From assembly GCA_018396725.1 (NCBI GenBank), contig JAGTRC010000003.1, forward strand, positions 48,463 to 112,462: DNA of 64,000 nt. Reading direction: 5' to 3'. The notes beneath the pieces are model-generated. The model worked only from the letters and a program-made list of their open reading frames with translations. It had not been told where the DNA came from and did not search any database. This stretch comes from Candidatus Bathyarchaeota archaeon. GTDB lineage: Archaea > Thermoproteota > Bathyarchaeia > 40CM-2-53-6 > DTGE01. Shown piece by piece: positions 1 to 64,000 of this stretch (the stretch's first letter is position 1; each line of letters starts with the position of its first letter). A program made the position numbers and the translations under genes.

Positions 1-97
1 CGAGCCTCGTAGCCGACCTCATCCACCGCATTCCATCCAAACTTTATCCGCGGAACAGAGAACTCGAACACCGTCTCAAACCTGTACAACCCCGCCA
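1..97 (-). CDS. Iron-containing alcohol dehydrogenase, N-terminal fragment (cut by window start)
   Basis: An open frame runs leftward from an ATG at 97 to the window edge with no stop. The roughly 32 visible residues include FSVPRIKFGWNAV followed by an acidic stretch, which resembles the start of group III iron-dependent alcohol dehydrogenases, where a PxxIxFG motif precedes the first Rossmann strand. A TTGGGAG stretch just upstream can serve as ribosome binding site. The active site lies outside the window, so the family call rests on the N-terminus alone. Confidence 0.5.
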
Positions 98-163
98 TGC
101 TCCCAACCCGACAGTAGCAAACTAATTCATAGTCGAAATATTTTATTTTACCGTGAATAAGTC

Positions 164-172
164 TTTATATTA
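164..172 (+). promoter_or_regulatory. TATA-like box of the alpha/beta hydrolase gene
   Basis: The AT-rich TTTATATTA lies about 26-34 bases before the ATG at 198. That spacing would put transcription start at or just before the start codon, giving the short or absent leader typical of archaea. A second AT-rich patch at 137-150 could serve the divergent dehydrogenase gene. Confidence 0.4.
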
Positions 173-197
173 ATGGTTTTATGGCTGGTGATGGGTC

Positions 198-926
198 ATG
201 CCTAAGGTCGGGGTCAGAGGGGTTAAGTTATACTATGAGGAGCTGGGTGAAGGCCCGGACATCCTATTGATGCATGGCGCCATGTCGACCGCGAGGCGCG
301 ACTTCGGATCCCTGATAGACGGGTTTGCGGAGCATTTCCACGTCGTGGCGCCCGACTTGAGGGGTTTCGGAAGGTCGCAGCACGTCAGATCCTTCGAGGG
401 GAACTACTACTTGGAGCATGCCAGGGACATGCTCGCCTTGATCGAAGCCTTAAACCTGGATGAGCCCCACCTGGTCGGGTTCAGCGATGCTGGGGAGTTC
501 GCTTTCCTCATGGCCTTGGAGGCGCCTGAACGCTTGAGATCCATAGTGGCCTCAGGGGTTGGAGGGGATCTCAGCCCAGCCTTCCTCACGGCCGTGGAGG
601 AGCATTACAACGGCATAGCTGGGGAGATGATGGAGATCCATGGACGCACATATTGGAGGAGGCTTCTAAGAGCCTATCTCAGGGCGGTGGAGGAGACGGC
701 CCGCCGCTACAAGGATCCCCTGCGGAGATCGGAGTATCACAGGATAAAGAAACCTGTCCTGATAATCAATGGGGAGAGAGATCCCTACAACCCCGTGGGG
801 GGCGCCGAAGCCCTCAGGGATAGCCTGCCCTACTGTGATCTATGGATCGTGCCCGGGGTTGGGCACACCGTAAAGTTTGAAGGCTTCCTCGAAAGGGTGA
901 GAATGTTCATCGATGAACACCACTAA
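198..926 (+). CDS. Alpha/beta hydrolase
   Basis: This 242-residue cytoplasmic protein has the full alpha/beta-hydrolase layout: oxyanion region LLMHGAMS near residue 25, strand-turn DLRGFGRS near 54, nucleophile elbow VGFSDAG near 94 with Ser as nucleophile, acid in NGERDPYNP near 193, and His in GVGHTVKFE near 223. The triad Ser-Asp-His is complete, but the elbow has Ala where GxSxG would have the second Gly. Length matches small esterases, lactonases and C-C hydrolases. Substrate cannot be read from sequence. It stands alone, convergent with the next gene. Confidence 0.85.
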   Translation: MPKVGVRGVKLYYEELGEGPDILLMHGAMSTARRDFGSLIDGFAEHFHVVAPDLRGFGRSQHVRSFEGNYYLEHARDMLALIEALNLDEPHLVGFSDAGEFAFLMALEAPERLRSIVASGVGGDLSPAFLTAVEEHYNGIAGEMMEIHGRTYWRRLLRAYLRAVEETARRYKDPLRRSEYHRIKKPVLIINGERDPYNPVGGAEALRDSLPYCDLWIVPGVGHTVKFEGFLERVRMFIDEHH

Positions 927-965
927 TAATAAGTCACGGCGCGTGCGAACATTTGATCGGCCAAT

Positions 966-1655
966 TCACTCCAGTTTATCCAGGATCTCCAAGACCTGAT
1001 CCGTCGTCTTCACCTTCAGGCACATGTCGCTCAGGGTATCTATGATCGCCTGATGCAGCTCCCTTAGATGGGTGGCGCATGCATCCTCGACGAGGAGGAT
1101 GTCATAGCCTAGATCGGCACCGTGATACGCCGTCGCGGCCACGCACTCGTTCGTCAGGAAGCCTACCAGTATGAAGCTGTCGATGTCCATGTTCCTCAAC
1201 ATGAAGTCCAAGTTTGTACCTGTGAAGGCCCCTCCATTGGTCTTCGTTATAACCAATTCGCCTTCAACGGGTTTAGCCTCATCCAGGAACTCCGTCTCCT
1301 CGCTGGCCGGGGGGACTATGAGCCCTATCTTACGGTTAACCTTAGCGGTGTGCCGGGGATTGTCCGTGGGAGCCTCGAGCTTGACGTGGATCACGTCGAG
1401 CCCCTTCTCCCGGCACTTCCTCAGGATCCTCCCTATGTTCTTGACGGCATTCCAGAAACGCATCTCGTAATCCTTCACGGCCTCCCTGACAGCATCCTCC
1501 GGTAGACCCTTAGCTATAGCCGCCTTCACGAAGGGCTCCGGAGAAGCGATCTTCTGGACGTCGATGAGGATCAAAGCGGTTTTACCCTTCTTCACCTCGA
1601 ACTCCGGGTAAGGCCGCTCAATAGCTCTTATAACGTCCTTAATCCCGATCTTCAA
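966..1655 (-). CDS. Isochorismatase-family cysteine hydrolase
   Basis: This 229-residue protein has the hallmarks of the isochorismatase/nicotinamidase superfamily: the Asp of LILIDVQK near residue 30, a Lys in the HVKLEAP strand near 97, and the nucleophile Cys in GFLTNECVAATA near 168, followed by GYDILLVEDACAT. These make up the Asp-Lys-Cys triad. Members hydrolyse isochorismate, nicotinamide or N-carbamoyl compounds. The insert between triad residues does not identify the substrate. The gene converges on the alpha/beta hydrolase and diverges from the peptide-binding protein. Confidence 0.85.
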   Translation of the reverse strand: MKIGIKDVIRAIERPYPEFEVKKGKTALILIDVQKIASPEPFVKAAIAKGLPEDAVREAVKDYEMRFWNAVKNIGRILRKCREKGLDVIHVKLEAPTDNPRHTAKVNRKIGLIVPPASEETEFLDEAKPVEGELVITKTNGGAFTGTNLDFMLRNMDIDSFILVGFLTNECVAATAYHGADLGYDILLVEDACATHLRELHQAIIDTLSDMCLKVKTTDQVLEILDKLE

Positions 1656-1784
1656 TCCCTCAACAGCTCCTTCAGGTTTAGGCTAACCGACTATTAATAC
1701 CCCTTAGCCCTATAAAATATAAATATTTTAGTGCAACTCATGGAAAACTTTTTAAAAAGATAGGGCGTAGATTCAGGTAAGGCG

Positions 1785-3500
1785 ATGGCTATGAGCGAGG
1801 GCAAGCCCAGAAACATGGTTAGGAACATCATAATAGCAGTGGTCCTCATAGCGATAATAGCGGCGGGTGCATACTGGTACACGACCTCGAGGCCGCGGGC
1901 GACGGTAGCCCCTACACCCACGGAGAAGCCCACCACTAAGCCCTTGGAAACCACCACGACTGCGGCGACGCCCACCCCCACAGTTGAGGCCCCGACAACC
2001 CTGGTAGTGGATAAAGTCGAGGAGCCGAGCAGCCTAGACCCCGCCTTCTGTTACGAGTTCTCAGGTTGGGAGATCGTGCAGAACGTCTACCAGACTCTGG
2101 TAACGTACGATAGGGCGGATCCAAACAAGTTCGTCGGCTTGATAGCTGAGAGCTGGACCGTAAGCGAAGACGGTAAAGTCTACACCTTCAAGTTGAGGAG
2201 GAACGTCGTGTTCAGCGACGGAACCCCATTGAAGGCTGAGGCCGTGGAGTACTCCCTTAAACGCGTCATAATCATGAACCAGGCGCCGTCATGGATAATC
2301 TCCCAAAGCCTGACCGTCGACTCCATAAAGGTAATCGACGACTACACTGTCCAGTTAACCCTCGAGAAGCCTAACCCGGCCTTCCTAGCCACGTTGGCCA
2401 CCGCTACAGCATCCATAGTTAATCCTAAAGTGGTTGAAGAGCACGGGGGTGTTCAGCCTGACACGGTGAACCCCTGGATGGATGAGCACGTCGCAGGCTC
2501 AGGGCCCTTCACCCTTAAGGAATGGGTGAAGGGAGACCATCTAACGCTCATCAGAAACGAGAACTACTGGGGCGATAAACCCGCCTTGAAGGAGGTGGTC
2601 ATCTACTATAAGAGCGACGTCCTCACGAGGATCCTGGACCTCAAGAAGGGTACAGCCCACATAGCCGTGGTGGACCCTGTACATTTAGACGATATTAAAG
2701 GCGAGCCGGGAATAGTGATCCGGGACCTAGGGCCTACATTCCACATAGACTTCATCTTCTTCAATACCCAGAAGCCGCCGTTCGACAACAAGCTTGTGAG
2801 GCAGGCGGCGGCCCACGCCATAAACTACGATGCGATAAAGCAGATCCTGCGAGGCAAGGGCGAAAGGTATGTCGGGCCTATACCTAGGGGGATGTTCGGA
2901 TACGACGACTCGGTTCAACCTTACACCTACGATGTGGAGCTGGCTAAAAGCCTCCTCGCGAAGGCGGGATACCCCGAGGGGAAGGGTCTAGAAACTCTGA
3001 AGTTCCTCTACTACTCCAGGGATGAAGCGGTCGACCTCATGGCGCAGCAGATACAATCCGACCTCGCCAAGATCGGGTTGAAGATCGAGCTTCAATCCCT
3101 AAGCCTAAGCACGTACATGAACAACCTCTTCCTGGACCCCAAGGATCCCAACTATCCCCATATGGGCTGGACCGAATGGTACCCCGACTACGCGTCCCCC
3201 GACGACTACGCCATACCCTTCCTGACGTGGCCTCCAGGCTGGAACCCCGCAGCCTACCAGAACGATGAAACGGCAAACCTGATATTCGAGGCCGCATCGG
3301 AGCTGGACAGGGATAAAGCCAAGCAGCTCTGGTCCGAGGTCATCCATAGAGTCTACGAGGACACCCCGTACGCGTGGCTCATGCAGTACACAGGCTACTA
3401 CGTATACAGGGAAAACGTACATGGCCTATACTATCATCCGATCCACATAGGCTACTCGGGATTCGACTACAGCACGATATATCTAACCCCGAGCAGCTGA
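1785..3500 (+). CDS. Peptide ABC transporter, substrate-binding protein (SBP family 5)
   Basis: This 571-residue extracytoplasmic binding protein has a basic N-terminus and one membrane segment (about residues 11-29), then a Thr/Pro-rich linker (about 35-70) typical of membrane-tethered archaeal binding proteins. Family-5 features follow: LDPAFCYEFSGWEIVQNVYQTL, ESWTVSEDGKVYTFKLRRNVVFSDGTPL and GSGPFTLKEW. It would capture oligopeptides or similar ligands for the permease and ATPase genes that follow. ATG codons at 1785 and 1791 are both possible; a GGTAAGG lies upstream. A TATA-like TTTTAAAAAG sits at about 1750-1759. Confidence 0.92.
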   Translation: MAMSEGKPRNMVRNIIIAVVLIAIIAAGAYWYTTSRPRATVAPTPTEKPTTKPLETTTTAATPTPTVEAPTTLVVDKVEEPSSLDPAFCYEFSGWEIVQNVYQTLVTYDRADPNKFVGLIAESWTVSEDGKVYTFKLRRNVVFSDGTPLKAEAVEYSLKRVIIMNQAPSWIISQSLTVDSIKVIDDYTVQLTLEKPNPAFLATLATATASIVNPKVVEEHGGVQPDTVNPWMDEHVAGSGPFTLKEWVKGDHLTLIRNENYWGDKPALKEVVIYYKSDVLTRILDLKKGTAHIAVVDPVHLDDIKGEPGIVIRDLGPTFHIDFIFFNTQKPPFDNKLVRQAAAHAINYDAIKQILRGKGERYVGPIPRGMFGYDDSVQPYTYDVELAKSLLAKAGYPEGKGLETLKFLYYSRDEAVDLMAQQIQSDLAKIGLKIELQSLSLSTYMNNLFLDPKDPNYPHMGWTEWYPDYASPDDYAIPFLTWPPGWNPAAYQNDETANLIFEAASELDRDKAKQLWSEVIHRVYEDTPYAWLMQYTGYYVYRENVHGLYYHPIHIGYSGFDYSTIYLTPSS

Positions 3501-3520
3501 AACCTATCTAAATCCCCTCA

Positions 3521-3530
3521 TTTTTTCTTT
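3521..3530 (+). terminator. T-rich terminator after the binding-protein gene
   Basis: A run TTTTTTCTTT lies 20 bases past the stop of the binding-protein gene, the pyrimidine-run form of intrinsic archaeal terminator. The permease gene begins 135 bases further on and has a TTTAAAG-type AT box near 3622, so binding protein and permeases may be separate transcripts or linked by read-through. Confidence 0.4.
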
Positions 3531-3665
3531 TAATCCCGGATCATGGTAGAGGAGGAAACGCCATAGCATAGTATAGGTCATGTGATGGATGAGGCGCATC
3601 TTGACGTATCTGGAATAAAGGTTTAAAGCATCGGATTCCCAGCCTATATGAGGGTCGTATGATCC

Positions 3666-4679
3666 ATGGGGTTGCTGAGGTTCATCGCCAAGAGGCTCTT
3701 GATGCTGGTGCCCGTGCTGATAGGCGTGACGTTCTTAACGTTCATCATCTCCCATGTCGTGGTTAAGGATCCCGCTAGAGCCTGGGCTGGATTGAAGGCT
3801 AAGCCTGAGACCGTGGCGGGGATCAGGGCCAAGTATCACCTGGACGACCCGATCATAATCCAGTACTTCTATTATATGCGGGACCTCGCAACGGGGGATT
3901 GGGGGATCTCCCCCTTCAACGGTCAACCGGTCCTAAATAACATTAAGACTTTCTTCCCCGCGACCTTGGAGTTGGCTGTATTCGCGATGCTCATGACGAT
4001 AGCCATAGGGATACCTTTAGGGGTGCTCTCGGCGAAGCATAGGGATAAACCCTTGGATCACTTATCTAGGCTCTTATCCCTGAGCGCGGTGTCAACCCCC
4101 CCTTTTCTAGCGGCCCTGCTTCTGCAATTGATAGTGTTCTATTATCTCGGGTGGCTGCCCGCCTCGGGGAGGATAGCCCACGACGTGGCTCCTCCCGCCA
4201 CTATAACGGGCCTGTTCATCCTGGATAGCATCCTAACCGGAAACTGGACCGCCCTGCTGAGCAGCCTGAGGCATATAATACTGCCGGCCACGTCGCTGGC
4301 CCTGCTGACCTTCGGCGTAGCAGCTAGGATCACGAGGTCCAGCATGCTGGAGGTATTGGGGAGCGACTACATTAGAACCGCCAGGGCTAAGGGATTACCT
4401 GAGAACATGGTCATATACAAGCATGCGCTGAGGAACGCCTTGATCCCCACCACGACGGTTTTAGCGGTGGCCTTCGGCTTCATGCTCTGCGGCACGATAG
4501 TCATAGAGACCATATTCAACTGGCCTGGAATCGGGAGATACGCTACATTAGCGGTTTTAAACGTGGATTTCCCGGCTATAATGGGGACCACAGTGATGTA
4601 CACGCTGAGCATCGTAATATCGAACTTGATCGCCGACGTAACCTACGCCTTCCTAGATCCCAGGATAAGGCTGGAGTAG
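3666..4679 (+). CDS. Peptide ABC transporter permease, DppB type
   Basis: This 337-residue membrane protein belongs to the DppB/OppB permeases. It opens with LLRFIAKRLLMLVPVLIGVTFLTF, has six predicted membrane segments, and carries the EAA cytoplasmic loop around DYIRTARAKGLPENMVIYKHALRNALIP (roughly residues 237-264), which docks on the ATPase. It ends YAFLDPRIRLE, as family members do. The ATG at 3666 is the first methionine. The next permease starts 5 bases after its stop, so both are co-transcribed. Confidence 0.93.
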   Translation: MGLLRFIAKRLLMLVPVLIGVTFLTFIISHVVVKDPARAWAGLKAKPETVAGIRAKYHLDDPIIIQYFYYMRDLATGDWGISPFNGQPVLNNIKTFFPATLELAVFAMLMTIAIGIPLGVLSAKHRDKPLDHLSRLLSLSAVSTPPFLAALLLQLIVFYYLGWLPASGRIAHDVAPPATITGLFILDSILTGNWTALLSSLRHIILPATSLALLTFGVAARITRSSMLEVLGSDYIRTARAKGLPENMVIYKHALRNALIPTTTVLAVAFGFMLCGTIVIETIFNWPGIGRYATLAVLNVDFPAIMGTTVMYTLSIVISNLIADVTYAFLDPRIRLE

Positions 4680-4684
4680 GAGCC

Positions 4685-5617
4685 ATGAACCGGATACCGC
4701 TGAGGAGGAGATACGTCAAGGGGCTCGACCTGCTGGGAGCATTGGGAGTCGACGTTAAAGAGGTAAGGCTCATCCTTAGGATACTCTCGAGGAACCCCCT
4801 CTCCCTAGCCGGGAGCGTAATAATCCTCGCCTTCTTCGCCACCGCCCTCTTCATAGCCGTGGCCGGCGTAGAGGTGCTACCCTACGATCCATACGCCGTC
4901 AACATCGCGGAGGCCCTCCAACCCCCCAGCTCGAAGCATCTCCTCGGGACAGACAACCTTGGGAGGGATATCCTCTCGAGGATAATCGCCGGCACCGTGG
5001 TGGATGCGCAGGTCTCGGTCGTAGTGGTGGCATTCTCCCTGGCCGTCGGGGGGTTGCTCGGGGCGGTTGCAGGCTTCTACGGTGGGAAGATCGACGAGAT
5101 AGTCATGCGCGTAACGGACGTGTTCCTGGCTTTCCCCGGCTTGATCCTAGCCCTCGCCATAGCCGCGGCCCTAGGCCCCAGCCTACTCCACGTGATGGAG
5201 GCCCTGCTCGTGGTCTGGTGGCCCACATACGCGAGGCTTTCAAGGGCTGAAGCCCTGAGCGTGAAGGAGAACCAGTACATAGAGGCCGCTAAGGCCTCGG
5301 GGCTCCGAGATATCGAGATAGTCTTCAGGCATGTGATCCCTAATATCCTCTCCCCACTGATGATCTACGCCACCCTGGACATAGGCTCGGTGATACTCAA
5401 CGCCTCCGTCCTAAGCTATATAGGATTGGGGGCACAACACCCACAGGCGGAGTGGGGTAGGATGGTGTTCGACGGCCAAAGCTACCTCATGACCCAATGG
5501 TGGCTCCCAATATTCCCGGGGATCGCCATAATGGTCACTGTGTTAGGCTTCAACCTGTTAGGGGATGGTTTAAGGGACGCCCTGGATCCGAGGTTGAGGA
5601 GAATTGTCAGGGGATAA
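4685..5617 (+). CDS. Peptide ABC transporter permease, DppC type
   Basis: This 310-residue protein is the second permease of the importer. After a membrane segment near residues 40-60 come LLGTDNLGRDILSRIIAG and the EAA loop ENQYIEAAKASGLRDIEIVFRHVIPN (about residues 198-223), both diagnostic of DppC/OppC. It ends with DGLRDALDPRLRR. The ATG is preceded by TAGGAGCC, a good ribosome binding site overlapping the previous stop. Its 3' end overlaps the first ATPase gene by 14 bases, supporting translational coupling. Confidence 0.93.
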   Translation: MNRIPLRRRYVKGLDLLGALGVDVKEVRLILRILSRNPLSLAGSVIILAFFATALFIAVAGVEVLPYDPYAVNIAEALQPPSSKHLLGTDNLGRDILSRIIAGTVVDAQVSVVVVAFSLAVGGLLGAVAGFYGGKIDEIVMRVTDVFLAFPGLILALAIAAALGPSLLHVMEALLVVWWPTYARLSRAEALSVKENQYIEAAKASGLRDIEIVFRHVIPNILSPLMIYATLDIGSVILNASVLSYIGLGAQHPQAEWGRMVFDGQSYLMTQWWLPIFPGIAIMVTVLGFNLLGDGLRDALDPRLRRIVRG

Positions 5618-6638
5618 TGGCCTCCTCACGGTGAGGAATCTACGCATGGTATTCGACACGGATGCTGGAGCCGTGAGGGCGTTGGACGGCATCGACCTTT
5701 CAATAGGCTACAAGGAGGTGGTGGGGGTCGTGGGGGAGTCGGGGGCCGGTAAGAGCGCCCTGGGCCTAACCATAATGCGGCTGATACCCTCCCCTCCCGG
5801 GAGGATACTGGAGGGGAGCTCCATAATCTTCAAGGGCGTAGACCTCCTGAAGCTTTCGGAGGAGGAGATGACCAGGGTCAGGGGCACGGGCATATCCATG
5901 ATCTTCCAGGAGCCCATGACGTCCCTGAACCCGGTCTTCACCATCGGGGACCAGATAAAGGAGTCCATAAGGCTTAGGATCTCCCGCTCCAGGAGGGAGA
6001 GGACGGGCCGAAGCCCCTTAAACAGGGTCGGCGACGCGAGGAGCGTGGATGAGGAGCTGCTGGAAGCCCTCCGGCTCGTGAGGATACCCGACCCTGAAAA
6101 GATCGCTAGGAGCTATCCCCATGAGCTCAGCGGAGGAATGAAGCAGCGGGCCATGATAGCCATGGCGCTCGCAGCTAAACCCTCGCTGCTCATAGCGGAT
6201 GAGCCTACAACCGCCCTGGACGTGACGACCCAGGCGCAGATCCTTAAACTGCTCAGAGACCTCATGGAGGAGGTTGGGGCCTCCATCCTCTTCATAACCC
6301 ATGACTTCGGGGTTATCGGGGAGATAGCCGACAGGGTTGCCGTCATGTACGCTGGCAACATCGTCGAGGTCGCCGATGTATACGAGCTTTTCCGTAAGCC
6401 CTCCCATCCATACACCGTGGGGTTGATGGAGTCCATCCCCCGCCTCACAGGGGACAAGGCGGAGCTGCCCACGCTCCCGGGCAGCATGCCAAGCCTCATA
6501 TCGCCTCCGCCGGGGTGCAAGTTCCATCCGAGATGCCCCCACGCATTCGATAGGTGCCGTAGGGAACCCCCTAAACTCGTCGAGATAAGCAGGGGGAGAT
6601 GGGTAGCCTGCCACCTATTCGGAGGAGATAGACCTTGA
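5604..6638 (+). CDS. Peptide ABC transporter ATPase, DppD type
   Basis: This 344-residue cytoplasmic ATPase energises the importer. It has Walker A GESGAGKSAL (about residue 42), a Q-loop in MIFQEPMTSLNPVF, signature LSGGMKQR (about 172), Walker B LLIADEPTTALD and switch His in FITHDFG. The C-terminal extension CKFHPRCPHAFDRC (about 306-319) is the cysteine-rich oligopeptide-transporter tail. The start is a TTG inside the end of the DppC gene. An insert of about 25 residues rich in Arg and Ser lies between the Q-loop and signature. Confidence 0.93.
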   Translation: MSGDNGLLTVRNLRMVFDTDAGAVRALDGIDLSIGYKEVVGVVGESGAGKSALGLTIMRLIPSPPGRILEGSSIIFKGVDLLKLSEEEMTRVRGTGISMIFQEPMTSLNPVFTIGDQIKESIRLRISRSRRERTGRSPLNRVGDARSVDEELLEALRLVRIPDPEKIARSYPHELSGGMKQRAMIAMALAAKPSLLIADEPTTALDVTTQAQILKLLRDLMEEVGASILFITHDFGVIGEIADRVAVMYAGNIVEVADVYELFRKPSHPYTVGLMESIPRLTGDKAELPTLPGSMPSLISPPPGCKFHPRCPHAFDRCRREPPKLVEISRGRWVACHLFGGDRP

Positions 6639-7639
6639 ACAGCGGAGACAATCCCCTGCTCAAGGTGGTGAACCTCGTTAAATACTTCCCGTTGAGAGCC
6701 TCCCTCCTCGGGGGATCCATAGCCTCGACCATTCGGGGGAAAGTGGTCCACGCCGTGGACGGCGTCTCGTTCCATATAGATGAGATGGAGACCTTCGGCC
6801 TGGTGGGCGAGAGCGGCAGCGGCAAGACGACCCTGGGGAGGACCATACTCCTCCTTACACCGCCGACATCCGGGGAGATAATATTCAGAGGCCTAGACAT
6901 AACCAAGCTTAAAGGAAGGGCGCTGAGGGAGGTCCGCAGGGATATCCAGATAGTATTCCAGGATCCAATATCGTCGCTCGACCCGAGGATGAGGGTCAAG
7001 GACATAATCAAGGAGCCCCTAAGGGTCAGCGGAATCAGATATAAGAGGAGATCCGATGAGATGGTTAGGGAGATGCTCGAACTGGTAGGCTTAAGCCCCG
7101 AGCATTATAATAGGTTCCCCCACGAGTTCAGCGGCGGACAAAGGCAGAGGATAGGGATAGCCCGTGCATTGATAAACCAGCCTAAACTCGTAGTGCTGGA
7201 TGAGCCGACCAGCGCTTTAGACGCATCGGTGCAAGCCCAGATACTCAACCTGCTCAAAAAGCTTCAAAGGGACTTCAAGCTAAGCTACCTATTCATAACC
7301 CATAATATAAATGTGGTACGCTACATGAGCAACCGGATAGCCGTGATGTACCTGGGCAGAATAGTGGAGGTCGCCGAGGCGGATACATTGGTGTCGAACC
7401 CCCTCCACCCCTACACCAAGGATTTAATCGCGTCGATCCCCCCTGGAGACCCCGCGTCCAGGCTTAGGGAGATAAGGATTCGAGGAGAAACCCCTAGCCC
7501 CATAGATATACCCCGGGGATGCAGGTTCAACCCGAGATGCCCCTACACGATGGATATATGCGGAAAATTTGAACCTGAACTACGGGAGGTCAAGCAGGGA
7601 CACCAGGTGGCATGCCACCTCTACGATGGAGCCCCCTGA
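6635..7639 (+). CDS. Peptide ABC transporter ATPase, DppF type
   Basis: This 334-residue partner ATPase has Walker A GESGSGKTTL, Q-loop FQDPISSLDPRM, signature FSGGQRQRIGIAR and Walker B LVVLDEPTSALD, and ends with the Cys-containing tail CRFNPRCPYTMDIC. The TTG start overlaps the DppD stop in a TTGA arrangement, so the two ATPases are probably made in equal amounts as a heterodimer. The gene closes the five-gene importer and converges on hypB with an 11-base gap. Confidence 0.93.
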   Translation: MNSGDNPLLKVVNLVKYFPLRASLLGGSIASTIRGKVVHAVDGVSFHIDEMETFGLVGESGSGKTTLGRTILLLTPPTSGEIIFRGLDITKLKGRALREVRRDIQIVFQDPISSLDPRMRVKDIIKEPLRVSGIRYKRRSDEMVREMLELVGLSPEHYNRFPHEFSGGQRQRIGIARALINQPKLVVLDEPTSALDASVQAQILNLLKKLQRDFKLSYLFITHNINVVRYMSNRIAVMYLGRIVEVAEADTLVSNPLHPYTKDLIASIPPGDPASRLREIRIRGETPSPIDIPRGCRFNPRCPYTMDICGKFEPELREVKQGHQVACHLYDGAP

Positions 7640-7649
7640 ACATCCCGGC

Positions 7650-8330
7650 TCATCCCAGGCTCCGCCGAGGCCTCTCCAGCTGCCTCCTAACCCATTCTAT
7701 CCATGAGTCCACGCCTACACCCGTCTTACACGAGGCCTCTATTATCTCAAGTCTAGGATTCACCATGAGCGCGTCACGCCTTATCCTCCCCAGATCCACC
7801 TCCAAATATGGTAGTAGATCCAGCTTGTTTACGACGAGTAGGTCGGCGTTCCTGAACATCACCGGGTACTTAGCCGGCTTATCGTCCCCTTCAGGCGTGC
7901 TTATCACCACGATGTTCCTATGGGCCCCGACGTCGAAGAAGGCGGGGCACACCAGGTTGCCGACGTTCTCCACGAACAGGAGGTCTAATTCGTCGAGGTT
8001 GAAATGGGCTAAAGCCCTGCTCACCGAGGCGGCCTCCAGATGGCACATATCCCCGGTGTTGACCTGCAAGACCTCTACGCCGAACCTCCTTATCCTCTCA
8101 GCGTCATATCTCGTGGCTAAATCGCCCTCTATAACCGCTATCCGATAGGTCTTGCTCAGCTCCCCCAGGGATGCCTCCAGGAGGCTGGTCTTCCCCGAAC
8201 CCGGAGAACCCATAATGTTAAACGCGAAAACATTATGTCCGTCGAGTAATCTACGATTTTCATCGGCGATGAGATCGTTGGCCCTACCTATATTCTCTAA
8301 GACCTTGATCTCCCGCTCCATATCCCCCAC
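7650..8330 (-). CDS. hypB: HypB, nickel-insertion GTPase
   Basis: This 226-residue GTPase works in nickel delivery during [NiFe]-hydrogenase maturation. Seen: Walker A GSPGSGKT (residues 41-48), EGDLATRYDAERI, the metal-site segment CHLEAASVSRAL, VENVGNLVCPAFFDVGA with the second nickel-ligand Cys, TPEGDDKPAKYP and NKLDLLPY. It lacks the N-terminal His-rich or CxxCGC nickel-storage segment of some bacterial forms, as is usual in archaea. Neither hypA, other hyp genes nor hydrogenase genes are in the window, so it sits apart from its pathway. The ATG or TTG near 8330 follows an AT-poor leader. Confidence 0.93.
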   Translation of the reverse strand: MGDMEREIKVLENIGRANDLIADENRRLLDGHNVFAFNIMGSPGSGKTSLLEASLGELSKTYRIAVIEGDLATRYDAERIRRFGVEVLQVNTGDMCHLEAASVSRALAHFNLDELDLLFVENVGNLVCPAFFDVGAHRNIVVISTPEGDDKPAKYPVMFRNADLLVVNKLDLLPYLEVDLGRIRRDALMVNPRLEIIEASCKTGVGVDSWIEWVRRQLERPRRSLG

Positions 8331-8641
8331 GTGTAAAAGGGTTGGTGATGAGGATTAAAAAGGTTCCTGAGCCTCCGCGAGATAACTGGCCGGATAGACC
8401 CGCCACCCCAACAGCGGCATCCCAAAGGCCTTGAATGACCCGAGTAGTTGCAACGATGCGCAGAAATACGGAGGAGGGACCTTATAAGTAAGAGAGTTGA
8501 GACAGATGGCCCCCGTTGGAGACCAGGACCATGGGGATATCCCGGCCCCACACCTACAAGACCGGGACAAATATTTTATATTATATTTATATTTAGTATT
8601 AATGTCAATTTCAAGTTAAATTTTATGAGGGTTGGAGGGGG
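8331..8641. other. Intergenic region between hypB and the 2TM gene
   Basis: This divergent 311-base gap shows no convincing gene. Its right third (about 8569-8620) is strongly AT-rich, with TATTTTATATTATATTTATATTTAG, and probably carries the promoter of the 2TM gene. I looked for a hypA remnant and found none. Confidence 0.4.
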
Positions 8642-8950
8642 TTGAGCGAGGATCCCGTCGAGGAGTATAAGAGGGCTTTCCGGGAGATGGAGGTCGAGGA
8701 GGCTAAGAGGGGCTTCGCAGGCCACCTAGTAGCCTACCTCATAGTTAACGCTTTCCTAGTATTCATAAACCTCTGGACCTCCAGGGAGACTCTATGGTTC
8801 CCCTTCCCACTGGCAGGTTGGGGCATAGGTCTAGCCATGCACTACGTGTTCTCAAGGCCGAGCCATATAGTCAAAGAGGTCATGAAGAAAGAGGCCCTAG
8901 CGGAGTATTACAGGATGAAGGCTAAAGGGGAGGGGAGTAAATCCACCTAG
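8642..8950 (+). CDS. 2TM-domain membrane protein
   Basis: This 102-residue protein has an acidic/basic helical N-terminus (about 1-25), then two hydrophobic segments: HLVAYLIVNAFLVFINLW (about 28-45) and WFPFPLAGWGIGLAMHYVFS (about 52-71). The tail is charged. This matches the small 2TM-domain family (often N-terminal to sensor kinases, here free-standing). The TTG start directly follows GGAGGGGG, which is unusually close, so the true start could be slightly downstream. Function is unknown. Confidence 0.7.
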   Translation: MSEDPVEEYKRAFREMEVEEAKRGFAGHLVAYLIVNAFLVFINLWTSRETLWFPFPLAGWGIGLAMHYVFSRPSHIVKEVMKKEALAEYYRMKAKGEGSKST

Positions 8951-9045
8951 GATACCCTCCTTCACGCCTCCGGGATTGGATCATCCCAGACCAGCTTAGC
9001 CTAAAACCGTCATCTCCTTCGGATGGTTTAGCAGCTTCAGCTGGC

Positions 9046-9447
9046 TCAGCCTCCGCCGCTTATATACGCTACTACATCGATCTCCACGTTGAAGTCCCTC
9101 GGAGGAGCGGCTTGGACCGTGGTCCTGGCGGGTGGATCCCTCGAGAAGAATCTTTCATAAGCCCTGTTCATCTCAGGATAGTCCTTCATATTCCTGAGGA
9201 AGACCGTCACCTTGACGACCCTATCTAAACCTGAGCCTGCAGCCTTCAATATCCCCTCTACGTTCTCCAGGATCCGCCTGGTCTCAGCCTCCACACCGCC
9301 CGGAACCCTTTCACCGGTTTTAGGATCTAAAGCCACCTGGCCGGATACGAAGCATAGGTTCCCGATCTTGACGGCCTGCGAGTATGGACCCACCGGGGTG
9401 GGCGCATCCTCAGTCCGGATAATTTCCCTATCCAACCTGAACACCAA
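9046..9447 (-). CDS. RidA family deaminase
   Basis: This 133-residue protein fits the RidA/YjgF/UK114 family, which hydrolyses reactive enamine/imine intermediates released by PLP enzymes. Family motifs: APTPVGPYSQAVKIGNLCFVSGQVALDP near residues 15-42, the catalytic Arg in PPARTTVQA (about 107-115), and the closing VEIDVVAYI. It would form a cytoplasmic trimer. It is a single-gene unit with an AT box (TTTTTAAG on its strand) just upstream of the start. Confidence 0.92.
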   Translation of the reverse strand: MVFRLDREIIRTEDAPTPVGPYSQAVKIGNLCFVSGQVALDPKTGERVPGGVEAETRRILENVEGILKAAGSGLDRVVKVTVFLRNMKDYPEMNRAYERFFSRDPPARTTVQAAPPRDFNVEIDVVAYISGGG

Positions 9448-9724
9448 GGAGTCTAATCCGATACTAAGGCTTAAAAACTATTCCACGTTCTCCCCTATAA
9501 GTCGATCTATCCCTAAGCCTAGATGAACCGGCCCCAATCCTCTCCTCCATCTCGGTTGAAGCATGATAGCTATCGCCCCTATGCCGCAAAAAGATACTGA
9601 CAGAACAGGGACAGAGGGACTTGCCCCATCTATATACCTTGCATTACTTGGAGGCCTTAGGGATGAAACGCTTATACTACTAACACCGCGGCTGTAATAC
9701 CCAGGAATATATATCATTCCTTTT

Positions 9725-10135
9725 CTATACTTTCACCACGTCGATCCCTTCTTTCTTTGCAGCCTCTGCTTGCTTGTCATCCGAGGTGACCAGTTCGATT
9801 TTGGCGCTTCTTGCAAGCTCGATAAAAAGCGAATCGTACACAGTTATTCTATGCTTAATGGCTGTCTTGAACGCAGCGATTAGATAATCCTCTTGGCGAT
9901 GGATCTTAATCGCATCCGATCTAATTAGATCCCTCAGTATTTCCTCCACGTCCTCAACTTCGGCTTCTTGGGATAGGATCTTTCTCCATAGGGCATTAGC
10001 AACTTCTTTAATTGAGAGGTCTAAGGTTATAGCACCTTCAAGAAGGATTTCCCCCACCTTTTGCCACCCATCTTCCCTAGAAAAATACTTTGTTAAGGAG
10101 GAGGAATCAATGGCCTTCACGGTCCTCGCGCACAC
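9725..10135 (-). CDS. PIN-domain toxin (VapC)
   Basis: This 136-residue PIN-domain ribonuclease is the probable toxin of a VapBC pair. The acidic metal ligands are visible: Asp in KAIDSSSLTKYF near residue 10, Glu in IKEVANALWR near 43, Asp in TVYDSLFIELA near 100 and Asp in LVTSDDKQAE near 118. It overlaps the upstream antitoxin gene by 29 bases. In this family the toxin cleaves tRNA or rRNA and is held inactive by VapB. Confidence 0.85.
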   Translation of the reverse strand: MCARTVKAIDSSSLTKYFSREDGWQKVGEILLEGAITLDLSIKEVANALWRKILSQEAEVEDVEEILRDLIRSDAIKIHRQEDYLIAAFKTAIKHRITVYDSLFIELARSAKIELVTSDDKQAEAAKKEGIDVVKV

Positions 10136-10331
10136 TCCCGACCGAAAAGCCTTCTCTGCTGGGCTTCATCCCGGCTAGGATCATGTTCCATTTTTCGATT
10201 TGTCTTTTAATCCTCACCTGCCAAGCTAAATCCTCGAGCCTCTTCCTGATCTCCTCGCTTACGTTTATACCAGCTTTTTCAAGCTCCTCTTTGACTTCTT
10301 TTCTAATCCTGATGCTAATAACTGTAGACAT
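10107..10331 (-). CDS. VapB-type antitoxin (ribbon-helix-helix)
   Basis: This 74-residue protein begins MSTVISIRIRKEVKEELEKAG and continues VSEEIRKRLEDLAW, a ribbon-helix-helix DNA-binding N-terminus followed by a charged, probably disordered toxin-binding tail. It would bind the VapC encoded immediately downstream and repress its own operon. An AT-rich stretch just before the ATG (about 10332-10375) is the likely promoter and operator. Confidence 0.8.
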   Translation of the reverse strand: MSTVISIRIRKEVKEELEKAGINVSEEIRKRLEDLAWQVRIKRQIEKWNMILAGMKPSREGFSVGSVREDREGH

Positions 10332-10853
10332 ATTGTATACACTAAAGTAAACTAAAATATAAACATTGCCACCCGAGCCCTCACCGATGTTTAATTATTA
10401 AAAGAACCGAATTATAGTAAGACATCTAGATGGCTGGGCGATGGGAATCTGAACAGGGGTTTTAGTGTCGGAACATTAAATGGTTAGCGAAGGCCCTGCA
10501 AATTAAAAACGTAAAATTCATAAAACATAAAATTCACTAGGTAATGACCGGTCGGCCGCTGCGCGGCGACCCTTCCCGGCCACTTCCATAGCTCGTTATC
10601 CAGGTTCTCGACGAGCCTTTTCAAAAGCTTGTTCTCTTCTCGGAGCCCCTCAGCGCATCTTCAAAAGCCCTAACATTTTAATCAGTTCGACGCGGGGTTA
10701 AGTAGCCCCCCTCCCTCATCGCGCCTGATGGAGTCCTCGACGCGGTCGATGATAAATCTCGAAAAGATAGCCTAGTTATGAAAACCATATTTGAAAAATT
10801 GGGCTATTCATCCTAAATACTGAAAATACAAGTTTAATACAGGAGATAAAAAT
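10332..10853. other. Non-coding stretch with a possible minus-strand coding remnant
   Basis: No intact gene is seen. On the minus strand, about 10490-10650, one frame reads without stop through a charged helical segment beginning LREENKLLKRLVENLDNELW, which looks like the coiled-coil end of a lost protein, perhaps a transposase or recombinase. It has no start and ends just after LQGLR. The assignment is tentative. Confidence 0.3.
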
Positions 10854-11096
10854 ATGAAACAAACAAAACTTGATTTAACAAAAGAATATAAAACATACCA
10901 TAAATGAAGTTAAACTTGAAAAGGTGAATGAAGGCAAATGCGTTCAAATTCTGCACATTGGTCCATATTCAACAGAGCTAGACTCTCTACCACTTGTTCA
11001 GCGCGTCCTTTGAAGCATTAATTCAACTGCCAGAACTCAGCATTCTGGCTCTTTCTCCACAGAAACATCTTCCTATGCTTTTTGTGCCATTTAAGT
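10841..11096 (+). pseudogene. GyrI-like ligand-binding-domain gene, internally deleted remnant
   Basis: An AGGAGAT ribosome binding site at 10841 leads to an ATG at 10854 encoding MKQTKLDLTKEYKTYHK before a stop. This resembles the usual opening of stand-alone GyrI-like proteins. From about 10896 a second frame reads NEVKLEKVNEGKCVQILHIGPYS, the conserved C-terminal EGxxxQxxHxGPY motif of the same family, then runs into a stop. The segment between them, more than 100 residues in intact relatives, is missing. Base composition is markedly more AT-rich than the surroundings, suggesting horizontal acquisition then decay. Confidence 0.65.
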
Positions 11097-11168
11097 AATT
11101 TTTAAGCTTAAATTTTTAATTAGAAATTATTAATTCATTTTAATAATGAAGTGAAATTATATTTCATT

Positions 11169-11405
11169 TTAATAATGACCAGAAAAATGAACCCTGGTCC
11201 ATTCAATCCAATCGTCAAACAGCTTCTCAGCCACATATAACAGAGAATAACCCCCATCCTCCAATTCTCCGAGGTATTTAAGGGGCCCGCACTTATTCTC
11301 CCCACTTATCTTCGGATGATCCTTTAACCGTTTTAGGGCCCTCTCCATCCTGCGGATGTATTCATGGATGTCCGGGCACTCGCAGCCATCCACCTTGGGC
11401 ACCAT
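11169..11405 (-). CDS. Hypothetical protein, 78 aa
   Basis: I do not recognise this small soluble protein. It opens MVPKVDGCECPDIHEYIRRME with a CxC pair, continues with a basic amphipathic helix (RALKRLKDHP), and ends with an aromatic, acidic segment DDWIEWTRVHFSGHY. An AT-rich box (TATATAGG on its strand) lies just upstream of the start, which supports expression. It lies inside the degraded region between two VapBC pairs, so it may be mobile-element cargo. Confidence 0.5.
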   Translation of the reverse strand: MVPKVDGCECPDIHEYIRRMERALKRLKDHPKISGENKCGPLKYLGELEDGGYSLLYVAEKLFDDWIEWTRVHFSGHY

Positions 11406-11488
11406 AAGGTTCCTCCTAAGCCTATATAAAAGCGCTGGAAGATCGAAACCTTCAAGGCCTAAGAAGGAAGCACGCTAAACCTGAAGTA

Positions 11489-11545
11489 TGGCGCAGGGGC
11501 TGGGATTCGAACCCACGAAGGCCTAAGCCACGAGATAACCCGCGC
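11489..11545 (-). tRNA. tRNA 3'-half-like sequence (remnant, att site or split-tRNA half)
   Basis: Read on the minus strand, this contains a T arm with GTGGG-TTCGAAT-CCCAG, then CCCCTGC, G and CCA with exact tRNA geometry. No matching 5' acceptor GCAGGGG, D arm or anticodon arm is found adjacent. Instead the preceding GCGCGGG can pair with CCTGCGC in a shifted register. The T stem has one mismatch. It could be the tRNA-derived attachment scar of an integrated element, a tRNA pseudogene, or the 3' half of a split tRNA. Confidence 0.5.
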
Positions 11546-11596
11546 CGCGCAGCTCTTGAGTTTAGCGCGTATTATTAGAATTGGTCCATACAAAGC

Positions 11597-12013
11597 TTAG
11601 GTACGGTCAGGAATCGGGTCCATTACTTTTAGCCAGTCTACCTTTTTGAACGCTTTATCATGGGTCATTATTCGGTTTAGGCCTAACATTTCCATGGTGG
11701 CTAGGATCGTGGCGTCGCGGCCGCCTATGCCTAGATGGAAGTATCGGGTTGAATACTCTATCGCCTTTAACGTGAGGTCGTAGGTTAAGTCGACGACGGT
11801 GAATGGAAAACTGAGGAATAAGTCAACTTTCTCCATGCCGGTAAGTGCCCCCAAATTTTTAATTAGGAAATGGGCGACCTCAACTATAATAACCGTATTT
11901 ATAGCTATTTCACCTGTGGTTAAAGCCTTTTCAACCATGTCAACTACGAACTTGTGCTCCAGCGCATCCCGATCGAAGTAATATGCCCAGATGTTCGAGT
12001 CAATGATGAGCAT
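11597..12013 (-). CDS. PIN-domain toxin (VapC)
   Basis: This 138-residue PIN-domain protein begins MLIIDSNIWAYYF with the first metal-binding Asp near residue 5, has Glu in IIVEVAHFL near 45, Asp in GGRDATILATM near 99 and Asp in IMTHDKAFKKVDWL near 117. These four acidic residues form the RNase site. Its start overlaps the end of the AbrB-type antitoxin gene by 14 bases. It is unrelated in sequence detail to the VapC at 9725 and pairs with a different antitoxin class. Confidence 0.87.
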   Translation of the reverse strand: MLIIDSNIWAYYFDRDALEHKFVVDMVEKALTTGEIAINTVIIVEVAHFLIKNLGALTGMEKVDLFLSFPFTVVDLTYDLTLKAIEYSTRYFHLGIGGRDATILATMEMLGLNRIMTHDKAFKKVDWLKVMDPIPDRT

Positions 12014-12251
12014 GGGATGCCCCCCAGATCTCCTTAAGCTCTTCAGGCTTTACCTTAGAGCCTCGAATGCAACCCCTGAGCCCAGCGATGAACTTCTTAG
12101 CGTCGGATGCGGGTCTGAGCACGATCCATCCATCCTTAACCTCGACCAGTAAGCGCTGGTTAGGCTTCAAACCTAGTTTATCCCTAATCTCTTTGGGGAT
12201 AACCACCCTACCATGCCCATCCAACGAGGTTAAACCCATCATCAATCCCAT
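12000..12251 (-). CDS. AbrB/SpoVT-type antitoxin
   Basis: This 83-residue protein carries a swapped-hairpin AbrB DNA-binding domain at its N-terminus: TSLDGHGRVVIPKEIRDKLGLKPNQRLLVEVKDGWIVLRP within residues 7-49. The short C-terminal segment with EELKEIWGASHAHH is presumably the toxin-binding part. It is translationally coupled to the downstream PIN toxin and would autoregulate the pair. Possible starts at residues 1, 4 and 5 differ little. Confidence 0.85.
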   Translation of the reverse strand: MGLMMGLTSLDGHGRVVIPKEIRDKLGLKPNQRLLVEVKDGWIVLRPASDAKKFIAGLRGCIRGSKVKPEELKEIWGASHAHH

Positions 12252-12414
12252 CCCAAAAATCCACCCATCAAATATTAAACCTTTATGATGAAGATGCCTG
12301 AGTTAAAGCGAAGGAGTAATAAAATGCTCCACCTTTAGACTCATAAATCTCTTGAAAGGGTGAATTAATAATTAGTCGCCTCAACGTAAGTTGTATGAAA
12401 TGCGGTCGGGACGG

Positions 12415-12739
12415 TATTGTTGAAATATAAGAGCCTATGAGTCCGTTTCCTTCAGCTGGAGCCGCTTGTTCAGCAGGTTTGGATAAGAAAGTTCTAAAAA
12501 GTAAAGAAGCCACCAATAAAGCGAAGCCATACCCGTTGACCGATCAGAAAGTTTGAAATAAATTTCAATCCAAATCCTGCAATGCAACCGTAAATCGCAT
12601 CAGCAGTTGCAGCCCCCAGACCGGAGAATAGCCCGGAGGCCCGCCCTTCGGCTAATGTGCGCCACATGCATAATACGCCAATTGGTCCAACAGGTGTGGC
12701 AATTGAAAAACGTCCCTCAAGCAAAAAACTAATCGCCAT
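12415..12739 (-). pseudogene. LysE-family amino-acid exporter, frameshifted and truncated
   Basis: From 12739 one frame encodes the LysE N-terminus: ATPVGPIGVLCMWRTLAEGR, then GLFSGLGAATADAIYGCIAGFGL and RVWLRFIGG, ending in a stop at 12494. The neighbouring frame continues LFRTFLSKPAE and GLIGSYISTI, the expected next part, up to about 12415, after which similarity is lost. Intact members have about 200 residues and six membrane segments; barely half is left. The frame break is near a TTCTTTACTTTTT stretch. It lies downstream of tRNA-Leu within the degraded region. Confidence 0.75.
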
Positions 12740-12916
12740 ACGTCTATCTTTCCATCCTCCGGTAGAATCATAACCGCCATTTAGATAAAAATTGCGTAAG
12801 GCAATCTAGGAGCGTGCGCGCACCGCTGTTTTTGCATGATCAAAGGGATTCAGATGAGGATTCATTTATTTTGAAGTATGGGAAGTGGTTTTTAGCTGAT
12901 TTTACCGGTAAAATGG

Positions 12917-13001
12917 TGCGGGGGGTGGGATTCGAACCCACGAACCCCTTCGGGACAGGCTCCTGAAGCCTGCGCCTTTGACCTAACTCGGCAACCCCCG
13001 C
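12917..13001 (-). tRNA. tRNA-Leu (anticodon CAG)
   Basis: The minus strand folds as a complete class II tRNA: acceptor GCGGGGG/CCCCCGC, D arm, anticodon stem CAGGC/GCCTG with loop TTCAGGA giving anticodon CAG, a long variable arm CCCGAAGGG, and T arm GTGGG-TTCGAAT-CCCAC. Discriminator A is followed by a genome-encoded CCA at 12914-12916. No intron is present. Its 3' end faces the degraded region to the left, as expected of a tRNA used as an integration site. Confidence 0.95.
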
Positions 13002-13154
13002 CTCCTCTACATGATTACTTTTACTCGTCTAGATTAAAAATATTCTTTTCTCTCCTTCACGGTTAGTGGCCTTTAAGGGGTTCTACGGCTTGGGGATCGC
13101 CCCGTTTACCTGGTTGCTTCCAGGATCCGCCGCGTCAACTACAATTCTATATAT

Positions 13155-13175
13155 AAAACTGTTTAAAACTTTAAA
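13155..13175 (+). promoter_or_regulatory. Promoter of the ribonucleotide reductase gene
   Basis: The AT-rich stretch TATATATAAAACTG followed by TTTAAAACTTTAAAAG (about 13150-13178) is the only TATA-like region between tRNA-Leu and the reductase. It leaves a leader of about 15-40 bases before the TTG at 13217. I saw no structure resembling a cobalamin riboswitch. Confidence 0.4.
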
Positions 13176-13216
13176 AGTAACCTGCGCCATACTAGGTTCA
13201 GGAGCAGGATAGAGCC

Positions 13217-15058
13217 TTGACCATCCAAGTCGATAGATTAGAGGTGTCCATCGAGTCATCCTGGGATGGATGGGAGCCCAGCGAGGTTAAGCTGAGCCAG
13301 AACGCCCTCCTAGTCCTCAAGAAACGCTATTTGAAGAAGGATGAGAACGGGGAACCCGTGGAGACCCCCAGGGACATGTTCAGGAGGGTCGCGTTGAACA
13401 TAGCCTCCGTAGATAAGCTCTATGATCCTAAAGCCGACGTGGAGGGCGTCGCCAAGGAGTTTTACCGTTTAATGGCGAGCCTGGAGTTCCTCCCCAACTC
13501 CCCCACTTTGATGAACGCTGGGAGAGAGTTGCAGCAGCTCTCAGCCTGTTTCGTGCTCCCCGTGGAGGACTCCCTGGAGAGCATCTTCGAGACTGTTAAG
13601 GATACCGCCCTCATCCATAAGAGCGGGGGTGGGACCGGCTTCTCGTTCTCGAAGCTCAGGCCTAAAGGGGACCTGGTGAAGTCCACCCGGTCAGCGGCTG
13701 GGGGACCCGTAGCCTTCATGAGGGTCTTCGACGCCGCAACGGAGACCGTGAAGCAGGGCGGGACCAGGAGGGGCGCCAACATGGGGATACTTAGAGTCGA
13801 CCACCCCGACATCCTAGACTTCATATTATCTAAGGATAGCAACCAAGTCCTAACGAACTTCAACATCTCAGTGGCCGTCACCGACGAGTTCATGGAAGCC
13901 CTGAAGAGGGATGAATACTATAACCTGGTTAACCCTAGGAGCGGCGAGGTAACCTCGAGGGTAAGCGCCAGGAAGATATTCAACCTAATGGTCCACCAGG
14001 CTTGGAAGAACGGCGAACCCGGGGTGATCTTCATAGACAGGATAAACAGGTTCAATCCAACCCCGAGCCTCGGATCCATAGAGAGCACGAACCCCTGCGG
14101 GGAGCAGCCCCTCCTCCCCTACGAGTCCTGCAACCTGGGATCCATAAACCTCTCCCATATGGTGGTGGATAATAAGATAGATTTCGACAGGCTTAGGAGG
14201 ACCGTCCGTTCGGCGGTCCATTTCCTGGATAACGTGATCGATGCGAATAGGTATCCGCTCCCTGAGATCGAGGCTATGACGAAGGGCAACCGCAAGATAG
14301 GATTGGGCGTGATGGGGTTCGCGGACGCCCTCATAAAGCTCGGAGTACCATACGACTCGGAGGAGGCGGTGCAGACAGCCGAGAGGCTCATGAGGTATAT
14401 CCAGATAGAGTCCAAGAGGGCTTCAGCGATCCTGGCAGAGGAGAGGGGGTCGTTCCCCAACTACGAGAAGAGCATATATAGGGAGCGGGGGGACCCGCCG
14501 CTGAGGAACGCCACCACCACGACCATAGCCCCAACCGGGACCATAAGCATAATAGCGGGGTGCTCAAGCGGGATAGAGCCGTTATTCGCCCTATGCTTCG
14601 TCAGGAACGTCCTGGACAACTCGAGCCTGGTCGAGGTGAACCCGTTATTCAGGGAATACGCCGTCAAGAAAGGCTTCTACGACGAGGAATTGATGAGGAG
14701 GATCGCCAAGGTGGGTTCAATCCGGAAGATGGAGGAGATCCCCCCTGAAGCCAGAAGGCTCTTCGTCACAGCCCTGGACATAGAGCCGGAGTGGCATGTG
14801 AGGATCCAGGCGGCCTTCCAGAAATACACGGACAACGCCGTATCCAAGACGATAAACTTCCCCCACTATGCGACACCGAGGGATGTGGAGAAGGCGTTCC
14901 TCCTAGCCTACGAGCTTGGATGCAAGGGGATAACCGTCTACCGGTATGGAAGCAGGGAGGAACAGGTGTTAAACATCGGAGCCGTGGAGAGGAGCCCTGA
15001 GGAGCCGACCATAGAGGATCTAGTCAAGGAATCAGGCGGATGCGTAAACTGCATATAA
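13217..15058 (+). CDS. nrdJ: Adenosylcobalamin-dependent ribonucleoside reductase (class II)
   Basis: This 613-residue enzyme reduces ribonucleotides to deoxyribonucleotides with an adenosylcobalamin-generated thiyl radical. Seen: ATP-cone-free start, [26 protein letters not shown] with a redox Cys, [28 protein letters not shown], radical-site [44 protein letters not shown] and TINFPHYAT. The tail ends GGCVNCI, a C-terminal redox Cys pair. It is compact beside many homologues of 700-1000 residues and contains no intein. The TTG start follows AGGAGCAGG. It stands alone. Confidence 0.95.
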
Positions 15059-15147
15059 AATAACTGCATATAAAATAAAACCTGTTTGGAACCCTCATAG
15101 AAAGGTGGGGAAGGCCATCCCGGATCCCCCGAGCCCCCTATCTCCCC

Positions 15148-15696
15148 TCACTTTCTCCGCTCACTAAGGCTTATGAGGGCTATGAGGGGGAGCTGAACCG
15201 CGAGGATGACCCCGCCTAAGACCATCGTCAAGCCTCCCCTAACGTAATCCGGCTTATCTATCCCCAGATACTTCACGGTGAAGTTGCTGACCTCCACGGT
15301 GTAAGGGTTGGGATTCTCCAGGTACCAGGTCCACCTGTTATGTACGGTTGGATCCACGACCCTTACATCGAAGACCCTGCTCAGGGAGTCGCCGTAACCC
15401 CTGAACATGGGGTTGGAGGGCTTATCCCAGAAGGCCCTAACCCATATGCTGCCATTGGCCTTGAAGATCAACGCGATCCTCCAGAACTTGGGAGCCTCCT
15501 CCGGAGGCGTGTAGACGCCCCATGTAACCCTCAAACCCTCGGGCTCGACCACTGAGCCTGGCTTTAACCATAGGACGCCGCTCGGCTCGAGGGGAACCAC
15601 CCTGGAGGCGAGCCTAGACCCTAGGGAGAGGAGCCAGACCCCGGAGACCGAGAGCGAAGCCGCGATGAAAACTAAGACTAAAGCCCTAATCTTCAA
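15148..15696 (-). CDS. Hypothetical protein with two terminal membrane segments
   Basis: This 182-residue protein is not recognised. It has an N-terminal hydrophobic segment (about residues 4-27, LVLVFIAASLSVSGVWLLSLG), an outside domain of about 115 residues rich in Trp, Pro and beta-strand patterns (including WTWYLENPNPYTVEVSNFTVKY in two pieces), and a C-terminal membrane segment (about 157-175) ending SERRK. The layout suggests an anchored extracellular beta-sandwich. It converges on the reductase gene. Confidence 0.6.
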   Translation of the reverse strand: MKIRALVLVFIAASLSVSGVWLLSLGSRLASRVVPLEPSGVLWLKPGSVVEPEGLRVTWGVYTPPEEAPKFWRIALIFKANGSIWVRAFWDKPSNPMFRGYGDSLSRVFDVRVVDPTVHNRWTWYLENPNPYTVEVSNFTVKYLGIDKPDYVRGGLTMVLGGVILAVQLPLIALISLSERRK

Positions 15697-15870
15697 GTTA
15701 GACCTCCCTACATCAATCTTTAGGCCTGATCAACTATCTCAACGCCACTTTAAATGTCTTCCCCGGCATCCCCTGATACAGACTCATCCAGAGGTAGATT
15801 CAGCTTCCAGCATAGGAGTTCAATGCGGAGCCTTAAGGGGGCGGTTGGGGTATAAATTTCCTTAAACCGT

Positions 15871-18852
15871 TTATATGGATAGGAGGTTCTGGTATTCCAT
15901 GTTCACTATATTATATTTTGCTTTGATGATTTCGCTGATTTTCAGCCAGTCTTCGGCTATTTTCGGCCAGAGCTCGCTACCCATAACTTGCTTTGTTACA
16001 TAGTCTTTCATGGGTTTTTCACGTTTTATCGTCCTCCGACGCCAGTTAATGTCGATGAGCCCTGCACGCCTTAAATGCTGAATGTTATGGATGACCTGTT
16101 CAGGGTTGAAGGGATAGCTAATGCTGCTCGCCAGGTCTGCTAATAGGGAATCGATGGAGATTTCATCCTCGAAGCGTAGGCAGATTACGGCTACCATGTC
16201 CTGGAGGAGCCTCGCAGCCCTGCTGAGGTAGAGCCCCCTTCGCCTCCTAGGGATTAAGACCTGTTCTAAGCGGTAGGCGTATCGCTTATAGAACCATTTC
16301 TTGACGATTTCAGTTAATGCCAGGTAGGCGCCGATCAGCCCTGCTAAGATCGGGAAAAAGGTGGACGGCGGCTTCGTGAAACGGAATAACCCGCCTAAGG
16401 GTGTGAATGGCAGGATTAATGCGAAGCCGACGATCCCGAGGTTGCCTAGAAGCAGGGGTTTACTCGGCCTACTCTTATGGAAGGGCGTCCTCCTCGTCCT
16501 CACGGCGAATACTACCAAGGTCTGCGTGGATAGGGATTCGATGAACCAGGCTGTTTGAAACAGGGGCTCGCTTGCATGGAAGAGGAGTAGCATTATGAAG
16601 AAGGTTAGGAAGTCGAAGATGGAGCTTACCGGCCCCAGGAAAAGCATAAAGTTTCTAACGAATGAAACGTCTAACCGTCTAGGTTTCTCGACGTACTCCG
16701 GGTCCACGTTATCGGTTGTTATAGTAGTCTGGGAGAGATCATAGAGCAGGTTATTTAAAAGTATCTGTATCGGAAGCATTGGTAGAAACGGTAGGAAGAG
16801 CGAGGCCCCCGCTACGCTGAACATGTTGCCGAAGTTTGAGCTGACCCCTATCATAATATATTTCAGGGTGTTACCGAAGGTTTTGCGCCCCTCCAAGACT
16901 CCTTCCTTAAGGATCCTCAGGTCGTTCCGTAAAAGTATAATATCAGCTGACTCCCTGGCCACGTCTACAGCGTTATCCACGGATATACCTATGTCCGCCG
17001 TCTTCATCGCGGGTGCATCGTTTATTCCATCTCCTAGGAAGCCGACCACATGCCCATTATCCTTCAAGGCGTTCATTATCCTGTCTTTCTGGGCTGGCGT
17101 CACCCTCGCAAAAACGTTCGCTTCCTCAACAATCCTGGAGAGTGCATCATTATCCATCTGGGCGACTTCGCTTCCGAGGATAATCCCCTTAACCTCAAAA
17201 CCTAAATGCTCACATATCTTCCTTGTAACCAGTTCATTGTCGCCGGTGAGGATCTTCAGCTCAACTCCAGCCTCGCTCAGCAGCTTTATGGATTCCCCAG
17301 CAGTCTCCTTAGGCGGGTCGAGGAACGCTACAAAACCTGAGAAAACCATTTCAATCTCATCGTTCACGGAGTATACAGGCTTCTCCTCTCTGAGCTTCTT
17401 ATATGAAACCGCTAAGACACGGAATCCTTCAGAGCTCAAATCATAATACTTCTGCTCTATCATCCTGTGAAGCTCATCTGTTAAGTCGAGGAATCTACCC
17501 CTAAGCTCGCAGTGGGAGCATATCCTGATTATCTCCTCTGGAGCCCCCTTGGTGATGAGGAAGCGTTCCCCTTCATGTTCGACGACGACAGAGACACGTC
17601 TCCGCACAAAGTCGAATGGAACCTCATCTATCTTCTGATAATCTCCCACGTAGATGTCTTTATATTCGAGTATGGCCTCGTCAAGCGGGCTCTTCAAGCC
17701 CGTCTGATAATAGCTATTCAGGAAGGAATATAATAGCACCTTTTCATCATCGTTTCCCTCCACATCCACATGTAATACAAGCTTTATTCTATTCTCTGTG
17801 AGCGTGCCTGTCTTGTCGGTGCATAGAACGCTCATGCTTCCGAAATTCTCGAGAGATGCCAGGCGCTTCACTATAACGCCCTTCTTAGACATCGCGAGGG
17901 CCCCCTTCGAAAGGTTCACTGTGATGATCATCGGCAGAAGCTCAGGGGTCAAGCCGACAGCCAAGGCTACAGCGAAGAGAAGAGACTCCAAGACACCACG
18001 TTTATAGAGGGCGTTTATGAAGAAGACGAAGATCACAAGGAGGAAAGTGACCTGCATTACTAGAAAGCTGAAACCTCGGATTCCCCTTTCAAATTCTGTT
18101 TCAGGCTCTTTCTCGACGAGCCTCTTAGCGATCCTCCCATACTCCGTTCGGCCTCCAGTCTTCAAGACTACGGCTGTGGCTGCCCCGCTTACAATGGAGG
18201 TTCCCATGAAGAGGCAGTTACTCCATTCGGTGAACGTGGCCCCCTTCAGCCTCAGCGGCGTAGAAGTTTTTTCCACTGGAAACGATTCTCCCGTTAACGC
18301 CGACTGATTCACGAACAAATCCTTTGCCGTGATGACCCGTGCATCCGCAGGCACCATATCCCCAGCCGAGAGGTAGATGATGTCACCTGGAACGATCATG
18401 GAGAGCTTCACCTCCCGTTTAACGCCATCCCTGAGAACCGTCGCAGTTATGGCCACCCTCTCCTTCAGCATCTCCGCAGCCTTCTCCGCCTTGGATTCCT
18501 GATAAAAGTCGAGGATCACGCTCATCAAAACTATAGAAAATATAATGATGAAGTTCGCGATCTCCCCGAGGAAACCACTGATCAACCCGGCAATCAACAA
18601 AATAATTACTAAGGGACTCCGGAAATGAGAGAGAAAATCAGCAATAGCCGTTCTCTTCTTTCTCCTGGCAAGCTCATTGTAACCATATGTTATTAAGCGT
18701 TTTTCTGCTTCTTCAGAGGACAGCCCCGACGAGGAAGTGTTTAAACGGGCGAGAAGCTCATCTACAGGCAAACCTAGAAGCTCTTCTGTATTCGGTAAAG
18801 CCCAGCTCGAGACCTCACTTAAATCCAGCCTCTCTATGCCTTGACCTTTCAT
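15871..18852 (-). CDS. MgtA-type P-type ATPase with C-terminal winged-helix-like domain
   Basis: This 993-residue protein is a P-type ATPase of the Mg2+-importing (P3B) group. Seen: cation-ATPase N-domain (about 22-68), actuator TGES motif in SALTGESFP, phosphorylation site CTDKTGTLTEN near residue 345, nucleotide-site FVRRR and TKGAPEE, hinge GDGINDAPAMK, and an M5/M6 segment NNLLYDLSQTTITTDNVD like MgtA. MgtA proteins are about 900 residues; here about 120 extra follow (from about residue 870), containing an HTH-like run LIDINWRRRTIKRE after two helices. A regulatory role for that tail is inference. Confidence 0.9.
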   Translation of the reverse strand: MKGQGIERLDLSEVSSWALPNTEELLGLPVDELLARLNTSSSGLSSEEAEKRLITYGYNELARRKKRTAIADFLSHFRSPLVIILLIAGLISGFLGEIANFIIIFSIVLMSVILDFYQESKAEKAAEMLKERVAITATVLRDGVKREVKLSMIVPGDIIYLSAGDMVPADARVITAKDLFVNQSALTGESFPVEKTSTPLRLKGATFTEWSNCLFMGTSIVSGAATAVVLKTGGRTEYGRIAKRLVEKEPETEFERGIRGFSFLVMQVTFLLVIFVFFINALYKRGVLESLLFAVALAVGLTPELLPMIITVNLSKGALAMSKKGVIVKRLASLENFGSMSVLCTDKTGTLTENRIKLVLHVDVEGNDDEKVLLYSFLNSYYQTGLKSPLDEAILEYKDIYVGDYQKIDEVPFDFVRRRVSVVVEHEGERFLITKGAPEEIIRICSHCELRGRFLDLTDELHRMIEQKYYDLSSEGFRVLAVSYKKLREEKPVYSVNDEIEMVFSGFVAFLDPPKETAGESIKLLSEAGVELKILTGDNELVTRKICEHLGFEVKGIILGSEVAQMDNDALSRIVEEANVFARVTPAQKDRIMNALKDNGHVVGFLGDGINDAPAMKTADIGISVDNAVDVARESADIILLRNDLRILKEGVLEGRKTFGNTLKYIMIGVSSNFGNMFSVAGASLFLPFLPMLPIQILLNNLLYDLSQTTITTDNVDPEYVEKPRRLDVSFVRNFMLFLGPVSSIFDFLTFFIMLLLFHASEPLFQTAWFIESLSTQTLVVFAVRTRRTPFHKSRPSKPLLLGNLGIVGFALILPFTPLGGLFRFTKPPSTFFPILAGLIGAYLALTEIVKKWFYKRYAYRLEQVLIPRRRRGLYLSRAARLLQDMVAVICLRFEDEISIDSLLADLASSISYPFNPEQVIHNIQHLRRAGLIDINWRRRTIKREKPMKDYVTKQVMGSELWPKIAEDWLKISEIIKAKYNIVNMEYQNLLSI

Positions 18853-19041
18853 CGCATATACCCCTATCGCTTTTAGATAATTCTCGAGCCGAGCCCTGTA
18901 CTCTTACGCCTGCACATTCTTGAAATAAATCTTTCTGACTCATCTAAGGATCTCTAAGGCGCCCCGGTCAAAGGAGATCATTGAAGAAGGCGGAGGATAT
19001 TAGGATGAGGTGTCTGTCTATTTATACCAGTACTGTCAGCC

Positions 19042-19167
19042 CTAAGCCTCCTTTTCGAGATCGTACCCCATCGCTCTACTATTCTTTCCGATATTCCCAT
19101 CCGCATCGGTTATGCCTTTAAGGACTAGCTTCTCTAGAGACGTAGAAGATTCTTCCACAGGCGTCAA
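19042..19167 (-). CDS. Possible 41-residue microprotein
   Basis: A TTG at 19167, preceded by AAAGGGG, opens a 41-codon frame beginning MTPVEESSTSLEKLVLKG and ending GYDLEKEA. The composition (charged helix, Gly-Asn turn, acidic end) looks protein-like rather than random, and AT-rich TAAATATAAAG-type sequence lies upstream. It could equally be the end of a lost longer gene. I do not recognise it. Confidence 0.3.
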   Translation of the reverse strand: MTPVEESSTSLEKLVLKGITDADGNIGKNSRAMGYDLEKEA

Positions 19168-19245
19168 GATGACCCCTTTAAGACTGATTTAATATATCCT
19201 TTATTTCTTTATATTTAGGTGTATTCTGATCTTCAGAGATGATGG

Positions 19246-19360
19246 CGCCGGGAGTGGGATTCGAACCCACGCGGGCCGAAGGCCCAATGGCTAACACGTC
19301 CAGCCCATTTCCCCTGCCTGGGATCTCGAGGCCATCGCCATACCGCTAGGCGATCCCGGC
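19246..19360 (-). tRNA. tRNA-Ser (anticodon CGA) with intron
   Basis: On the minus strand the acceptor stem GCCGGGA/TCCCGGC, D arm, anticodon stem ATGGC/GCCAT, long variable arm GGGCC-TTC-GGCCC and T arm GTGGG-TTCGAAT-CCCAC make a class II tRNA. Anticodon loop CTCGAG...A gives CGA. A 32-base intron (19293-19324) lies at the canonical 37/38 position and would be removed by the archaeal splicing endonuclease. Discriminator G is followed by encoded CCA at 19243-19245. Confidence 0.93.
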
Positions 19361-19698
19361 GCCCAATAAACAGAGAGGGAAAGCCTTAACTTAAGGTTTC
19401 CTTAACTCCAATGGAATCCACCGAGGCTCGATCCATTACTCGATACTTTGGGAAGCCTGAACGGATGCGGATTTATGAAATCACAAAGGGGTATGCATCG
19501 ACCGTGATAGCTATGGTCTATCATAGAAGTAAAGCAAGGCATGAGATAAACAATTTTTGTAGCTTTGGTTAAATCATTTTGGAGTAGGCCCAATACCATA
19601 CCTATGGATTTTTAATGGACTTACCAGTGGATCTTCTAACAATAAATAATAGGAGACAATTGAGTTATGCGCGTATGGTCGGAAACAGATTTATGATC

Positions 19699-19800
19699 TT
19701 ATTCCCTGCTAGATATTGTTACGATGTAGTCTGCTGTGTCTGCGCACATGTCTGCTGCCTGCTCGATGAATTCTATAAAGTCGTCGAAAATTGTAAGGGC
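19699..19800 (-). pseudogene. DUF47/PhoU-type C-terminal fragment
   Basis: The minus-strand frame reads TIFDDFIEFIEQAADMCADTADYIVTISSRE before a stop (given here in full only as positions 19699-19797; key part FIEQAADMCADTADYI). This matches the C-terminal helix of DUF47 phosphate-transport accessory proteins, which end with a DxAExxADxI pattern. No upstream coding sequence or phosphate permease is left, and an in-frame stop lies just before. It is a gene scrap. Confidence 0.5.
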
Positions 19801-19860
19801 CGGGGTTCATTTGCCCTGTAAACTCAGTGCCATGACGCCTAAATTACAAAGTGGTATATT

Positions 19861-20253
19861 CATTTATTTATTTTATATGAAATAAATTAATGCTACATCC
19901 CTTTTGCAAACCGACCATGAGGTCACTATCTCATCTTCGTGGTTGAAGAATATTCTGTAGGACAGTTGGCGCGGCTCACGGGTGTCAGAGACGAGCATTT
20001 CCATGTAGGAATTGGGCGGGTTATATTTAAATGAGAATGGAAGGAGAATTTTCGTGGAGCAATATGAAAAAGAAGCTGAAACAAATCATCAATTATGCGA
20101 AAAGAATGAGGGCTTCCTATCAGAGAATAATCAGACTTGAACTGTACAAACTTGAAAAACATCTTATTGGAGAAAAAGATGTTTTTCTCCAATAAGACAA
20201 TGTAATTGAAGAAATCCACCTAAAACCTGTCGATCGATATTTCTAACATAGGA
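19861..20253. other. Degraded coding region with short open frames
   Basis: AT-rich sequence with protein-like plus-strand pieces that have no intact start and stop. One piece (about 19938-20028) reads VVEEYSVGQLARLTGVRDEHFHVGIGR in two parts; a second starts at the ATG at 20030 and encodes 45 or so lysine-rich residues with KKKLKQIINYAKRMRASY. The palindromic CTTATTGGAGAAAAAGATGTTTTTCTCCAATAAG at about 20162-20195 forms a strong hairpin. Origin is unknown, but the setting suggests gene debris. Confidence 0.35.
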
Positions 20254-20349
20254 ATGATCATGGAAAGCGTAAGGAGGGCTGCGGAATATTCAAGCGACAT
20301 AGCGGAGATAATCCTAAACCTAAACATAAATCAAATAATTGCTATGTGA
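20242..20349 (+). pseudogene. PhoU-domain C-terminal fragment
   Basis: The frame ending in the stop at 20349 encodes NIGMIMESVRRAAEYSSDIAEIILNLN, the C-terminal helix of PhoU-type regulators, whose usual pattern is an R-x-A-x-Y/DxxxDIAE helix. Nothing upstream keeps the frame open. It lies 200 bases from, and on the opposite strand to, the intact AbrB-PhoU gene, so at least one further PhoU paralogue once existed here. Confidence 0.55.
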
Positions 20350-20547
20350 CTGCTCAAGGTGACAGGCTGACTAATAAGTTAAGGTAAAACCTCACCGTCG
20401 AGATCATATAATTAATTCAATAAGTTATATGGAGTAGAATCAGCTCCCAAATTTCCGCCGGGAACTCGGTGAATCTTTACTTGACGAGGCGGGAGCCATA
20501 CTCCTACTTATCCCTTTACTACTTGGTTTTCTTCACCTATCCATTGG

Positions 20548-21549
20548 CTACCTGGCCCTGGTTAGGTCTGCTATATCCACGCATATCCCGCACATGGAGT
20601 TTAGGGCGATCACAGCTGAGGTGAGCTTCTCCCTCGCCTCCTTATCTAATTGGAGGAGGTGTTCCTCGAATCTAGCCAGATCCTCTTTAATACCCTTGCA
20701 TTCCTTGGCTGTAGACTCCGCTAGGGGGAGATCCCTCCTCAGGAACGCCGCGAAGGCTTCATTATAGAATGAATAGATAGATTCTCCTATCCTTTTCAGG
20801 GTTTCTCTAGGCTCTCCATGTAGGCCATGTCGGAGGTTCGAGGCGGCTATAGCACCTATGGAGGCTGCATGGTCTGCGAAGTGCTCCAGTAGGCTCGCCA
20901 GGAGCCTGTAATCAAGACATTCGATAGGCGTTATGGATAGTTTCTCCCCTAGGGAGGGCTGGGATAGGGCGGCCCTCACAAGCCGGACTATGAGGAAGTA
21001 CAGCCTGTCCACTTCCTCGTCCCTCTCCACCACGGTTTCAGCCAGCTCCACATCGGATGAGAGGAGGGATTCCACGGCGTCCTTCTCCATCTCCAGGGAT
21101 ATTAAATGTATACGCCTCAGCACCTTCTCGGGCATGAGCATACTGGGCTCCAGGAGGCATTGGATCACTATCTTCTTCGAATCCTCCTCGACTATCTCCA
21201 ATCCCACGAACCTCTTCAATATGCGTTTAACCCTATCCCTTATCTCTGACGAGATGACCTTGGGGGACCTCACCTCTATGACGTCGGCGCCTAGGAGGTA
21301 GTTCTCGCCGATCAACCGTTCTATTATCGGGGAGGGCTCCAAAACCACGGCTTTGACCTCCCTCTCGGGGACGCTGTAAGGGGTCACCATAACGGCCCCG
21401 TTCTCCCGCTCATGGATGTAGACCAGGGATCCCCTATGGATGTTAAACCTCTTAGCCCAGTGCTTGGGTAGGGTTACGAAGTAGGTTCCATCGGCCGTCT
21501 CCTGAACCTTCCTAAGCTCCAACAGCCCACCCATCCATATATGAATCAA
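20548..21549 (-). CDS. AbrB/SpoVT plus PhoU-domain regulator
   Basis: This 333-residue protein combines an N-terminal AbrB-like DNA-binding hairpin (about residues 9-60: KVQETADGTYFVTLPKHWAKRFN then SLVYIHE) with two PhoU three-helix repeats (about 115-330), recognisable from RRIHLISLEMEKDAVESLL, AETVVERDEEVDRLYFL and YRLLASLLEHFADHAASIGA. Such proteins are inferred archaeal regulators of phosphate uptake. The start could be the methionine at residue 6 (MGGLLELRK). No phosphate transporter genes remain nearby, only scraps of relatives. Confidence 0.85.
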   Translation of the reverse strand: MIHIWMGGLLELRKVQETADGTYFVTLPKHWAKRFNIHRGSLVYIHERENGAVMVTPYSVPEREVKAVVLEPSPIIERLIGENYLLGADVIEVRSPKVISSEIRDRVKRILKRFVGLEIVEEDSKKIVIQCLLEPSMLMPEKVLRRIHLISLEMEKDAVESLLSSDVELAETVVERDEEVDRLYFLIVRLVRAALSQPSLGEKLSITPIECLDYRLLASLLEHFADHAASIGAIAASNLRHGLHGEPRETLKRIGESIYSFYNEAFAAFLRRDLPLAESTAKECKGIKEDLARFEEHLLQLDKEAREKLTSAVIALNSMCGICVDIADLTRAR

Positions 21550-21629
21550 TAAGTTTCAGCTACTACTATAGGTTTTATGGGATGGGAGCTAAAAGTCTTT
21601 AATTTCCGGGCGGGTATGAGTACTGGAAA

Positions 21630-23147
21630 TTGCCGGGAGACAGGCTTAAGACCTGTATAGAGAGGATACTGAGGGAAGGCTACCTGATCGAGGCCGAAGC
21701 CTACAACCTACTTTTAAGCATGGATGGGGAGGACCTGCCTAGGATAGTGGACGGGGCCCTGAGGAAGGCTAAGGAGATGGAGCCCCAACCCTTGACGATC
21801 ACCAGGGAGATGCTTGAAAGGGAGGCTTCTCGGGCTCCTCCGCGGCAAGTCTCCGTCCCCGTTTCGGCTTTAAGGAGGCCCCTGGCCGCCGAGTACGAGG
21901 CCCGGATGGAGGTCCTGCTCGACCCCTCGGAGATCGTGGGTTCAGGGGGCTCCCTAAAGGACTTCCACAGCCACTTCGAGGATAGATATAGGAAGTTGTC
22001 CAGGATACTCATGGAGAGGAGCGATGTAAGGGATGCCAGACCCCTCTCGGAGGCCCTCAAGTCCTCCAGGGATAAACCTGTGAAGTCCATAGTTATGATC
22101 TCCGATAAGAGGGAGAGGGGTAACCGCATATTCCTCAGGATAGAGGACCTGGAGGGGGAGGCCTCAGCGATCGTCCCCAGCGGCGATTTAACCCTATACC
22201 GTAAGGCTCAGAGGTTATCCCTGGACCAGGTGGTATGCCTGGAGCTTGCAAGGTTGGACGGCGCCCTGCTCTTGGTGAGGGACATCATATTCCCGGGCTT
22301 ACCCGAGCGTAAGATAGTTAAAACCGATACAGCCCTATCGGCGCTGCTGATATCGGATATCCATCTTGGAAGTAAAACCTTCCTCTACGAGGAGTTCGAT
22401 AGGCTGCTGAGATGGTTGAGGGGCGATCTCGGAAACCCTAGGCAGAGGGATAGGGCGGGCACCGTAAAGTACGTCGTGATCTCCGGGGATCTCGTGGACG
22501 GGGTCGGCGTCTACCCCAGCCAGGAGTACGAGCTCGAGATATCCAGTATATACGAGCAGTATGCCGGGATCTCGAAGTACCTCGAGCTGATCCCGGACTA
22601 CGTGGAAGTCATAGTTATACCTGGGAACCATGACGCCGCCAGGCAGGCGTTGCCCCAGCCCGCCATACCTAGGGAGTTCGCGGAGCCCATTTACTCGCTT
22701 GAGGTTAGGTCCCTGGGGAACCCCGCCTGGATAAAGATCGAGGACAGGGTCTTCCTCCTATACCATGGGACGAGCTTCAACGACGTCATATCATCGGTTC
22801 CAGGGTTATCCCTCGGGAACCCGGAGGAGGCCCTCCGATACCTCATGGAGGCGAGGCATCTAGCCCCCTCCTTCGGGAAGTCAACCCCCCTGGCGCCCGA
22901 GCTGATGGATCTACTGGTCGTGGATAGGGTTCCGGACGTGGTCCAGTCAGGCCATATCCACGTGGAAGGCTACGAGAACTACAGAGGTACCCTCCTGGTG
23001 AGCTGTGCAGCCTGGCAGGCCCAGACGGAGTATCAGAGAAGAATGGGTTTAACCCCTACCACGGGGAAAGCCGTAATGTTGAACCTGGGCTCCCTGGACG
23101 TGAGGATATTGGACTTCAAGGCTAGAGGCGCCCCCATGGCGGAGTAG
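21630..23147 (+). CDS. polB: DNA polymerase D small subunit DP1 (3'-5' exonuclease)
   Basis: This 505-residue protein is the proofreading subunit of replicative PolD. After a variable N-terminus comes an OB-fold (about residues 150-220) and a calcineurin-like phosphoesterase domain (about 230-490) with intact metal motifs SDIHLGSKTF, SGDLVDG, IPGNHDAAR and SGHIHVEGYENY, so the nuclease should be active. The closing CAAWQAQTEYQRRMG is family-typical. It is shorter than Pyrococcus DP1 (over 600 residues). The TTG start is the best fit. The large subunit is 6 kb downstream, separated by orc1. Confidence 0.95.
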   Translation: MPGDRLKTCIERILREGYLIEAEAYNLLLSMDGEDLPRIVDGALRKAKEMEPQPLTITREMLEREASRAPPRQVSVPVSALRRPLAAEYEARMEVLLDPSEIVGSGGSLKDFHSHFEDRYRKLSRILMERSDVRDARPLSEALKSSRDKPVKSIVMISDKRERGNRIFLRIEDLEGEASAIVPSGDLTLYRKAQRLSLDQVVCLELARLDGALLLVRDIIFPGLPERKIVKTDTALSALLISDIHLGSKTFLYEEFDRLLRWLRGDLGNPRQRDRAGTVKYVVISGDLVDGVGVYPSQEYELEISSIYEQYAGISKYLELIPDYVEVIVIPGNHDAARQALPQPAIPREFAEPIYSLEVRSLGNPAWIKIEDRVFLLYHGTSFNDVISSVPGLSLGNPEEALRYLMEARHLAPSFGKSTPLAPELMDLLVVDRVPDVVQSGHIHVEGYENYRGTLLVSCAAWQAQTEYQRRMGLTPTTGKAVMLNLGSLDVRILDFKARGAPMAE

Positions 23148-23206
23148 AGGCATGAAAGGGCATGAAAGGCTGAGGGATCTCTATCCCGGTCCATTTAGGG
23201 CGCCGG

Positions 23207-23644
23207 TTATTTCTTGGCGAACCCCAGAGCGGCTCCTACAACTCCCATGGTTATTCCCACTATGAACCCTCCTAGGACCACCAGGCTTACCAGGGAGAAT
23301 ATCAGGACTAGGGCTGCCCCTGCGCGCTCTTTGCCCGGCAGGTATATCAGGGTGGCTCCCACGATGATCATGAGGGAAGTTATCAAACCTATTATGGGTA
23401 TCCAGGAGGTCCATACTATGGGTAGGAGCGTATCTATTATGGCGAGCCAGGGCATGAAGTAGAATATTATGGCGGCCATGGGGGGCCAGAAGAGGAACGC
23501 TATTATGGTCGTTATGAGGATGACGGCGCCGGCTGCTAGGGAGACCCCGAAGCCCGCCGTGGCCCTGGGCAGCATGGGGGTTCCGCATTGGGGGCACGGG
23601 TTCGTGGCGGGGAAGTCTCTATCGCATACGGGGCAGTAGGGCAT
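23207..23644 (-). CDS. Zinc-ribbon membrane protein
   Basis: This 145-residue protein starts with a zinc ribbon, YCPVCDRDF followed by CPQCGTPM (Cys at about 4, 7, 17 and 20), then four hydrophobic segments (about residues 31-52, 54-75, 83-100 and 110-138). The cytoplasmic ribbon plus membrane bundle is a common archaeal architecture of unknown function. The gene converges on DP1. A TATA-like AAACCATTTTAAACC lies upstream on the reverse strand. Confidence 0.75.
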   Translation of the reverse strand: MPYCPVCDRDFPATNPCPQCGTPMLPRATAGFGVSLAAGAVILITTIIAFLFWPPMAAIIFYFMPWLAIIDTLLPIVWTSWIPIIGLITSLMIIVGATLIYLPGKERAGAALVLIFSLVSLVVLGGFIVGITMGVVGAALGFAKK

Positions 23645-23769
23645 GCTTCATCACGGCGTAAACCATTTTAAACCTTCATGTAATAAACTGTTTCTTAAAT
23701 AATTAGTCTAAAAACTCGCCCCCTCCAGTTGAAGATTCAACATTTCTAGTGTATCTGAACCGATCCTCT

Positions 23770-24339
23770 TCACGGGGATGTCAGCCCCTTAGCTATCATG
23801 CCGGCCACTCTCACGGGCTCCGGGAGCCTGCCCTGAAACGTATAAGCCTTCAACAGCTTGGATGCATCTTCGGGATCCAACCCGACCACCTCGAAGTATA
23901 TGGGGTTGTGGCCGGGGCTCGTTTCAGCCTCGAATAAGGGCTTCAGGGATTCCATCAGGCTCCATCTCCTCTCCCAGTCTTCGAAGTGCTTCTTCAGGGC
24001 CTCCCTCACCGCGTGGTCCCTGGGCTTCTCCCCTATAACTATTATTATGGGCTTACCTAGGAGCCTGTTTAACCTTTGGGCGTCCACCACGTTGAATCCC
24101 GCGAACGTGGCCCCGCTGAGGAGGAGGAAGTCGAAGTCTAACCCCTTCAGCATGTCATGGATCGAGTCCGTGGAGTCCATCCCGTCGATGGTGACCTCGT
24201 TTATCCTCACTTCCTCGATGGAGGGACCCCTGAACAGCACGGCGACCAGGATTGTCTTATCCACGCCTCCCCTACGCTTCTTGAACCTGCCATCGTCGAC
24301 TCCTACCACCCTTGCTTCCCGATACTCCCCTGTGGACAT
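23770..24339 (-). CDS. DUF99 family protein (endonuclease V-like fold)
   Basis: This protein of about 189 residues matches DUF99: an N-terminal VVGVDDGRFKKRRGG, central LLSGATFAGFNVVDAQRLN and IIVIGEKPRDHAVREALKKHF, and closing YFEVVGLDPEDASKLLKAYTFQGRLPEPVRVAGMIA. The fold is related to endonuclease V, but catalysis is unproven. The ATG at 24339 is chosen over 24357; either way its 5' end lies inside the 3' end of orc1 in a different frame (68 bases). DUF99 genes often sit near replication and repair genes in archaea. Confidence 0.8.
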   Translation of the reverse strand: MSTGEYREARVVGVDDGRFKKRRGGVDKTILVAVLFRGPSIEEVRINEVTIDGMDSTDSIHDMLKGLDFDFLLLSGATFAGFNVVDAQRLNRLLGKPIIIVIGEKPRDHAVREALKKHFEDWERRWSLMESLKPLFEAETSPGHNPIYFEVVGLDPEDASKLLKAYTFQGRLPEPVRVAGMIAKGLTSP

Positions 24340-25576
24340 GATTGAGTAGCCTTCCAACTATGGGGTCATCCGAGAATACTTCGATTACAGCATTGTCGGG
24401 GATCCCTATTTTAATCTTTTTGGTTCTTCCATGCCTTCCGAAGCTTACGACCCTGGCGTTCAGCAGGCCCATGGCGTCCAACTCGTTTATTAGGCCGCTG
24501 ATCCTCCGCTGGGTTAGGGGTTCGACCTCGACCTCGCCGCACATGTCCAGGTAAGTCTGGTATAGATCCCCCGTTATAAGGCCTTCTTCATGAACCTTCC
24601 TTAAAGAAAAGGCGCTTAAAACAATGATTTTCTGATGTAATGGCAGGAACTTCAGGGCCTCTATGAACCTGTCGTTCTCTATCTTCTTCAAGGCAACCCT
24701 GACGTGTGACTCAGAGACCACGGTGGACCCCTCCCTCTCGGCTATCTCCCCAGCCACCCTTAAGAGATCCAGAGCCCTACGGGCATCCCCATGCTCCTTA
24801 GCGGCCAAGGCCGCGCAGAGCCTGAGGGAGGACTCATCCAACACGCCCGGCTTGAAAGCCTCCGCAGCCCTCTCAGCGAGTATATCATAGAGCTCGTCGG
24901 CGAGGTATGGCCTGAACACAACCTCCTCCTCGCTGAGGCAGCTTAAAACCCTGGCGTCGAGGAACTCCTTGAAGTGGAGGTCGTTGGAGATCCCCACCAA
25001 TCCAACCCAGCTCTCAGACAAGCTCTCGTTGACGCGGGTGAGCTCATAGAGTATGGAGTCATCCTCCTGCCTCTTAACCAGGGCATCTATCTCATCCAAT
25101 ACTACGAGCTCGATCATAGCGGAGGAGTTAAGCCTATCCTTGAACCGGTCTAGGAGCTCCGTCACAGCCAATCCCGTGAAGGGGACATCTAAACCCACAG
25201 AGCGGCACAGGTCAGCTAGAACCCTATAGTTCGTCCCAGCCAACCTACAGTTCACATAGCATACGCTGAGGGGAGAACCTATAACCTTAGCTTTACCCTC
25301 GAGATGGTTTAGGACGTACCTAGCCACAGCGGTCTTCCCGGTACCTGTCTTGCCGTAAATGAAGGCGTTGGATATCTTCGAACCCTTAAGGGAAGGCGCA
25401 AGGATGTTAGCGACCTTCCTTATCTCCTCATCCCTGTGGGGGAGCTTATCGGGAATATAATCGTGGCGTAGGACATCCCTGTTCTTAAATATTCCATCCC
25501 CCGACAGGAACCTATCGAATATCTCATCTAAGACATGATCCTGAGACAAACGCCGCTCCTCCAGGGGCAAAAGCAT
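24272..25576 (-). CDS. cdc6: Orc1/Cdc6 replication initiator
   Basis: This 434-residue AAA+ protein binds origins and loads MCM. Seen: Walker A YGKTGTGKTAV (residues 74-84), Walker B VVLDEIDAL near 162, sensor 1 LVGISNDLHF near 198, sensor 2 HGDARRALDLLR near 262, and a C-terminal winged helix (about 305-410) with TYLDMCGEVEVEPLTQRRISGLINELDAMGLL in it. All ATPase motifs are intact. The divergent gap upstream holds ORB-like repeats. Its last 68 bases overlap the DUF99 gene. Confidence 0.95.
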   Translation of the reverse strand: MLLPLEERRLSQDHVLDEIFDRFLSGDGIFKNRDVLRHDYIPDKLPHRDEEIRKVANILAPSLKGSKISNAFIYGKTGTGKTAVARYVLNHLEGKAKVIGSPLSVCYVNCRLAGTNYRVLADLCRSVGLDVPFTGLAVTELLDRFKDRLNSSAMIELVVLDEIDALVKRQEDDSILYELTRVNESLSESWVGLVGISNDLHFKEFLDARVLSCLSEEEVVFRPYLADELYDILAERAAEAFKPGVLDESSLRLCAALAAKEHGDARRALDLLRVAGEIAEREGSTVVSESHVRVALKKIENDRFIEALKFLPLHQKIIVLSAFSLRKVHEEGLITGDLYQTYLDMCGEVEVEPLTQRRISGLINELDAMGLLNARVVSFGRHGRTKKIKIGIPDNAVIEVFSDDPIVGRLLNHVHRGVSGSKGGRSRRWQVQEA

Positions 25577-26106
25577 TATTTCAAGTAGAGTTAAAAGCCT
25601 TCTTAGATAAACGAGGGAAAAACAGGGTCATGAAACAGTTAAATTTAACATATAAGAAATTAACCCGGACCCCTCACTTTCCACTGTATACTCCTACTAT
25701 GTTAAGTGGAGTTGTATAGAGTATTCTAATGTATACTCCATACGGTTATGGTCTCCAATCCTTTTAATTACTTTCTATACACTGCATTAATGGGTATACC
25801 CTAGCATTATCTACTATTGGTGGTGTCGACCCATACCGCTGTGGGATGCTCCATCCCGACTCCTGGTATCCCTGCTCCAGTTGAAATGGTAGGGTGAGGC
25901 TCTGTGAACCCTATCATAAGTTTTGTGAACGGCCGCTTTTCCAAGTTTTTCTCGTTATGTCAGGATTTTTCTTATGGACACTTTGTTAACCGTCATAGAC
26001 CCCTCCATTTCCACTGGAGGGGTTTCTTTTCAAGTGGAGATCTCGAAATCTCGGAACCCTATTTTCCGGTTTATTTACATATTATTCTCAAAAATATATT
26101 TAGCTT
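25577..26106. other. Probable replication origin (ORB-like repeats, AT-rich)
   Basis: This 530-base gene-free gap next to orc1 holds several candidate initiator sites. TCCACT at 25680 and AGTGGA at 25705 form an inverted pair; GTATACTCC occurs at 25686 and 25731; CTCCAGTTGAAATGGTAGGG is at 25875; CCCCTCCA (26000-26007) and TGGAGGGG (26015-26022) form a perfect palindrome around TTTCCAC, followed by CAAGTGGAG at 26031. Archaeal ORB elements centre on TTCCAGTGGAAAC with a G-run, which these resemble. AT-rich tracts at 25615-25665 and 26080-26103 could unwind. Origin activity is inference. Confidence 0.6.
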
Positions 26107-26556
26107 GTGAATTGTGAATGTGTCGATGGCTGCGGGAGGGTGGGGTTGCCCGGCAAAAGGGTTAAGATAGAGTTTTACGATGGTTCCGGCGTGAAGCACA
26201 CGATCATCCTAGATGGGGATATATCCCGCAGTAAGATATCTCAAGTCTTGGATTATGTGGAGCTTATGGGCGGGGCTTCGCCTGAACCCCTCCCCCAGCT
26301 GAGGGGCCGCCTGGATAGTAAGTTTGAACGTTTGAAACGTCTAGTCCTATCGGAGTTTATCGATAAGATTTTTAATTCCAGGGATGTACAGGCGGCTTAC
26401 CTGGAAGCCTACGGGGAGAGGATCCCGTTGAGCACAGTCTCCACGTATCTCTCAAGGCTCGCCGATAGGGGCCTCCTGAACAGGGGTGGATCCCCGGGGG
26501 ACTGGAATTACGCCGTATCCCATGGGGGTGAGAGGGCCTACAGCATCGGCCGGTAG
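26107..26556 (+). CDS. Uncharacterised winged-helix protein beside the origin
   Basis: This 149-residue protein begins MNCECVDGCGRVG with three closely spaced Cys that may bind metal. A short beta segment follows (VKIEFYDGSGVKHTIIL), then from about residue 78 a winged-helix-like domain: KRLVLSEFIDKIFNSRDVQAAYLEAYGERIPLSTVSTYLSRLADRGLL in its helices and wing. It starts with GTG directly at the edge of the probable origin, divergent from orc1. I do not know the family. The position suggests a DNA-binding role in replication or its control. Confidence 0.65.
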   Translation: MNCECVDGCGRVGLPGKRVKIEFYDGSGVKHTIILDGDISRSKISQVLDYVELMGGASPEPLPQLRGRLDSKFERLKRLVLSEFIDKIFNSRDVQAAYLEAYGERIPLSTVSTYLSRLADRGLLNRGGSPGDWNYAVSHGGERAYSIGR

Positions 26557-26569
26557 GATCGGCCCCGCC

Positions 26570-27031
26570 TTACCCTAAGGCCTTCTCCCTTATCTCATTT
26601 AATAGATTTTTCGCGAGCTCCCTCGCCAGCTCTTCATCCCCGCAGGTATCGATGGTCTCCCTCAGGGTTTTCAGCTTGCTTGAAAGCTCCATGAAGGGCT
26701 CCAGATGATTCGTCTCCAGCAACCCCAGGTATCCTAATAGGAGGATCGTGTAGATGGATCTCGCCACGTTCCTCATGGCTTGCCTCTTGGTTCTGTTGAA
26801 CGCGCCCCGGCTCACCTTGACATCCCTCCTCAGGGTCAGCTTCGCCTCCTGGCTTATCTCGTCCCCGTTCTCCTTCTGGTATAAGTCTATTAGGAGGGTC
26901 TCCAATTGTACCTCGGTTAAACAACTGTTTTCTAAAAGAATTTTAACTATAGGATCGGACATAATAATCTTTAACTGTTCTTTAAACTTATTCGTTAAAT
27001 CCGTGATCTGCACTAAACCTACACCCTCCAC
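26570..27031 (-). CDS. Uncharacterised helical protein beside the origin
   Basis: This 153-residue, almost all-helical protein is not recognised. It has a central basic segment KLTLRRDVKVSRGAFNRTKRQAMRNVARSIYTILLLGYLGLL (residues about 64-105) that resembles an RNA- or DNA-binding helix followed by a hydrophobic helix, and an acidic amphipathic tail. It converges on the winged-helix gene with a 13-base gap and diverges from the gene at 27109. The pattern fits small archaeal proteins conserved with replication genes, but that is inference. Confidence 0.65.
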   Translation of the reverse strand: MEGVGLVQITDLTNKFKEQLKIIMSDPIVKILLENSCLTEVQLETLLIDLYQKENGDEISQEAKLTLRRDVKVSRGAFNRTKRQAMRNVARSIYTILLLGYLGLLETNHLEPFMELSSKLKTLRETIDTCGDEELARELAKNLLNEIREKALG

Positions 27032-27080
27032 GGATACACATCCGTATCCGAGACTAACAGCTTTATTTATCTTACCATCT

Positions 27081-27100
27081 CAATTCCATTAAGTGGAGAT
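27081..27100. promoter_or_regulatory. ORB-like inverted motif between divergent genes
   Basis: CAATTCCATTAAGTGGAGAT resembles the sites at 25680-25710 and 26007-26038 (TTCCA ... AGTGGAG). It lies in the 77-base gap between the two divergent uncharacterised genes, about 1 kb from the probable origin. It may be an additional initiator site or an operator shared by this gene set. Confidence 0.4.
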
Positions 27101-27108
27101 CTGCAAAG

Positions 27109-27429
27109 TTGACACCTGAAAAGTTCAAGCTAATCCTGAGAAACAGGGATGTGAACTCGATACTCATCGGAACCCCCACGGGCCACAGCCATATAAGGGC
27201 CATAATGGAAACAAGATATGGCACCATCATACTTCAGGAGGCCACCATAGCAAACCTTGTAAGGGCCTATATAACCCTGAAAACCCATCCAAAGATCAGG
27301 TCGATGAACCTAACCCTTAATGAGATGGATGAAGGGGAAGCCAAGCCTGGATTCGCGAAGTTCCAATTATTGGAGCGGGAGGTCGACACCGTGGAGATCC
27401 AGGAGGAGATAGATAGGCTGTGCCCATGA
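27109..27429 (+). CDS. Uncharacterised protein, 106 aa
   Basis: This small soluble alpha/beta protein is not recognised. It opens TPEKFKLILRNRDVNSILIGTPTGHSHIRA and has a beta-alpha pattern with an acidic tail (EVDTVEIQEEIDRL). The conserved-looking GTPTGHSHIR run could be a ligand-binding turn. It starts with TTG and its end overlaps the mannosyltransferase start by 10 bases, so the two are co-translated. It belongs to the group of unknown genes around the origin. Confidence 0.6.
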   Translation: MTPEKFKLILRNRDVNSILIGTPTGHSHIRAIMETRYGTIILQEATIANLVRAYITLKTHPKIRSMNLTLNEMDEGEAKPGFAKFQLLEREVDTVEIQEEIDRLCP

Positions 27430-28592
27430 ATACGAGGGCTATAACGAGCCGCATCGAACCGTTGGTCCCAGCGTTCATCCTGGTGGTCCTCGCAGCCCCG
27501 GTGATCCCCGCCTACGAAGCCCTACTATTCGATGAGACATGGTACGTGCCCGCGGCTAGGAGGTTCCTGGACTCCCATGTATACGAGAGGGTGGAGCATC
27601 CCCCATTGGGGCAGCTGCTGATCTCGGCCGGCATCCTGCTACTAGGAGACAACCCTAGGGGATGGCGGACCCCGAGCTTAGCGTTCGCCGCAGCCTCCCT
27701 CATCTTAACTTACTATGTGGCGGGGGAGCTTTCTAAGAGGAGGATCGTAGCCTTAACCTCATCGATGCTCCTCGCATCGGAGAAGCTTTTCTTCACGTTC
27801 TCAACCATAGGAGTCCTAGACATGTTCTTCATAGCTTTCTCCCTACTGTCCGTGTACGCGGCCCTTAAAGGGCGTGTGATCCCATCGGCTTTGGCCTTGG
27901 CTGCGGGGCTCTGCTGCAAATTAACGGCGGTGCTGTTCCTCCCAGTAATTCTGCTGATACTCTTCATCGGGAAGTCCAAAAACCCGGAGACATCTATGGG
28001 GGAGAAGATTTTGGCGGCGGCTAAATGGCTGGTCCTCACAGTAGCCTCATTCCTCGTATTTCTATACTTATTCGACGGCCTTTACTCCGCCGCGGATGGC
28101 GCCGAGGAGGCAGTGATACGTAACCCTATACGCCACGTATCCCATATGGTCGGGATCCATACGTCGGGAAACTGGCCCTCAGGCTACGGCGAACCCCCCT
28201 GGACCTGGATCATCCAGCCTAGAAACTATTATCTAGGCGGGGTATCCCTCATAGGGAACGGGCCCTTCGAAACCCTGAACCCCTTCATATACGGTTTAAC
28301 CTTTATAGCCATGCCCCACTCCCTGTGGAGCTCCATAAGAACCAGGGATCCCAAATCAACTTTATCCTGGGCATGGTTCACCTCCACATATGTGATCTGG
28401 ATACCGTTGTACTTCGTGGTGCAGAGGCCCCTCTTCTCCTTCTACCTGCTCCCGGCGATCCCCATAATGTGCAGCACAGCCGCATCATTCCTCAACGGGG
28501 ATAGGAGAACCCAATGCTTGTTCGCCGTCCTCAACCTCACCTTCTTCCTCTTGTTCCAATATCCTATGCGCATGGTTATCTCCGGTATGTGA
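27420..28592 (+). CDS. Membrane glycosyltransferase, PMT/dolichyl-phosphate-mannose type
   Basis: This 390-residue protein has about nine membrane segments and the GT-C signature: an Asp/Glu loop after the first segment, YEALLFDETWYVPAARRFLDS, with DE near residue 40, then EHPPLGQLLIS near 59. Both are typical of the GT39/ArnT group, which transfers sugar from a polyprenyl phosphate on the outer face of the membrane. The central outside loop has WPSGYGEPPWTWIIQPRNYY. It presumably glycosylates surface proteins or lipids. It follows the 106-aa gene with overlap. Confidence 0.82.
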   Translation: MPMNTRAITSRIEPLVPAFILVVLAAPVIPAYEALLFDETWYVPAARRFLDSHVYERVEHPPLGQLLISAGILLLGDNPRGWRTPSLAFAAASLILTYYVAGELSKRRIVALTSSMLLASEKLFFTFSTIGVLDMFFIAFSLLSVYAALKGRVIPSALALAAGLCCKLTAVLFLPVILLILFIGKSKNPETSMGEKILAAAKWLVLTVASFLVFLYLFDGLYSAADGAEEAVIRNPIRHVSHMVGIHTSGNWPSGYGEPPWTWIIQPRNYYLGGVSLIGNGPFETLNPFIYGLTFIAMPHSLWSSIRTRDPKSTLSWAWFTSTYVIWIPLYFVVQRPLFSFYLLPAIPIMCSTAASFLNGDRRTQCLFAVLNLTFFLLFQYPMRMVISGM

Positions 28593-28644
28593 CAGTGTGG
28601 AGAGGGATCAGGCATATACGCCTCAGGCCGGCATCAAGACCGGC

Positions 28645-28654
28645 ATATTTAAAC
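28645..28654 (+). promoter_or_regulatory. TATA-like box of the elf1-like gene
   Basis: ATATTTAAAC, flanked by CGGCATATTTAAACCAGGG, lies about 70-80 bases before the likely start of the zinc protein. A second AT stretch CTATAATATTTG at 28671-28682 is closer and might be used instead. The element shows that the gene need not depend on read-through from the glycosyltransferase. Confidence 0.35.
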
Positions 28655-28722
28655 CAGGGCAGGATGGTAACTATAATATTTGCAGGGCTTAACCTTCGAT
28701 TAATGGTTTGAAGGGGGTTATA

Positions 28723-28980
28723 TTGGGTAGGAGGCGGAGGCGCGTAGTAAAGATAGTTAGGAGGAGGCTGCCTAAGGTCTTCGACTGCCCCATGTGTGGC
28801 GAGAACTCGATCAAGATATCCGTGAACAAGGGTTCGGGTAAGGCCCTGATCCAATGTGGGGTGTGCGGTTTGAGGGAGGAGCTGGAGGCATCCAGGCATC
28901 TGGAGCCCATAGACGTATACTGCCTATTCACGGACAATTTCTATAGTAGAGTTAAATCAGCCTCCCCCGCTTCCCGGTGA
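28723..28980 (+). CDS. Transcription elongation factor Elf1-like zinc protein
   Basis: This protein of about 85 residues has a basic N-terminus (GRRRRRVVKIVRRRLPK), then a four-Cys zinc ribbon: FDCPMCGENS and IQCGVCGLR separated by about 23 residues, followed by PIDVYCLFTDNFYSR. That is the architecture of eukaryotic and archaeal Elf1, which associates with RNA polymerase during elongation. The TTG at 28723 is preferred because GAAGGGGG ends six bases before it; a TTG at 28708 would add five residues. Presence with PolD helps place the organism. Confidence 0.85.
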   Translation: MGRRRRRVVKIVRRRLPKVFDCPMCGENSIKISVNKGSGKALIQCGVCGLREELEASRHLEPIDVYCLFTDNFYSRVKSASPASR

Positions 28981-29101
28981 TCCCCTCGCCACATGATAAA
29001 ACGGCTTTATATCCGTGATCCCCTATTTAGCCGGTCGGGGATGGCCTTCGACCCGTGCGGAGGCTTTCATCGATCAGGGATTCCCCTAGGGGGCCTCGGG
29101 A

Positions 29102-32100
29102 TTGCAGGTGAGAGATGAGGATGGGCTCGACGATTATTTCCAACGTTTAGAGGATATGTTCTCCAAAGCCTACTCGATAGCTTCGGAGGCTAGGTCTAAG
29201 GGTTTGGATCCCGAGGCTGAGCCTGAGCCCAGGGTCACCATGGATCTAGCCGAGAGGGTTGAAAAATCAGTCGGCCCTAAGGGCGTGGCAGCCCGTATAA
29301 GGAGTCTGAGCAACCTCATGCCTAGGGAGGAGGTGGCCTTCAAGATAGCCGAGGAGATAGTGGAGGGGGCCTTCCAAGGCGAGGGATTATCCGCGGCCGA
29401 CCAGGCCGTCAGGACCGCCCTGGCGATACTGGGCGAAGGCGTGACTGTGGCCCCAATCCAGGGCATAGTCAGGGTCGATGAGAGGAGGAACCCGGACGGG
29501 ACAAGCTACCTCTCCATATACTTCGCAGGCCCGATAAGATCCGCGGGGGGTACGGAGATGGCTTTAACCCTCATAGTGGCGGATTTCGTCAGGCGGCTTC
29601 TAGGGTTGGACCGGTATAAGGCCACGGATGAGGAGGCTAAGCGCTTCGTGGAGGAGCTTAGGACTTATGAGAGGGCTGTAGCCCGTTTCCAGTACAGGTT
29701 CCCCGATGAAGTCATATATAACGCGGTGCTCCGCCTCCCCGTCGAGGTCACAGGGGTTGAGACGGATCCCGTGGAGGTCCCCACCTTCAGGAACCTCAGG
29801 AGGATAGAGACCAACAGGGTCCGCGGAGGCGCCCTGAGGGTTCTAAACGACGGCCTCCTGGGCAGGGCCAATAAGGCCCTGAAGATAATCGATAAGCTGG
29901 GGATCTCCGGTTGGGAATGGCTTAGGGATATAAAGGCGGAGCTGCAAAACTCGGTCTCAAGGGAGCTCATGTTCCTGGAGGACGTGATCGCAGGCCGCCC
30001 CGTTTTCTCGTTCCCAGCCATGAACGGGGGCTTCAGGCTTAGATATGGGAGGGCTAGGAACACGGGGTTGGCGAGCTACGGGGTTCACCCCTCCACCATG
30101 GGGGTTCTCCGGGGATTCATAGCCACGGGCACCCAGCTCCGCCTGGAGAAGCCCGGGAAGGCAGGTATAATCGTATCGGTGGACATGGTTGAACCCCCCA
30201 TAGTTAGGCTTAGGGACGGCTCGGTGGTCAGGGCGAATGGGCTCCCAGCGGATGCCCTGGGATCCATCGAGAAGATACTCTTCCTAGGCGACATACTGGT
30301 GGGGTTCGGCGAATTCATAGAGAACAATAAGCCTTTGGATCCGCCGGGCTACGTGGAGGAGTGGTGGGCTGAGGATCTCCGATCCAGGATCCACGGAGGG
30401 GACTTGGAGGGGCCATCCAGGGAAACCGGCATCCCCGCGGAGAGGCTGGAGAAGCTTATAGGGGAGCCCTTGAAGAGCAAGCCGACCCCGGAGGAGGCCT
30501 TCAAGCTCTCCAGGATCCTCGGCGTCCCCCTGCATCCAAGCTACACCTATTTCTGGGAGCTCGCCGAGCCCCGTGAAATACTCCTCCTGAGGAGCGAGAT
30601 AGCTGGGGCGGCCAAGGAGGGGATCCCAGGGGAGCTTCGGATAGCCCTGAGGAAGGAGGTGAAGCTGCTCCTCGAGAGGCTTTGCATACCCCACATGGTC
30701 GAAGGAGACCGCATAGTCTTCAGGGGGGAGGAAGCCCTGGTCCTCATGGAGACCCTGAACCCCTCAGGATCCATGGAAGCCGGCGATCACGGGTCCCCGC
30801 TGGAGCTCATAAGAAGCCTCTCAGGAGTTGAGGTAAGGGCTAAGGGTGGGACCTTCATAGGGGCCAGGATGGGGCGGCCTGAGAAGGCTAAGCCTAGGGA
30901 GATGAAACCCCTAGTCCACGGCTTATTCCCAGTAGGGCTCGCCGGAGGCCAGAGGCGTAACCTGGTCGAGGCTGCGAGGCTTGGAGTGGTCGAGGTGGAA
31001 CTGGTGAACAGGACATGCCCCAGATGCGGCTTAGAGGCTTACTCGAGGGCGTGTCCTCGATGCGGCTCAGAGACCACTATAAAATATGTCTGCCCCAACT
31101 GCAGGTTTGAATCCGCGAGGCCTGGGCCTTGTCCGAGGTGCAGGACGACCCTGCTGGGCTACTCCAAGAGAAGCATAGATTTAGGCTCCATACTCCGCGA
31201 TGGCTGCAGGAGGCTGGGCTTAAACCCCCCAGAGCTGATTAAAGGCGTTAAGGGGCTCACCAACGACCTTAAAATCCCTGAGCCCGTCGAGAAAGGGGTT
31301 CTAAGGGCCCTATACGACCTCTCAGTGTTTAAGGACGGCACCGTGAGATTCGATATGACCAACGCCGTCCTAACCCATTTCAAGCCTTCTGAGGTGGGGT
31401 TAACCCTCGATAAGGCCTTGGAGCTAGGCTACACCCACGACTACAAGGGGGAGCCCCTGAAGGACCCCGAGCAGATATGCGCCTTGAAGCTTCAGGACAT
31501 CATAGTCCCTAAGGGCTGCGGGGACTACCTGCTCAAAGCCGCCAAGTTCATAGATGACCTGTTGAAGAGGTTTTATGGGCTGGAGCCCTTCTATAGGGCT
31601 GAGACCAGGAACGATCTAATAGGGCACCTGGTCATAGGCTTATCCCCGCACACATCGGTGGGGGTGGTGGGGAGGATCATAGGATACTCCGACACCAATG
31701 TATGCTTCGCCCATCCTATGTGGCATGCGGCTAAGAGGAGGGACTGCGATGGGGACGAGGACAGCGTATCCCTGGCCCTGGACGTGCTCCTAAACTTTTC
31801 TAGGATGTATCTCCCGTCGAGGATCGGGGGCCTCATGGATGCGCCCCTCCTGATAACGTTGAGGATCCTGCCCACGGAGGTGGCGAGGCAGGCCTTCAAC
31901 ATCGAGGCCGTCTGGAGGCTGCCTAGAGAGTTCTATGAGGCGGCCGTGGAGGGAGCGGACTCCAAGAGGATCGCCGAACACGTGGAGCTGGTATATCATA
32001 GGCTTTGCACCCCTAGACAGTTCAGCCAGATACCCTTCACCCATGAAACCTCGGATATAAACGAGGGCAACCATAAGAACAGCTACAGCGAATTGCCGAC

Positions 32101-32530
32101 GATGCTCGACAAGGTCAACGGGCAGCTCGAACTGGCCGATGCCATAGCCGCCGTGGACGCGAGGGAGGTGGCCAGGAGGGTTGTCTCAACCCATTTCATG
32201 AGGGATCTAGCTGGAAACCTGAAGGCCTATTCAAGCCAGAAGGTGAGATGTAAGAGGTGCAACTCCAAGTATAGGCGTATACCATTGACCGGTAGATGCC
32301 TCAGATGCGGGGGGGAACTCGCCCTGACGGTCTACCGGAGATCCATAGAGAAGTACCTAGAGGTGGCTCGAAGGATAGTCCTAAAGTACGGTACAGGTGA
32401 ATACCATGAGCAGCGCCTCAAACTGATAACCAACGAGATAAACTCCCTGTTCAGGGAGGAAGCCGCGGGGAGGGGCGGCGTAGAGGAAGGCGGGGGATAC
32501 GCGCAGAAGAACCTATCCGACTTCATGTGA
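29102..32530 (+). CDS. polC: DNA polymerase D large catalytic subunit DP2
   Basis: This 1142-residue subunit carries the polymerase site of PolD, built on double-psi beta-barrels as in RNA polymerase. Seen: EGVTVAPIQGIVRVDERRN, FAGPIRSAGGTEMAL, a zinc region from about residue 638 (CPRCGLEAYSRACPRCG, CPNC, CPRC), catalytic CDGDEDSVSLALD near 882, GGLMDAPLL, and a last zinc finger CKRCNSKYRR...CLRCGG near 1050. The end QKNLSDFM fits a PCNA-interacting peptide (Q-x-x-L-x-x-F). There is no intein. Length is within the family range. Start TTG. Confidence 0.96.
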   Translation: MQVRDEDGLDDYFQRLEDMFSKAYSIASEARSKGLDPEAEPEPRVTMDLAERVEKSVGPKGVAARIRSLSNLMPREEVAFKIAEEIVEGAFQGEGLSAADQAVRTALAILGEGVTVAPIQGIVRVDERRNPDGTSYLSIYFAGPIRSAGGTEMALTLIVADFVRRLLGLDRYKATDEEAKRFVEELRTYERAVARFQYRFPDEVIYNAVLRLPVEVTGVETDPVEVPTFRNLRRIETNRVRGGALRVLNDGLLGRANKALKIIDKLGISGWEWLRDIKAELQNSVSRELMFLEDVIAGRPVFSFPAMNGGFRLRYGRARNTGLASYGVHPSTMGVLRGFIATGTQLRLEKPGKAGIIVSVDMVEPPIVRLRDGSVVRANGLPADALGSIEKILFLGDILVGFGEFIENNKPLDPPGYVEEWWAEDLRSRIHGGDLEGPSRETGIPAERLEKLIGEPLKSKPTPEEAFKLSRILGVPLHPSYTYFWELAEPREILLLRSEIAGAAKEGIPGELRIALRKEVKLLLERLCIPHMVEGDRIVFRGEEALVLMETLNPSGSMEAGDHGSPLELIRSLSGVEVRAKGGTFIGARMGRPEKAKPREMKPLVHGLFPVGLAGGQRRNLVEAARLGVVEVELVNRTCPRCGLEAYSRACPRCGSETTIKYVCPNCRFESARPGPCPRCRTTLLGYSKRSIDLGSILRDGCRRLGLNPPELIKGVKGLTNDLKIPEPVEKGVLRALYDLSVFKDGTVRFDMTNAVLTHFKPSEVGLTLDKALELGYTHDYKGEPLKDPEQICALKLQDIIVPKGCGDYLLKAAKFIDDLLKRFYGLEPFYRAETRNDLIGHLVIGLSPHTSVGVVGRIIGYSDTNVCFAHPMWHAAKRRDCDGDEDSVSLALDVLLNFSRMYLPSRIGGLMDAPLLITLRILPTEVARQAFNIEAVWRLPREFYEAAVEGADSKRIAEHVELVYHRLCTPRQFSQIPFTHETSDINEGNHKNSYSELPTMLDKVNGQLELADAIAAVDAREVARRVVSTHFMRDLAGNLKAYSSQKVRCKRCNSKYRRIPLTGRCLRCGGELALTVYRRSIEKYLEVARRIVLKYGTGEYHEQRLKLITNEINSLFREEAAGRGGVEEGGGYAQKNLSDFM

Positions 32531-33051
32531 TCCCCGAGGCCTCTCCTATGGGGCTTAGTCCGCCGGTAAACCGCCTCCGTATGCAGGGGGCGACGGCTTA
32601 CTTAACCTTGTACGGCTCCATCCTCGAATCCGTGGATTGAGAACGCTTTCACCCTCACGGGCCCCGGGGGGAGGGGGGTGTGGGGGCATGGAGTTTCATA
32701 GGATAATCCGCTTCATCCATGTGGCTTCCATATTTCTCCGCCGGGATTCCCCGCGGCATCCCCAACTTTTAACGCCTTTGAGCCGGCTCGACATAGAAGA
32801 GCTGAGGGAACCCCCTACGCCCCTATACATGTGCACGGAAAGGATTCGACGAGTAAGCTTCGCGGGTCCCTTCATATACCGGGCTCCTCATTCATTCTTG
32901 GACCGTTTATTCAATCGTGGGCTCTGCATGTGTGGCTCCGGGAGGAAAACCATCGATATAGTTTAAATAGCTTAGATGAGTTCTATAATTGGTCGGTCGG
33001 ATGGGTGGAGCAGCTGGGTTAGGAGCCCCTTAGGGTCCGGGTCTATCCGAT
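32531..33051. other. Intergenic region between DP2 and hflX
   Basis: This 521-base gap has a G-rich tract (GGGGGGAGGGGGGTGTGGGGG at about 32666-32687) directly before an ATG at 32688 that opens a 92-codon frame rich in Arg, Pro and His. I do not regard it as a convincing gene. A TATA-like GTTTAAATAG at about 32959-32968 probably serves hflX. Confidence 0.35.
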
Positions 33052-34152
33052 ATGAAGGCTTTGGTTGTTGAGTGTAGGCTTCCGGGCAGGCCTTCAAGGC
33101 TGGATGAAGTCGCGAGCATGGCTAGGACCATAGGATACGATGTGGTGGCTAGGATCCTCCAGAACAGGAATAGCGTCCACCACTCCTACACGATAGGCAG
33201 CGGGAAGCTTGAAGAGATTAAACGCATAGTCGAGGAGAAAGGGGTTGGAACCATCATATTCGCCAATACGCTGCCGAGCTCCCACGTATTTAAGGTTCAG
33301 AGGAGGATCGGGAACGATGTAAGGGTCATCGACCGGAACCTCCTCATCCTCGAATTGTTCGATACCAGGGCTATGACCGTTGAGGCCAAGCTCCAGATAC
33401 AGCTCGCCCGCCTCAAATACACCTTCTCATGGGGCAGGGAATACCTCAAGCTCAAGGGGATCCTCGGGGAGCAGGTGGGATGGAGCGGCCCCGGAGACTA
33501 TCCCTTCAAGGAGTATGAGAAGGCCGCCCGCAGGAGGATAAGCCTGATAAGGCGCAGGCTCGAGGAGATAAGGTTTAAACGCGACCTCCTCAGGCTTAGG
33601 AGGAGGAATCTCGGATACCCCATAGTAGCCTTAGCGGGGTACACCCAGAGCGGCAAGACAACGCTCTTCAACCGGCTCACGGCCGAGGATAAGACCGTGG
33701 GCCTAGGACCCTTCACGACGCTCTCCACGTATGCCCGCCGGGTAGAACCCGCCGAGGGGAAACCCTTCATCCTAGTCGACTCCATAGGATTCATAGATGA
33801 GATGCACCCCATAATAGTGGACGCCTTCACGGCCACCCTCAGGGAGATAGCCGACGCAGACGTAATCCTACTACTAATAGATGCAAGCCTAGACCCTGAA
33901 ACCCTGAGCAGGCACCTAGGCTCCTCCGAGGCGATCCTGAGGAGGATAGACGTAAGGGGGAGGATGATAGGATGCCTGAACAAGATAGATCTGGTGGACG
34001 AGGAGCAGCTCAGAAGGGCTGAGGCAGTAGCCTACTCGCACCTCCCGGCTACACCACTTATAACCATAAGCGCCGAGAAGGGCCTCAACCTAGACGGGCT
34101 CATAAGGATAGTCCAGGAAACCCTAGAGGCGGAACATCCCATAACCGTTTAA
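33052..34152 (+). CDS. hflX: HflX-type GTPase
   Basis: This 366-residue protein has the HflX N-terminal domain (about 1-170, including NRNSVHHSYTIGSGKLEEIK, IDRNLLILELFDTRA and WGREYLKLKGILGEQVGWSGPG) and a G domain with G1 AGYTQSGKTTLFN near residue 199, G2 PFTTLSTYARR, G3 LVDSIGFID and G4 LNKIDLV. The G2/G3 pattern fits HflX, which binds ribosomes and rescues or splits them under stress. The subfamily call is firm. It is transcribed alone. Confidence 0.93.
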   Translation: MKALVVECRLPGRPSRLDEVASMARTIGYDVVARILQNRNSVHHSYTIGSGKLEEIKRIVEEKGVGTIIFANTLPSSHVFKVQRRIGNDVRVIDRNLLILELFDTRAMTVEAKLQIQLARLKYTFSWGREYLKLKGILGEQVGWSGPGDYPFKEYEKAARRRISLIRRRLEEIRFKRDLLRLRRRNLGYPIVALAGYTQSGKTTLFNRLTAEDKTVGLGPFTTLSTYARRVEPAEGKPFILVDSIGFIDEMHPIIVDAFTATLREIADADVILLLIDASLDPETLSRHLGSSEAILRRIDVRGRMIGCLNKIDLVDEEQLRRAEAVAYSHLPATPLITISAEKGLNLDGLIRIVQETLEAEHPITV

Positions 34153-34203
34153 GCTGGATCGTAGGCGAGGATCCCAGACGGGCCGTCCCCGGATGTGCAC
34201 AGC

Positions 34204-34377
34204 CTAGTAGTAGACGAGGTAGGGCCTGGGCCAGTAGACCACGTAGCCCGGATACCTCGGGTAATACCAGTAGTAGCCTATAGGCCGCCTATAATGCCTG
34301 GCGACGGCGTAGCCCGTCAAGCCGCCCGCAGCAGCGGAAGCCGCGAGTATACCCGCCACCACCCACCAACTAATCAT
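34204..34377 (-). CDS. Tyr/Pro-rich single-span microprotein, 57 aa
   Basis: From the ATG at 34377 (GGGGAT five bases upstream) the frame encodes a membrane segment WWVVAGILAASAAAGGLTGYAVA, then a basic RHYRRP and a tail dominated by Tyr, Pro and Trp (GYYWYYPRYPGYVVYWPRPY). The small-residue motif in the helix and aromatic tail suggest an oligomerising membrane miniprotein with the tail at a surface. I do not recognise it. A palindrome with a TATA element lies just upstream. Confidence 0.55.
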   Translation of the reverse strand: MISWWVVAGILAASAAAGGLTGYAVARHYRRPIGYYWYYPRYPGYVVYWPRPYLVYY

Positions 34378-34402
34378 ATATATCCCCAATAATGTAAAGG
34401 CT

Positions 34403-34422
34403 GTAAGGCTTAAAAGCCTTAC
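34403..34422 (-). promoter_or_regulatory. Perfect palindrome overlapping a TATA-like element
   Basis: GTAAGGCT-TAAA-AGCCTTAC is an 8-base perfect inverted repeat with a 4-base centre, 26-45 bases before the microprotein start. The centre CTTAAAAG can act as TATA box, so the palindrome could be an operator for a dimeric repressor that blocks TBP. It could also form an RNA hairpin. Confidence 0.4.
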
Positions 34423-34619
34423 CTATGAAGATGCGGCCCCGTCTAGTTAAAGGCGTTTAATGTTGCCCCTCAACCGGGTTTTGGGATCTGGGTCTGCGAT
34501 TATATGCTTGAGTCAAGCCTAGCTTGGGGCTCGCGAATACCATGAACGTCTCATCCCGATAGGTTTGAGTTGAAACCAAATATTGGGCCCGGGGCTTCCA
34601 TCCCATCTAAGGGAGTCTC

Positions 34620-35444
34620 TCACGGGATCTCCCTGTAGAACCTGAGTTTTCCAGTCTGCCAGTCCCTTAGGATCAGCCTCGCAGCCTCCTCGATGTTTAG
34701 TTCTCCACCCTTAAGCAGGAGGCCCCTCTTATGGGCTAGGGCTTCCAGGAGCTCATAGGGGTCATTCTCTTCGATCCCATAGGTTTCACTTAGAAGCTTG
34801 GGCATCGAATCCAGCACTTCCCTTAGGAGCTTCAGGGCGGGGGTTAAAGGGTCTCTAAGCTTCTCAGGGGGGATGAAGCCCTTGAGGGCGAGGCTGGATG
34901 GATCCGTCCTCCCTACTGGGAGGACCCCGGGGGTATCCACCAGGATCAGACGGTCATCCACCCTAACCATCTTCTCCCCCCTCGTATACCCGGGTATAGG
35001 CGATGTCCCGGCGACCCGCCGACCCTTAAGACGGTTAATTATCGTGGATTTCCCGACGTTAGGGTAGCCCACCACCGCCAGGACGATCCGCCTCTTCCCC
35101 GTCGACTTTAAATACTCCTCCAGGGGGAGTATGGTCCTTCTCCCCCTCGCACTCAGGGGGAAGACCCTGTAGCCCCTGGACTTGAAGAAGCCTATCCAAT
35201 CGTTGAGGACGTTTTCGGGTACTAGGTCGGCCTTGTTCAAGGCGAGCAGGAGATCCTTGCCGCGCCTCCTCACAAGCCTCTCCAACTCCAAGCTCCTCGT
35301 CCCAAGGGGATCCCGTGAATCCAGGACCTCCAATATGATATTGGCCTCATCGATGATACGCCTAACCCTAAACCATGAACCCCTCCCTCCGGTTCTAGGC
35401 ATGAATCCCCTGACCGCTTTAGCCCTCACCGTGTCCAGCCTCAA
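34620..35444 (-). CDS. Circularly permuted GTPase (YlqF/RbgA-like)
   Basis: This 274-residue GTPase has its motifs in permuted order: G4 LNKADLVP near residue 71, G5 PLSARGRR, then G1 GYPNVGKSTIINRL near 127 and G3 LVDTPGVLPV near 170. This order defines the MMR1/HSR1 group that acts in ribosome subunit assembly (RbgA/YlqF for the large subunit). The N-terminal FRVRRIIDEANIILEVLDSRDPLGTRS is family-typical. The C-terminal helical part (about 185-274) probably binds RNA. It stands alone. Confidence 0.9.
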   Translation of the reverse strand: MRLDTVRAKAVRGFMPRTGGRGSWFRVRRIIDEANIILEVLDSRDPLGTRSLELERLVRRRGKDLLLALNKADLVPENVLNDWIGFFKSRGYRVFPLSARGRRTILPLEEYLKSTGKRRIVLAVVGYPNVGKSTIINRLKGRRVAGTSPIPGYTRGEKMVRVDDRLILVDTPGVLPVGRTDPSSLALKGFIPPEKLRDPLTPALKLLREVLDSMPKLLSETYGIEENDPYELLEALAHKRGLLLKGGELNIEEAARLILRDWQTGKLRFYREIP

Positions 35445-35608
35445 CGATTAAAACCCAGCCATGGATGGGGGCGAAACCCTAATAAACCCATCTTAAAACG
35501 GAAAGCTAGAACCCATGCTATACCGTTATGCTATTTACGGCTCGGTGGGGACGCGGAAAAGTATAGGATGTCCCTAGGCGAGGAGGTGGTCTCCGGCTGG
35601 ATGGGTAG

Positions 35609-36145
35609 GTGGTCGATTTGTCCTGTAGGGAAGCTTTAGGTGGTAGGGAGTATCCGGCTAGGCCGATGGTCGGGGTGGGCGCGCTCATCATGGAGGATAA
35701 CCGTATACTCCTGGTTAAGAGGCGGTTCGAGCCTGGGAGGGGGTTATGGTCCATACCCGGCGGGCTCGTCGAGTTAGGCGAGCCAGTGGAGGAGGCCGTC
35801 AAGAGGGAGGTTAGGGAGGAGACGGGCATCGAAGTCGAGCTGGACGGCTTACTCGACGTGGTGGACAACATAATCTTCGATGAAGACGGGAGGGTGAGGT
35901 TCCATTACGTGCTGATAGATTATCTAGCCCATCCAGTAGGCGGAGCATTGAGCCGTTCATCCAGGGAGGTCGTAGATCTGCGCTGGATAGAGGTAAACCG
36001 GGTGAGTAGATACAGGGTCACCAAGACTCTGAAGCGGCTCATCGATAAGATAAACCAGAGAAATGGGGCATCTCATCTCTCACGTACATCCCATAGGGAT
36101 GGGGCTGCACGGATGAGTTATAGGGATCGCGCCGCATCATCATAG
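35609..36145 (+). CDS. NUDIX hydrolase
   Basis: This 178-residue protein contains the complete Nudix box GGLVELGEPVEEAVKREVREETGIEVE (about residues 51-77, shown in two motifs: GGLVELGEPVEEA and REVREETG), which binds metal and cleaves nucleoside-diphosphate-linked substrates. LLVKRRFEPGRGLWSIPGG precedes it. The last 30 residues, after a normal end near 148, are a low-complexity tail with a near repeat SHRDGAAR/SYRDRAAS and are probably disordered. Substrate is unknown; ADP-ribose and oxidised nucleotides are common ones. Confidence 0.88.
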   Translation: MVDLSCREALGGREYPARPMVGVGALIMEDNRILLVKRRFEPGRGLWSIPGGLVELGEPVEEAVKREVREETGIEVELDGLLDVVDNIIFDEDGRVRFHYVLIDYLAHPVGGALSRSSREVVDLRWIEVNRVSRYRVTKTLKRLIDKINQRNGASHLSRTSHRDGAARMSYRDRAASS

Positions 36146-36167
36146 GTTTGGGTGCGGGGTTAGCTTC

Positions 36168-36884
36168 TTATCTGAGGAGTATCCTCGAGTCGGCTGCGTA
36201 GCAGCCTCTAACGTATAGGATGACAGGGTTCAAATCCAACTCTCTTATCTCAGGGTTCTCCATAAGCAGGTCCGATACCTTAGTTAGGATGTCGGCTAGG
36301 GCCTCTTCATCGTAGGGTCCAGTTCCCCGATAACCCTTTATGATGGGGTAGCCCTTCAATTCCCGTATCATTTCGTATGCCTCTGCCTCGGATATCGGCG
36401 CCACCCTGAAGACGACATCCCTGTATACTTCTATGAAGATGCCTCCGAGGCCCAGCATCACCACTTGGGCGAACTGGTCATCGTAGAGGCCTCCGACGGC
36501 GACCTCGAGGCCGGGGCTAAGCATCCTCTGCACTAATACCCTTTCAAAGAAGACCCTCTTCGCCTCCAGGCTTTCTCGGAGATCCCTGAAAGCCGTTTCA
36601 GCCTCCTCATCCGATTTAAGGTTAAGCTTGACGGCTCCAAGCTCGGTTTTATGGAGCATAGAGGGGATCACAGGCTTAACTACGATGGGGTAGCCCAGCC
36701 TCCTGGCCGAGTCGAGGAGCTCATCAAGGTTTGAGGCTGAACCGTAGGGGGCCACGGGTATCCCGTAGGCCTCCACGAGGGTTAGGCTCTCGAGGGTGTC
36801 CAGCCACCGCCTACCCTCCCTCCTAGCAGCATCTATCACCGTCTTAAGGCTCAAATGGTTCACCCCCCCATGTCTGACCTCCAT
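36168..36884 (-). CDS. acdB: Acyl/acetyl-CoA synthetase (ADP-forming), beta subunit
   Basis: This 238-residue ATP-grasp subunit has YGIPVAPYGSASNLDELLDSARRLGYPIVVKPV near residues 44-76, HKTELGAVKLNL, VLVQRMLSPGLEVAVGG and ELDLNPVIL at the end. These match the beta subunit of the archaeal ADP-forming acetate-CoA ligase, which makes ATP from acyl-CoA, ADP and phosphate in peptide and sugar fermentation. It starts 5 bases after the alpha subunit's stop, so both are in one operon. It fits with the peptide importer at the window's left. Confidence 0.92.
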   Translation of the reverse strand: MEVRHGGVNHLSLKTVIDAARREGRRWLDTLESLTLVEAYGIPVAPYGSASNLDELLDSARRLGYPIVVKPVIPSMLHKTELGAVKLNLKSDEEAETAFRDLRESLEAKRVFFERVLVQRMLSPGLEVAVGGLYDDQFAQVVMLGLGGIFIEVYRDVVFRVAPISEAEAYEMIRELKGYPIIKGYRGTGPYDEEALADILTKVSDLLMENPEIRELDLNPVILYVRGCYAADSRILLR

Positions 36885-36889
36885 GTACC

Positions 36890-38263
36890 TCAGGAGTTTA
36901 ACATCATCCTCTGGACCATCGCCGAGGCCGCCTTAGCCGTCTTCTCGGGGAAACCGTATACCGGGATTCCCCCCTGCGTCAGGATCCTTCTGCCCTGCTC
37001 CACGGATCTCCCCCCCATGAGGAGGGCTAATACGGGCTTCCCCTTATTTGAGGCGGCCTCCACTATCCCATGGGCGGGGCCATCCGAGGTCACTAGACCC
37101 TGAGACGTGAACACGGCTATTAACAGGTCTATCTCTCCGGATTCGAGGAGTATCTCTGACACCGCCCTATACTGGTTGTATCCGGCGTCCCCGGTCATGT
37201 CCACGGGGTTCCCCGACGAGGCGAATCTAGGGAGCACCCCTCCTATCCTGCGCCTCACATCCTCGGATAGGGCTGGGACCTCTAAACCTAGGATCTGACA
37301 CCAGTCAGCCACCGTCACGCCGAGGCCTCCCGCATTTGTGACGATGCCTATCCTGGCTCCCTTAGGGGTAGGCTGCCCCGCCAACGCTACAGCCCCGCCG
37401 ATCAGATCCTCCACGTCGTCCACCTTCACCACGCCGGATTGCCTGAAGGCCGCCTCTATTATCTCCCTCCTACCCGCCAGGGACGCCGTATGGGATAGGG
37501 CGGCTCTCGCCCCCGCCTCGGTCAACCCCGCCTTCATGGCTATTAGAGGCTTGAGCTTGGAGGCCCCCTTAGCGGCCTCCATGAACCTTCGCCCATCCCC
37601 TACGCCCTCGATGTATAGGGCTACAGCCTTCGTTTGGGGATCGGAGGCCAAGTAATCCAGGACGTCAGCCTCATCCACATCGCATTTATTCCCTAGGTTC
37701 ACGAATTTGGAGAAGCCTATCCCCTGGCTATACGCGTAGTCCAGGGTTCCACAGCACATGGCGCCGCTCTGAGATATGAAGGCGATGTTTCCCCTCAAAG
37801 CCCTGGTGAAGGAGAAGGTTAAATCCAGGTCGATCGCGGTGTTGATTACTCCGAAGCAGTTGGGTCCCAAGACGCGGATCCCCATACTCTCAGCTATGCT
37901 CCTCACCTTATTTTGCAGTTCTATGTTGCCCGTCTCGGCGAAGCCCGCGGACACTATGATGGCCGCCTTAACGCCCTTCTCACCGGCTTGAATCATAACT
38001 TCAGGGACAGCCTCGGCGGGCACAACTATCTCGACCAGGTCCAAGTCTCCGGGGACCGAAGCCAAATCAGGGTAGACCCTATGGCCTAGAATGAATTTAC
38101 GCCGCGGATTCACAAGGTATATCCGGCCCCTATAGGAGCCGCTTAAGGCGTTCCTCGAGATAGCCCCTCCAACCTTCTGGATCTCGCTGGACGCCCCTAC
38201 TATCGCCACGGACCTCGGCTCAAGCAGATACCTCAAACCATCCGACGACATAAACATCCTCAC
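36890..38263 (-). CDS. acdA: Acyl/acetyl-CoA synthetase (ADP-forming), alpha subunit
   Basis: This 457-residue subunit opens LLEPRSVAIVGASSEIQKVGGA with a CoA-binding Rossmann domain, then has GPNCFGVINTAIDLD, FISQSGAMCCGTLDYAYSQGIGFSKFVNLGNKCDVDEADVL, and the phospho-histidine segment ARAALSHTASLAGR near residue 258. The His carries phosphate between the alpha and beta sites. It ends with the second flavodoxin-like domain. Length matches Pyrococcus alpha subunits. In some archaea the subunits are fused; here they are split, alpha first. Confidence 0.93.
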   Translation of the reverse strand: MRMFMSSDGLRYLLEPRSVAIVGASSEIQKVGGAISRNALSGSYRGRIYLVNPRRKFILGHRVYPDLASVPGDLDLVEIVVPAEAVPEVMIQAGEKGVKAAIIVSAGFAETGNIELQNKVRSIAESMGIRVLGPNCFGVINTAIDLDLTFSFTRALRGNIAFISQSGAMCCGTLDYAYSQGIGFSKFVNLGNKCDVDEADVLDYLASDPQTKAVALYIEGVGDGRRFMEAAKGASKLKPLIAMKAGLTEAGARAALSHTASLAGRREIIEAAFRQSGVVKVDDVEDLIGGAVALAGQPTPKGARIGIVTNAGGLGVTVADWCQILGLEVPALSEDVRRRIGGVLPRFASSGNPVDMTGDAGYNQYRAVSEILLESGEIDLLIAVFTSQGLVTSDGPAHGIVEAASNKGKPVLALLMGGRSVEQGRRILTQGGIPVYGFPEKTAKAASAMVQRMMLNS

Positions 38264-38492
38264 TATTCATACGTGGACTATTATATTTCAATCTTGGAAT
38301 CTGCCGGGTTTCAATTACTGGCTTTAGAGGAATGGGTGAACAGATCCGTGGAGCCTGGAGGCAACTCAAATCCTTGCCGACGCTTAGACGCCTCATCCGT
38401 GGAGAGCCTTCGACGAGTCATTCGGCGGGAGATGAAAAGATTAAAGTATGATGAATGGAGGATTCCTATTAGGTGGTTGTGGTAGAGGCTTG

Positions 38493-38747
38493 ATGTTTAT
38501 AACTTTTGTTAATATAGAGGCTGCCAGGGAGCGGGAGACCTACCTTTCCATAGCGAAGGGGGAGGTTTCTAAGCTTGAGAACGTTAAAGGTGTATACTTA
38601 ACCTTCGGCGAGAGCGACGTGGTTGTAGTCCATGAAGCTGAGAACCTTGCAGGCGGGGTCCTAACAGCTGTGAAGATCAGGAATATACCGGGGGTAACCA
38701 AGACGAAGACGATAGTATGCCTGAAAATAGAGGATGTATTCGGATAG
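38493..38747 (+). CDS. Stand-alone Lrp/AsnC effector (RAM) domain protein
   Basis: This 84-residue protein has the beta-alpha-beta-beta-alpha-beta pattern of the Lrp/AsnC ligand domain: ITFVNIEAARERETYLSIAKGEVSKLENVKGVYLTFGESDVVVVHEAENL in order, then IRNIPGVTKTKTIVCL. It has no HTH. Such single-domain forms assemble as oligomers and bind amino acids or other ligands, possibly modulating full-length Lrp regulators. The ATG at 38493 is preferred; an upstream in-frame extension lacks domain homology. It is divergent from the acd operon. Confidence 0.82.
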   Translation: MFITFVNIEAARERETYLSIAKGEVSKLENVKGVYLTFGESDVVVVHEAENLAGGVLTAVKIRNIPGVTKTKTIVCLKIEDVFG

Positions 38748-38918
38748 AGCCCCTAATGAAATAAAGGATAATTCGGGAATGGAAAGAAGAACCTAATCAA
38801 ATAGGCCCGTAAAATCATCAATGCCAGTAGAGACGCTATTTAGTATTAAGGGCTAGTTCATGGGATGGTGGATGTTTCAAGTATAGGGCGCCTGAAGAGA
38901 TAGTAGGAGACGGAGACT

Positions 38919-39387
38919 TTGAGGAAGAGTTGGGTTGAGAAACTAAAGGATAGTAAGGGTCTGCCGGTGATTAAGGAGATTACCGGTAAAATGGCTGAGA
39001 AGTGGGGGAAAGGCACGATGGTCATACCGGCACCTATGGAGGTCGATGAGGTTATAAGGAGAGTCCCGGAGGGTAAGCTTATCACTATAGATGGGATCCG
39101 TAAAGTCCTCGCACAGAAACATAATGCGACTATCTGTTGCCCTTTGACTACGGGCATCTTCACATGGATAGCAGCCAACGCCGCTGAAGAGGAGAAGCGG
39201 CACGGCATCGCGGATATAACCCTCTTATTGGCGCACCCTCAAAGACAAGGGGGTAATAAACGAGAAGTACCCCGGAGGAGTGGAGATGCAGAAGAGGCTT
39301 CTAGAAGGAGAGGGTCATCAAGTGATCCGGAAAGGTGGGAGATACATCGTCGTAGATTACGAGAGATCGCTTATGTCCTCTTTTTAG
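38919..39387 (+). pseudogene. MGMT-like DNA alkyltransferase-family gene with one frameshift
   Basis: From TTG at 38919 the frame encodes KSWVEKLKDSKGLPVIKEITGKMAEKWGKGTMVIPAPMEVDEVIRRVPEGKL, IDGIRKVLAQKHNATICCPLTTGIFTWIAANAAEEE and DIT, matching the archaeal MGMT-like family that lacks the PCHR active Cys motif. Near 39222 the expected YWRTLK continues only in the next frame, which stays open to a stop at 39387 with KYPGGVEMQKRLLEGEGHQVI and VVDYERSLMSSF. One extra base in ACCCTCTTATTGG explains the break. The protein would be about 156 residues if repaired. Confidence 0.8.
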
Positions 39388-39620
39388 AAGCCTTTTTCCT
39401 CCGGGCATCCCATCCCATTTAAACATATTAGCCAATGAGGAAGTGTCCGGGTCTCTAAGTTAAGAAGTGAGTTCCCTAATTATCAATCTAGTAATAAGCT
39501 GCGTTAAAAGGCTCTTTTTCAAACCATTTTAGCCATCTTAGGGGAGTAGGAGGTTTTGGAATTTAAGTTAGAGGATCTAACTCGTCATGTTTATAATATG
39601 GTGGGGTGGATTACCCTCGC

Positions 39621-41024
39621 ATGAGTTTCAGCGGCGTTAAGAGGGTTGTACTGTATCTTTCAGCTTTAGGCTCATTTCTCACGCCCTTTATGGGTTCTTC
39701 CGTTAACGTGGCGCTTCCAGCCATCGGAGACGAGTTCTTGATGGACGCGGTTTCTTTAAGCTGGGTCGCCACCTCCTACTTGTTGACGGCTGCGATGTTT
39801 CTTGTCCCATTCGGAAGAGTGGCCGACATTTATGGGAGGAAGATGGTTTTCACCTGGGGAGTCGTCGTCTACACTGTTTCATCCGCCCTCTCAGCGGCTT
39901 CCACCTCAGGTTGGATGCTTATAGCGTTTCGTTTCATGCAGGGGATGGGTGGAGCTATGATTTTCGGCACCGCTGTGGCCATCCTCGCATCGGTTTACCC
40001 TGTCGGTGAAAGGGGTAAGGCCCTGGGGATCAACGTCTCCGCGGTCTACTTGGGGTTGTCCCTCGGCCCCTTCCTGGGCGGATTCCTCACCCAGCGCTTT
40101 GGATGGAGGAGCATCTTCCTCGTCAATGTCCCCCTGGGGGCGGTAACCCTCATCTTTACTTTACAGGGATTAAAAGGAGAATGGGCTGAGGCGAAAGGTG
40201 AGAGGCTTGATGTAGTCGGCTCCGCCATCTTCGGTTCAACCCTCGCATTCATAATGTATGGTTTCTCGCTGCTTCCCGCAGCGGCCGGCGTCTTGTTGAT
40301 CATAACCGGCCTGGCGGGCCTGCTGATCTTTATCATCTGGGAGTCCTCCACGGAGTCCCCAGTTTTAGACATCAACCTATTTCGAAGCAACGCGACCTTC
40401 ACCTTCTCCAACCTGGCGGCGTTGATTAACTACAGTGCAACGTTCGCCGTAAGCTTCCTGTTAAGCCTCTACCTTCAATACATTAAAGGGCTGACCCCTG
40501 AAACCACCGGCTTTATCCTAGTATCTCAACCCATGGTTCAAGCCGTCCTCTCACCCTTCGCCGGCAAACTCTCCGACCATTTGGAGCCGAGACTGGTGGC
40601 CTCCACGGGGATGGCGATGACGGTTTTAGGGCTCATCCTCCTCACATCCATAAGTGAGGAAACCACGGTGAAATACATCTTGGCCTGTTTAACCCTTCTA
40701 GGAATCAGCTTCGCGCTCTTCTCCTCCCCCAACACCAACGCTGTAATGGGCTCCGTTGAGAAAAAATTTTACGGCGTCGCCTCAGCGATCCTCGGCACAA
40801 TGCGGCTTACGGGCCAAATGCTCAGCATGGGCATAGCCATGCTAATATTCACCCTTTACATTGGAAGAACGCAGATCACACCTCATGAATACCCGATGTT
40901 CTTAACCAGTGCGAAAACGGCCTTCGCCGTCTTCGCCGCCCTATGTCTCGGGGGAGTATTCGCCTCCCTAGCCAGGGGGAAAATAAGAAAACAAGGAAGC
41001 ATCATAACTCCAGTCCCATGCTGA
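39621..41024 (+). CDS. MFS exporter, 14-TM EmrB/QacA type
   Basis: This protein of about 467 residues is a proton-coupled drug/solute exporter of the DHA2 group. Seen: GSSVNVALPAIGDEFLMD near the start, WVATSYLLTAAMFLVPFGRVADIYGRKMVF (motif A), MQGMGGAMIFGTAVAILASVYPVGERGKALGI and SLGPFLGGFLTQRFGWRSIFLVNVPLG (motif C region), with 14 hydrophobic segments. The start is either GTG at 39606 or ATG at 39621. Substrate is unknown. It is monocistronic, with an AT-rich leader. Confidence 0.9.
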   Translation: MSFSGVKRVVLYLSALGSFLTPFMGSSVNVALPAIGDEFLMDAVSLSWVATSYLLTAAMFLVPFGRVADIYGRKMVFTWGVVVYTVSSALSAASTSGWMLIAFRFMQGMGGAMIFGTAVAILASVYPVGERGKALGINVSAVYLGLSLGPFLGGFLTQRFGWRSIFLVNVPLGAVTLIFTLQGLKGEWAEAKGERLDVVGSAIFGSTLAFIMYGFSLLPAAAGVLLIITGLAGLLIFIIWESSTESPVLDINLFRSNATFTFSNLAALINYSATFAVSFLLSLYLQYIKGLTPETTGFILVSQPMVQAVLSPFAGKLSDHLEPRLVASTGMAMTVLGLILLTSISEETTVKYILACLTLLGISFALFSSPNTNAVMGSVEKKFYGVASAILGTMRLTGQMLSMGIAMLIFTLYIGRTQITPHEYPMFLTSAKTAFAVFAALCLGGVFASLARGKIRKQGSIITPVPC

Positions 41025-41267
41025 ACATCAATTCAGCTCCATGACGCAAATAATCTTCACATAGATGAATCTCGCAGGTTTGTTTTCAAACCATTCTGGC
41101 ACCTGTTTTGATGACCGGTAGCATGCTTCGAAGATTGAGAAGATCTGGGATGACTACAGGCTACGGGACCTTCGAGGATAGATGGTGGTTCTAGTTAAAC
41201 AGGGGAAACTTCTAGAACTGCTTCCTCTCATCCTTTCCTCTGATGCTTGTCGGATCCGGGTCTCATC

Positions 41268-42242
41268 CTATGGAGTTTCTTCTATGCCTTCGGCTTTGCG
41301 GAGTCTATCCATGATCGCCCTTCCAAGACCTATCTCGGGAACAGGCTCCGCGTAGATCACGTCTAGGCCAGCCTCATCCAATTCGTGGAGGAGGGAGAAC
41401 AGGTTTGCGGCGGCCTCCCTCAGGTCTCCCTTGGGCGAGAGGATCTTGATCACTTTGAATGGAGGCCTGGTCTTCAGCTGCTTGAACGCTAGGAGGCCCG
41501 CCTTCACGCCTTCCAGTGTCTCGGTCTCTCCTCCCCTGAGGATCCTAACGGGCGTCCGTGGAGAGTAGTGGCGTGGGAGCTGGCCGGGGGACCGGGGCAC
41601 CCTGCTCACAGGGGAGATCTTAACTTTGCCTATCACCTCTTCTATCTCCTCTACGGGCAGGCCGCCGGGCCTGAGCACGGTGGGCTCCCCCGTGAGGTCC
41701 AACACCGTGGATTCCACCCCTATGGGGGACCTCCCTCCATCGATTATTAGGTCTATCTCCCCTCCGATCTGCTCCTTCACATGCATGGCGGTGGTAGGGC
41801 TTAGGCGGCCGAAGAGGTTGGCGCTGGGCGCCGCCACGGGGACTCCTGCCTCCCTGATGAGCTCTAGAGCCACCGGATGGGAGGGCATCCTCACCGCCAC
41901 CGTCTCAAGCCCTGCCGTAACTATGTCGGGTACGGCGTCGGATTTAGGCAGTACAAGGGTGAGGGGCCCCGGCCAAAACCTCTCTATAAGCATCTTTGCA
42001 TACCTACCTACTTTGAGGCATACCCGTTCAATCTCTCCGGGATTGGCTATGTGGACGATTATGGGGTCGAACCTGGGCCGCCGCTTAACCTCGAAGATCC
42101 TAGCCACCGCGTTGGGGTTGAAGGCGGAGGCCCCGAGGCCGTAGACGGTCTCCGTGGGGAAGGCTACCAGCCCGCCCCTCCTTATGATTAGGCCTCCCTC
42201 CCTCACGGCTTCCCTGCTGTATTTGAGGATCCTCGCCTTCAT
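41268..42242 (-). CDS. sua5: Threonylcarbamoyl-AMP synthase Sua5
   Basis: This 324-residue enzyme makes threonylcarbamoyl-AMP for the t6A37 modification of ANN-decoding tRNAs. The YrdC domain (about 15-205) has GLVAFPTETVYGLGASA, KRRPRFDPIIVHI, FWPGPLTLVLPKS, VAVRMPSHPVALELI, PVAAPSANLFGRLSPTTA and GVESTVLDLTGEPTVLRPGG. A C-terminal Sua5 domain (about 220-315) follows, reached by the linker containing SPGQLPRHYSPRTPV, a hallmark of Sua5 as opposed to short YrdC. It overlaps the upstream purC by 4 bases (ATGA), so both are translationally coupled. Confidence 0.95.
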   Translation of the reverse strand: MKARILKYSREAVREGGLIIRRGGLVAFPTETVYGLGASAFNPNAVARIFEVKRRPRFDPIIVHIANPGEIERVCLKVGRYAKMLIERFWPGPLTLVLPKSDAVPDIVTAGLETVAVRMPSHPVALELIREAGVPVAAPSANLFGRLSPTTAMHVKEQIGGEIDLIIDGGRSPIGVESTVLDLTGEPTVLRPGGLPVEEIEEVIGKVKISPVSRVPRSPGQLPRHYSPRTPVRILRGGETETLEGVKAGLLAFKQLKTRPPFKVIKILSPKGDLREAAANLFSLLHELDEAGLDVIYAEPVPEIGLGRAIMDRLRKAEGIEETP

Positions 42243-43258
42243 CCCAGGAATTCCCTAACCCTATGGATCGTCTCCTTTAGGGGGGGCGCATCGAACCATC
42301 TCTTACCGGTGAGCTCGTTCGCATAGGCCTTGTAGATGGATGAAATCAAGTCCACCAGCTCAGCGGGCATGGGTGGCGGCGCCGACACCAGGGTTTTCCA
42401 GTTGACTCTATCCCTCCCCTTAGCGTCTTCAACCCTCCTATACCATTCGGTTTTGCGATAGAACATCCTCGCAAGCTCCTTGCTCACCGGCAACCCCTCA
42501 AAGGTGAACCTGCATTCATCCAGGGTGCCCACGGCGTCTACGATTACGATGCTCCTCTCCTCGTCGAACCCGAACTCCACTTTCCCATCCTCGTTTACGA
42601 GCCCCATCCTGGAAGCCTCCCCGGTTATCACCCTGTTCACTAGGAGCGTGATCCCCTTGATCTCCTCCAGCTCATCATCGCTTAGGCCGCAGATCTCCCC
42701 CGCCTCCTCCCAGCTTATATACCTGTCAGAGGCCTCAAGCTTCGTGGACACCTCTATTATCGGCTTCTCCAGGACCTGGCCTGGCATCGGCACATCATCC
42801 AATCCGAGATCCTCCAACTTCAATGATCCATTCCTGATCCGCTTAAAGACCGAGGAACCCTCGGGTAAGGCGTTCCTGTAAACCACCTCCAAAGGTATGA
42901 GGAAGTTGCTCTTCTCCCCCTTGTATATGGAGTAATCGTAGAGGCCTCCACTAACCCTAGGCCTTAAAACCCTGAAGAGCTTGAACTCCATGGTGTCCGT
43001 AGGCCCAGTTAAATCCCCTATCCTCTTAACAGTTCCATCCTCCACCAGGCCTATGTAATGCGTCTTCACTTTAAGCTCCTCAAGCCTCTCGAAGAAATAT
43101 GCGGCGGCCATGCAGATAGCCCTACCCTTGTCAACTATGTGGTCGGGCATCTCACCCCAATCGAACACCGAGTAGCGGTTAGAGAAGATGAATTGGCCTA
43201 TACCCGCCCTATCGCGCATGGGTTCCTTTAAAACAGTTAGATCCTTCACGCTACCCAT
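42239..43258 (-). CDS. purC: SAICAR synthase (phosphoribosylaminoimidazole-succinocarboxamide synthase)
   Basis: This 339-residue enzyme joins CAIR and aspartate in purine synthesis. It has FSNRYSVFDWGEMPDHIVDKGRAICMAAAYFFE near residues 26-58, THYIGLVEDG, FRVLRPRVSGGLYDYS, EVVYRNALPEGSSVFKR, EVSTKLEASDRYIS and IVIVDAVGTLDECRF near 235. The length matches archaeal SAICAR synthases, which are longer than the roughly 240-residue bacterial form. It is first in a two-gene operon with sua5. No other pur genes are in view. Confidence 0.92.
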   Translation of the reverse strand: MGSVKDLTVLKEPMRDRAGIGQFIFSNRYSVFDWGEMPDHIVDKGRAICMAAAYFFERLEELKVKTHYIGLVEDGTVKRIGDLTGPTDTMEFKLFRVLRPRVSGGLYDYSIYKGEKSNFLIPLEVVYRNALPEGSSVFKRIRNGSLKLEDLGLDDVPMPGQVLEKPIIEVSTKLEASDRYISWEEAGEICGLSDDELEEIKGITLLVNRVITGEASRMGLVNEDGKVEFGFDEERSIVIVDAVGTLDECRFTFEGLPVSKELARMFYRKTEWYRRVEDAKGRDRVNWKTLVSAPPPMPAELVDLISSIYKAYANELTGKRWFDAPPLKETIHRVREFLG

Positions 43259-43448
43259 GACTTAACCTCCGATGGTTCTCCCTAAGCTATTTCCGCTCTA
43301 CTCCCTTACAAGGTTATCCCCTGCCAAGCTTTCACTTCCTTAGTAGGGTAGGGAGCTTGCCTGTGGAATTCCTTCGCCGACCAATCTGAGGGACGAAGAT
43401 TTAAATCAATTCATGTTTAACAGTTATTCTGAAGTTTTTAGTTAGGGA

Positions 43449-43853
43449 TTGAAGGTGGCCATGAGAAGGACAAGGGATTGGCTCGACCAGGCTGAAGGCG
43501 ATTTAAAGGCGGCGAGGGATCTATGCGATACTGGAAATTACGCCTGGAGCTGCTTCGCCTCACAGCAATCCGCGGAGAAGTCCTTGAAGGCGATACTTGA
43601 AAGCCTGGTCATCCCGAGCATAGGTCACAATCTTTTATCGTTGGCCTCTGTCGTCTCCGAGAAAATTGAAGTTCCAGATGGCATAAGGTCTGCGTGCAGG
43701 AGGCTTAATAGGTTTTACATCCCTACCAGGTATCCTAACGCTTTTCCGAGCGGGGCACCTGTGCACATGTATGATAGAGAGGACGCCATTCAAGCCATAA
43801 AGGATGCTGAAGAGGTGTTTAATTTTGCGAAGAAGGCTACAGGATTTGCCTAG
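43449..43853 (+). CDS. HEPN-domain protein, partner of MNT nucleotidyltransferase
   Basis: This 134-residue helical protein opens RTRDWLDQAEGDLKAARDLCDTGNYAWSCFASQQSAEKSLKAILE, the HEPN-domain core, and later has YIPTRYPNAF. HEPN/MNT pairs act as toxin-antitoxin modules, with the nucleotidyltransferase AMPylating or otherwise neutralising HEPN. I do not see an obvious R-x4-6-H RNase motif, as in the minimal HEPN group. TTG, GTG and ATG starts lie within 12 bases (43449, 43455, 43461). Its end overlaps the next gene. Confidence 0.85.
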   Translation: MKVAMRRTRDWLDQAEGDLKAARDLCDTGNYAWSCFASQQSAEKSLKAILESLVIPSIGHNLLSLASVVSEKIEVPDGIRSACRRLNRFYIPTRYPNAFPSGAPVHMYDREDAIQAIKDAEEVFNFAKKATGFA

Positions 43854-44268
43854 GCATCGGTCTCTTAAATCCTATATTGAAAAGCTCTTGTCCTCGGAGA
43901 AGAGAGACAAGATAAAATCCATAGTTCTACATGGATCCATGGCGAGGGGAGACTACGATTATTCAAGCGATGTAGACTTGCTAATAATAGTATCTGAAGA
44001 GTCAAAGGGGATTAGTGAGAGAATTTATGAGTATTCTGAGTACTCCGATGGATGGGTTGAGCCCCTCGTCTATACGGGGGATGAAGCTATGAACATGCTT
44101 AACGATTTTAATCCGTTAATACTTAACGCCCTAAAGGATGGAGTAACTTTATTCGACGATGGATTCTGGGCTGGATTAAAGAAAAAATTCGAAGAAATGG
44201 AGTACGAAGGGAAGTTGAAGAGAAGAGGAGATTCATGGATAATAAAAGTCGTCAACCAGGTGGAATAA
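43846..44268 (+). CDS. MNT-type nucleotidyltransferase, partner of HEPN
   Basis: This protein of about 140 residues has the polymerase-beta-fold signature HGSMARGDYDYSSDVDLLII: GS, then RGD and the metal-binding DVD pair. It is a minimal nucleotidyltransferase, coupled to the HEPN gene. The frame extends back to an ATG at 43804, but the TTG at 43846, overlapping the HEPN stop by 8 bases, fits the family start better. The C-terminal part has EPLVYTGDEAMNMLN. Confidence 0.85.
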   Translation: MPRHRSLKSYIEKLLSSEKRDKIKSIVLHGSMARGDYDYSSDVDLLIIVSEESKGISERIYEYSEYSDGWVEPLVYTGDEAMNMLNDFNPLILNALKDGVTLFDDGFWAGLKKKFEEMEYEGKLKRRGDSWIIKVVNQVE

Positions 44269-44681
44269 ATTAATTTTAGAGCATATTCCATCATGGCAGC
44301 TGTGGTAAAGCAGGAACGCGAAGGTTCAAGGAAGCTACTCTACAAAGCTCAAAGGCAGTAACGAAGCTTCTTAAAGCTTTTTCTCTTTTTTCAGTCCCCT
44401 AATGGGAGGAGATATTTGGCTAGGCTGACGGAGGGTAATGCGAGTCGACAGAAATCACAGCCTATATTACGGGAGAGCAGAGAAGATGGCAGGATGAAGG
44501 GATAAGAGAGAAAAGAGAAGGAATAGGCGGCGTTGAGATCCTTCCACTGAAGATTCATATTCGAACCCCCTATTAGGCGTATTGCTGATCATGCTGGTTA
44601 TGAAGGCTTTTTATGCTGCGGTCGGCTTCTCGTATCCTATGGTTTATTCTCTTGAAGGGTTTTATTAACCTGTAGCAAAAG
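44269..44681. other. Gene-free stretch
   Basis: This 413-base gap after the HEPN/MNT pair is purine-rich on the plus strand (AGAGAGAAAAGAGAAGG near 44505). I see no coding frame, RNA gene or clear repeat in it. Confidence 0.4.
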
Positions 44682-45026
44682 TTACTTTCCTACCATGATA
44701 GCCTGCTTTTCAGCTTCTTTTTTAGCTATCTGCAGGGAAAGCCTCGTTTCATATTCGATCATCATCTTAACCATCGGGTTCTCCAAGTTGACCTTGTAAA
44801 GGGTTGCCCTCCCGATCTTCCTCGTCGCGGAGACCAAGCCCAGCTCCTCCAGATCCTTGAAGTACTTGTAGAATGTGAACTTGCTCATCCCTAAAGCCTC
44901 GATTATCTCCTTCTTCGTGAAATCGTTCAGCTTATAGTCCAGTAGGTAGTCTAGGATCCTGAGCTTGGGCGAGCTGCCCAGAGCCCTAACCAAGAGCGAA
45001 TCACAGCTTTCCTCAACCATTTCCAT
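44682..45026 (-). CDS. Winged-helix transcriptional regulator
   Basis: This 114-residue protein is a winged helix: SPKLRILDYLLDYKLNDFTKKEIIEALGMSKFTFYKYFKDLEELGLV (helices 1-3, residues about 19-65), then a wing RKIGRATLYKVN, then an amphipathic dimerisation helix to the end. This archaeal type is common and normally acts as a local repressor. The divergent AT-rich gap at 45030-45150 shared with the 45153 gene is a natural operator. Ligand and targets are unknown. Confidence 0.8.
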   Translation of the reverse strand: MEMVEESCDSLLVRALGSSPKLRILDYLLDYKLNDFTKKEIIEALGMSKFTFYKYFKDLEELGLVSATRKIGRATLYKVNLENPMVKMMIEYETRLSLQIAKKEAEKQAIMVGK

Positions 45027-45152
45027 CCATCACACATCTTTTGTACCTATTACATTATGTATTGAGTGTAATGTATAATATTGCAGTAAAAATGCTTATA
45101 TTACTTAAAGTATAAATGCTTAACTGTTTAAAGGTATCATAAGTGTACTCTT

Positions 45153-45428
45153 ATGAGGCGCGAATATGCTGATCCAGAGCTGAGGGCACTAATCCTAGAT
45201 TGGCTTCAGAGGCATGGGAGATGGGGAGCCCAGTATTTTCCCTTGGACACGCTCGTCAACAAGCTTTCCCATGTAGTTAAGAACAACGGCAACAGGATAA
45301 GAAAGATGGTGAGAGATCTCATGCTTGAAGGCTACATCTTAGCCCATAAAGGAGGAGAAACGATATCGCTTAACTCAACAAGGAGTAGCGAAATAATACA
45401 ATATATCAAGAAAATATCTGGGATATAG
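45153..45428 (+). CDS. Small winged-helix-like protein
   Basis: This 91-residue protein has a single HTH-like domain: PELRALILDWLQRHGRWGAQYFPLDTLVNKLSHVVKNNGNRIRKMVRDLMLEGYILAHKGGETISLN in helix-helix-helix-wing order. It is divergent from another winged-helix gene and may be co-regulated with it. The ATG at 45153 follows a TAAAGGTATCATAAG leader with a TTAAAG TATA-like element. I cannot name a family beyond winged helix. Confidence 0.65.
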   Translation: MRREYADPELRALILDWLQRHGRWGAQYFPLDTLVNKLSHVVKNNGNRIRKMVRDLMLEGYILAHKGGETISLNSTRSSEIIQYIKKISGI

Positions 45429-46297
45429 ATTCCGCTTTTTCGAAGTTTATACATTCGTAAAAAACATCTATGATTCTTTCAATCAATTCTAGGCGATGTT
45501 TTGAGAGGCAACCTCGTAGAATAACGGTTTCTGAATTAGAAGAGCCTCTGAACCAAAGATTTAATAGGATAGTTCCCGAGTAACTTACTAGAAGAGTAAT
45601 AAAGTAGTAGAATAGCTTTGAAATGGATTATCGGAAGATTAATAGATGCAGCGTCATCCATAATACTGATTCTCGAGATAACGTCTAAAACCATGGGTAT
45701 CCTAACGAGAGAAATGGGATGCAAGTGAAGAGAAGGTTCCTAGGATGGAATTGAGTCGGAGGAGGATAATTCGTAAGGTTGTGGATGCTCTCGCCGTTGC
45801 ACATGTTTTACGCGATGGCTTCCATTAGTTGTCGAGCCAGTCTATCTCCGCACCGTGCTTACCTACATCGCAATCATTCATACGGCACAAGGCCGGAGCG
45901 TGAGTAGATCGGTGACTTTCATCGACGAGCCCGGATGGAGATACACTGCCCATATTTTAGCAACGATCACCCTCCACTTATTGCTGGACTGAATGGTATT
46001 ATACATGGGTGTCCGAAGATCTTACGGAGGAGACAACCCTCTCCACTTCGACAAAGCCCATTCCGAATGAATTGGTCGTTCACTTTGTAAAATTAAAAAA
46101 TCTAATAAATTTTAAAATTTTTATGAGCATCAAAAGCCTCTCCATCTGATCAAGCGCTGTCCATCATTTCGCAGTTTCCAGCACCGAAACTTAATATAGG
46201 AGATTAAATACGGAGAACTGCGGTAAGAAAGATTGGCTCGAAGCGGGAGACCGAATTCTCATTCACCACATATGCACAACCATCTGAAGGAGTTGCC
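45429..46297. other. Gene-free, degraded stretch
   Basis: No intact gene is seen over about 870 AT-rich bases. Short open pieces on both strands (for example plus-strand WIIGRLIDAASSIILIL near 45622-45675) look protein-like but lack continuity. The following zinc-ribbon scrap suggests that this was once coding sequence related to the gene at 46405. Confidence 0.4.
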
Positions 46298-46368
46298 TTC
46301 TGTGAAGAGTGCGGGAGGAGGATTCCAGCAGACCGGGTTCTGCCCTACCGTGGAGATGAACAAGGAGC
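46298..46368 (+). pseudogene. Zinc-ribbon tail remnant, copy of the end of the 46405 gene
   Basis: The frame reads FCEECGRRIPAD and later PYRGDEQGA, against YCEECGREIPAD...PYCGDKQG at the end of the intact gene (49068-49143). At the DNA level the two are alignable over about 70 bases with two single-base gaps; both cysteines of the second pair are lost or out of frame. It is a direct-repeat scrap 2.8 kb from the intact copy, probably left by decay of a tandem paralogue. Confidence 0.65.
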
Positions 46369-46404
46369 TAGGATGGTTGTGATCAGTCAATTCAACAATA
46401 AAGG

Positions 46405-49149
46405 ATGAATTATTCTATGATGTCAGGTTTCGATCTCAGAGATTTGCCTCACAAATTGGCTATCGCTGCTTTATTATCTATTCTATTCCTAGACGTGTCA
46501 GGCATGGTTCAGGGTGGCCAAGTTGAATGTTCGAATTTGGCCTTCAATCCTGCGGATATGCCTAGTGAACTTCGAGGATACGCTGAAAATCCAATTAGTG
46601 GAGTAACTCTTTTTCTGACCAGTGGGAATCCCGAAGAGCTTCCCGGCAAATCCCCTGCATTCTTTCGCATGCTTACTGCGAGTTGGAAGACGAATCCTCA
46701 ATGCAGTTACTATTCAGGCTATGATCGCGGTTTCCGATTAAAAAGAGTCTACTCCGATGGAAGTTCATACATAGAGTTGGCTAGGCCACATGAGTTTATG
46801 GTTGCAGCATTATTCATGTTTCCCGGTGAAGCTGAGGCTTCTTCAGAGTATGCTCAGAACAGTCCAAATTTGAGCGCTCTGAAGGAACAGGAGATCGTCG
46901 GAGGACAGGCTAGTGGGATGATCTTTACGGACGAGAGGACTGAGAATTACGGCGATGAATCCTCCACATGGCTGGTAACAGGCTCTTATCCTGGCGAGAA
47001 CCTGAATACGAGGATATTATGTTCAATGTTCAGGGTCGAATCTGCAGTTGCATTTTTCTACTCGACATGGTATGAGGGCGACTATCCAACTTCATTCGTC
47101 GATGAAACCGGAGCTAGAATCGAGGTCCTGGACCCGGTGACCCCATGCAGAGACGCGGGTTTGAAGGCGATCAGGAATTGGAGCAGCCGTTTATCGAGGG
47201 AGCTCAAAGAATCCCCGCCTACTCCTCCGGTGGAAGGGGGGCAGCCGCCGATGAAGATCTCGATAGTATGCGATAAGGAAGATAAAAGGTACGAGTCCGG
47301 TGAGATGGTCTTATTGACAGTGAAGGTGGAGAGCCTGATCAAGGGAACATACAGCTACGATGAGAAAACGAACACTTATAGAGGTGGAAAATACGAGGTC
47401 TCTAAAGAGATAAGTTTCGTATTAACATTCACATTTCCAAATGGAGTGGGTGGATCGATCGCCTTCGGCGGTGGAAGTGAACGGCGCATAAAAACAGGCT
47501 CCGACGGGTCATATTCTTTTGCGCCTTTTGCACCTTATCTTACGGGGACTTACACGATCAAGGTAAGTGTCAATCCTAAGGACTACGGGTTCCCAGCACA
47601 TCCAGGAATTACGGATACAGTTACATTAACGGTTTACGAGCCGACGACCGATCCGACTCTAGAACAATTCGCCAGAATCATCGAGCTTTTCAAGAAGAGC
47701 GATTGTATACCGTCGAACAGGGAAAAAGTAGAGAGAGGAGTAGCTGACTATTATGCTAAACGAGGATTAGAATACAGCCCTCCAGCGGACATGCGATACG
47801 GAGGTTGGAATAACTTCCTTTTCTGTAGGGATGTTAAAAGCGGTGATGAAACGGTCACGGCCAGTAATGGATACAACTGCCCCGGAACTGTCGCCAAGAC
47901 CCTGAAGTTTCTGACAAAGTTGAGGTTCGGCATCGGCTACAGCGATGCTGAGAGGAGGCTGCTCAGGGGAATAGACTATGGACCCATCGCCCGGGGCACG
48001 TCATGGACAGCTTCAAAGCTGGGTGAAGAACACCGCGCCGTGGTCTTATACGATTATTGGCAAGGGAGAGATTGGGCATCATACGATGATAACATAGTCT
48101 TGGATCCTTGGCCTAAACAGAGGCCTGAGGTTTTCACCCTACAGGATTTCCGCTACTTCTATTACTCAAAATCAAGAATCCCCATGGATCCTTATGGTGA
48201 CCCAGAATGGATGCATGATGACCCATTCTGGTGTGCATTCCCTACGGTAGGCGGAGCAGTATATTGGAATCTTGAGCTGAGGGAATTAGGAATCAAATAT
48301 ACTATACCACCGGAGACGGGAACTCCAAGCGGCAGATCCCACTTCCCATTTCCACCTCCACCTCCTCCACCTCAAGTTCCAGTACCATCTCCAGCATCCG
48401 TAACGACTCTAACCGGTCAAACGATATTCGAATGCCCAGTCACCATCGATATTTACAACGATGAGGGTGAGCATGTTGGATTCGTGGATGGTAGAATCGT
48501 ATCTGATATAGAGGGGGCCCTACTATACGTTGACCAGGGGTTGGAATCCGACTTCTTCTGGTACGTCGCTCTGCCAGAAGGGAAATACTATGTGAAAATT
48601 GAGGGGATCGGGGATGGCGACTTCCATATATTGACAACAAAGGAAGGATTCGTCCAGTGTTACGATGCTTCAATCAGGAGGGGTGAGGTGGCTTCACTTG
48701 AACTCGACTCTGAAAAACATGGTGAGCCATTAATAATGCCGAACGGCGATGAGGTGATGCCAAAGACAATCATCATAGAGGTTTCGGAGGATGGCCAAGG
48801 GAGCGTTACTCGAGGCAGAGGTCCAGGAGAAATAATGTTCATAGGAGCGGTCATTCTCGTTACAGTCTTCATTTCAATTTTAATTTTAAGACGTAAAACA
48901 GGTATACTGCATGTGCCTGTCTTCCCTGGAGGGAAGGAGGCTAAGCCTGCAACATCCAAAGTAGAGGGACGTGTAGAGGCTCAATACATCTGTCCGAGCT
49001 GCGGGGCCTCCAATGCGAGAACTAACAAATACTGTGTAAAGTGCGGCAAGATCTTGCCATCTCATTCTTACTGTGAGGAATGCGGGAGGGAGATTCCGGC
49101 AGATTCAACGTTCTGCCCCTATTGTGGAGATAAACAAGGAGTCAACTAA
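46405..49149 (+). CDS. Large surface protein: Ig/MG2-like, Cys-His-Asp hydrolase-like domain, TM, cytoplasmic zinc ribbons
   Basis: This 914-residue protein has a signal peptide (about 14-38), an unknown domain (about 40-270), a macroglobulin/Ig-like domain (about 277-395, with YESGEMVLLTVKVESL and TGTYTIKVSVNP), and a domain (about 420-640) with Cys492 in NGYNCPGTVAKTL, His543 in GEEHRAVVLYDYW and Asp567 in NIVLDPW. That order and spacing suit a papain/transglutaminase-like triad. A Pro-rich linker, beta domain, one membrane span (about 811-835) and two cytoplasmic zinc ribbons (863-911) follow. The catalytic call is inference. Confidence 0.75.
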   Translation: MNYSMMSGFDLRDLPHKLAIAALLSILFLDVSGMVQGGQVECSNLAFNPADMPSELRGYAENPISGVTLFLTSGNPEELPGKSPAFFRMLTASWKTNPQCSYYSGYDRGFRLKRVYSDGSSYIELARPHEFMVAALFMFPGEAEASSEYAQNSPNLSALKEQEIVGGQASGMIFTDERTENYGDESSTWLVTGSYPGENLNTRILCSMFRVESAVAFFYSTWYEGDYPTSFVDETGARIEVLDPVTPCRDAGLKAIRNWSSRLSRELKESPPTPPVEGGQPPMKISIVCDKEDKRYESGEMVLLTVKVESLIKGTYSYDEKTNTYRGGKYEVSKEISFVLTFTFPNGVGGSIAFGGGSERRIKTGSDGSYSFAPFAPYLTGTYTIKVSVNPKDYGFPAHPGITDTVTLTVYEPTTDPTLEQFARIIELFKKSDCIPSNREKVERGVADYYAKRGLEYSPPADMRYGGWNNFLFCRDVKSGDETVTASNGYNCPGTVAKTLKFLTKLRFGIGYSDAERRLLRGIDYGPIARGTSWTASKLGEEHRAVVLYDYWQGRDWASYDDNIVLDPWPKQRPEVFTLQDFRYFYYSKSRIPMDPYGDPEWMHDDPFWCAFPTVGGAVYWNLELRELGIKYTIPPETGTPSGRSHFPFPPPPPPPQVPVPSPASVTTLTGQTIFECPVTIDIYNDEGEHVGFVDGRIVSDIEGALLYVDQGLESDFFWYVALPEGKYYVKIEGIGDGDFHILTTKEGFVQCYDASIRRGEVASLELDSEKHGEPLIMPNGDEVMPKTIIIEVSEDGQGSVTRGRGPGEIMFIGAVILVTVFISILILRRKTGILHVPVFPGGKEAKPATSKVEGRVEAQYICPSCGASNARTNKYCVKCGKILPSHSYCEECGREIPADSTFCPYCGDKQGVN

Positions 49150-49192
49150 TAATATGTCAGCTTATATGATACAGGGATTGATGGGATGATTC

Positions 49193-49594
49193 ATGTTCGG
49201 TGAGAAGGTCTTCCTGGATCTCTTCGTTCCAACAGATATGTTTTATACGTTGTTTCTTGAGTTTATAGTGATCGTTATCGAAGCCGTCTTCATATACTTC
49301 CTCTTGGAGAAAGCGGTGGGTAAGGCTTTTCTCTCCTCGCTTGGTGCGAACTTTATAACGGGGGTATTAAGCGCCATATATCTCGTCTTCTCCATAGACT
49401 ACTCTCACCCATTTTATTCGAGATTGATCTTAGCGGTCATCGTACCGTTAGTGGTTAACATCCTCGTGGAGGCGGGCATCCTAAAGCTCTTCTACAAGGA
49501 TAAGACCATGAAGAGGATACTGAAGACTTCTGTGGTGATGAACCTCGCCTCCTACATATTCATCGTATTGAACATAATGCCCCTGTTAACTTAA
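49193..49594 (+). CDS. Four-TM membrane protein
   Basis: This 133-residue protein has four hydrophobic segments (about residues 15-40, 47-65, 78-100 and 112-131) and short loops. It follows the large surface protein by 43 bases on the same strand and has an ATG at 49193 with GGGATGATTC upstream. I do not recognise a family. An accessory role to its neighbour, as membrane partner, is suggested only by position. Confidence 0.65.
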   Translation: MFGEKVFLDLFVPTDMFYTLFLEFIVIVIEAVFIYFLLEKAVGKAFLSSLGANFITGVLSAIYLVFSIDYSHPFYSRLILAVIVPLVVNILVEAGILKLFYKDKTMKRILKTSVVMNLASYIFIVLNIMPLLT

Positions 49595-49612
49595 TAATGA
49601 ATAAATAATGAT

Positions 49613-50236
49613 ATGTGTGGGGGATTAATTTTGGATATTGGATTGGTCGCAGGCCTAATTGGTTTGGTTGCCGCAGGGGTAAGCCTCTACATAGTGCTTT
49701 ACACTTTGGGGTTCTTCCAATATTTAGGTGGGAAAAAGCCTTCACCGATTCCGCCCGTGAGCAAGCGAGAGCTAGAGGATAGGCTCCTATCCCTGAACGA
49801 TCCGTTGAAACCCTACCGGATCATGAGAGGAGACGACACAGATCTCGTGGCTGAATGGAAGATCGCCGACTCGGAATGGTGGGGCATCTTCAACAAGAGC
49901 GGGTTAAAATACGCGTATAAGGCCAGCCTCCTACTCGACGAGGGAAGACATTCTGTGCGGTGCTATGAGCAACTCGGCTATATTACGTGGACTGCGGGGC
50001 TGGACGGCATAAAGCCTCACGTAACTTATCAGAGAAGCTTCTTCGGTGGAAGAATCCTCTATAAGAAGGAGTGGGCTAAAGGATACGGAATAAAACAGCT
50101 CAAGCCCTTGGAGGCGGGTAAAGTCTACGACTATAAGTTTGATATAAATGAGATAAGGGGGCCCCTAATCGTGGCCGTTGAGGAAGGCGGATGGGAATGG
50201 GTCCCCGTTACGGCGAAAAGGCATGTAACGCGATGA
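49613..50236 (+). CDS. Membrane-anchored uncharacterised protein
   Basis: This 207-residue protein has an N-terminal hydrophobic segment (about 6-38, GLVAGLIGLVAAGVSLYIVLYTLGFFQYLGG) followed by a soluble domain rich in beta strands and Trp: LVAEWKIADSEWWGIFNKSGLKYAY, VRCYEQLGYITWTAGLDG and GPLIVAVEEGGWEWVPV. It starts 18 bases after the preceding gene, so 46405-50236 looks like one operon. No family is recognised. Confidence 0.65.
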   Translation: MCGGLILDIGLVAGLIGLVAAGVSLYIVLYTLGFFQYLGGKKPSPIPPVSKRELEDRLLSLNDPLKPYRIMRGDDTDLVAEWKIADSEWWGIFNKSGLKYAYKASLLLDEGRHSVRCYEQLGYITWTAGLDGIKPHVTYQRSFFGGRILYKKEWAKGYGIKQLKPLEAGKVYDYKFDINEIRGPLIVAVEEGGWEWVPVTAKRHVTR

Positions 50237-50276
50237 TCGATCAGAGGAGTAAATCGAAATTAGCGAAAATCAACAG

Positions 50277-50320
50277 GATAAGATAAAAGGTTAATAAGAT
50301 ATAAAGGTTAATATCTTATC
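50277..50320. repeat. Inverted repeat with internal direct repeats
   Basis: GATAAGATA (50277-50285) and TATCTTATC (50312-50320) are perfect inverted 9-mers. Between them AAAGGTTAAT occurs twice. The position 40 bases after the operon's stop fits a transcription terminator or RNA hairpin; it might also be an operator for a following promoter. Confidence 0.5.
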
Positions 50321-50507
50321 GCCATTCCCGTTATGGTGGGCACGTATTGGCATCTAATCGGACAGGCTTCTGTTCGCTTCTGGCACTTTTCCAGCCGGGT
50401 TCCGGCTCCGATATATAATATCCAAAAGTTACGTTGGATTTAACCAAGCTCGGCGAGCAGGGTAATACTTATTTAATTTTTTTAGGTAATACTAGTAGGG
50501 GATACTT

Positions 50508-50759
50508 ATGGTCAAGCTCATAACCGTTTCCGCGAAGGTGAGTGAGGAATTGAAGAGGAAGGCTGATGAATTAGGGATAAACATCAGTGCTCTAGTGAGA
50601 AGGGCCCTGGAGAACGAGATCAGAAGGATGGAGCTTCAGAGCGTGCTTGAAAGACTTAAGGAAGAGGTCGAAGAGGCTTCCGGGTTGCCCGAGGGAACCA
50701 TTGTAGGGATAATCCGTGACATGAGGGAAGGGCGCACGATTGCCGATCGAACCCTCTAG
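50508..50759 (+). CDS. VapB-type antitoxin
   Basis: This 83-residue protein opens VKLITVSAKVSEELKRKADELGINISALVRRALENEIRRME, a ribbon-helix-helix antitoxin N-terminus, and then a helical toxin-binding part. A TATA-like TACTTATTTAATTTTTTTAGG lies just upstream (50466-50487). It overlaps the PIN-domain gene by 20 bases and would repress the pair. Confidence 0.85.
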   Translation: MVKLITVSAKVSEELKRKADELGINISALVRRALENEIRRMELQSVLERLKEEVEEASGLPEGTIVGIIRDMREGRTIADRTL

Positions 50760-51165
50760 GGCCGTCCTAGACGCTTCCATATTGATCCAAACTATTGTTA
50801 GGGAGAAGTACACTGACGTAGCCCTAAAACTTGTAAGCATGCTCGAGGAAATATATGCGCCTTCACTAATCCTATATGAGATAGGTAACGCCTTGGTGAT
50901 ACTGAAGCGTAGAAACTTCATTACTAAGGAGGATGCGATGAGGAAATTTAACTACGTTAAATCCATACCTACACTTAACATTAAGGAGATCGAATTCGAC
51001 AGGGCCATAGACATGGCTATCGAGCTAGACATCACCTTATATGATGCTTCATATTTGAACCTAGCCCTTGAAATGGAGGCCCAACTCATCACGGCTGACA
51101 GGAAGTTATATGAGAAAGGAAGGGTAATGGCCGAGGTGATCCACGCGTCTGAGGTAACACTTTAA
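50740..51165 (+). CDS. PIN-domain toxin (VapC)
   Basis: This 141-residue PIN-domain protein has the acidic site: Asp in AVLDASILIQTI near residue 11, Glu in LILYEIGNALVIL near 47, Asp in TLYDASYLNLAL near 101 and Asp in LITADRKLYEKG near 119. It is the third VapC of the window. The TTG start at 50740 lies inside the antitoxin gene; internal starts would remove the first strand. Confidence 0.87.
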   Translation: MPIEPSRAVLDASILIQTIVREKYTDVALKLVSMLEEIYAPSLILYEIGNALVILKRRNFITKEDAMRKFNYVKSIPTLNIKEIEFDRAIDMAIELDITLYDASYLNLALEMEAQLITADRKLYEKGRVMAEVIHASEVTL

Positions 51166-51285
51166 CCTCTCAATTTTCTACCTATCTCTCAGAAAGGCTT
51201 TATTACCGACCATTTTCATCCTGATTCGGCTCCGGCATACCCTCTACACTCGTCACCATTCTCTCCGAGCGGATCGACCTAACAC

Positions 51286-51543
51286 TTATCTCCTCGCCAT
51301 CGATGTGGCGGACACGATTACACTGACTATTATCGCCCATACGATGATGTCGGCGATCAGATTCATCGGGTTAACCCTCCACGGGAAATATTGGGGAGCT
51401 ACAACCATCCGGATAAGCCATGCGAACGGGTATCCGAAATGGGTTGCTCCCACCAGCCTCGCTGGCGTGTTTGGGAATAAACCCGTCAAAAGGGTAATTA
51501 TCACTCCACCGATGATCGCAGAGGCCAAAATCTTACCATTCAA
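51286..51543 (-). CDS. Small membrane protein, 85 aa
   Basis: This small protein has an N-terminal hydrophobic segment (KILASAIIGGVIITLLTGLFP), a central loop with HFGYPFAWLIRMVVAPQYFPW, and a C-terminal hydrophobic segment (LIADIIVWAIIVSVIVSATS). The loop resembles small archaeal membrane proteins of unknown function. The start at 51543 is preceded by a weak AAGATT. No neighbours suggest a role. Confidence 0.55.
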   Translation of the reverse strand: MNGKILASAIIGGVIITLLTGLFPNTPARLVGATHFGYPFAWLIRMVVAPQYFPWRVNPMNLIADIIVWAIIVSVIVSATSMARR

Positions 51544-52219
51544 CTTGCTTCGCCTATACCCTAAGCCTATACCCTATGGTTAAGGCTGCTGCATATAAAA
51601 GACTTCAAGACATATATTTATCCTAAAGCAAACAGGACTCGCTCAGTTCTATGTCGCCGGAATTCTTGACATCGCTGGTACATGCGCTCTCCCCCCGTGA
51701 ATTTTTGACTTATAAAACTTGTTATAACCGAGCCGGGCTCGGATGAGGCTAGGAACTAAGTAGGGGAGAGCTTTAGAGGATAGTCGTAGCCTGCATATGG
51801 TTGAGATGGCATCAGCCGAAAGCCTAAATCTGCAGCCCAGGATCCAGCAGAAATCTATTGATAGGTTGAATACTCTATGAGATCCTAGCTTTAACTTAAT
51901 TTAGGTGGAGGCGCACAGACATCTATAATCTATATCGAGATCCCCGCGTCCATGAAAGCCTCCTCATGCATGTATTGAGAACAAGGGTTAAGTTGCAAAG
52001 CGGCAACTGGCATAGTTGAGTTTAGTGTAGGGATGCGCGTCCTGAGGCCGCTTTTTGAGGCATCCAGAGTTATAGTCATCTGAACCGAGCGGTTTTAATC
52101 CATGGCGTGGGGGCAGCTTGTATCGTTTAGCGCCTCCTTTTACCTGGATTATTTGGATTAAAAGCTGTTAATAATTAAAAACGAAATACTTATAAGTTTT
52201 CGTTAATTATTAACAAATT
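51544..52219. other. Gene-free stretch
   Basis: About 670 bases without a recognisable gene. The last part (52158-52215) is AT-rich, with TTAATAATTAAAAACGAAATACTTATAAGTTTTCGTTAATTATTAAC, containing the inverted pair TTAATAATTA/TAATTATTAA and the palindrome ACTTATAAGT. It is probably promoter and operator of the HEPN/MNT pair. Confidence 0.45.
52170..52214. promoter_or_regulatory. AT-rich palindromic operator/promoter of the second HEPN/MNT pair
   Basis: GTTAATAATTAAAAACG and CGTTAATTATTAAC (about 52168-52214) form a long imperfect inverted repeat around ACTTATAAGT, which itself can be a TATA box. The HEPN gene's ATG follows at 52220. Autoregulated toxin-antitoxin promoters typically carry such palindromes. 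Confidence 0.5.
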
Positions 52220-52615
52220 ATGGGCGACAGCACGCACCATTCAAGGATCGCTGAAGAGAATTTCTTGGGGGCCGCTGAAGAACTGGAGAATAAGAGGTTC
52301 ACGAACGTGGCCCTACTCTGCCTGAGATCCCTAGAGCAGATGATAGAGGCATGCGCCTCCAAGGAGAAGCTGCACTTCCATGAACAGCCCAGGACGGCCC
52401 ATAAAAACCGCCGCAACTGGCTAAATATGCATCACCCAGACTTAACAATCCATTGGGATCGACTCTGGGGGATTTACGGCGCCCTCGGATATGGAGGGGT
52501 AAACGGGGAGAGGGCCACGCAAGCCCTCGAGATCCTCAAAGAATGCTTAACAGAATTGGGCAGGAGGGAAGACGTTGCCATCAGAGGCCTACAAAGAGAT
52601 AGAGAAGATAGTTGA
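52220..52615 (+). CDS. HEPN-domain protein (second pair)
   Basis: This 131-residue helical protein opens HHSRIAEENFLGAAEELENKRFTNVALLCLRSLEQMIEACASKE, like HEPN proteins, and continues HFHEQPRTAHKNRRNWLNMHH; RRNWLNMHH may be the R-x4-6-H RNase motif. It therefore may be an active ribonuclease toxin, unlike the first HEPN. Its end overlaps the nucleotidyltransferase by 41 bases. Confidence 0.72.
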   Translation: MGDSTHHSRIAEENFLGAAEELENKRFTNVALLCLRSLEQMIEACASKEKLHFHEQPRTAHKNRRNWLNMHHPDLTIHWDRLWGIYGALGYGGVNGERATQALEILKECLTELGRREDVAIRGLQRDREDS

Positions 52616-53153
52616 CCGCCTCAAGGGCGTGGAGGGCGTAATAGGGATCATCCTATTTGGTAGTTACTCAAGAGGGGATTTCGACGAGGGAAGCGACGTA
52701 GACCTCCTAATAGTCTTCAAAGATAAGAAGACCCTGGCCGAGAATCAGGAATTAATCTATGAAGCGACATCCCGAAGCGACCTCTTCATCCAAGCCGTGA
52801 CCCTGACCTTAGACGAGCTCAGAAACTCGCCGTTGCTGGAAACGCTCAGAAGGGAGGGGAAAACATACCATTCAGAAGCCGAGCTAAGCAAACTGTTGGC
52901 GGCAACCCATAAGCCCTACGCCCTATTAACCTACACGACGAGGAAATTGACGACGAAGCAGAGGGTCATATTCTCACAGAAACTAGAAGGGCGTCGTGAC
53001 GGGAAATATCTGTATCCAGGTCTCCTACAACGTGTGGGGGGACAGAAAATCGGGAGAGGCGTGGTGATGATTCCAATAGAAAAACAAAAAGAAGTAGTAG
53101 AATACCTAGAAGCGATGAAAGTCGACTACATGATAAGATACGTTTGGGCTTAG
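52575..53153 (+). CDS. MNT-type nucleotidyltransferase with C-terminal extension
   Basis: This 192-residue protein has the nucleotidyltransferase signature IILFGSYSRGDFDEGSDVDLLIVF (GS, RGD, DVD). The TTG start is well supported by AGGAGGG seven bases upstream. After about residue 110 comes an extra domain of about 80 residues, containing KLTTKQRVIFSQKLEGRRDGKYLYPGLLQRVGG and ending YMIRYVWA, absent from the first MNT. It may be a nucleic-acid-binding or partner-binding domain. Confidence 0.82.
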   Translation: MPSEAYKEIEKIVDRLKGVEGVIGIILFGSYSRGDFDEGSDVDLLIVFKDKKTLAENQELIYEATSRSDLFIQAVTLTLDELRNSPLLETLRREGKTYHSEAELSKLLAATHKPYALLTYTTRKLTTKQRVIFSQKLEGRRDGKYLYPGLLQRVGGQKIGRGVVMIPIEKQKEVVEYLEAMKVDYMIRYVWA

Positions 53154-53301
53154 GCAGTTTTAGAAGGGGCCCCCAGAGCGAAACAAAAACCGTTCAAGGT
53201 AAAAACGTCCGAGATCGGTGTATTGTAATATCTGCGGATATGGTTGCTGACAATATCCTTTTAAGGCTAGCGCATGCATAGAAATTGATTCCTTTCGAGA
53301 G

Positions 53302-53388
53302 ATGATTATCAGGCCTGTTGGGGAGCCAGCAATGAGAGTTCCTAAAGGCATTGCATCTATGGAAAGGATGGAGGTCGTTGAGGAATGA
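53302..53388 (+). CDS. Possible 28-residue leader peptide coupled to the methyltransferase
   Basis: From ATG at 53302 the frame encodes MIIRPVGEPAMRVPKG and ends VVEE with its TGA overlapping the methyltransferase ATG (ATGA). The upstream frame stays open and protein-like back to a TGA at about 53251. It may be a small translated leader or the end of a decayed gene. Not recognised. Confidence 0.25.
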   Translation: MIIRPVGEPAMRVPKGIASMERMEVVEE

Positions 53389-54302
53389 AGCAGAGGAGAA
53401 GTGGAACTATGACTAGTAGTTTCGGTGTAAAGGGTAGGGAAGCTCATGATTCCTCTCCTTTCTATTCTAGGAAGCTCTACGGTGAATGGGAACTGCCTAA
53501 ACCCCGCCCTGAAGATTTGGTTGAGAGGGCTGTTCCAAATGAACTTTTAGACCAGGTGTTGTTGGGCGATGCGAGGGAAGTTTTGGAGAAATTTCCATCT
53601 AGCTGTATGCATCTGATGGTAACCTCACCACCGTACAATGTTGGGAAAGAATATGATAAAGATTTAACGCTCTCCGAATATCTCGACTTTTTAGGTCAAG
53701 TAATGGAAGAAGTTCACAGGGTGCTAGTTTGGGGTGGGAGGGTCTGTTTTAACGTTGCCAACCTCGGCAGGAAGCCTTACCTTCCCTTACACAAATACAT
53801 AATCGAAGTTTTAGAGGATGTGGGTTTCCTGATGAGGGGAGAAATCATTTGGTATAAAGGCGGTGCTGTGGCTGGTTCGTCTACCGCATGGGGGACTTGG
53901 AAATCCGCAGTTAATCCTATACTCAGAGATACACATGAATACATACTGGTTTTCTCTAAGGGAGCATTCGAAAGGAAAAAGAACGGCGGGGAGGACACCA
54001 TCGCAAAGGACGAGTTTATAGAGTATACAAAAAGCGTTTGGACTTTTCCTCCAGAATCAGCGACAAGCGTTGGACACCCAGCCCCTTTCCCCGTAGAACT
54101 GCCGTATCGCTGTATCCAATTGTTTACGTTCAAAGGCGATGTAGTTTTAGACCCCTTTATGGGAAGTGGAACAACATGTTTGGTTGCTGCCATGACGGGA
54201 AGACACTACGTTGGAATAGATATAAATGAAGATTATGTAAAGCTAGCGAAGAAAAGGATAAATGATTATGTCGCACAAAAGCTTTTAACGGAGTTCCAGT
54301 AG
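53385..54302 (+). CDS. DNA methyltransferase (N4-cytosine/N6-adenine, beta order)
   Basis: This 305-residue methylase has catalytic motif IV TSPPYNVGKEYD near residue 82 and, much later, the AdoMet motif I DPFMGSGTTCLVAAMTGRHYVGIDI near 261. Motif IV before motif I is the beta arrangement. SPPY fits N4-cytosine or N6-adenine methylation. A central RDTHEYILVFSKG and WTFPPESATSVGHPAPFP are family-typical. It converges on a broken endonuclease gene, overlapping by 18 bases. Low G+C suggests transfer. An ATG at 53409 is an alternative start. Confidence 0.9.
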   Translation: MKQRRSGTMTSSFGVKGREAHDSSPFYSRKLYGEWELPKPRPEDLVERAVPNELLDQVLLGDAREVLEKFPSSCMHLMVTSPPYNVGKEYDKDLTLSEYLDFLGQVMEEVHRVLVWGGRVCFNVANLGRKPYLPLHKYIIEVLEDVGFLMRGEIIWYKGGAVAGSSTAWGTWKSAVNPILRDTHEYILVFSKGAFERKKNGGEDTIAKDEFIEYTKSVWTFPPESATSVGHPAPFPVELPYRCIQLFTFKGDVVLDPFMGSGTTCLVAAMTGRHYVGIDINEDYVKLAKKRINDYVAQKLLTEFQ

Positions 54303-54934
54303 CCTCCTCCTTGTGATATTCACCATCTCTTCCATTTCAGCGTAATTTGTCACATCTACAATTTTATCTACAATGTCGCCTTCTGCCAAATCGCGCATAC
54401 ACTTAGCATTTCCTTCGGCAGGTTTGTGACTTTGAAAAAGAGTGTGTTTGGATAAGCCCTTGGTAGGCGTTACATATTGCTTTCTTGACGGTATCGGTTC
54501 GCAACAAACCCGGATGTGGCAACTTTATGCGCTTTCCATCGCAAGTAATATATTCCGCTGCTTCTTTTGCCTCAATAACTGCGATCAACTTTCTCTCCAC
54601 AACTCTCTTATTAAAACTTTCAAGGAAGTCGTCGCTAAAAACAGCGAAATCAGCCTCGCCTCCACTAGCTATACATGCTTTAGGAAGACTAACTTCTCGC
54701 TCTAACGGTATGTCTGGAAAAAGCTTCTCCATTATATACTTGAAAACATTCCTCAAAAGTTTCACCGAACTTTTCCGCCCTGCTTTGGTAGTCTTTGTAT
54801 AGATTAAATTCTTTCGAAGCTTCTTCAAAAGCAAGGTTTAAAAATTCACATAAGTTATTCTTATTAAGTTTCAGATCATCGGCAACTTTTCTAACTAGGC
54901 TCCTCACCGAATTCATGTATGCTGGATATCTCAT
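54285..54934 (-). pseudogene. Type II restriction endonuclease, broken by two frameshifts
   Basis: Three minus-strand frames join into one protein of about 216 residues. Frame one (from 54934) runs MRYPAYMNSVRSLVRKVADDLK to about 54760; frame two gives KLLRNVFKYIMEKLFP, GGEADFAVFSDDF and LIAVIEAKEAAEY, then TDTVKKAICNAYQGLIQTH to about 54445; frame three gives HKPAEGNAKCMRDLAEGD to the stop at 54285. EAD followed by IEAK is a PD-(D/E)xK nuclease site. The second break is at a TTTTT run. The convergent methylase is its partner. Confidence 0.8.
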
Positions 54935-55050
54935 TAATCCTTATAAATTTTCATAAGGGAGAGTTGGTGCCTTTGATGGGATGATGCTTTTCCCTCCATG
55001 TAATAAGAAGGTTTATATTTTCTTTAGTCCTAATTACATCAGGGCTCCCT

Positions 55051-55464
55051 ATGTATTGTCCCAGTTGTGGAAAGGAGATTAGGGGTGAAGCCGACTTCTG
55101 CCCTCACTGCGGTTCTAGAATAGGCTTGGGAGGATTCCTAATGGTTACGACGCCCACGATCCCCGGCTATAAGATAATTAAGGTTTTAGGGGTGGTCACA
55201 GGCTTAACTCCTCGCACAAGGGGCGTCTTAGGGAAGTTCATCGCCGGCTTCCAGACGATGTTGGGCGGCGAAGTGACCGCCTTCACCACGGAGCTCGAGA
55301 AAGCCAGGCAGGAGGCTATGGACCGCGTGCGCCAGAAGGCCTTGGAGATGGGGGCAAACGCCGTAGTCGGCTTAGATATTGAAACCTCGGATCTAGGCCT
55401 GCAAGCTGGAGTTATAGTTATATCGGCGACCGGGACGGCCGTCATCGTCGAGCCTGAGCAATGA
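55051..55464 (+). CDS. Zinc ribbon plus YbjQ (UPF0145) domain protein
   Basis: This 137-residue protein begins with a zinc ribbon YCPSCGKEIRGEADFCPHCGSR, then a YbjQ-type domain: PGYKIIKVLGVVTGLTPRTRG, ARQEAMDRVRQKALEMGANAVVGLDIETSDL and VIVISATGTAVIVE. YbjQ proteins form beta-barrel pentamers and are annotated heavy-metal-binding without proof. The ribbon resembles that of the 46405 surface protein. TATATTTTC upstream (55014-55022) is the probable promoter. Confidence 0.88.
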   Translation: MYCPSCGKEIRGEADFCPHCGSRIGLGGFLMVTTPTIPGYKIIKVLGVVTGLTPRTRGVLGKFIAGFQTMLGGEVTAFTTELEKARQEAMDRVRQKALEMGANAVVGLDIETSDLGLQAGVIVISATGTAVIVEPEQ

Positions 55465-55833
55465 GGAGGGTACTTTAATTCTTTTACCCCTATTTCCATG
55501 GTAAGTATCTAAATCTATGCAACACTACAAGGCGGCTCTCCTGTATCGCAACTCCAAATTTTTCGGCTTATGGGGCACGGGGCTACCGGAAGATTATGTA
55601 TCCAGGCCAGATCCCGCGCTCGCAAGTGGGCGAAGAAGGGGATGGGGAAATGGGACGCAAGATCGGGCTTTATCCCTCCAGCCCTCGCAGGGGTTTCCCC
55701 GCCGATAGAGTTAAAAAGGAATAGCTAAGCTATAGGTGAGGGATGCCCAAAGTTAGAGGGCGCTCAGCGCTCGAAGTGAAGGGCATGGTCGAGGAGATGA
55801 ATGTGGATGCAGCATCCACATAGGATATCCGGG
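55465..55833. other. Intergenic region before the MFS transporter
   Basis: No convincing gene. A short frame (ATG at 55743, 26 codons to the stop at 55823) and a region of the transporter frame upstream of its likely start are present, but neither looks conserved. A GTTAAAAAGG box at 55711-55720 may be the TATA element of the transporter. Confidence 0.35.
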
Positions 55834-57090
55834 ATGGAGGCGGAGAAGGGGAGGTGGCTCCTGGTAATAGCCGGATTGATGATAATGCTGTGCCTCGGCG
55901 CAATCTACGCCTACAGCGTCATCGCTGTGCCTTTGAGGAGGGTCTTCGAGGCTCCTCCCCCGATGGGCCACGGCTTAAAGGTTACCTCCACGGAGATGCA
56001 GGTTCCCTTCATAGTTTTCCTGCTGGTCTTCGCGGTCACGATGCCCTTGATGGGCAGGTACATCGAGAGATACGGCCCCAGGAGGATTACAATGCTCGGG
56101 GCCCTCCTCGTCGGGCTGGGATGGTTCTCAGCGTCCCTCGCAGCCTCCCCGTTGGCTCTGGTGTTCCTCTACGGGGTGATCGGCGGCTTAGGGGTGGGGA
56201 TCGCCTACAACTGCCCGATCATAACCTCCACTAGATGGTTCCCTGACAGGAGGGGCTTAGCTGTGGGTTTAACCGTCCTCGGATTCGGCTTCTCCGCAGC
56301 CCTCGTCGGGCCCCTCGCGGACTTCCTGACGGCGAGCTTCGGCGTCCACGCTATGTTTCGGATCCTGGGCGTGTCATTCCTCGCCTTAATGATGCTCTTC
56401 GCATACCTCCTCCGTTTCCCCCCGCCCGGCTGGAAGCCCAGGGGATGGAACCCACCGGAGGCGAAGGCCGCCGCCAGGATCGAGCTGAAGAGGGAGGAGA
56501 TGGTTAGGACCCGCTTATTCCCCGCCCTGTGGATATGCTACACCATCGGGACGCTCGCGGGGCTAATGGCTATAGGCATCTCTAAACCTGTAGGATTGGA
56601 GGTTGCCGCGAACGCCGGGATAAGCGAAGCGGAGATCTCAGGGCTGTTGACGGCCCTGATAACCCCCTTCGCCTTCTGCAACGGCTTCGGCCGCCCATTA
56701 TTCGGCTGGATAACCGATAAGCTCGCCCCTAGGAGAACCGCCATAACATCCTTCATCCTAATCCTCCTAGCCTCCCTGCTGATGTATTTGAATCCCGCCT
56801 CGATCCCCGCCTACATAGCGGCCTTCGCGATCCTATGGCTGAACCTCGGCGGCTGGCTCGCCATAGCCCCCGCCGCAACCGCCTACTTCTTCGGAGCGGG
56901 GGATTACGCCCGCAACTATGGGCTCATCTTCACAGCCTATGGAGCGGGGGCGGTGATCGGCAACCTCCTAGCCGGACAAGCCAAGGACATATTCGGCGCC
57001 TACGTTATGGTGTTCCCATACGTGGCGGCCTTAGCAGCCCTAGGGATAATCGCAGCAACAGCTTTGAAACCGCTGAAACCGAAGAGTTAA
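55834..57090 (+). CDS. MFS transporter, oxalate/formate antiporter (OFA) type
   Basis: This protein of about 418 residues has 12 membrane segments. The start EKGRWLLVIAGLMIMLCLGAIYAYSVIAVPLRRVF is characteristic of the OFA family, with GRYIERYGPRRITMLGALLVGLGWF as motif A region, FLYGVIGGLGVGIAYNCPI and WFPDRRGLAVGLTVLGFGF next. OFA members exchange oxalate/formate or other monocarboxylates. The ATG at 55834 is chosen, since earlier in-frame starts add a His-rich unrelated stretch. Confidence 0.88.
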   Translation: MEAEKGRWLLVIAGLMIMLCLGAIYAYSVIAVPLRRVFEAPPPMGHGLKVTSTEMQVPFIVFLLVFAVTMPLMGRYIERYGPRRITMLGALLVGLGWFSASLAASPLALVFLYGVIGGLGVGIAYNCPIITSTRWFPDRRGLAVGLTVLGFGFSAALVGPLADFLTASFGVHAMFRILGVSFLALMMLFAYLLRFPPPGWKPRGWNPPEAKAAARIELKREEMVRTRLFPALWICYTIGTLAGLMAIGISKPVGLEVAANAGISEAEISGLLTALITPFAFCNGFGRPLFGWITDKLAPRRTAITSFILILLASLLMYLNPASIPAYIAAFAILWLNLGGWLAIAPAATAYFFGAGDYARNYGLIFTAYGAGAVIGNLLAGQAKDIFGAYVMVFPYVAALAALGIIAATALKPLKPKS

Positions 57091-57482
57091 AAGCTGCCAT
57101 CACCATCCCCCCGCGACGTGGATTTACGCTGTTCCCCTGAAACTCTCTCAATGAGAAGTGCGAGCTAACCCTCCCCATCGCTGGAGGGTCTTCCCGCTTC
57201 TGCGGCCCGAGCTCCTCGATCCCCATGCGCATCGGTGTAGGCCCTCCTCGGCGGAACTGCCTTGCATTCCACGCCTCGGAGGGGTGGGCTACCGTTGCGG
57301 ATGTAATCCCGCTGTCCCCCACACCCGGTAAAAATAATAATGGGCGTGGATGAAAGGGGATGTAAAAGTTTCAGCTTTCCCAGCCTTCACGGGGCCGTCC
57401 GCTGAGGATTGGAGGGGGTTAAGCCCTTTCATCAGCGTGATTCGAGGTCTAGGCCTCTATACGGATCCTAGATGAGCTTCCC
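57091..57482. other. Gene-free stretch
   Basis: This 392-base gap between converging genes shows no gene. AAAATAATAATGG near 57332 is the only AT-rich element. No hairpin stands out. Confidence 0.35.
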
Positions 57483-58703
57483 TCAGGTTTGCAGCAGTCT
57501 TCTCCGATGCAGGGTTATGGCCACGGCTGCGGCTGCTAGGCCTGCAGCCGCCAGGGCGACGAGTATTATCATGGGTGTATAGTCGATCGTCCATAGGGCG
57601 GTTATCTGCATGGGCCTGTCGACGGTTATCTCCGCTGTGGGTTCTACACCGGTGTAGTCGCCGCTCCATCCCTGGAAGACCCTTCTAACCAGGGGGTTCA
57701 CGCTGATGCTGGGCTGTATGGATATGACGGCTTTGGAGCCTGCGGGATACCAGCCCGATCCCTCGGGATCCCCGTAGGGTGAGGAGACTGTGACCTGATA
57801 CTCCGTGGAGTATTCCAGCTCCAGTATGTGCGGCTTATCCATCCTAAACTCTACGGGGTTGCCATCCAGTAATTCTCCGTCGACGCTCCAGGCTTTGAAG
57901 CGGTACCTTGTCCCCGGTGGCCCCTCGATAACCTCTGGCGCCTCGGGTGTGGAGACGGCTGCGCCGGCGGGGTACCATCCCTCCCTGGGCTTGGAGGGTA
58001 CCGGCACGCCTTCAGGCTTCACATTGAACCTGAGGAGGTATTCCGCCTCATACTTGAATTCACGGATCGCCGATGCGGAGACCATTATCGAGGGCTCATC
58101 CACCCTATACCTCTTGAGCTCTTCCACTATGAGGCTTTTAACGGTCAGGTTGTGGGAGGTGCCCACCTTGAAGGTTAATTCGACGGCCTCTCCATCCCCC
58201 AACTTCTCCTTTAGGGCTCCATCTACGTATAGCTCCGTATCCATTCCTGGGGGTAGGCCTGAAACCGCTACGTGGACCGTGTACTCCGCCGGCGGGGGCT
58301 CAGGCTTGGGTTTAGGCTTATACACGGGCTCCCCGGACAGCTCCAATACGAAGTTTATAGCGGATGCTGAGGCCGATGAGACGAATATCTCCCGGCTTTC
58401 AACCTCGTAGCCCGGCTCCTCCACCCTAAGCGTATACCAGCCCACCGGGAGGATCAACTCGTAGTATCCCCCGGCCATGGAGTAAGCCTTGGCCACAAAT
58501 TCCCCATCCCGCCAAGCCGAGACTTCCGCCCAAACCACCGGGATCAACTCATTGTAGATGTTAAATCCCAGTATCTGCCCGTAGACTATTCCGCCGCCAT
58601 ATGGGAAGTAGGGCTCATCCCCGTGAACCATGGCGGGGAATAAACCCAAGCCTAGAACCGCGGCCAGAACGACCGGTGCAAGCGGGATCCTTAGACCCTT
58701 CAT
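57483..58703 (-). CDS. Surface protein with CarboxypepD_reg/PEGA-like domains
   Basis: This 406-residue protein has a signal peptide (about 1-28, LAPVVLAAVLGLGLFPAMVHG), a carboxypeptidase-regulatory-like domain (about 35-110, with VSAWRDGEFVAKAYSMAGGYYELILPVGWYTLRVE), a second domain (about 140-220, VAVSGLPPGMDTELYVDGAL), two Bacterial-repeat-type domains (WYPAGAAVSTPEAPEVIEGPPGTRYRFKAWSVDG, then WYPAGSKAVISIQPS), and a C-terminal membrane anchor (about 377-398). It is probably an envelope protein of unknown ligand. Confidence 0.8.
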   Translation of the reverse strand: MKGLRIPLAPVVLAAVLGLGLFPAMVHGDEPYFPYGGGIVYGQILGFNIYNELIPVVWAEVSAWRDGEFVAKAYSMAGGYYELILPVGWYTLRVEEPGYEVESREIFVSSASASAINFVLELSGEPVYKPKPKPEPPPAEYTVHVAVSGLPPGMDTELYVDGALKEKLGDGEAVELTFKVGTSHNLTVKSLIVEELKRYRVDEPSIMVSASAIREFKYEAEYLLRFNVKPEGVPVPSKPREGWYPAGAAVSTPEAPEVIEGPPGTRYRFKAWSVDGELLDGNPVEFRMDKPHILELEYSTEYQVTVSSPYGDPEGSGWYPAGSKAVISIQPSISVNPLVRRVFQGWSGDYTGVEPTAEITVDRPMQITALWTIDYTPMIILVALAAAGLAAAAVAITLHRRRLLQT

Positions 58704-58815
58704 TAATAAATCACGCCTCTAAAGCCTCACAGCGCCATGAATAAAAGAAGGCTCACCTCTCCTATTAAATATTTTATCGTTGCAATACATATGGAATGGG
58801 GATGAACCTCCTCGC

Positions 58816-59094
58816 CTAGGCCTCCCCTAGGCTGTAGGGTTTCCCCTCCCTTAAAACCCTCTCGGGTATCTCCTTCTTCCACCTCTCGAGGAAGGCCTTA
58901 TCCTCCGGCTCCTCCCTGAGGTCGTCGGGGAGCATATGGGGTATCTCATCGATCACCGGATACCACCTACCGCATTTATGGCATAGGATCATGCCCTCCA
59001 CGATCTCCCCCTCCGAGCTCTGGAAAACCTTCAACTCTAAGGGGTGATGCTTACATATGGGGCAGGCCAGTATCTCCATGAGCTCCTCCTTCAA
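58816..59094 (-). CDS. Trm112-like zinc protein
   Basis: This 92-residue protein has EELMEILACPICKHHPLELKVF and ILCHKCGRWYPVIDEIPHMLPD: two CxxC pairs and the YPVxDxIPxML signature of the Trm112/UPF0434 family. Archaeal Trm112 activates several AdoMet-dependent methyltransferases for tRNA, rRNA and release factor. It lies 81 bases downstream of the Gfo/Idh/MocA gene on the same strand. Confidence 0.88.
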   Translation of the reverse strand: MKEELMEILACPICKHHPLELKVFQSSEGEIVEGMILCHKCGRWYPVIDEIPHMLPDDLREEPEDKAFLERWKKEIPERVLREGKPYSLGEA

Positions 59095-59175
59095 CCTCTC
59101 CTCCCCCCGCTAAGTATGGTGAATCCGATCTCTAAAATCTATCTCCCCTGGAGCCGGCCTCCTCATCCCTGCTCG

Positions 59176-60123
59176 TCAACGGATCCCTACGGGTCTCCCC
59201 TCCGCGTTCGATCTCAAGGCTGCCTCGCATATCTTCAGGGCCTCAAGCCCGGCTGAGCCTGTGGGCAGATCCTCTCCTCTCCCTTCGAGGATCGCCTCCG
59301 TGAAGCATTTAAGCTCCAGTTTTAGGGGTTCAACCCATTTAATCTTGGGTTTAACGGTCTTCTCGGAATCCTCTATGGATATCTCCTGGGTTAGATAGTC
59401 CAGGGTGGCCGTGGCCTCGCTCCCCGTAACTATGAGGGTTCTAATCTTCCTGGGCGTAAGCCAATTCGCATCTATGAACCCCACCTCGCCCCCCTTGAAC
59501 TGGAGCATTATCTCAGACCAGTCCTCAAACCTATGCTGGTACGAGCCCATCCTGGCATACACCGTTTCAACCTCGTCTCCTAGGATGTAGCGCATGACGT
59601 CCACGTCGTGGATGGCTGAATCCTTGGTGACCCCCACGTCCCCTATGCGTTCAGGCCACCTGCTAACCCTCCTAGCCATTATCAGTATGACTCGGCCCAG
59701 CTTCCCCTCCTCCACGAGCCCCTTCAAGTATTGGACAGCGGGGTTGAACCTCTCTATGAACCCCACCGCGAGGGTCAATCCCCTATCCTCAGCCTCCCCT
59801 ATCAGGGTTTCAGCCTCCCCCACGGTGGACGTCATGGGCTTCTCCACTAGGACGTGCTTCCCAGCCCTCAAAGCCTTTAGGGCCACGTTGAAATGGGTTA
59901 CGGTCGGGGTGCAGACGGTTACGGCCTCCACATCCCCCCTATCCAGGAGCATATCCAGCCTCGTATAATACGGGATCCTATAGGCTAAGCCCAGCTCGGA
60001 GGCCCTCCCCCGATCCACGTCGCATACGGCTCTAAGCCTTACATTGGGCAGCTCCGAGAGGACCCTTACATGGTTCCTACCCCAGAAACCCGCCCCTATA
60101 ACCGCTACGCCCAGCTCCCCCAT
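59176..60123 (-). CDS. Gfo/Idh/MocA oxidoreductase (nucleotide-sugar type)
   Basis: This 315-residue NAD(P)-dependent dehydrogenase opens GVAVIGAGFWGRNHVRVLSEL with the dinucleotide site, then has GDVEAVTVCTPTVTHFNVALKALRAGKHVLVEKPMTST with the EKP motif near residue 93, and DSAIHDVDVMRYILG with the catalytic His near 168. Placed next to a UDP-sugar 6-dehydrogenase it most likely oxidises C3 of a UDP-sugar (WlbA-like), toward diamino-uronic acids of surface glycans. The two genes are 3 bases apart. Confidence 0.88.
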   Translation of the reverse strand: MGELGVAVIGAGFWGRNHVRVLSELPNVRLRAVCDVDRGRASELGLAYRIPYYTRLDMLLDRGDVEAVTVCTPTVTHFNVALKALRAGKHVLVEKPMTSTVGEAETLIGEAEDRGLTLAVGFIERFNPAVQYLKGLVEEGKLGRVILIMARRVSRWPERIGDVGVTKDSAIHDVDVMRYILGDEVETVYARMGSYQHRFEDWSEIMLQFKGGEVGFIDANWLTPRKIRTLIVTGSEATATLDYLTQEISIEDSEKTVKPKIKWVEPLKLELKCFTEAILEGRGEDLPTGSAGLEALKICEAALRSNAEGRPVGIR

Positions 60124-60126
60124 GGG

Positions 60127-61560
60127 TTAATAGCCTCCCCTACCGATCCCTCTGTATAATAGGCCTGCGCTCCTCGCCTCAGCGGGATCCAACACTCCAG
60201 GCCCGTCGAAGACGGCCTTACCCTCCTCCATGTAAGCGGCTAGATCCGAGGGCCTCAGGGATTTAAACTCCCTATGGGCCACCATTATGGCCGCGCAGTG
60301 GGCCTCCCTTAGAGCCGACCGTAGGGTCGCAGCGGCCCTCAGGTTCAACCCTAGCCTCTCTATCTCCCCAGGCTGGAAGTAGGGATCGTAAACCGTGACT
60401 TTCACGCCCTTCTTCACGAGCAGCTTCGCAACCTCTAGGGAGGGGCTTAGCCTAAGCTCCTTCACATCCTCCCTATAGGAGAGGCCTAGAAGGGCTATCC
60501 TCGACCTCGCCAGGGTCCTCCCGGACTCCCTGAGGACCGATGCTATGAGCCTAACCGCCCTCCTAGGAGCCGCCTCGTTAACCCTGCGGGCCTCCTCCAC
60601 CAATGGGAGCCTCACGTTGGATTCCCTCGCCACATCCATGAGGAGATAGGGATAAACCGGGATGCAATGCCCTCCAACCCCTACGCCAGGCCTGTGGAGG
60701 TGCGAGTAAGGCTGGGTGTTAGCCGCCTCCATGACCTCGTAGTAGTCCACGCCGATCCTCTCGCAAAGCCGAGCCAGCTCATTGGCCAAGGCTATGTTCA
60801 GGTCCCTGTAGACTGTCTCGAATATTTTAGCCGCCTCGGCAGCCCTCAAGCTGTTCATCTTGACTATGCCCCCATCGGTCACCGTGGAGAGCACAGCCTC
60901 AGCAGCCCCCAGGCTTAAAGGGTCATCGGCCCCCAGGATCCTAGGGTAGCTCCTCATATCCCTTAAGGCCCTGCCGGCCATAGCCCTTATCGGGCTATAG
61001 GCCAGGGCGAACCCCACGCCCGCCCTGAGGCCTGAATGCCCCTCTAAAACCGGTTTGATCCGCCTCTCGGTGACGGTGGGTGCGCAGGTGCTCATCACGA
61101 TGACGCAGCTCCCCTCCCTCAGACCCGCAGCTGCATCCCTAGCCGCGTTGATGAGCGCCGAGTAGTCCGCATCCCCGTTCACAGTTAGGGTTGGAACCAC
61201 CAACGCTACGACATCTCCCTGGGAAGCTGCCCATGATACGTCGCCTACAGCGGTTATCCGCCCCTCCTTGAAGGCCTTCTCAAATATAGGGTCTGTGCCT
61301 GGCTCGGGCCTTGAAGGCTTCCCCCTCGCCACGGCCTCCACGGCTAAGGGATCCCTATCCGCCCCTACAACCCTGGCGCCTACCTCCAGGAACAGAGCGG
61401 CGGTGGCGACGCCCATCCAGCCCAGCCCTACGACGGCCACCGAAGCCTCCCCGGACCTGATCGCATCCCTGATCCTATCACCATCTAAGGCCGTGAAGCC
61501 CTTCAACCCGGAACAACTCCTAAAGCTCCCTCTGGAAACCCCCAAACTCCATTTAAACAT
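60127..61560 (-). CDS. UDP-N-acetyl-sugar 6-dehydrogenase (WecC/WbpA-like)
   Basis: This protein of up to 477 residues oxidises C6 of a UDP-HexNAc to the uronic acid. Seen: NAD site VAVVGLGWMGVATAALFLEVGARVVGADRD, VVALVVPTLTVNG, MSTCAPTVTERRIKPVLE, KIFETVYRDLNIALANELARLCERIG and active-site Cys in GVGVGGHCIPVYPYLL near residue 300; the UDP-binding domain has LLGLSYREDVKELRLSPSLEVAKLL. The first 30 or so residues are unlike the family and the start may lie downstream. It heads the operon with the Gfo/Idh/MocA gene. Confidence 0.9.
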   Translation of the reverse strand: MFKWSLGVSRGSFRSCSGLKGFTALDGDRIRDAIRSGEASVAVVGLGWMGVATAALFLEVGARVVGADRDPLAVEAVARGKPSRPEPGTDPIFEKAFKEGRITAVGDVSWAASQGDVVALVVPTLTVNGDADYSALINAARDAAAGLREGSCVIVMSTCAPTVTERRIKPVLEGHSGLRAGVGFALAYSPIRAMAGRALRDMRSYPRILGADDPLSLGAAEAVLSTVTDGGIVKMNSLRAAEAAKIFETVYRDLNIALANELARLCERIGVDYYEVMEAANTQPYSHLHRPGVGVGGHCIPVYPYLLMDVARESNVRLPLVEEARRVNEAAPRRAVRLIASVLRESGRTLARSRIALLGLSYREDVKELRLSPSLEVAKLLVKKGVKVTVYDPYFQPGEIERLGLNLRAAATLRSALREAHCAAIMVAHREFKSLRPSDLAAYMEEGKAVFDGPGVLDPAEARSAGLLYRGIGRGGY

Positions 61561-61816
61561 TAGATCTAAACTGACCTGGGGCTGGGATCAACCAGCCCCT
61601 AAAAGAATAAGGATAAGAATACAACTAATAAATAAATGGAATGGCTGGCTGGATGCTTCCAGCATCCCAGCCCGTTCATCCATGAGGCGGAGGATCAGTG
61701 ATGGGTGTGATGGAGCCCTATGGGGCTGATGCTTTCATCTCCCCTCCCCGGCGAGGATGAGGCTCCATCCATGAAGGTCTCTAGGGGCTGCGGCAGCCCC
61801 CTCCACGGATTAGGCG

Positions 61817-62902
61817 TTGAAGGTTTCGAGGTGGAAAACTTTGAAGGTGTGGATGGATGTGCTCACGCCTAAACAGGTGCTCTTCCTGGGCTCCCTAGCC
61901 AAGCGCTTGGAGGATAGGGGGTTCTCCCTCTATCTCACCACCCGCGGCTTCAAGGAGACCCTGGAGCTGGCGGATCTGAAGGGGTTAAAGATGGAGAGCA
62001 TAGGAAGACATGGAGGTGGATCCCTGATGGAGAAGCTTAGACAGAGCTGCCTGAGGGCTTCCAGGCTCTCCCGCAGGGTCTACGATGAAGGGGTCGACTT
62101 GGCGGTGTCCTTCTCCTCCGTGGAGGCGGCCCGGGTGGCCTTCGGCCTCTCCATCCCCCATATATGTATAAGCGATTCACCCCATTCGGAGGCTGTATCG
62201 AAGCTTACGGTCCCGTTATCCTCTATGCTCCATACGCCCTGGATAATCCCCAAGGAGGCTTGGACGCGCTACGGCATCGGGGAGGATCGGATACTCCATT
62301 ACAGGGCCCTGGATCCGGCCGCGTGGCTTAAAGGGTTTAAGCCGGACCCCTCGGTCCTCGATGAGCTGGGCCTCTCCGGAAAGCCGGTGGTCGTCTTCAG
62401 GCCCGAGGAGGAGCAAGCCTCCTACATGATGGCTGGGGGGGAAGGGTCTCCCATACCCGTGGTTTTAAGGAAGCTCATAAAAACCGGCTTGCCGGCGGAT
62501 ATTGTGGTTCTCCCCAGGTACAGGGAGCAGCGCATCCGGTACATTAAGGCCTTTAAAGGCGGGGTTAACGTCCCCGGGAGGACCGTGGATGGGGCGAGCC
62601 TGCTGAGCTGCTCCGTAGCCTTCGTGGGGGCAGGTGGCACCATGACCTGTGAGGCAGCCCTCCTCGGGGTTCCAACCCTCTCATGCTACCCTTTGGAGCC
62701 GACCATCGTGGAGCGCTTCCTCGCAGAGAAGAGGCTCATCCTGAGATCCCTGGATCCTAAGAGGATAGTTGAATTCGTCGTGGAGGCCCTGGAGGATGAA
62801 AGCCTAGCCGCCGCCTCCAGGGATAGGGCCCGCCTTCTCCTCGAATCGATGGAGGATCCGGTGGATCCCATAAGCAGGGCTATCGAAGCCTACGCCGCCT
62901 AG
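61817..62902 (+). CDS. DUF354 glycosyltransferase-like protein
   Basis: This 361-residue protein matches DUF354: LKVWMDVLTPKQVLFLGSLAKRLEDRGFSLYLTTR at the start, DLAVSFSSVEAARVAFGLSIPHICISDSPHSEAVSKLTVPL, VVFRPEEEQASYM and AFVGAGGTMTCEAALLGVPTLSCYP near residue 280, the last being the sugar-nucleotide binding loop of a GT-B fold. The family sits in archaeal surface-polysaccharide clusters, and here flanks nucleotide-sugar dehydrogenases. The exact reaction is unknown. TTG start. Confidence 0.85.
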   Translation: MKVSRWKTLKVWMDVLTPKQVLFLGSLAKRLEDRGFSLYLTTRGFKETLELADLKGLKMESIGRHGGGSLMEKLRQSCLRASRLSRRVYDEGVDLAVSFSSVEAARVAFGLSIPHICISDSPHSEAVSKLTVPLSSMLHTPWIIPKEAWTRYGIGEDRILHYRALDPAAWLKGFKPDPSVLDELGLSGKPVVVFRPEEEQASYMMAGGEGSPIPVVLRKLIKTGLPADIVVLPRYREQRIRYIKAFKGGVNVPGRTVDGASLLSCSVAFVGAGGTMTCEAALLGVPTLSCYPLEPTIVERFLAEKRLILRSLDPKRIVEFVVEALEDESLAAASRDRARLLLESMEDPVDPISRAIEAYAA

Positions 62903-63122
62903 AGAAGGCTTCGAAGTATTTCTCAGCTGCCCTCTTCCAGATCCAAAGCCAGACGAGGAATATCGCGCTGCCCATCGCTACACGGTATATCCCAAGAATC
63001 CCCCCGCTTAGACGGGGGATCCACGGGGGATCCGCGAGGAGCATGGATGCGGCGTAGCTCGCCAGGAGCATCAAGCCCCACACGGATACCAGGAGTAACC
63101 CCAGGGGTAGGAGCCTCCTCAC
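62880..63122 (-). CDS. Small two-TM protein
   Basis: This 80-residue protein has hydrophobic segments at about 5-30 (LPLGLLLVSVWGLMLLASYAASMLL) and 43-63 (ILGIYRVAMGSAIFLVWLWIW) and a basic C-terminus FSRRRRLR. It lies 4 bases after the sugar-phosphate transferase stop, so it is co-transcribed, and its end overlaps the DUF354 gene by 23 bases on the opposite strand. It may be an accessory subunit. Not recognised. Confidence 0.6.
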   Translation of the reverse strand: MRRLLPLGLLLVSVWGLMLLASYAASMLLADPPWIPRLSGGILGIYRVAMGSAIFLVWLWIWKRAAEKYFEAFSRRRRLR

Positions 63123-63126
63123 CTCT

Positions 63127-64000
63127 TCACCTCACCCCCGGAACCACCAGCAGCGTCAACACGGCTAGGATCGAGGATAGGAGCGTTAAGGCCGTCATAG
63201 CCTTTATGAGGCCCCTCTCATCTAGAGGCCCATGGACCAGTATGATCCTGGCGAGGGTTAATGGAGCCCCTTCATCCGGGGATGCATCGAGCCTATGGTC
63301 TTTAAGTATCCTTATAGGCCTTGAAGAAACCTCCCTCCTCTCGTAGAGGCGGCCTATGGAGGAGAGGCTGTAGAACGCGTTCATTATATGGGGCATTAAA
63401 GCCACCACCATGAAGACTTCGAGCCTGCCCGTCACGGCGAGTCCTCCGAGCATGGCACCTACGAAGAGGCTCCCGGAATCCCCGGCGAAAACCCTGGCTG
63501 GATAACGATTATATATGTAGAAGGCGGCTAACGCCCCTGCGAGGGCTGCAGAGGCATAGGCTGAACTCCACCTGCCCATTATCATGAGGGTTATAGTGGC
63601 GGAGGCTGCTATTATCCCGCAGGTCCCAGGCATGACGCCGTTGAATACATCCATCATGTTCACGGCGTTAGCGGTGACGGCGACCCCCACCAGTACGAGC
63701 AGGGGGTAGACCAGTGTAAGCCTGGTCGCCCCTATGAAGGGGAGCATCGGCCTAGGAGTATACGCGTGTAGGAGAAGTATGGGCAATCCGGCTAGGGCGG
63801 TGAGGAGGGGCTTCACCTTCGGGTTCAGGGGCTTCAGGTCATCCCACAACCCTACGAGGCCCGCCGTTAAACCCAGGAGGGTTAAGGCCGCGTACTCCGG
63901 ATATCCCATACCCCCATATATCAAAGCCGCGGCGGCTATGGGGGATACCGCGGCGGATACGATGGCTAACCCGCATGCCTCCGGTATGACGGGGCGGTGG
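63127..64000 (-). CDS. GPT/MraY/WecA-family sugar-1-phosphate transferase (cut by window end)
   Basis: The frame runs past the window end. Visible parts: PVIPEACGLAIV near the edge, GLVGLWDDLKPLNPKVKPLLTALAG with the DD catalytic motif, VTANAVNMMDVFNGVMPGTCGI with the NxxNxxDG-like motif, RVFAGDSGSLFVGAMLGGLAV and MPHIMNAFYSL. The enzyme transfers sugar-1-phosphate to polyprenyl phosphate, the first step of N-glycan or surface-polymer assembly. At least eight membrane segments are seen. An internal start near 63924 is unlikely because upstream sequence keeps family motifs. Confidence 0.88.
   Translation of the reverse strand, partial: HRPVIPEACGLAIVSAAVSPIAAAALIYGGMGYPEYAALTLLGLTAGLVGLWDDLKPLNPKVKPLLTALAGLPILLLHAYTPRPMLPFIGATRLTLVYPLLVLVGVAVTANAVNMMDVFNGVMPGTCGIIAASATITLMIMGRWSSAYASAALAGALAAFYIYNRYPARVFAGDSGSLFVGAMLGGLAVTGRLEVFMVVALMPHIMNAFYSLSSIGRLYERREVSSRPIRILKDHRLDASPDEGAPLTLARIILVHGPLDERGLIKAMTALTLLSSILAVLTLLVVPGVR

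Follow-up and report, generated by a model that had tools for sequence, protein, structure and literature searches.

In the stretch of bathyarchaeial DNA analysed here (64,000 nucleotides, in the following the window), three genes, which we call A, B and C, lie on the plus strand, with intergenic gaps of 43 bases between A and B and of 18 bases between B and C. This gene order and spacing, together with the signal peptide and the single membrane span of A, had been described in the original prediction and were confirmed by the open reading frames and by hydropathy; its two zinc ribbons, four-span partner and anchored partner were confirmed as well. The A protein starts with a signal peptide, followed by a variable N-terminal domain, an MG2-like Ig domain, a Cys-His-Asp domain and a Pro-rich linker, and continues with a beta-rich domain, one membrane span and two zinc ribbons. 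Directly upstream of A, at 45727-46372, a decayed relative of A was found. The features of the locus are:

45727..46101, plus strand: decayed N-terminal part of an A gene of the type found in genome G001 (the old head; tblastn 3e-9)
46277..46372, plus strand: zinc-ribbon tail of the old head, likewise decayed (71 bp repeat 49071-49141 at 80%)
46405..49149, plus strand: gene A, 914 aa (open reading frame)
46453..46518, plus strand: hydrophobic stretch of the A signal peptide, residues 17-38 (hydropathy)
46522..47199, plus strand: N-terminal domain of A, residues 40-265, itself variable
47245..47640, plus strand: MG2-like Ig domain of A, residues 281-412 (invariant alignment columns)
47653..48321, plus strand: Cys-His-Asp domain of A, residues 417-639 (sequence family)
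47878..47880, plus strand: codon of Cys492, the sole invariant Cys of this domain
48031..48033, plus strand: codon of His543, its sole invariant His
48103..48105, plus strand: codon of Asp567, within the invariant DPWP motif
48322..48426, plus strand: Pro-rich linker of A (sequence)
48427..48789, plus strand: membrane-proximal domain of A, residues 675-795, beta-rich as judged from sequence
48835..48909, plus strand: single membrane span of A, residues 811-835 (hydropathy; basic on the C-terminal side)
48991..49149, plus strand: two zinc ribbons of A, predicted cytoplasmic (PF13240 E=4.8e-11, DZR 9.9e-10)
49083..49112, plus strand: recombination joint (DNA similarity turns from G003-like to G001-like; tree conflict)
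49193..49594, plus strand: gene B, 133 aa, about four membrane spans (open reading frame and hydropathy)
49613..50236, plus strand: gene C, 207 aa, one N-terminal span and a domain of ~150 aa (open reading frame and hydropathy)

The three genes form a conserved set, since ABC or parts of it recur in the genomes G001, G003, G005, G012, G017 and G023, and we found no described system with this set, in agreement with the original prediction. The domains of A are under purifying selection (dN/dS 0.2-0.33), which is stronger on C (0.09). The N-terminal domain of A is missing or replaced in G001, G012-C17 and G012-C130, and is common to window A and to an A protein of G023, in which a lipase domain (Palm_thioest, 9e-11) lies between window-like N-terminal pieces and the C-terminal part. 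The beta-rich domain is also present in this lipase-headed relative, which is followed by B and C. The reading frames of the lipase-headed gene and of A in G017 are broken. The presence of an MG2-like Ig domain was borne out only in part: the window protein has no Pfam match there, while the G001 homologue comes close to the threshold of PF01835 (E=1.7e-7, 32.0 bits vs the cut-off of 32.8).

The adjoining domain contains Cys492, His543 and Asp567, which are 51 and 24 residues apart, in the conserved motifs NGYNC-G, HHAVVLY and DPWP. All three residues are invariant in the six aligned Cys domains, at identities down to 31%. The conservation of these residues and of the neighbour genes in homologues, which had been proposed as a check, was found. 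A seventh homologue of A (G012-C338, locus L053) has lost the Cys segment by an in-frame deletion; its head may be inactive, or the assembly may be at fault. The order of the three residues, their plausible spacing and the hydrophobic, strand-like segments around His and Asp resemble the papain-like/transglutaminase clan (CL0125, PMC10318531). In contrast, profile likeness to that clan was not detected: the domain has no match in Pfam, NCBIfam, PHROG or PDB, there was no hit to Transglut_core (PF01841) up to E=10, and with hhalign the Cys domain scored no better than the reversed control against Transglut_core and Peptidase_C39_2 sets from related genomes. Since, in addition, AlphaFold2 reached a pLDDT of only 34 for this domain from a 2-row alignment, catalysis by A is argued from residue order and invariance. 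Most likely, as judged from these residues, the domain is a papain-superfamily peptidase or amidase, but both its activity and its chemistry are inferred. That the three residues are instead structural or metal-binding, and that the head binds without being an enzyme, would agree with the low pLDDT and with the homologue devoid of the Cys segment; we regard this as unlikely, because Cys492 and His543 are the sole invariant Cys and His, stand in papain/transglutaminase order and lie in conserved motifs. For the proposed role as a crosslinker we found nothing beyond the residue order, and the lipase-headed relative on the same base argues against it. A also differs from the archaeal alpha2-macroglobulin/TEP proteins (PMC8416519), which likewise carry a macroglobulin-like Ig domain and are anchored or secreted: A contains one MG2-like domain only, the CxEQ thioester motif is absent, and a TED domain was not matched by Pfam.

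No match to the Cys domain was found by tblastn against phages and plasmids, viral contigs contained no relative of the Cys domain or of C, and in a sample of the phylum the Cys domain and B had weak marginal matches only, several of them crossing stop codons. PADLOC detected no anti-phage defence match for A, B or C, and PHROGs gave zinc-ribbon matches only for A and nothing for B or C. B contains conserved Glu and Asn inside its membrane spans and was not assigned to a family in the Pfam search. The ~150 aa domain of C has relatives in archaea and in Syntrophales, where a C-type domain and zinc ribbons are part of a single polypeptide. Such a fusion places both on the same side of the membrane and suggests a partnership. 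Based on these bacterial fusions and on the charge pattern, the soluble domain of C is predicted to be on the cytoplasmic side (AlphaFold2 gave pLDDT 51 from a 7-row alignment). The tail of A, B and C may bind one another.

The module is present in few genomes, all of one Bathyarchaeia order and all fragmented metagenome-assembled genomes. G005, which belongs to another family of this order, is 72-99% identical to the window at the DNA level from the start of A to the stop of C, while the identity in the flanks is at most 51% on both sides. We conclude from this DNA comparison that A-B-C moves between genomes as one unit. Toxin-antitoxin genes and a DNA methylase are found in its neighbourhood.

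Within the unit, A and B/C have different relatives. Window A is 68% identical to its counterpart in G003 and 32% to that in G001, whereas B and C are 77% and 86% identical to those of G001 and 43% and 68% to those of G003. Accordingly, the trees group A with G003 and BC with G001, with a support of 100/100 in each case, and the opposite clade was rejected by the AU test (p=2.2e-7 for A, p=3.4e-89 for BC). Before about 49083 the identity to G003 is 72-83% and that to G001 about 30-50%; after this position they are about 40-60% and 73-95%, respectively. The joint thus sits inside the last zinc-ribbon codons of A, and the reading frame of A is intact across it. The decayed sequence upstream of A retains G001-type similarity at 45727-46101 (blastn 377 bp, 66%, 8e-18; reached in none of 200 shuffles) and contains frameshifts and stops, and the repeat partner of its tail remnant is the tail of A itself. 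As far as can be read from trees and alignments, these data show a head exchange: a head of G003 type was placed on the tail end, B and C of G001 type, and the old head with its tail stayed behind upstream in decayed form. No displaced head was found upstream in the other module loci, so that the window is the only such case among the loci read.

Since the genomes are metagenome-assembled, the hybrid locus could in principle have been assembled as a chimera from two strains that occur together. The contigs of G005 end inside A and B, and one of them (C22) matches the window at 100% identity. Nevertheless, this explanation is extremely improbable: a diverged G005 locus (contigs C5 and C4) also pairs a window-type head with a G001-type B end and C, the frame of A runs through the joint, and the remnant is degraded rather than a clean fragment.

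The last 26 residues of A (YCEECG...CGDKQGV) are a constant, module-specific tail. Between window A and every other A this tail is 58-81% identical, compared to 22-49% for the neighbouring segment of membrane span and linker, and CGD[K/Q]QG tails in genuine frames were found only in A proteins of genomes bearing B and C. The double zinc ribbon itself (PF12773/PF13240) is above the cut-off on A. Other surface proteins of the same genome also have a signal peptide, an ectodomain, one span and a C-terminal zinc ribbon, but they end in CGAEQ, CGAPQ or CGTRR, whereas the module is set apart by its CGDKQG tail and by the partners B and C. Because membrane-proximal zinc-ribbon tails are common among the surface proteins of the window genome, the suggestion that A signals inward through its zinc ribbons was dropped as specific evidence. 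The evidence, which is at the sequence level, is stronger for the tail serving as the constant joint in the exchange of heads. It is therefore quite improbable that A is a receptor or crosslinker, which would trap or cleave a target outside the cell and signal via the zinc ribbons to C. The predicted inside location of C, the fusion of its bacterial relatives to zinc ribbons and the position of the Cys domain next to the MG2-like Ig would fit; however, the module is devoid of output domains, such as kinase or DNA-binding domains, and the base stays while the chemistry of the head turns to lipase.

The general occurrence of zinc-ribbon tails would suit a simpler alternative, in which A is simply a membrane-anchored enzyme that digests detrital protein, and B and C are functionally unrelated neighbours. 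The use of extracellular peptidases on detrital protein is discussed for sediment Bathyarchaeota, among others in PMC6752024 and PMC9123169. We consider this rather unlikely, since B and C stand behind A in loci that are independent of one another and are co-transferred with it, and the module-specific tail is confined to genomes bearing B and C.

A further parallel is offered by polymorphic toxin systems of the CDI/Rhs type (PMC3482391). In these, part of a surface protein is exchanged at a conserved joint, and displaced leftovers are found alongside, which is similar to what we observe for A. The arrangement is a mirror image, however, with the head at the 5' end, the constant part at the 3' end and the leftovers upstream, and neither a cognate immunity gene nor a delivery apparatus belongs to A-B-C. 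The likeness raises the possibility of inter-microbial conflict, with recombination-diversified heads as weapons against competitors or as defences against viruses or predators. Exchange of heads between species, the displaced old head, the several head types in the single genome G012, the patchy distribution and the nearby toxin-antitoxin and methylase genes are in line with this. Even so, it is not a likely explanation: the head has no accompanying immunity gene, the enzyme remains membrane-anchored, the dN/dS values of A give no sign of diversifying selection, and nutrition explains papain-like and lipase heads equally well.

Among archaeal systems, VARTIG of Thermococcales (PMC8416519) is comparable, with a large secreted Ig protein encoded at the 5' end of an operon, membrane-protein partners and a diversity that arises by interspecies recombination. 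Its authors likened the system to polymorphic toxins, found no close counterpart outside Thermococcales and could not place the recombination sites precisely (PMC8416519). A does not have the VARTIG layout (arCOG07710-type, with hypervariable C-terminal Ig). The variable part of VARTIG is the C-terminal Ig region, and a catalytic head is not known there, whereas in A the N-terminal ectodomain varies, the C-terminal cytoplasmic tail is constant, the heads are putative enzymes and the breakpoint is placed within about 30 bases.

Taken together, A-B-C is probably a mobile three-gene surface module, in which an anchored ecto-hydrolase with heads exchanged at the tail codons is mounted on a constant base. 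A would be an outward-facing, membrane-anchored enzyme, the head of which carries the MG2-like Ig and the putative Cys492-His543-Asp567 hydrolase domain, or in another copy an alpha/beta-hydrolase. A single span would join the head to the cytoplasmic zinc-ribbon tail, and this tail would form the base together with the four-span B and the C domain that faces inward. Heads would recombine from species to species with the 3' joint inside the zinc-ribbon tail codons, so that an incoming head is joined in frame to the tail, B and C already in place. B and C are constant and without change accompanying the change of head, and the lipase head on the same base argues that this base serves varied hydrolases. 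The role may be the display of extracellular degrading enzymes, the substrate range of which is altered by head exchange. More tentatively, the tail could have a double role, as the plug by which A docks to B and C and as the DNA joint by which heads of unrelated chemistry are traded between species; the traded heads, perhaps the new Cys-His-Asp hydrolase as well as lipases, could then re-tool the outer surface of the cell.

Bacterial toxins and, among archaea, VARTIG (PMC8416519) are documented cases in which parts of surface proteins pass between species. Here, a single exchange is resolved to about 30 bases, and its donor type, resident type, joint and leftover are all legible. Further, A contains a candidate new family of Cys hydrolases, and C a domain common to Bathyarchaeia and syntrophic bacteria which is repeatedly tied to zinc ribbons. 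The proposed division of labour between an exchangeable ecto-enzyme and a constant tail and base is testable. If the base displays or secretes any head that bears its tail, A-B-C would be an archaeal surface-display system.

The three genes of the surface module lie in a Bathyarchaeia metagenome-assembled genome on a common strand, and their coordinates bear out the spacings given in the original prediction. Remnants of another A gene, resembling that of the related genome G001, precede them:

45727-46101, directly upstream of A: degraded 5' part of an A gene of the G001 type
46277-46372, upstream of A: decayed zinc-ribbon tail of that gene
46405-49149, same strand as B and C: open frame of A, the anchored Cys-domain protein
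49193-49594, same strand as A and C: open frame of B, the four-TM protein
49613-50236, same strand as A and B: open frame of C, an anchored protein

Protein A comprises a signal peptide, a variable N-terminal domain, an MG2-like Ig domain, the Cys domain, a Pro linker, a beta-rich domain, a single membrane span and two zinc ribbons. Only the zinc ribbons exceed a curated Pfam cut-off; the MG2-like assignment is based on the G001 homologue (E=1.7e-7, slightly below the curated cut-off). B and C had zero matches in Pfam, NCBIfam and PHROGs.

The window A is 68% identical to that of the related genome G003 and 32% to that of G001, whereas B and C are closest to G001 (77% and 86%, versus 43% and 68% in G003). 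The A tree conflicts with the B+C tree with full support in both, and the opposite clades were rejected (AU p 2.2e-7 and 3.4e-89). Sliding identity places the donor switch at approximately 49083-49112, within the last zinc ribbon, and the match of the decayed upstream gene was equalled in none of 200 shuffles. Taken together, the conflict, the position of the switch and the decayed G001-type head suggest that the resident head was replaced by a foreign one, which joined the native tail end, B and C without a break in the reading frame. The A of G023 has an alpha/beta-hydrolase, preceded by fragments that resemble the window's N-terminal region and followed by the C-terminal part; it sits on the same base, but its frames are broken. 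G012 has several A types; one of them is a lipase-type A, next to which neither B nor C occurs within the sequence examined.

The last 26 residues of the window tail are 58-81% identical to those of every other A, lipase types included; the adjacent TM/linker segment is 22-49% identical. In a pattern search of 151 genomes, every genuine-frame occurrence of the ending CGD[K/Q]QG was in an A protein, and the genomes concerned have B/C; the remaining matches were non-zinc-ribbon frames. Zinc-ribbon tails as such are frequent on surface proteins of the window's genome, so that the tail's generic portion gives no indication of the inward signalling originally proposed.

The module or parts of it were found in seven genomes (G000, the window's own, G001, G003, G005, G012, G017 and G023), always in a single order. 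In G005, from another family of the same order, DNA identity to the window is 72-99% from the A start codon to the C stop, while the flanks on either side are unrelated; thus, A-B-C has moved as one unit. The C gene in G056 (other family, same class) is probably contamination; its adjacent genes match those in two other contigs. C is the most conserved module gene (dN/dS 0.09), and A's domains are under ordinary purifying selection (0.2-0.33). The A of G017 (L033:85-3034) contains a direct duplication of ~65 codons that breaks it into two frames which overlap; this is either an assembly fault or a pseudogene.

In an alignment of six Cys domains, with the other members 31-65% identical to the window copy, Cys492 and His543 are the single invariant Cys and His, and Asp567 lies within an invariant DPWP motif, in line with the predicted conservation of these residues. 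Their order fits papain-superfamily enzymes, and catalysis by this candidate domain is likely. It had no match in Pfam (E up to 10), PDB sequences, plasmids, phages or viral contigs; comparison with the Transglut_core and C39_2 sets was negative, and AlphaFold with a two-row alignment gave no usable fold. A seventh copy, L053, is without the Cys segment: at L053:949-1401 the Cys492 segment is deleted in frame with A elsewhere intact, possibly an inactive head.

Judging from its single N-terminal span and the basic residues that come after it, the C domain should be cytoplasmic, on the same side as A's tail. Some of its relatives are soluble proteins of ~145 aa, and others, in Syntrophales, belong to proteins that bear zinc ribbons as well. 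This tie to zinc ribbons supports, without proving, contact between C and A's tail. Two Syntrophales copies share ~60% identity with C, which suggests transfer between archaea and bacteria. In Smithella/Syntrophaceae, the fusion partners of the domain are zinc ribbons, TPR or Ig-like regions (L057:8734-9984, L058:9989-10744, L058:17260-18363, L131:970-2097), and the operon encodes many zinc-ribbon membrane proteins. The stand-alone ~145 aa relatives form a family of Bathyarchaeia and Syntrophales (L076:7843-8277, L077:7930-8430, L078:7782-8222, L125:661-1104); those of its members that were scanned against Pfam and NCBIfam matched neither.

The module is flanked by a HEPN/nucleotidyltransferase pair (43449-44268) on one side and a second nucleotidyltransferase with a small partner gene (52220-53153) on the other. 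A ribbon-helix-helix/PIN (VapBC-like) pair (50508-51165) lies directly downstream of C, and in G003 a PIN-like gene immediately precedes A (L032:8996-9469). Two small genes in divergent orientation, only one of them with an assignment (HTH-like), lie near the module in the window (44682-45428), and such a pair recurs near C in L054 and L055 at differing distances (L054:2063-2746, L055:2380-3059). Further along are an N6/N4 DNA methylase (53385-54302), a convergent small ORF (54403-54834) which might be its restriction partner, and a small protein (55051-55464) that is unrelated to the module but has a zinc ribbon of the same CPxCG kind at its N-terminus.

The nearest described case is VARTIG, a surface Ig protein with inter-species recombination at sites which could not be precisely placed; its authors found nothing closely comparable beyond the Thermococcales (PMC8416519). 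Both are surface Ig-domain proteins recombining between species, but the A-B-C module is of the other polarity, bears predicted enzymes and has a readable joint. It differs from polymorphic toxin systems in the immunity-gene criterion, as neither an immunity gene nor a delivery system was recognised with it, and from macroglobulins in that A is without their thioester. We propose that A is a membrane-anchored ecto-hydrolase whose head is an exchangeable tool, and that the tail, B and C would form a constant base that serves its display, folding or anchoring; hydrolase chemistry and binding by the base are what we infer. The head could serve either the digestion of detrital polymers or conflict.
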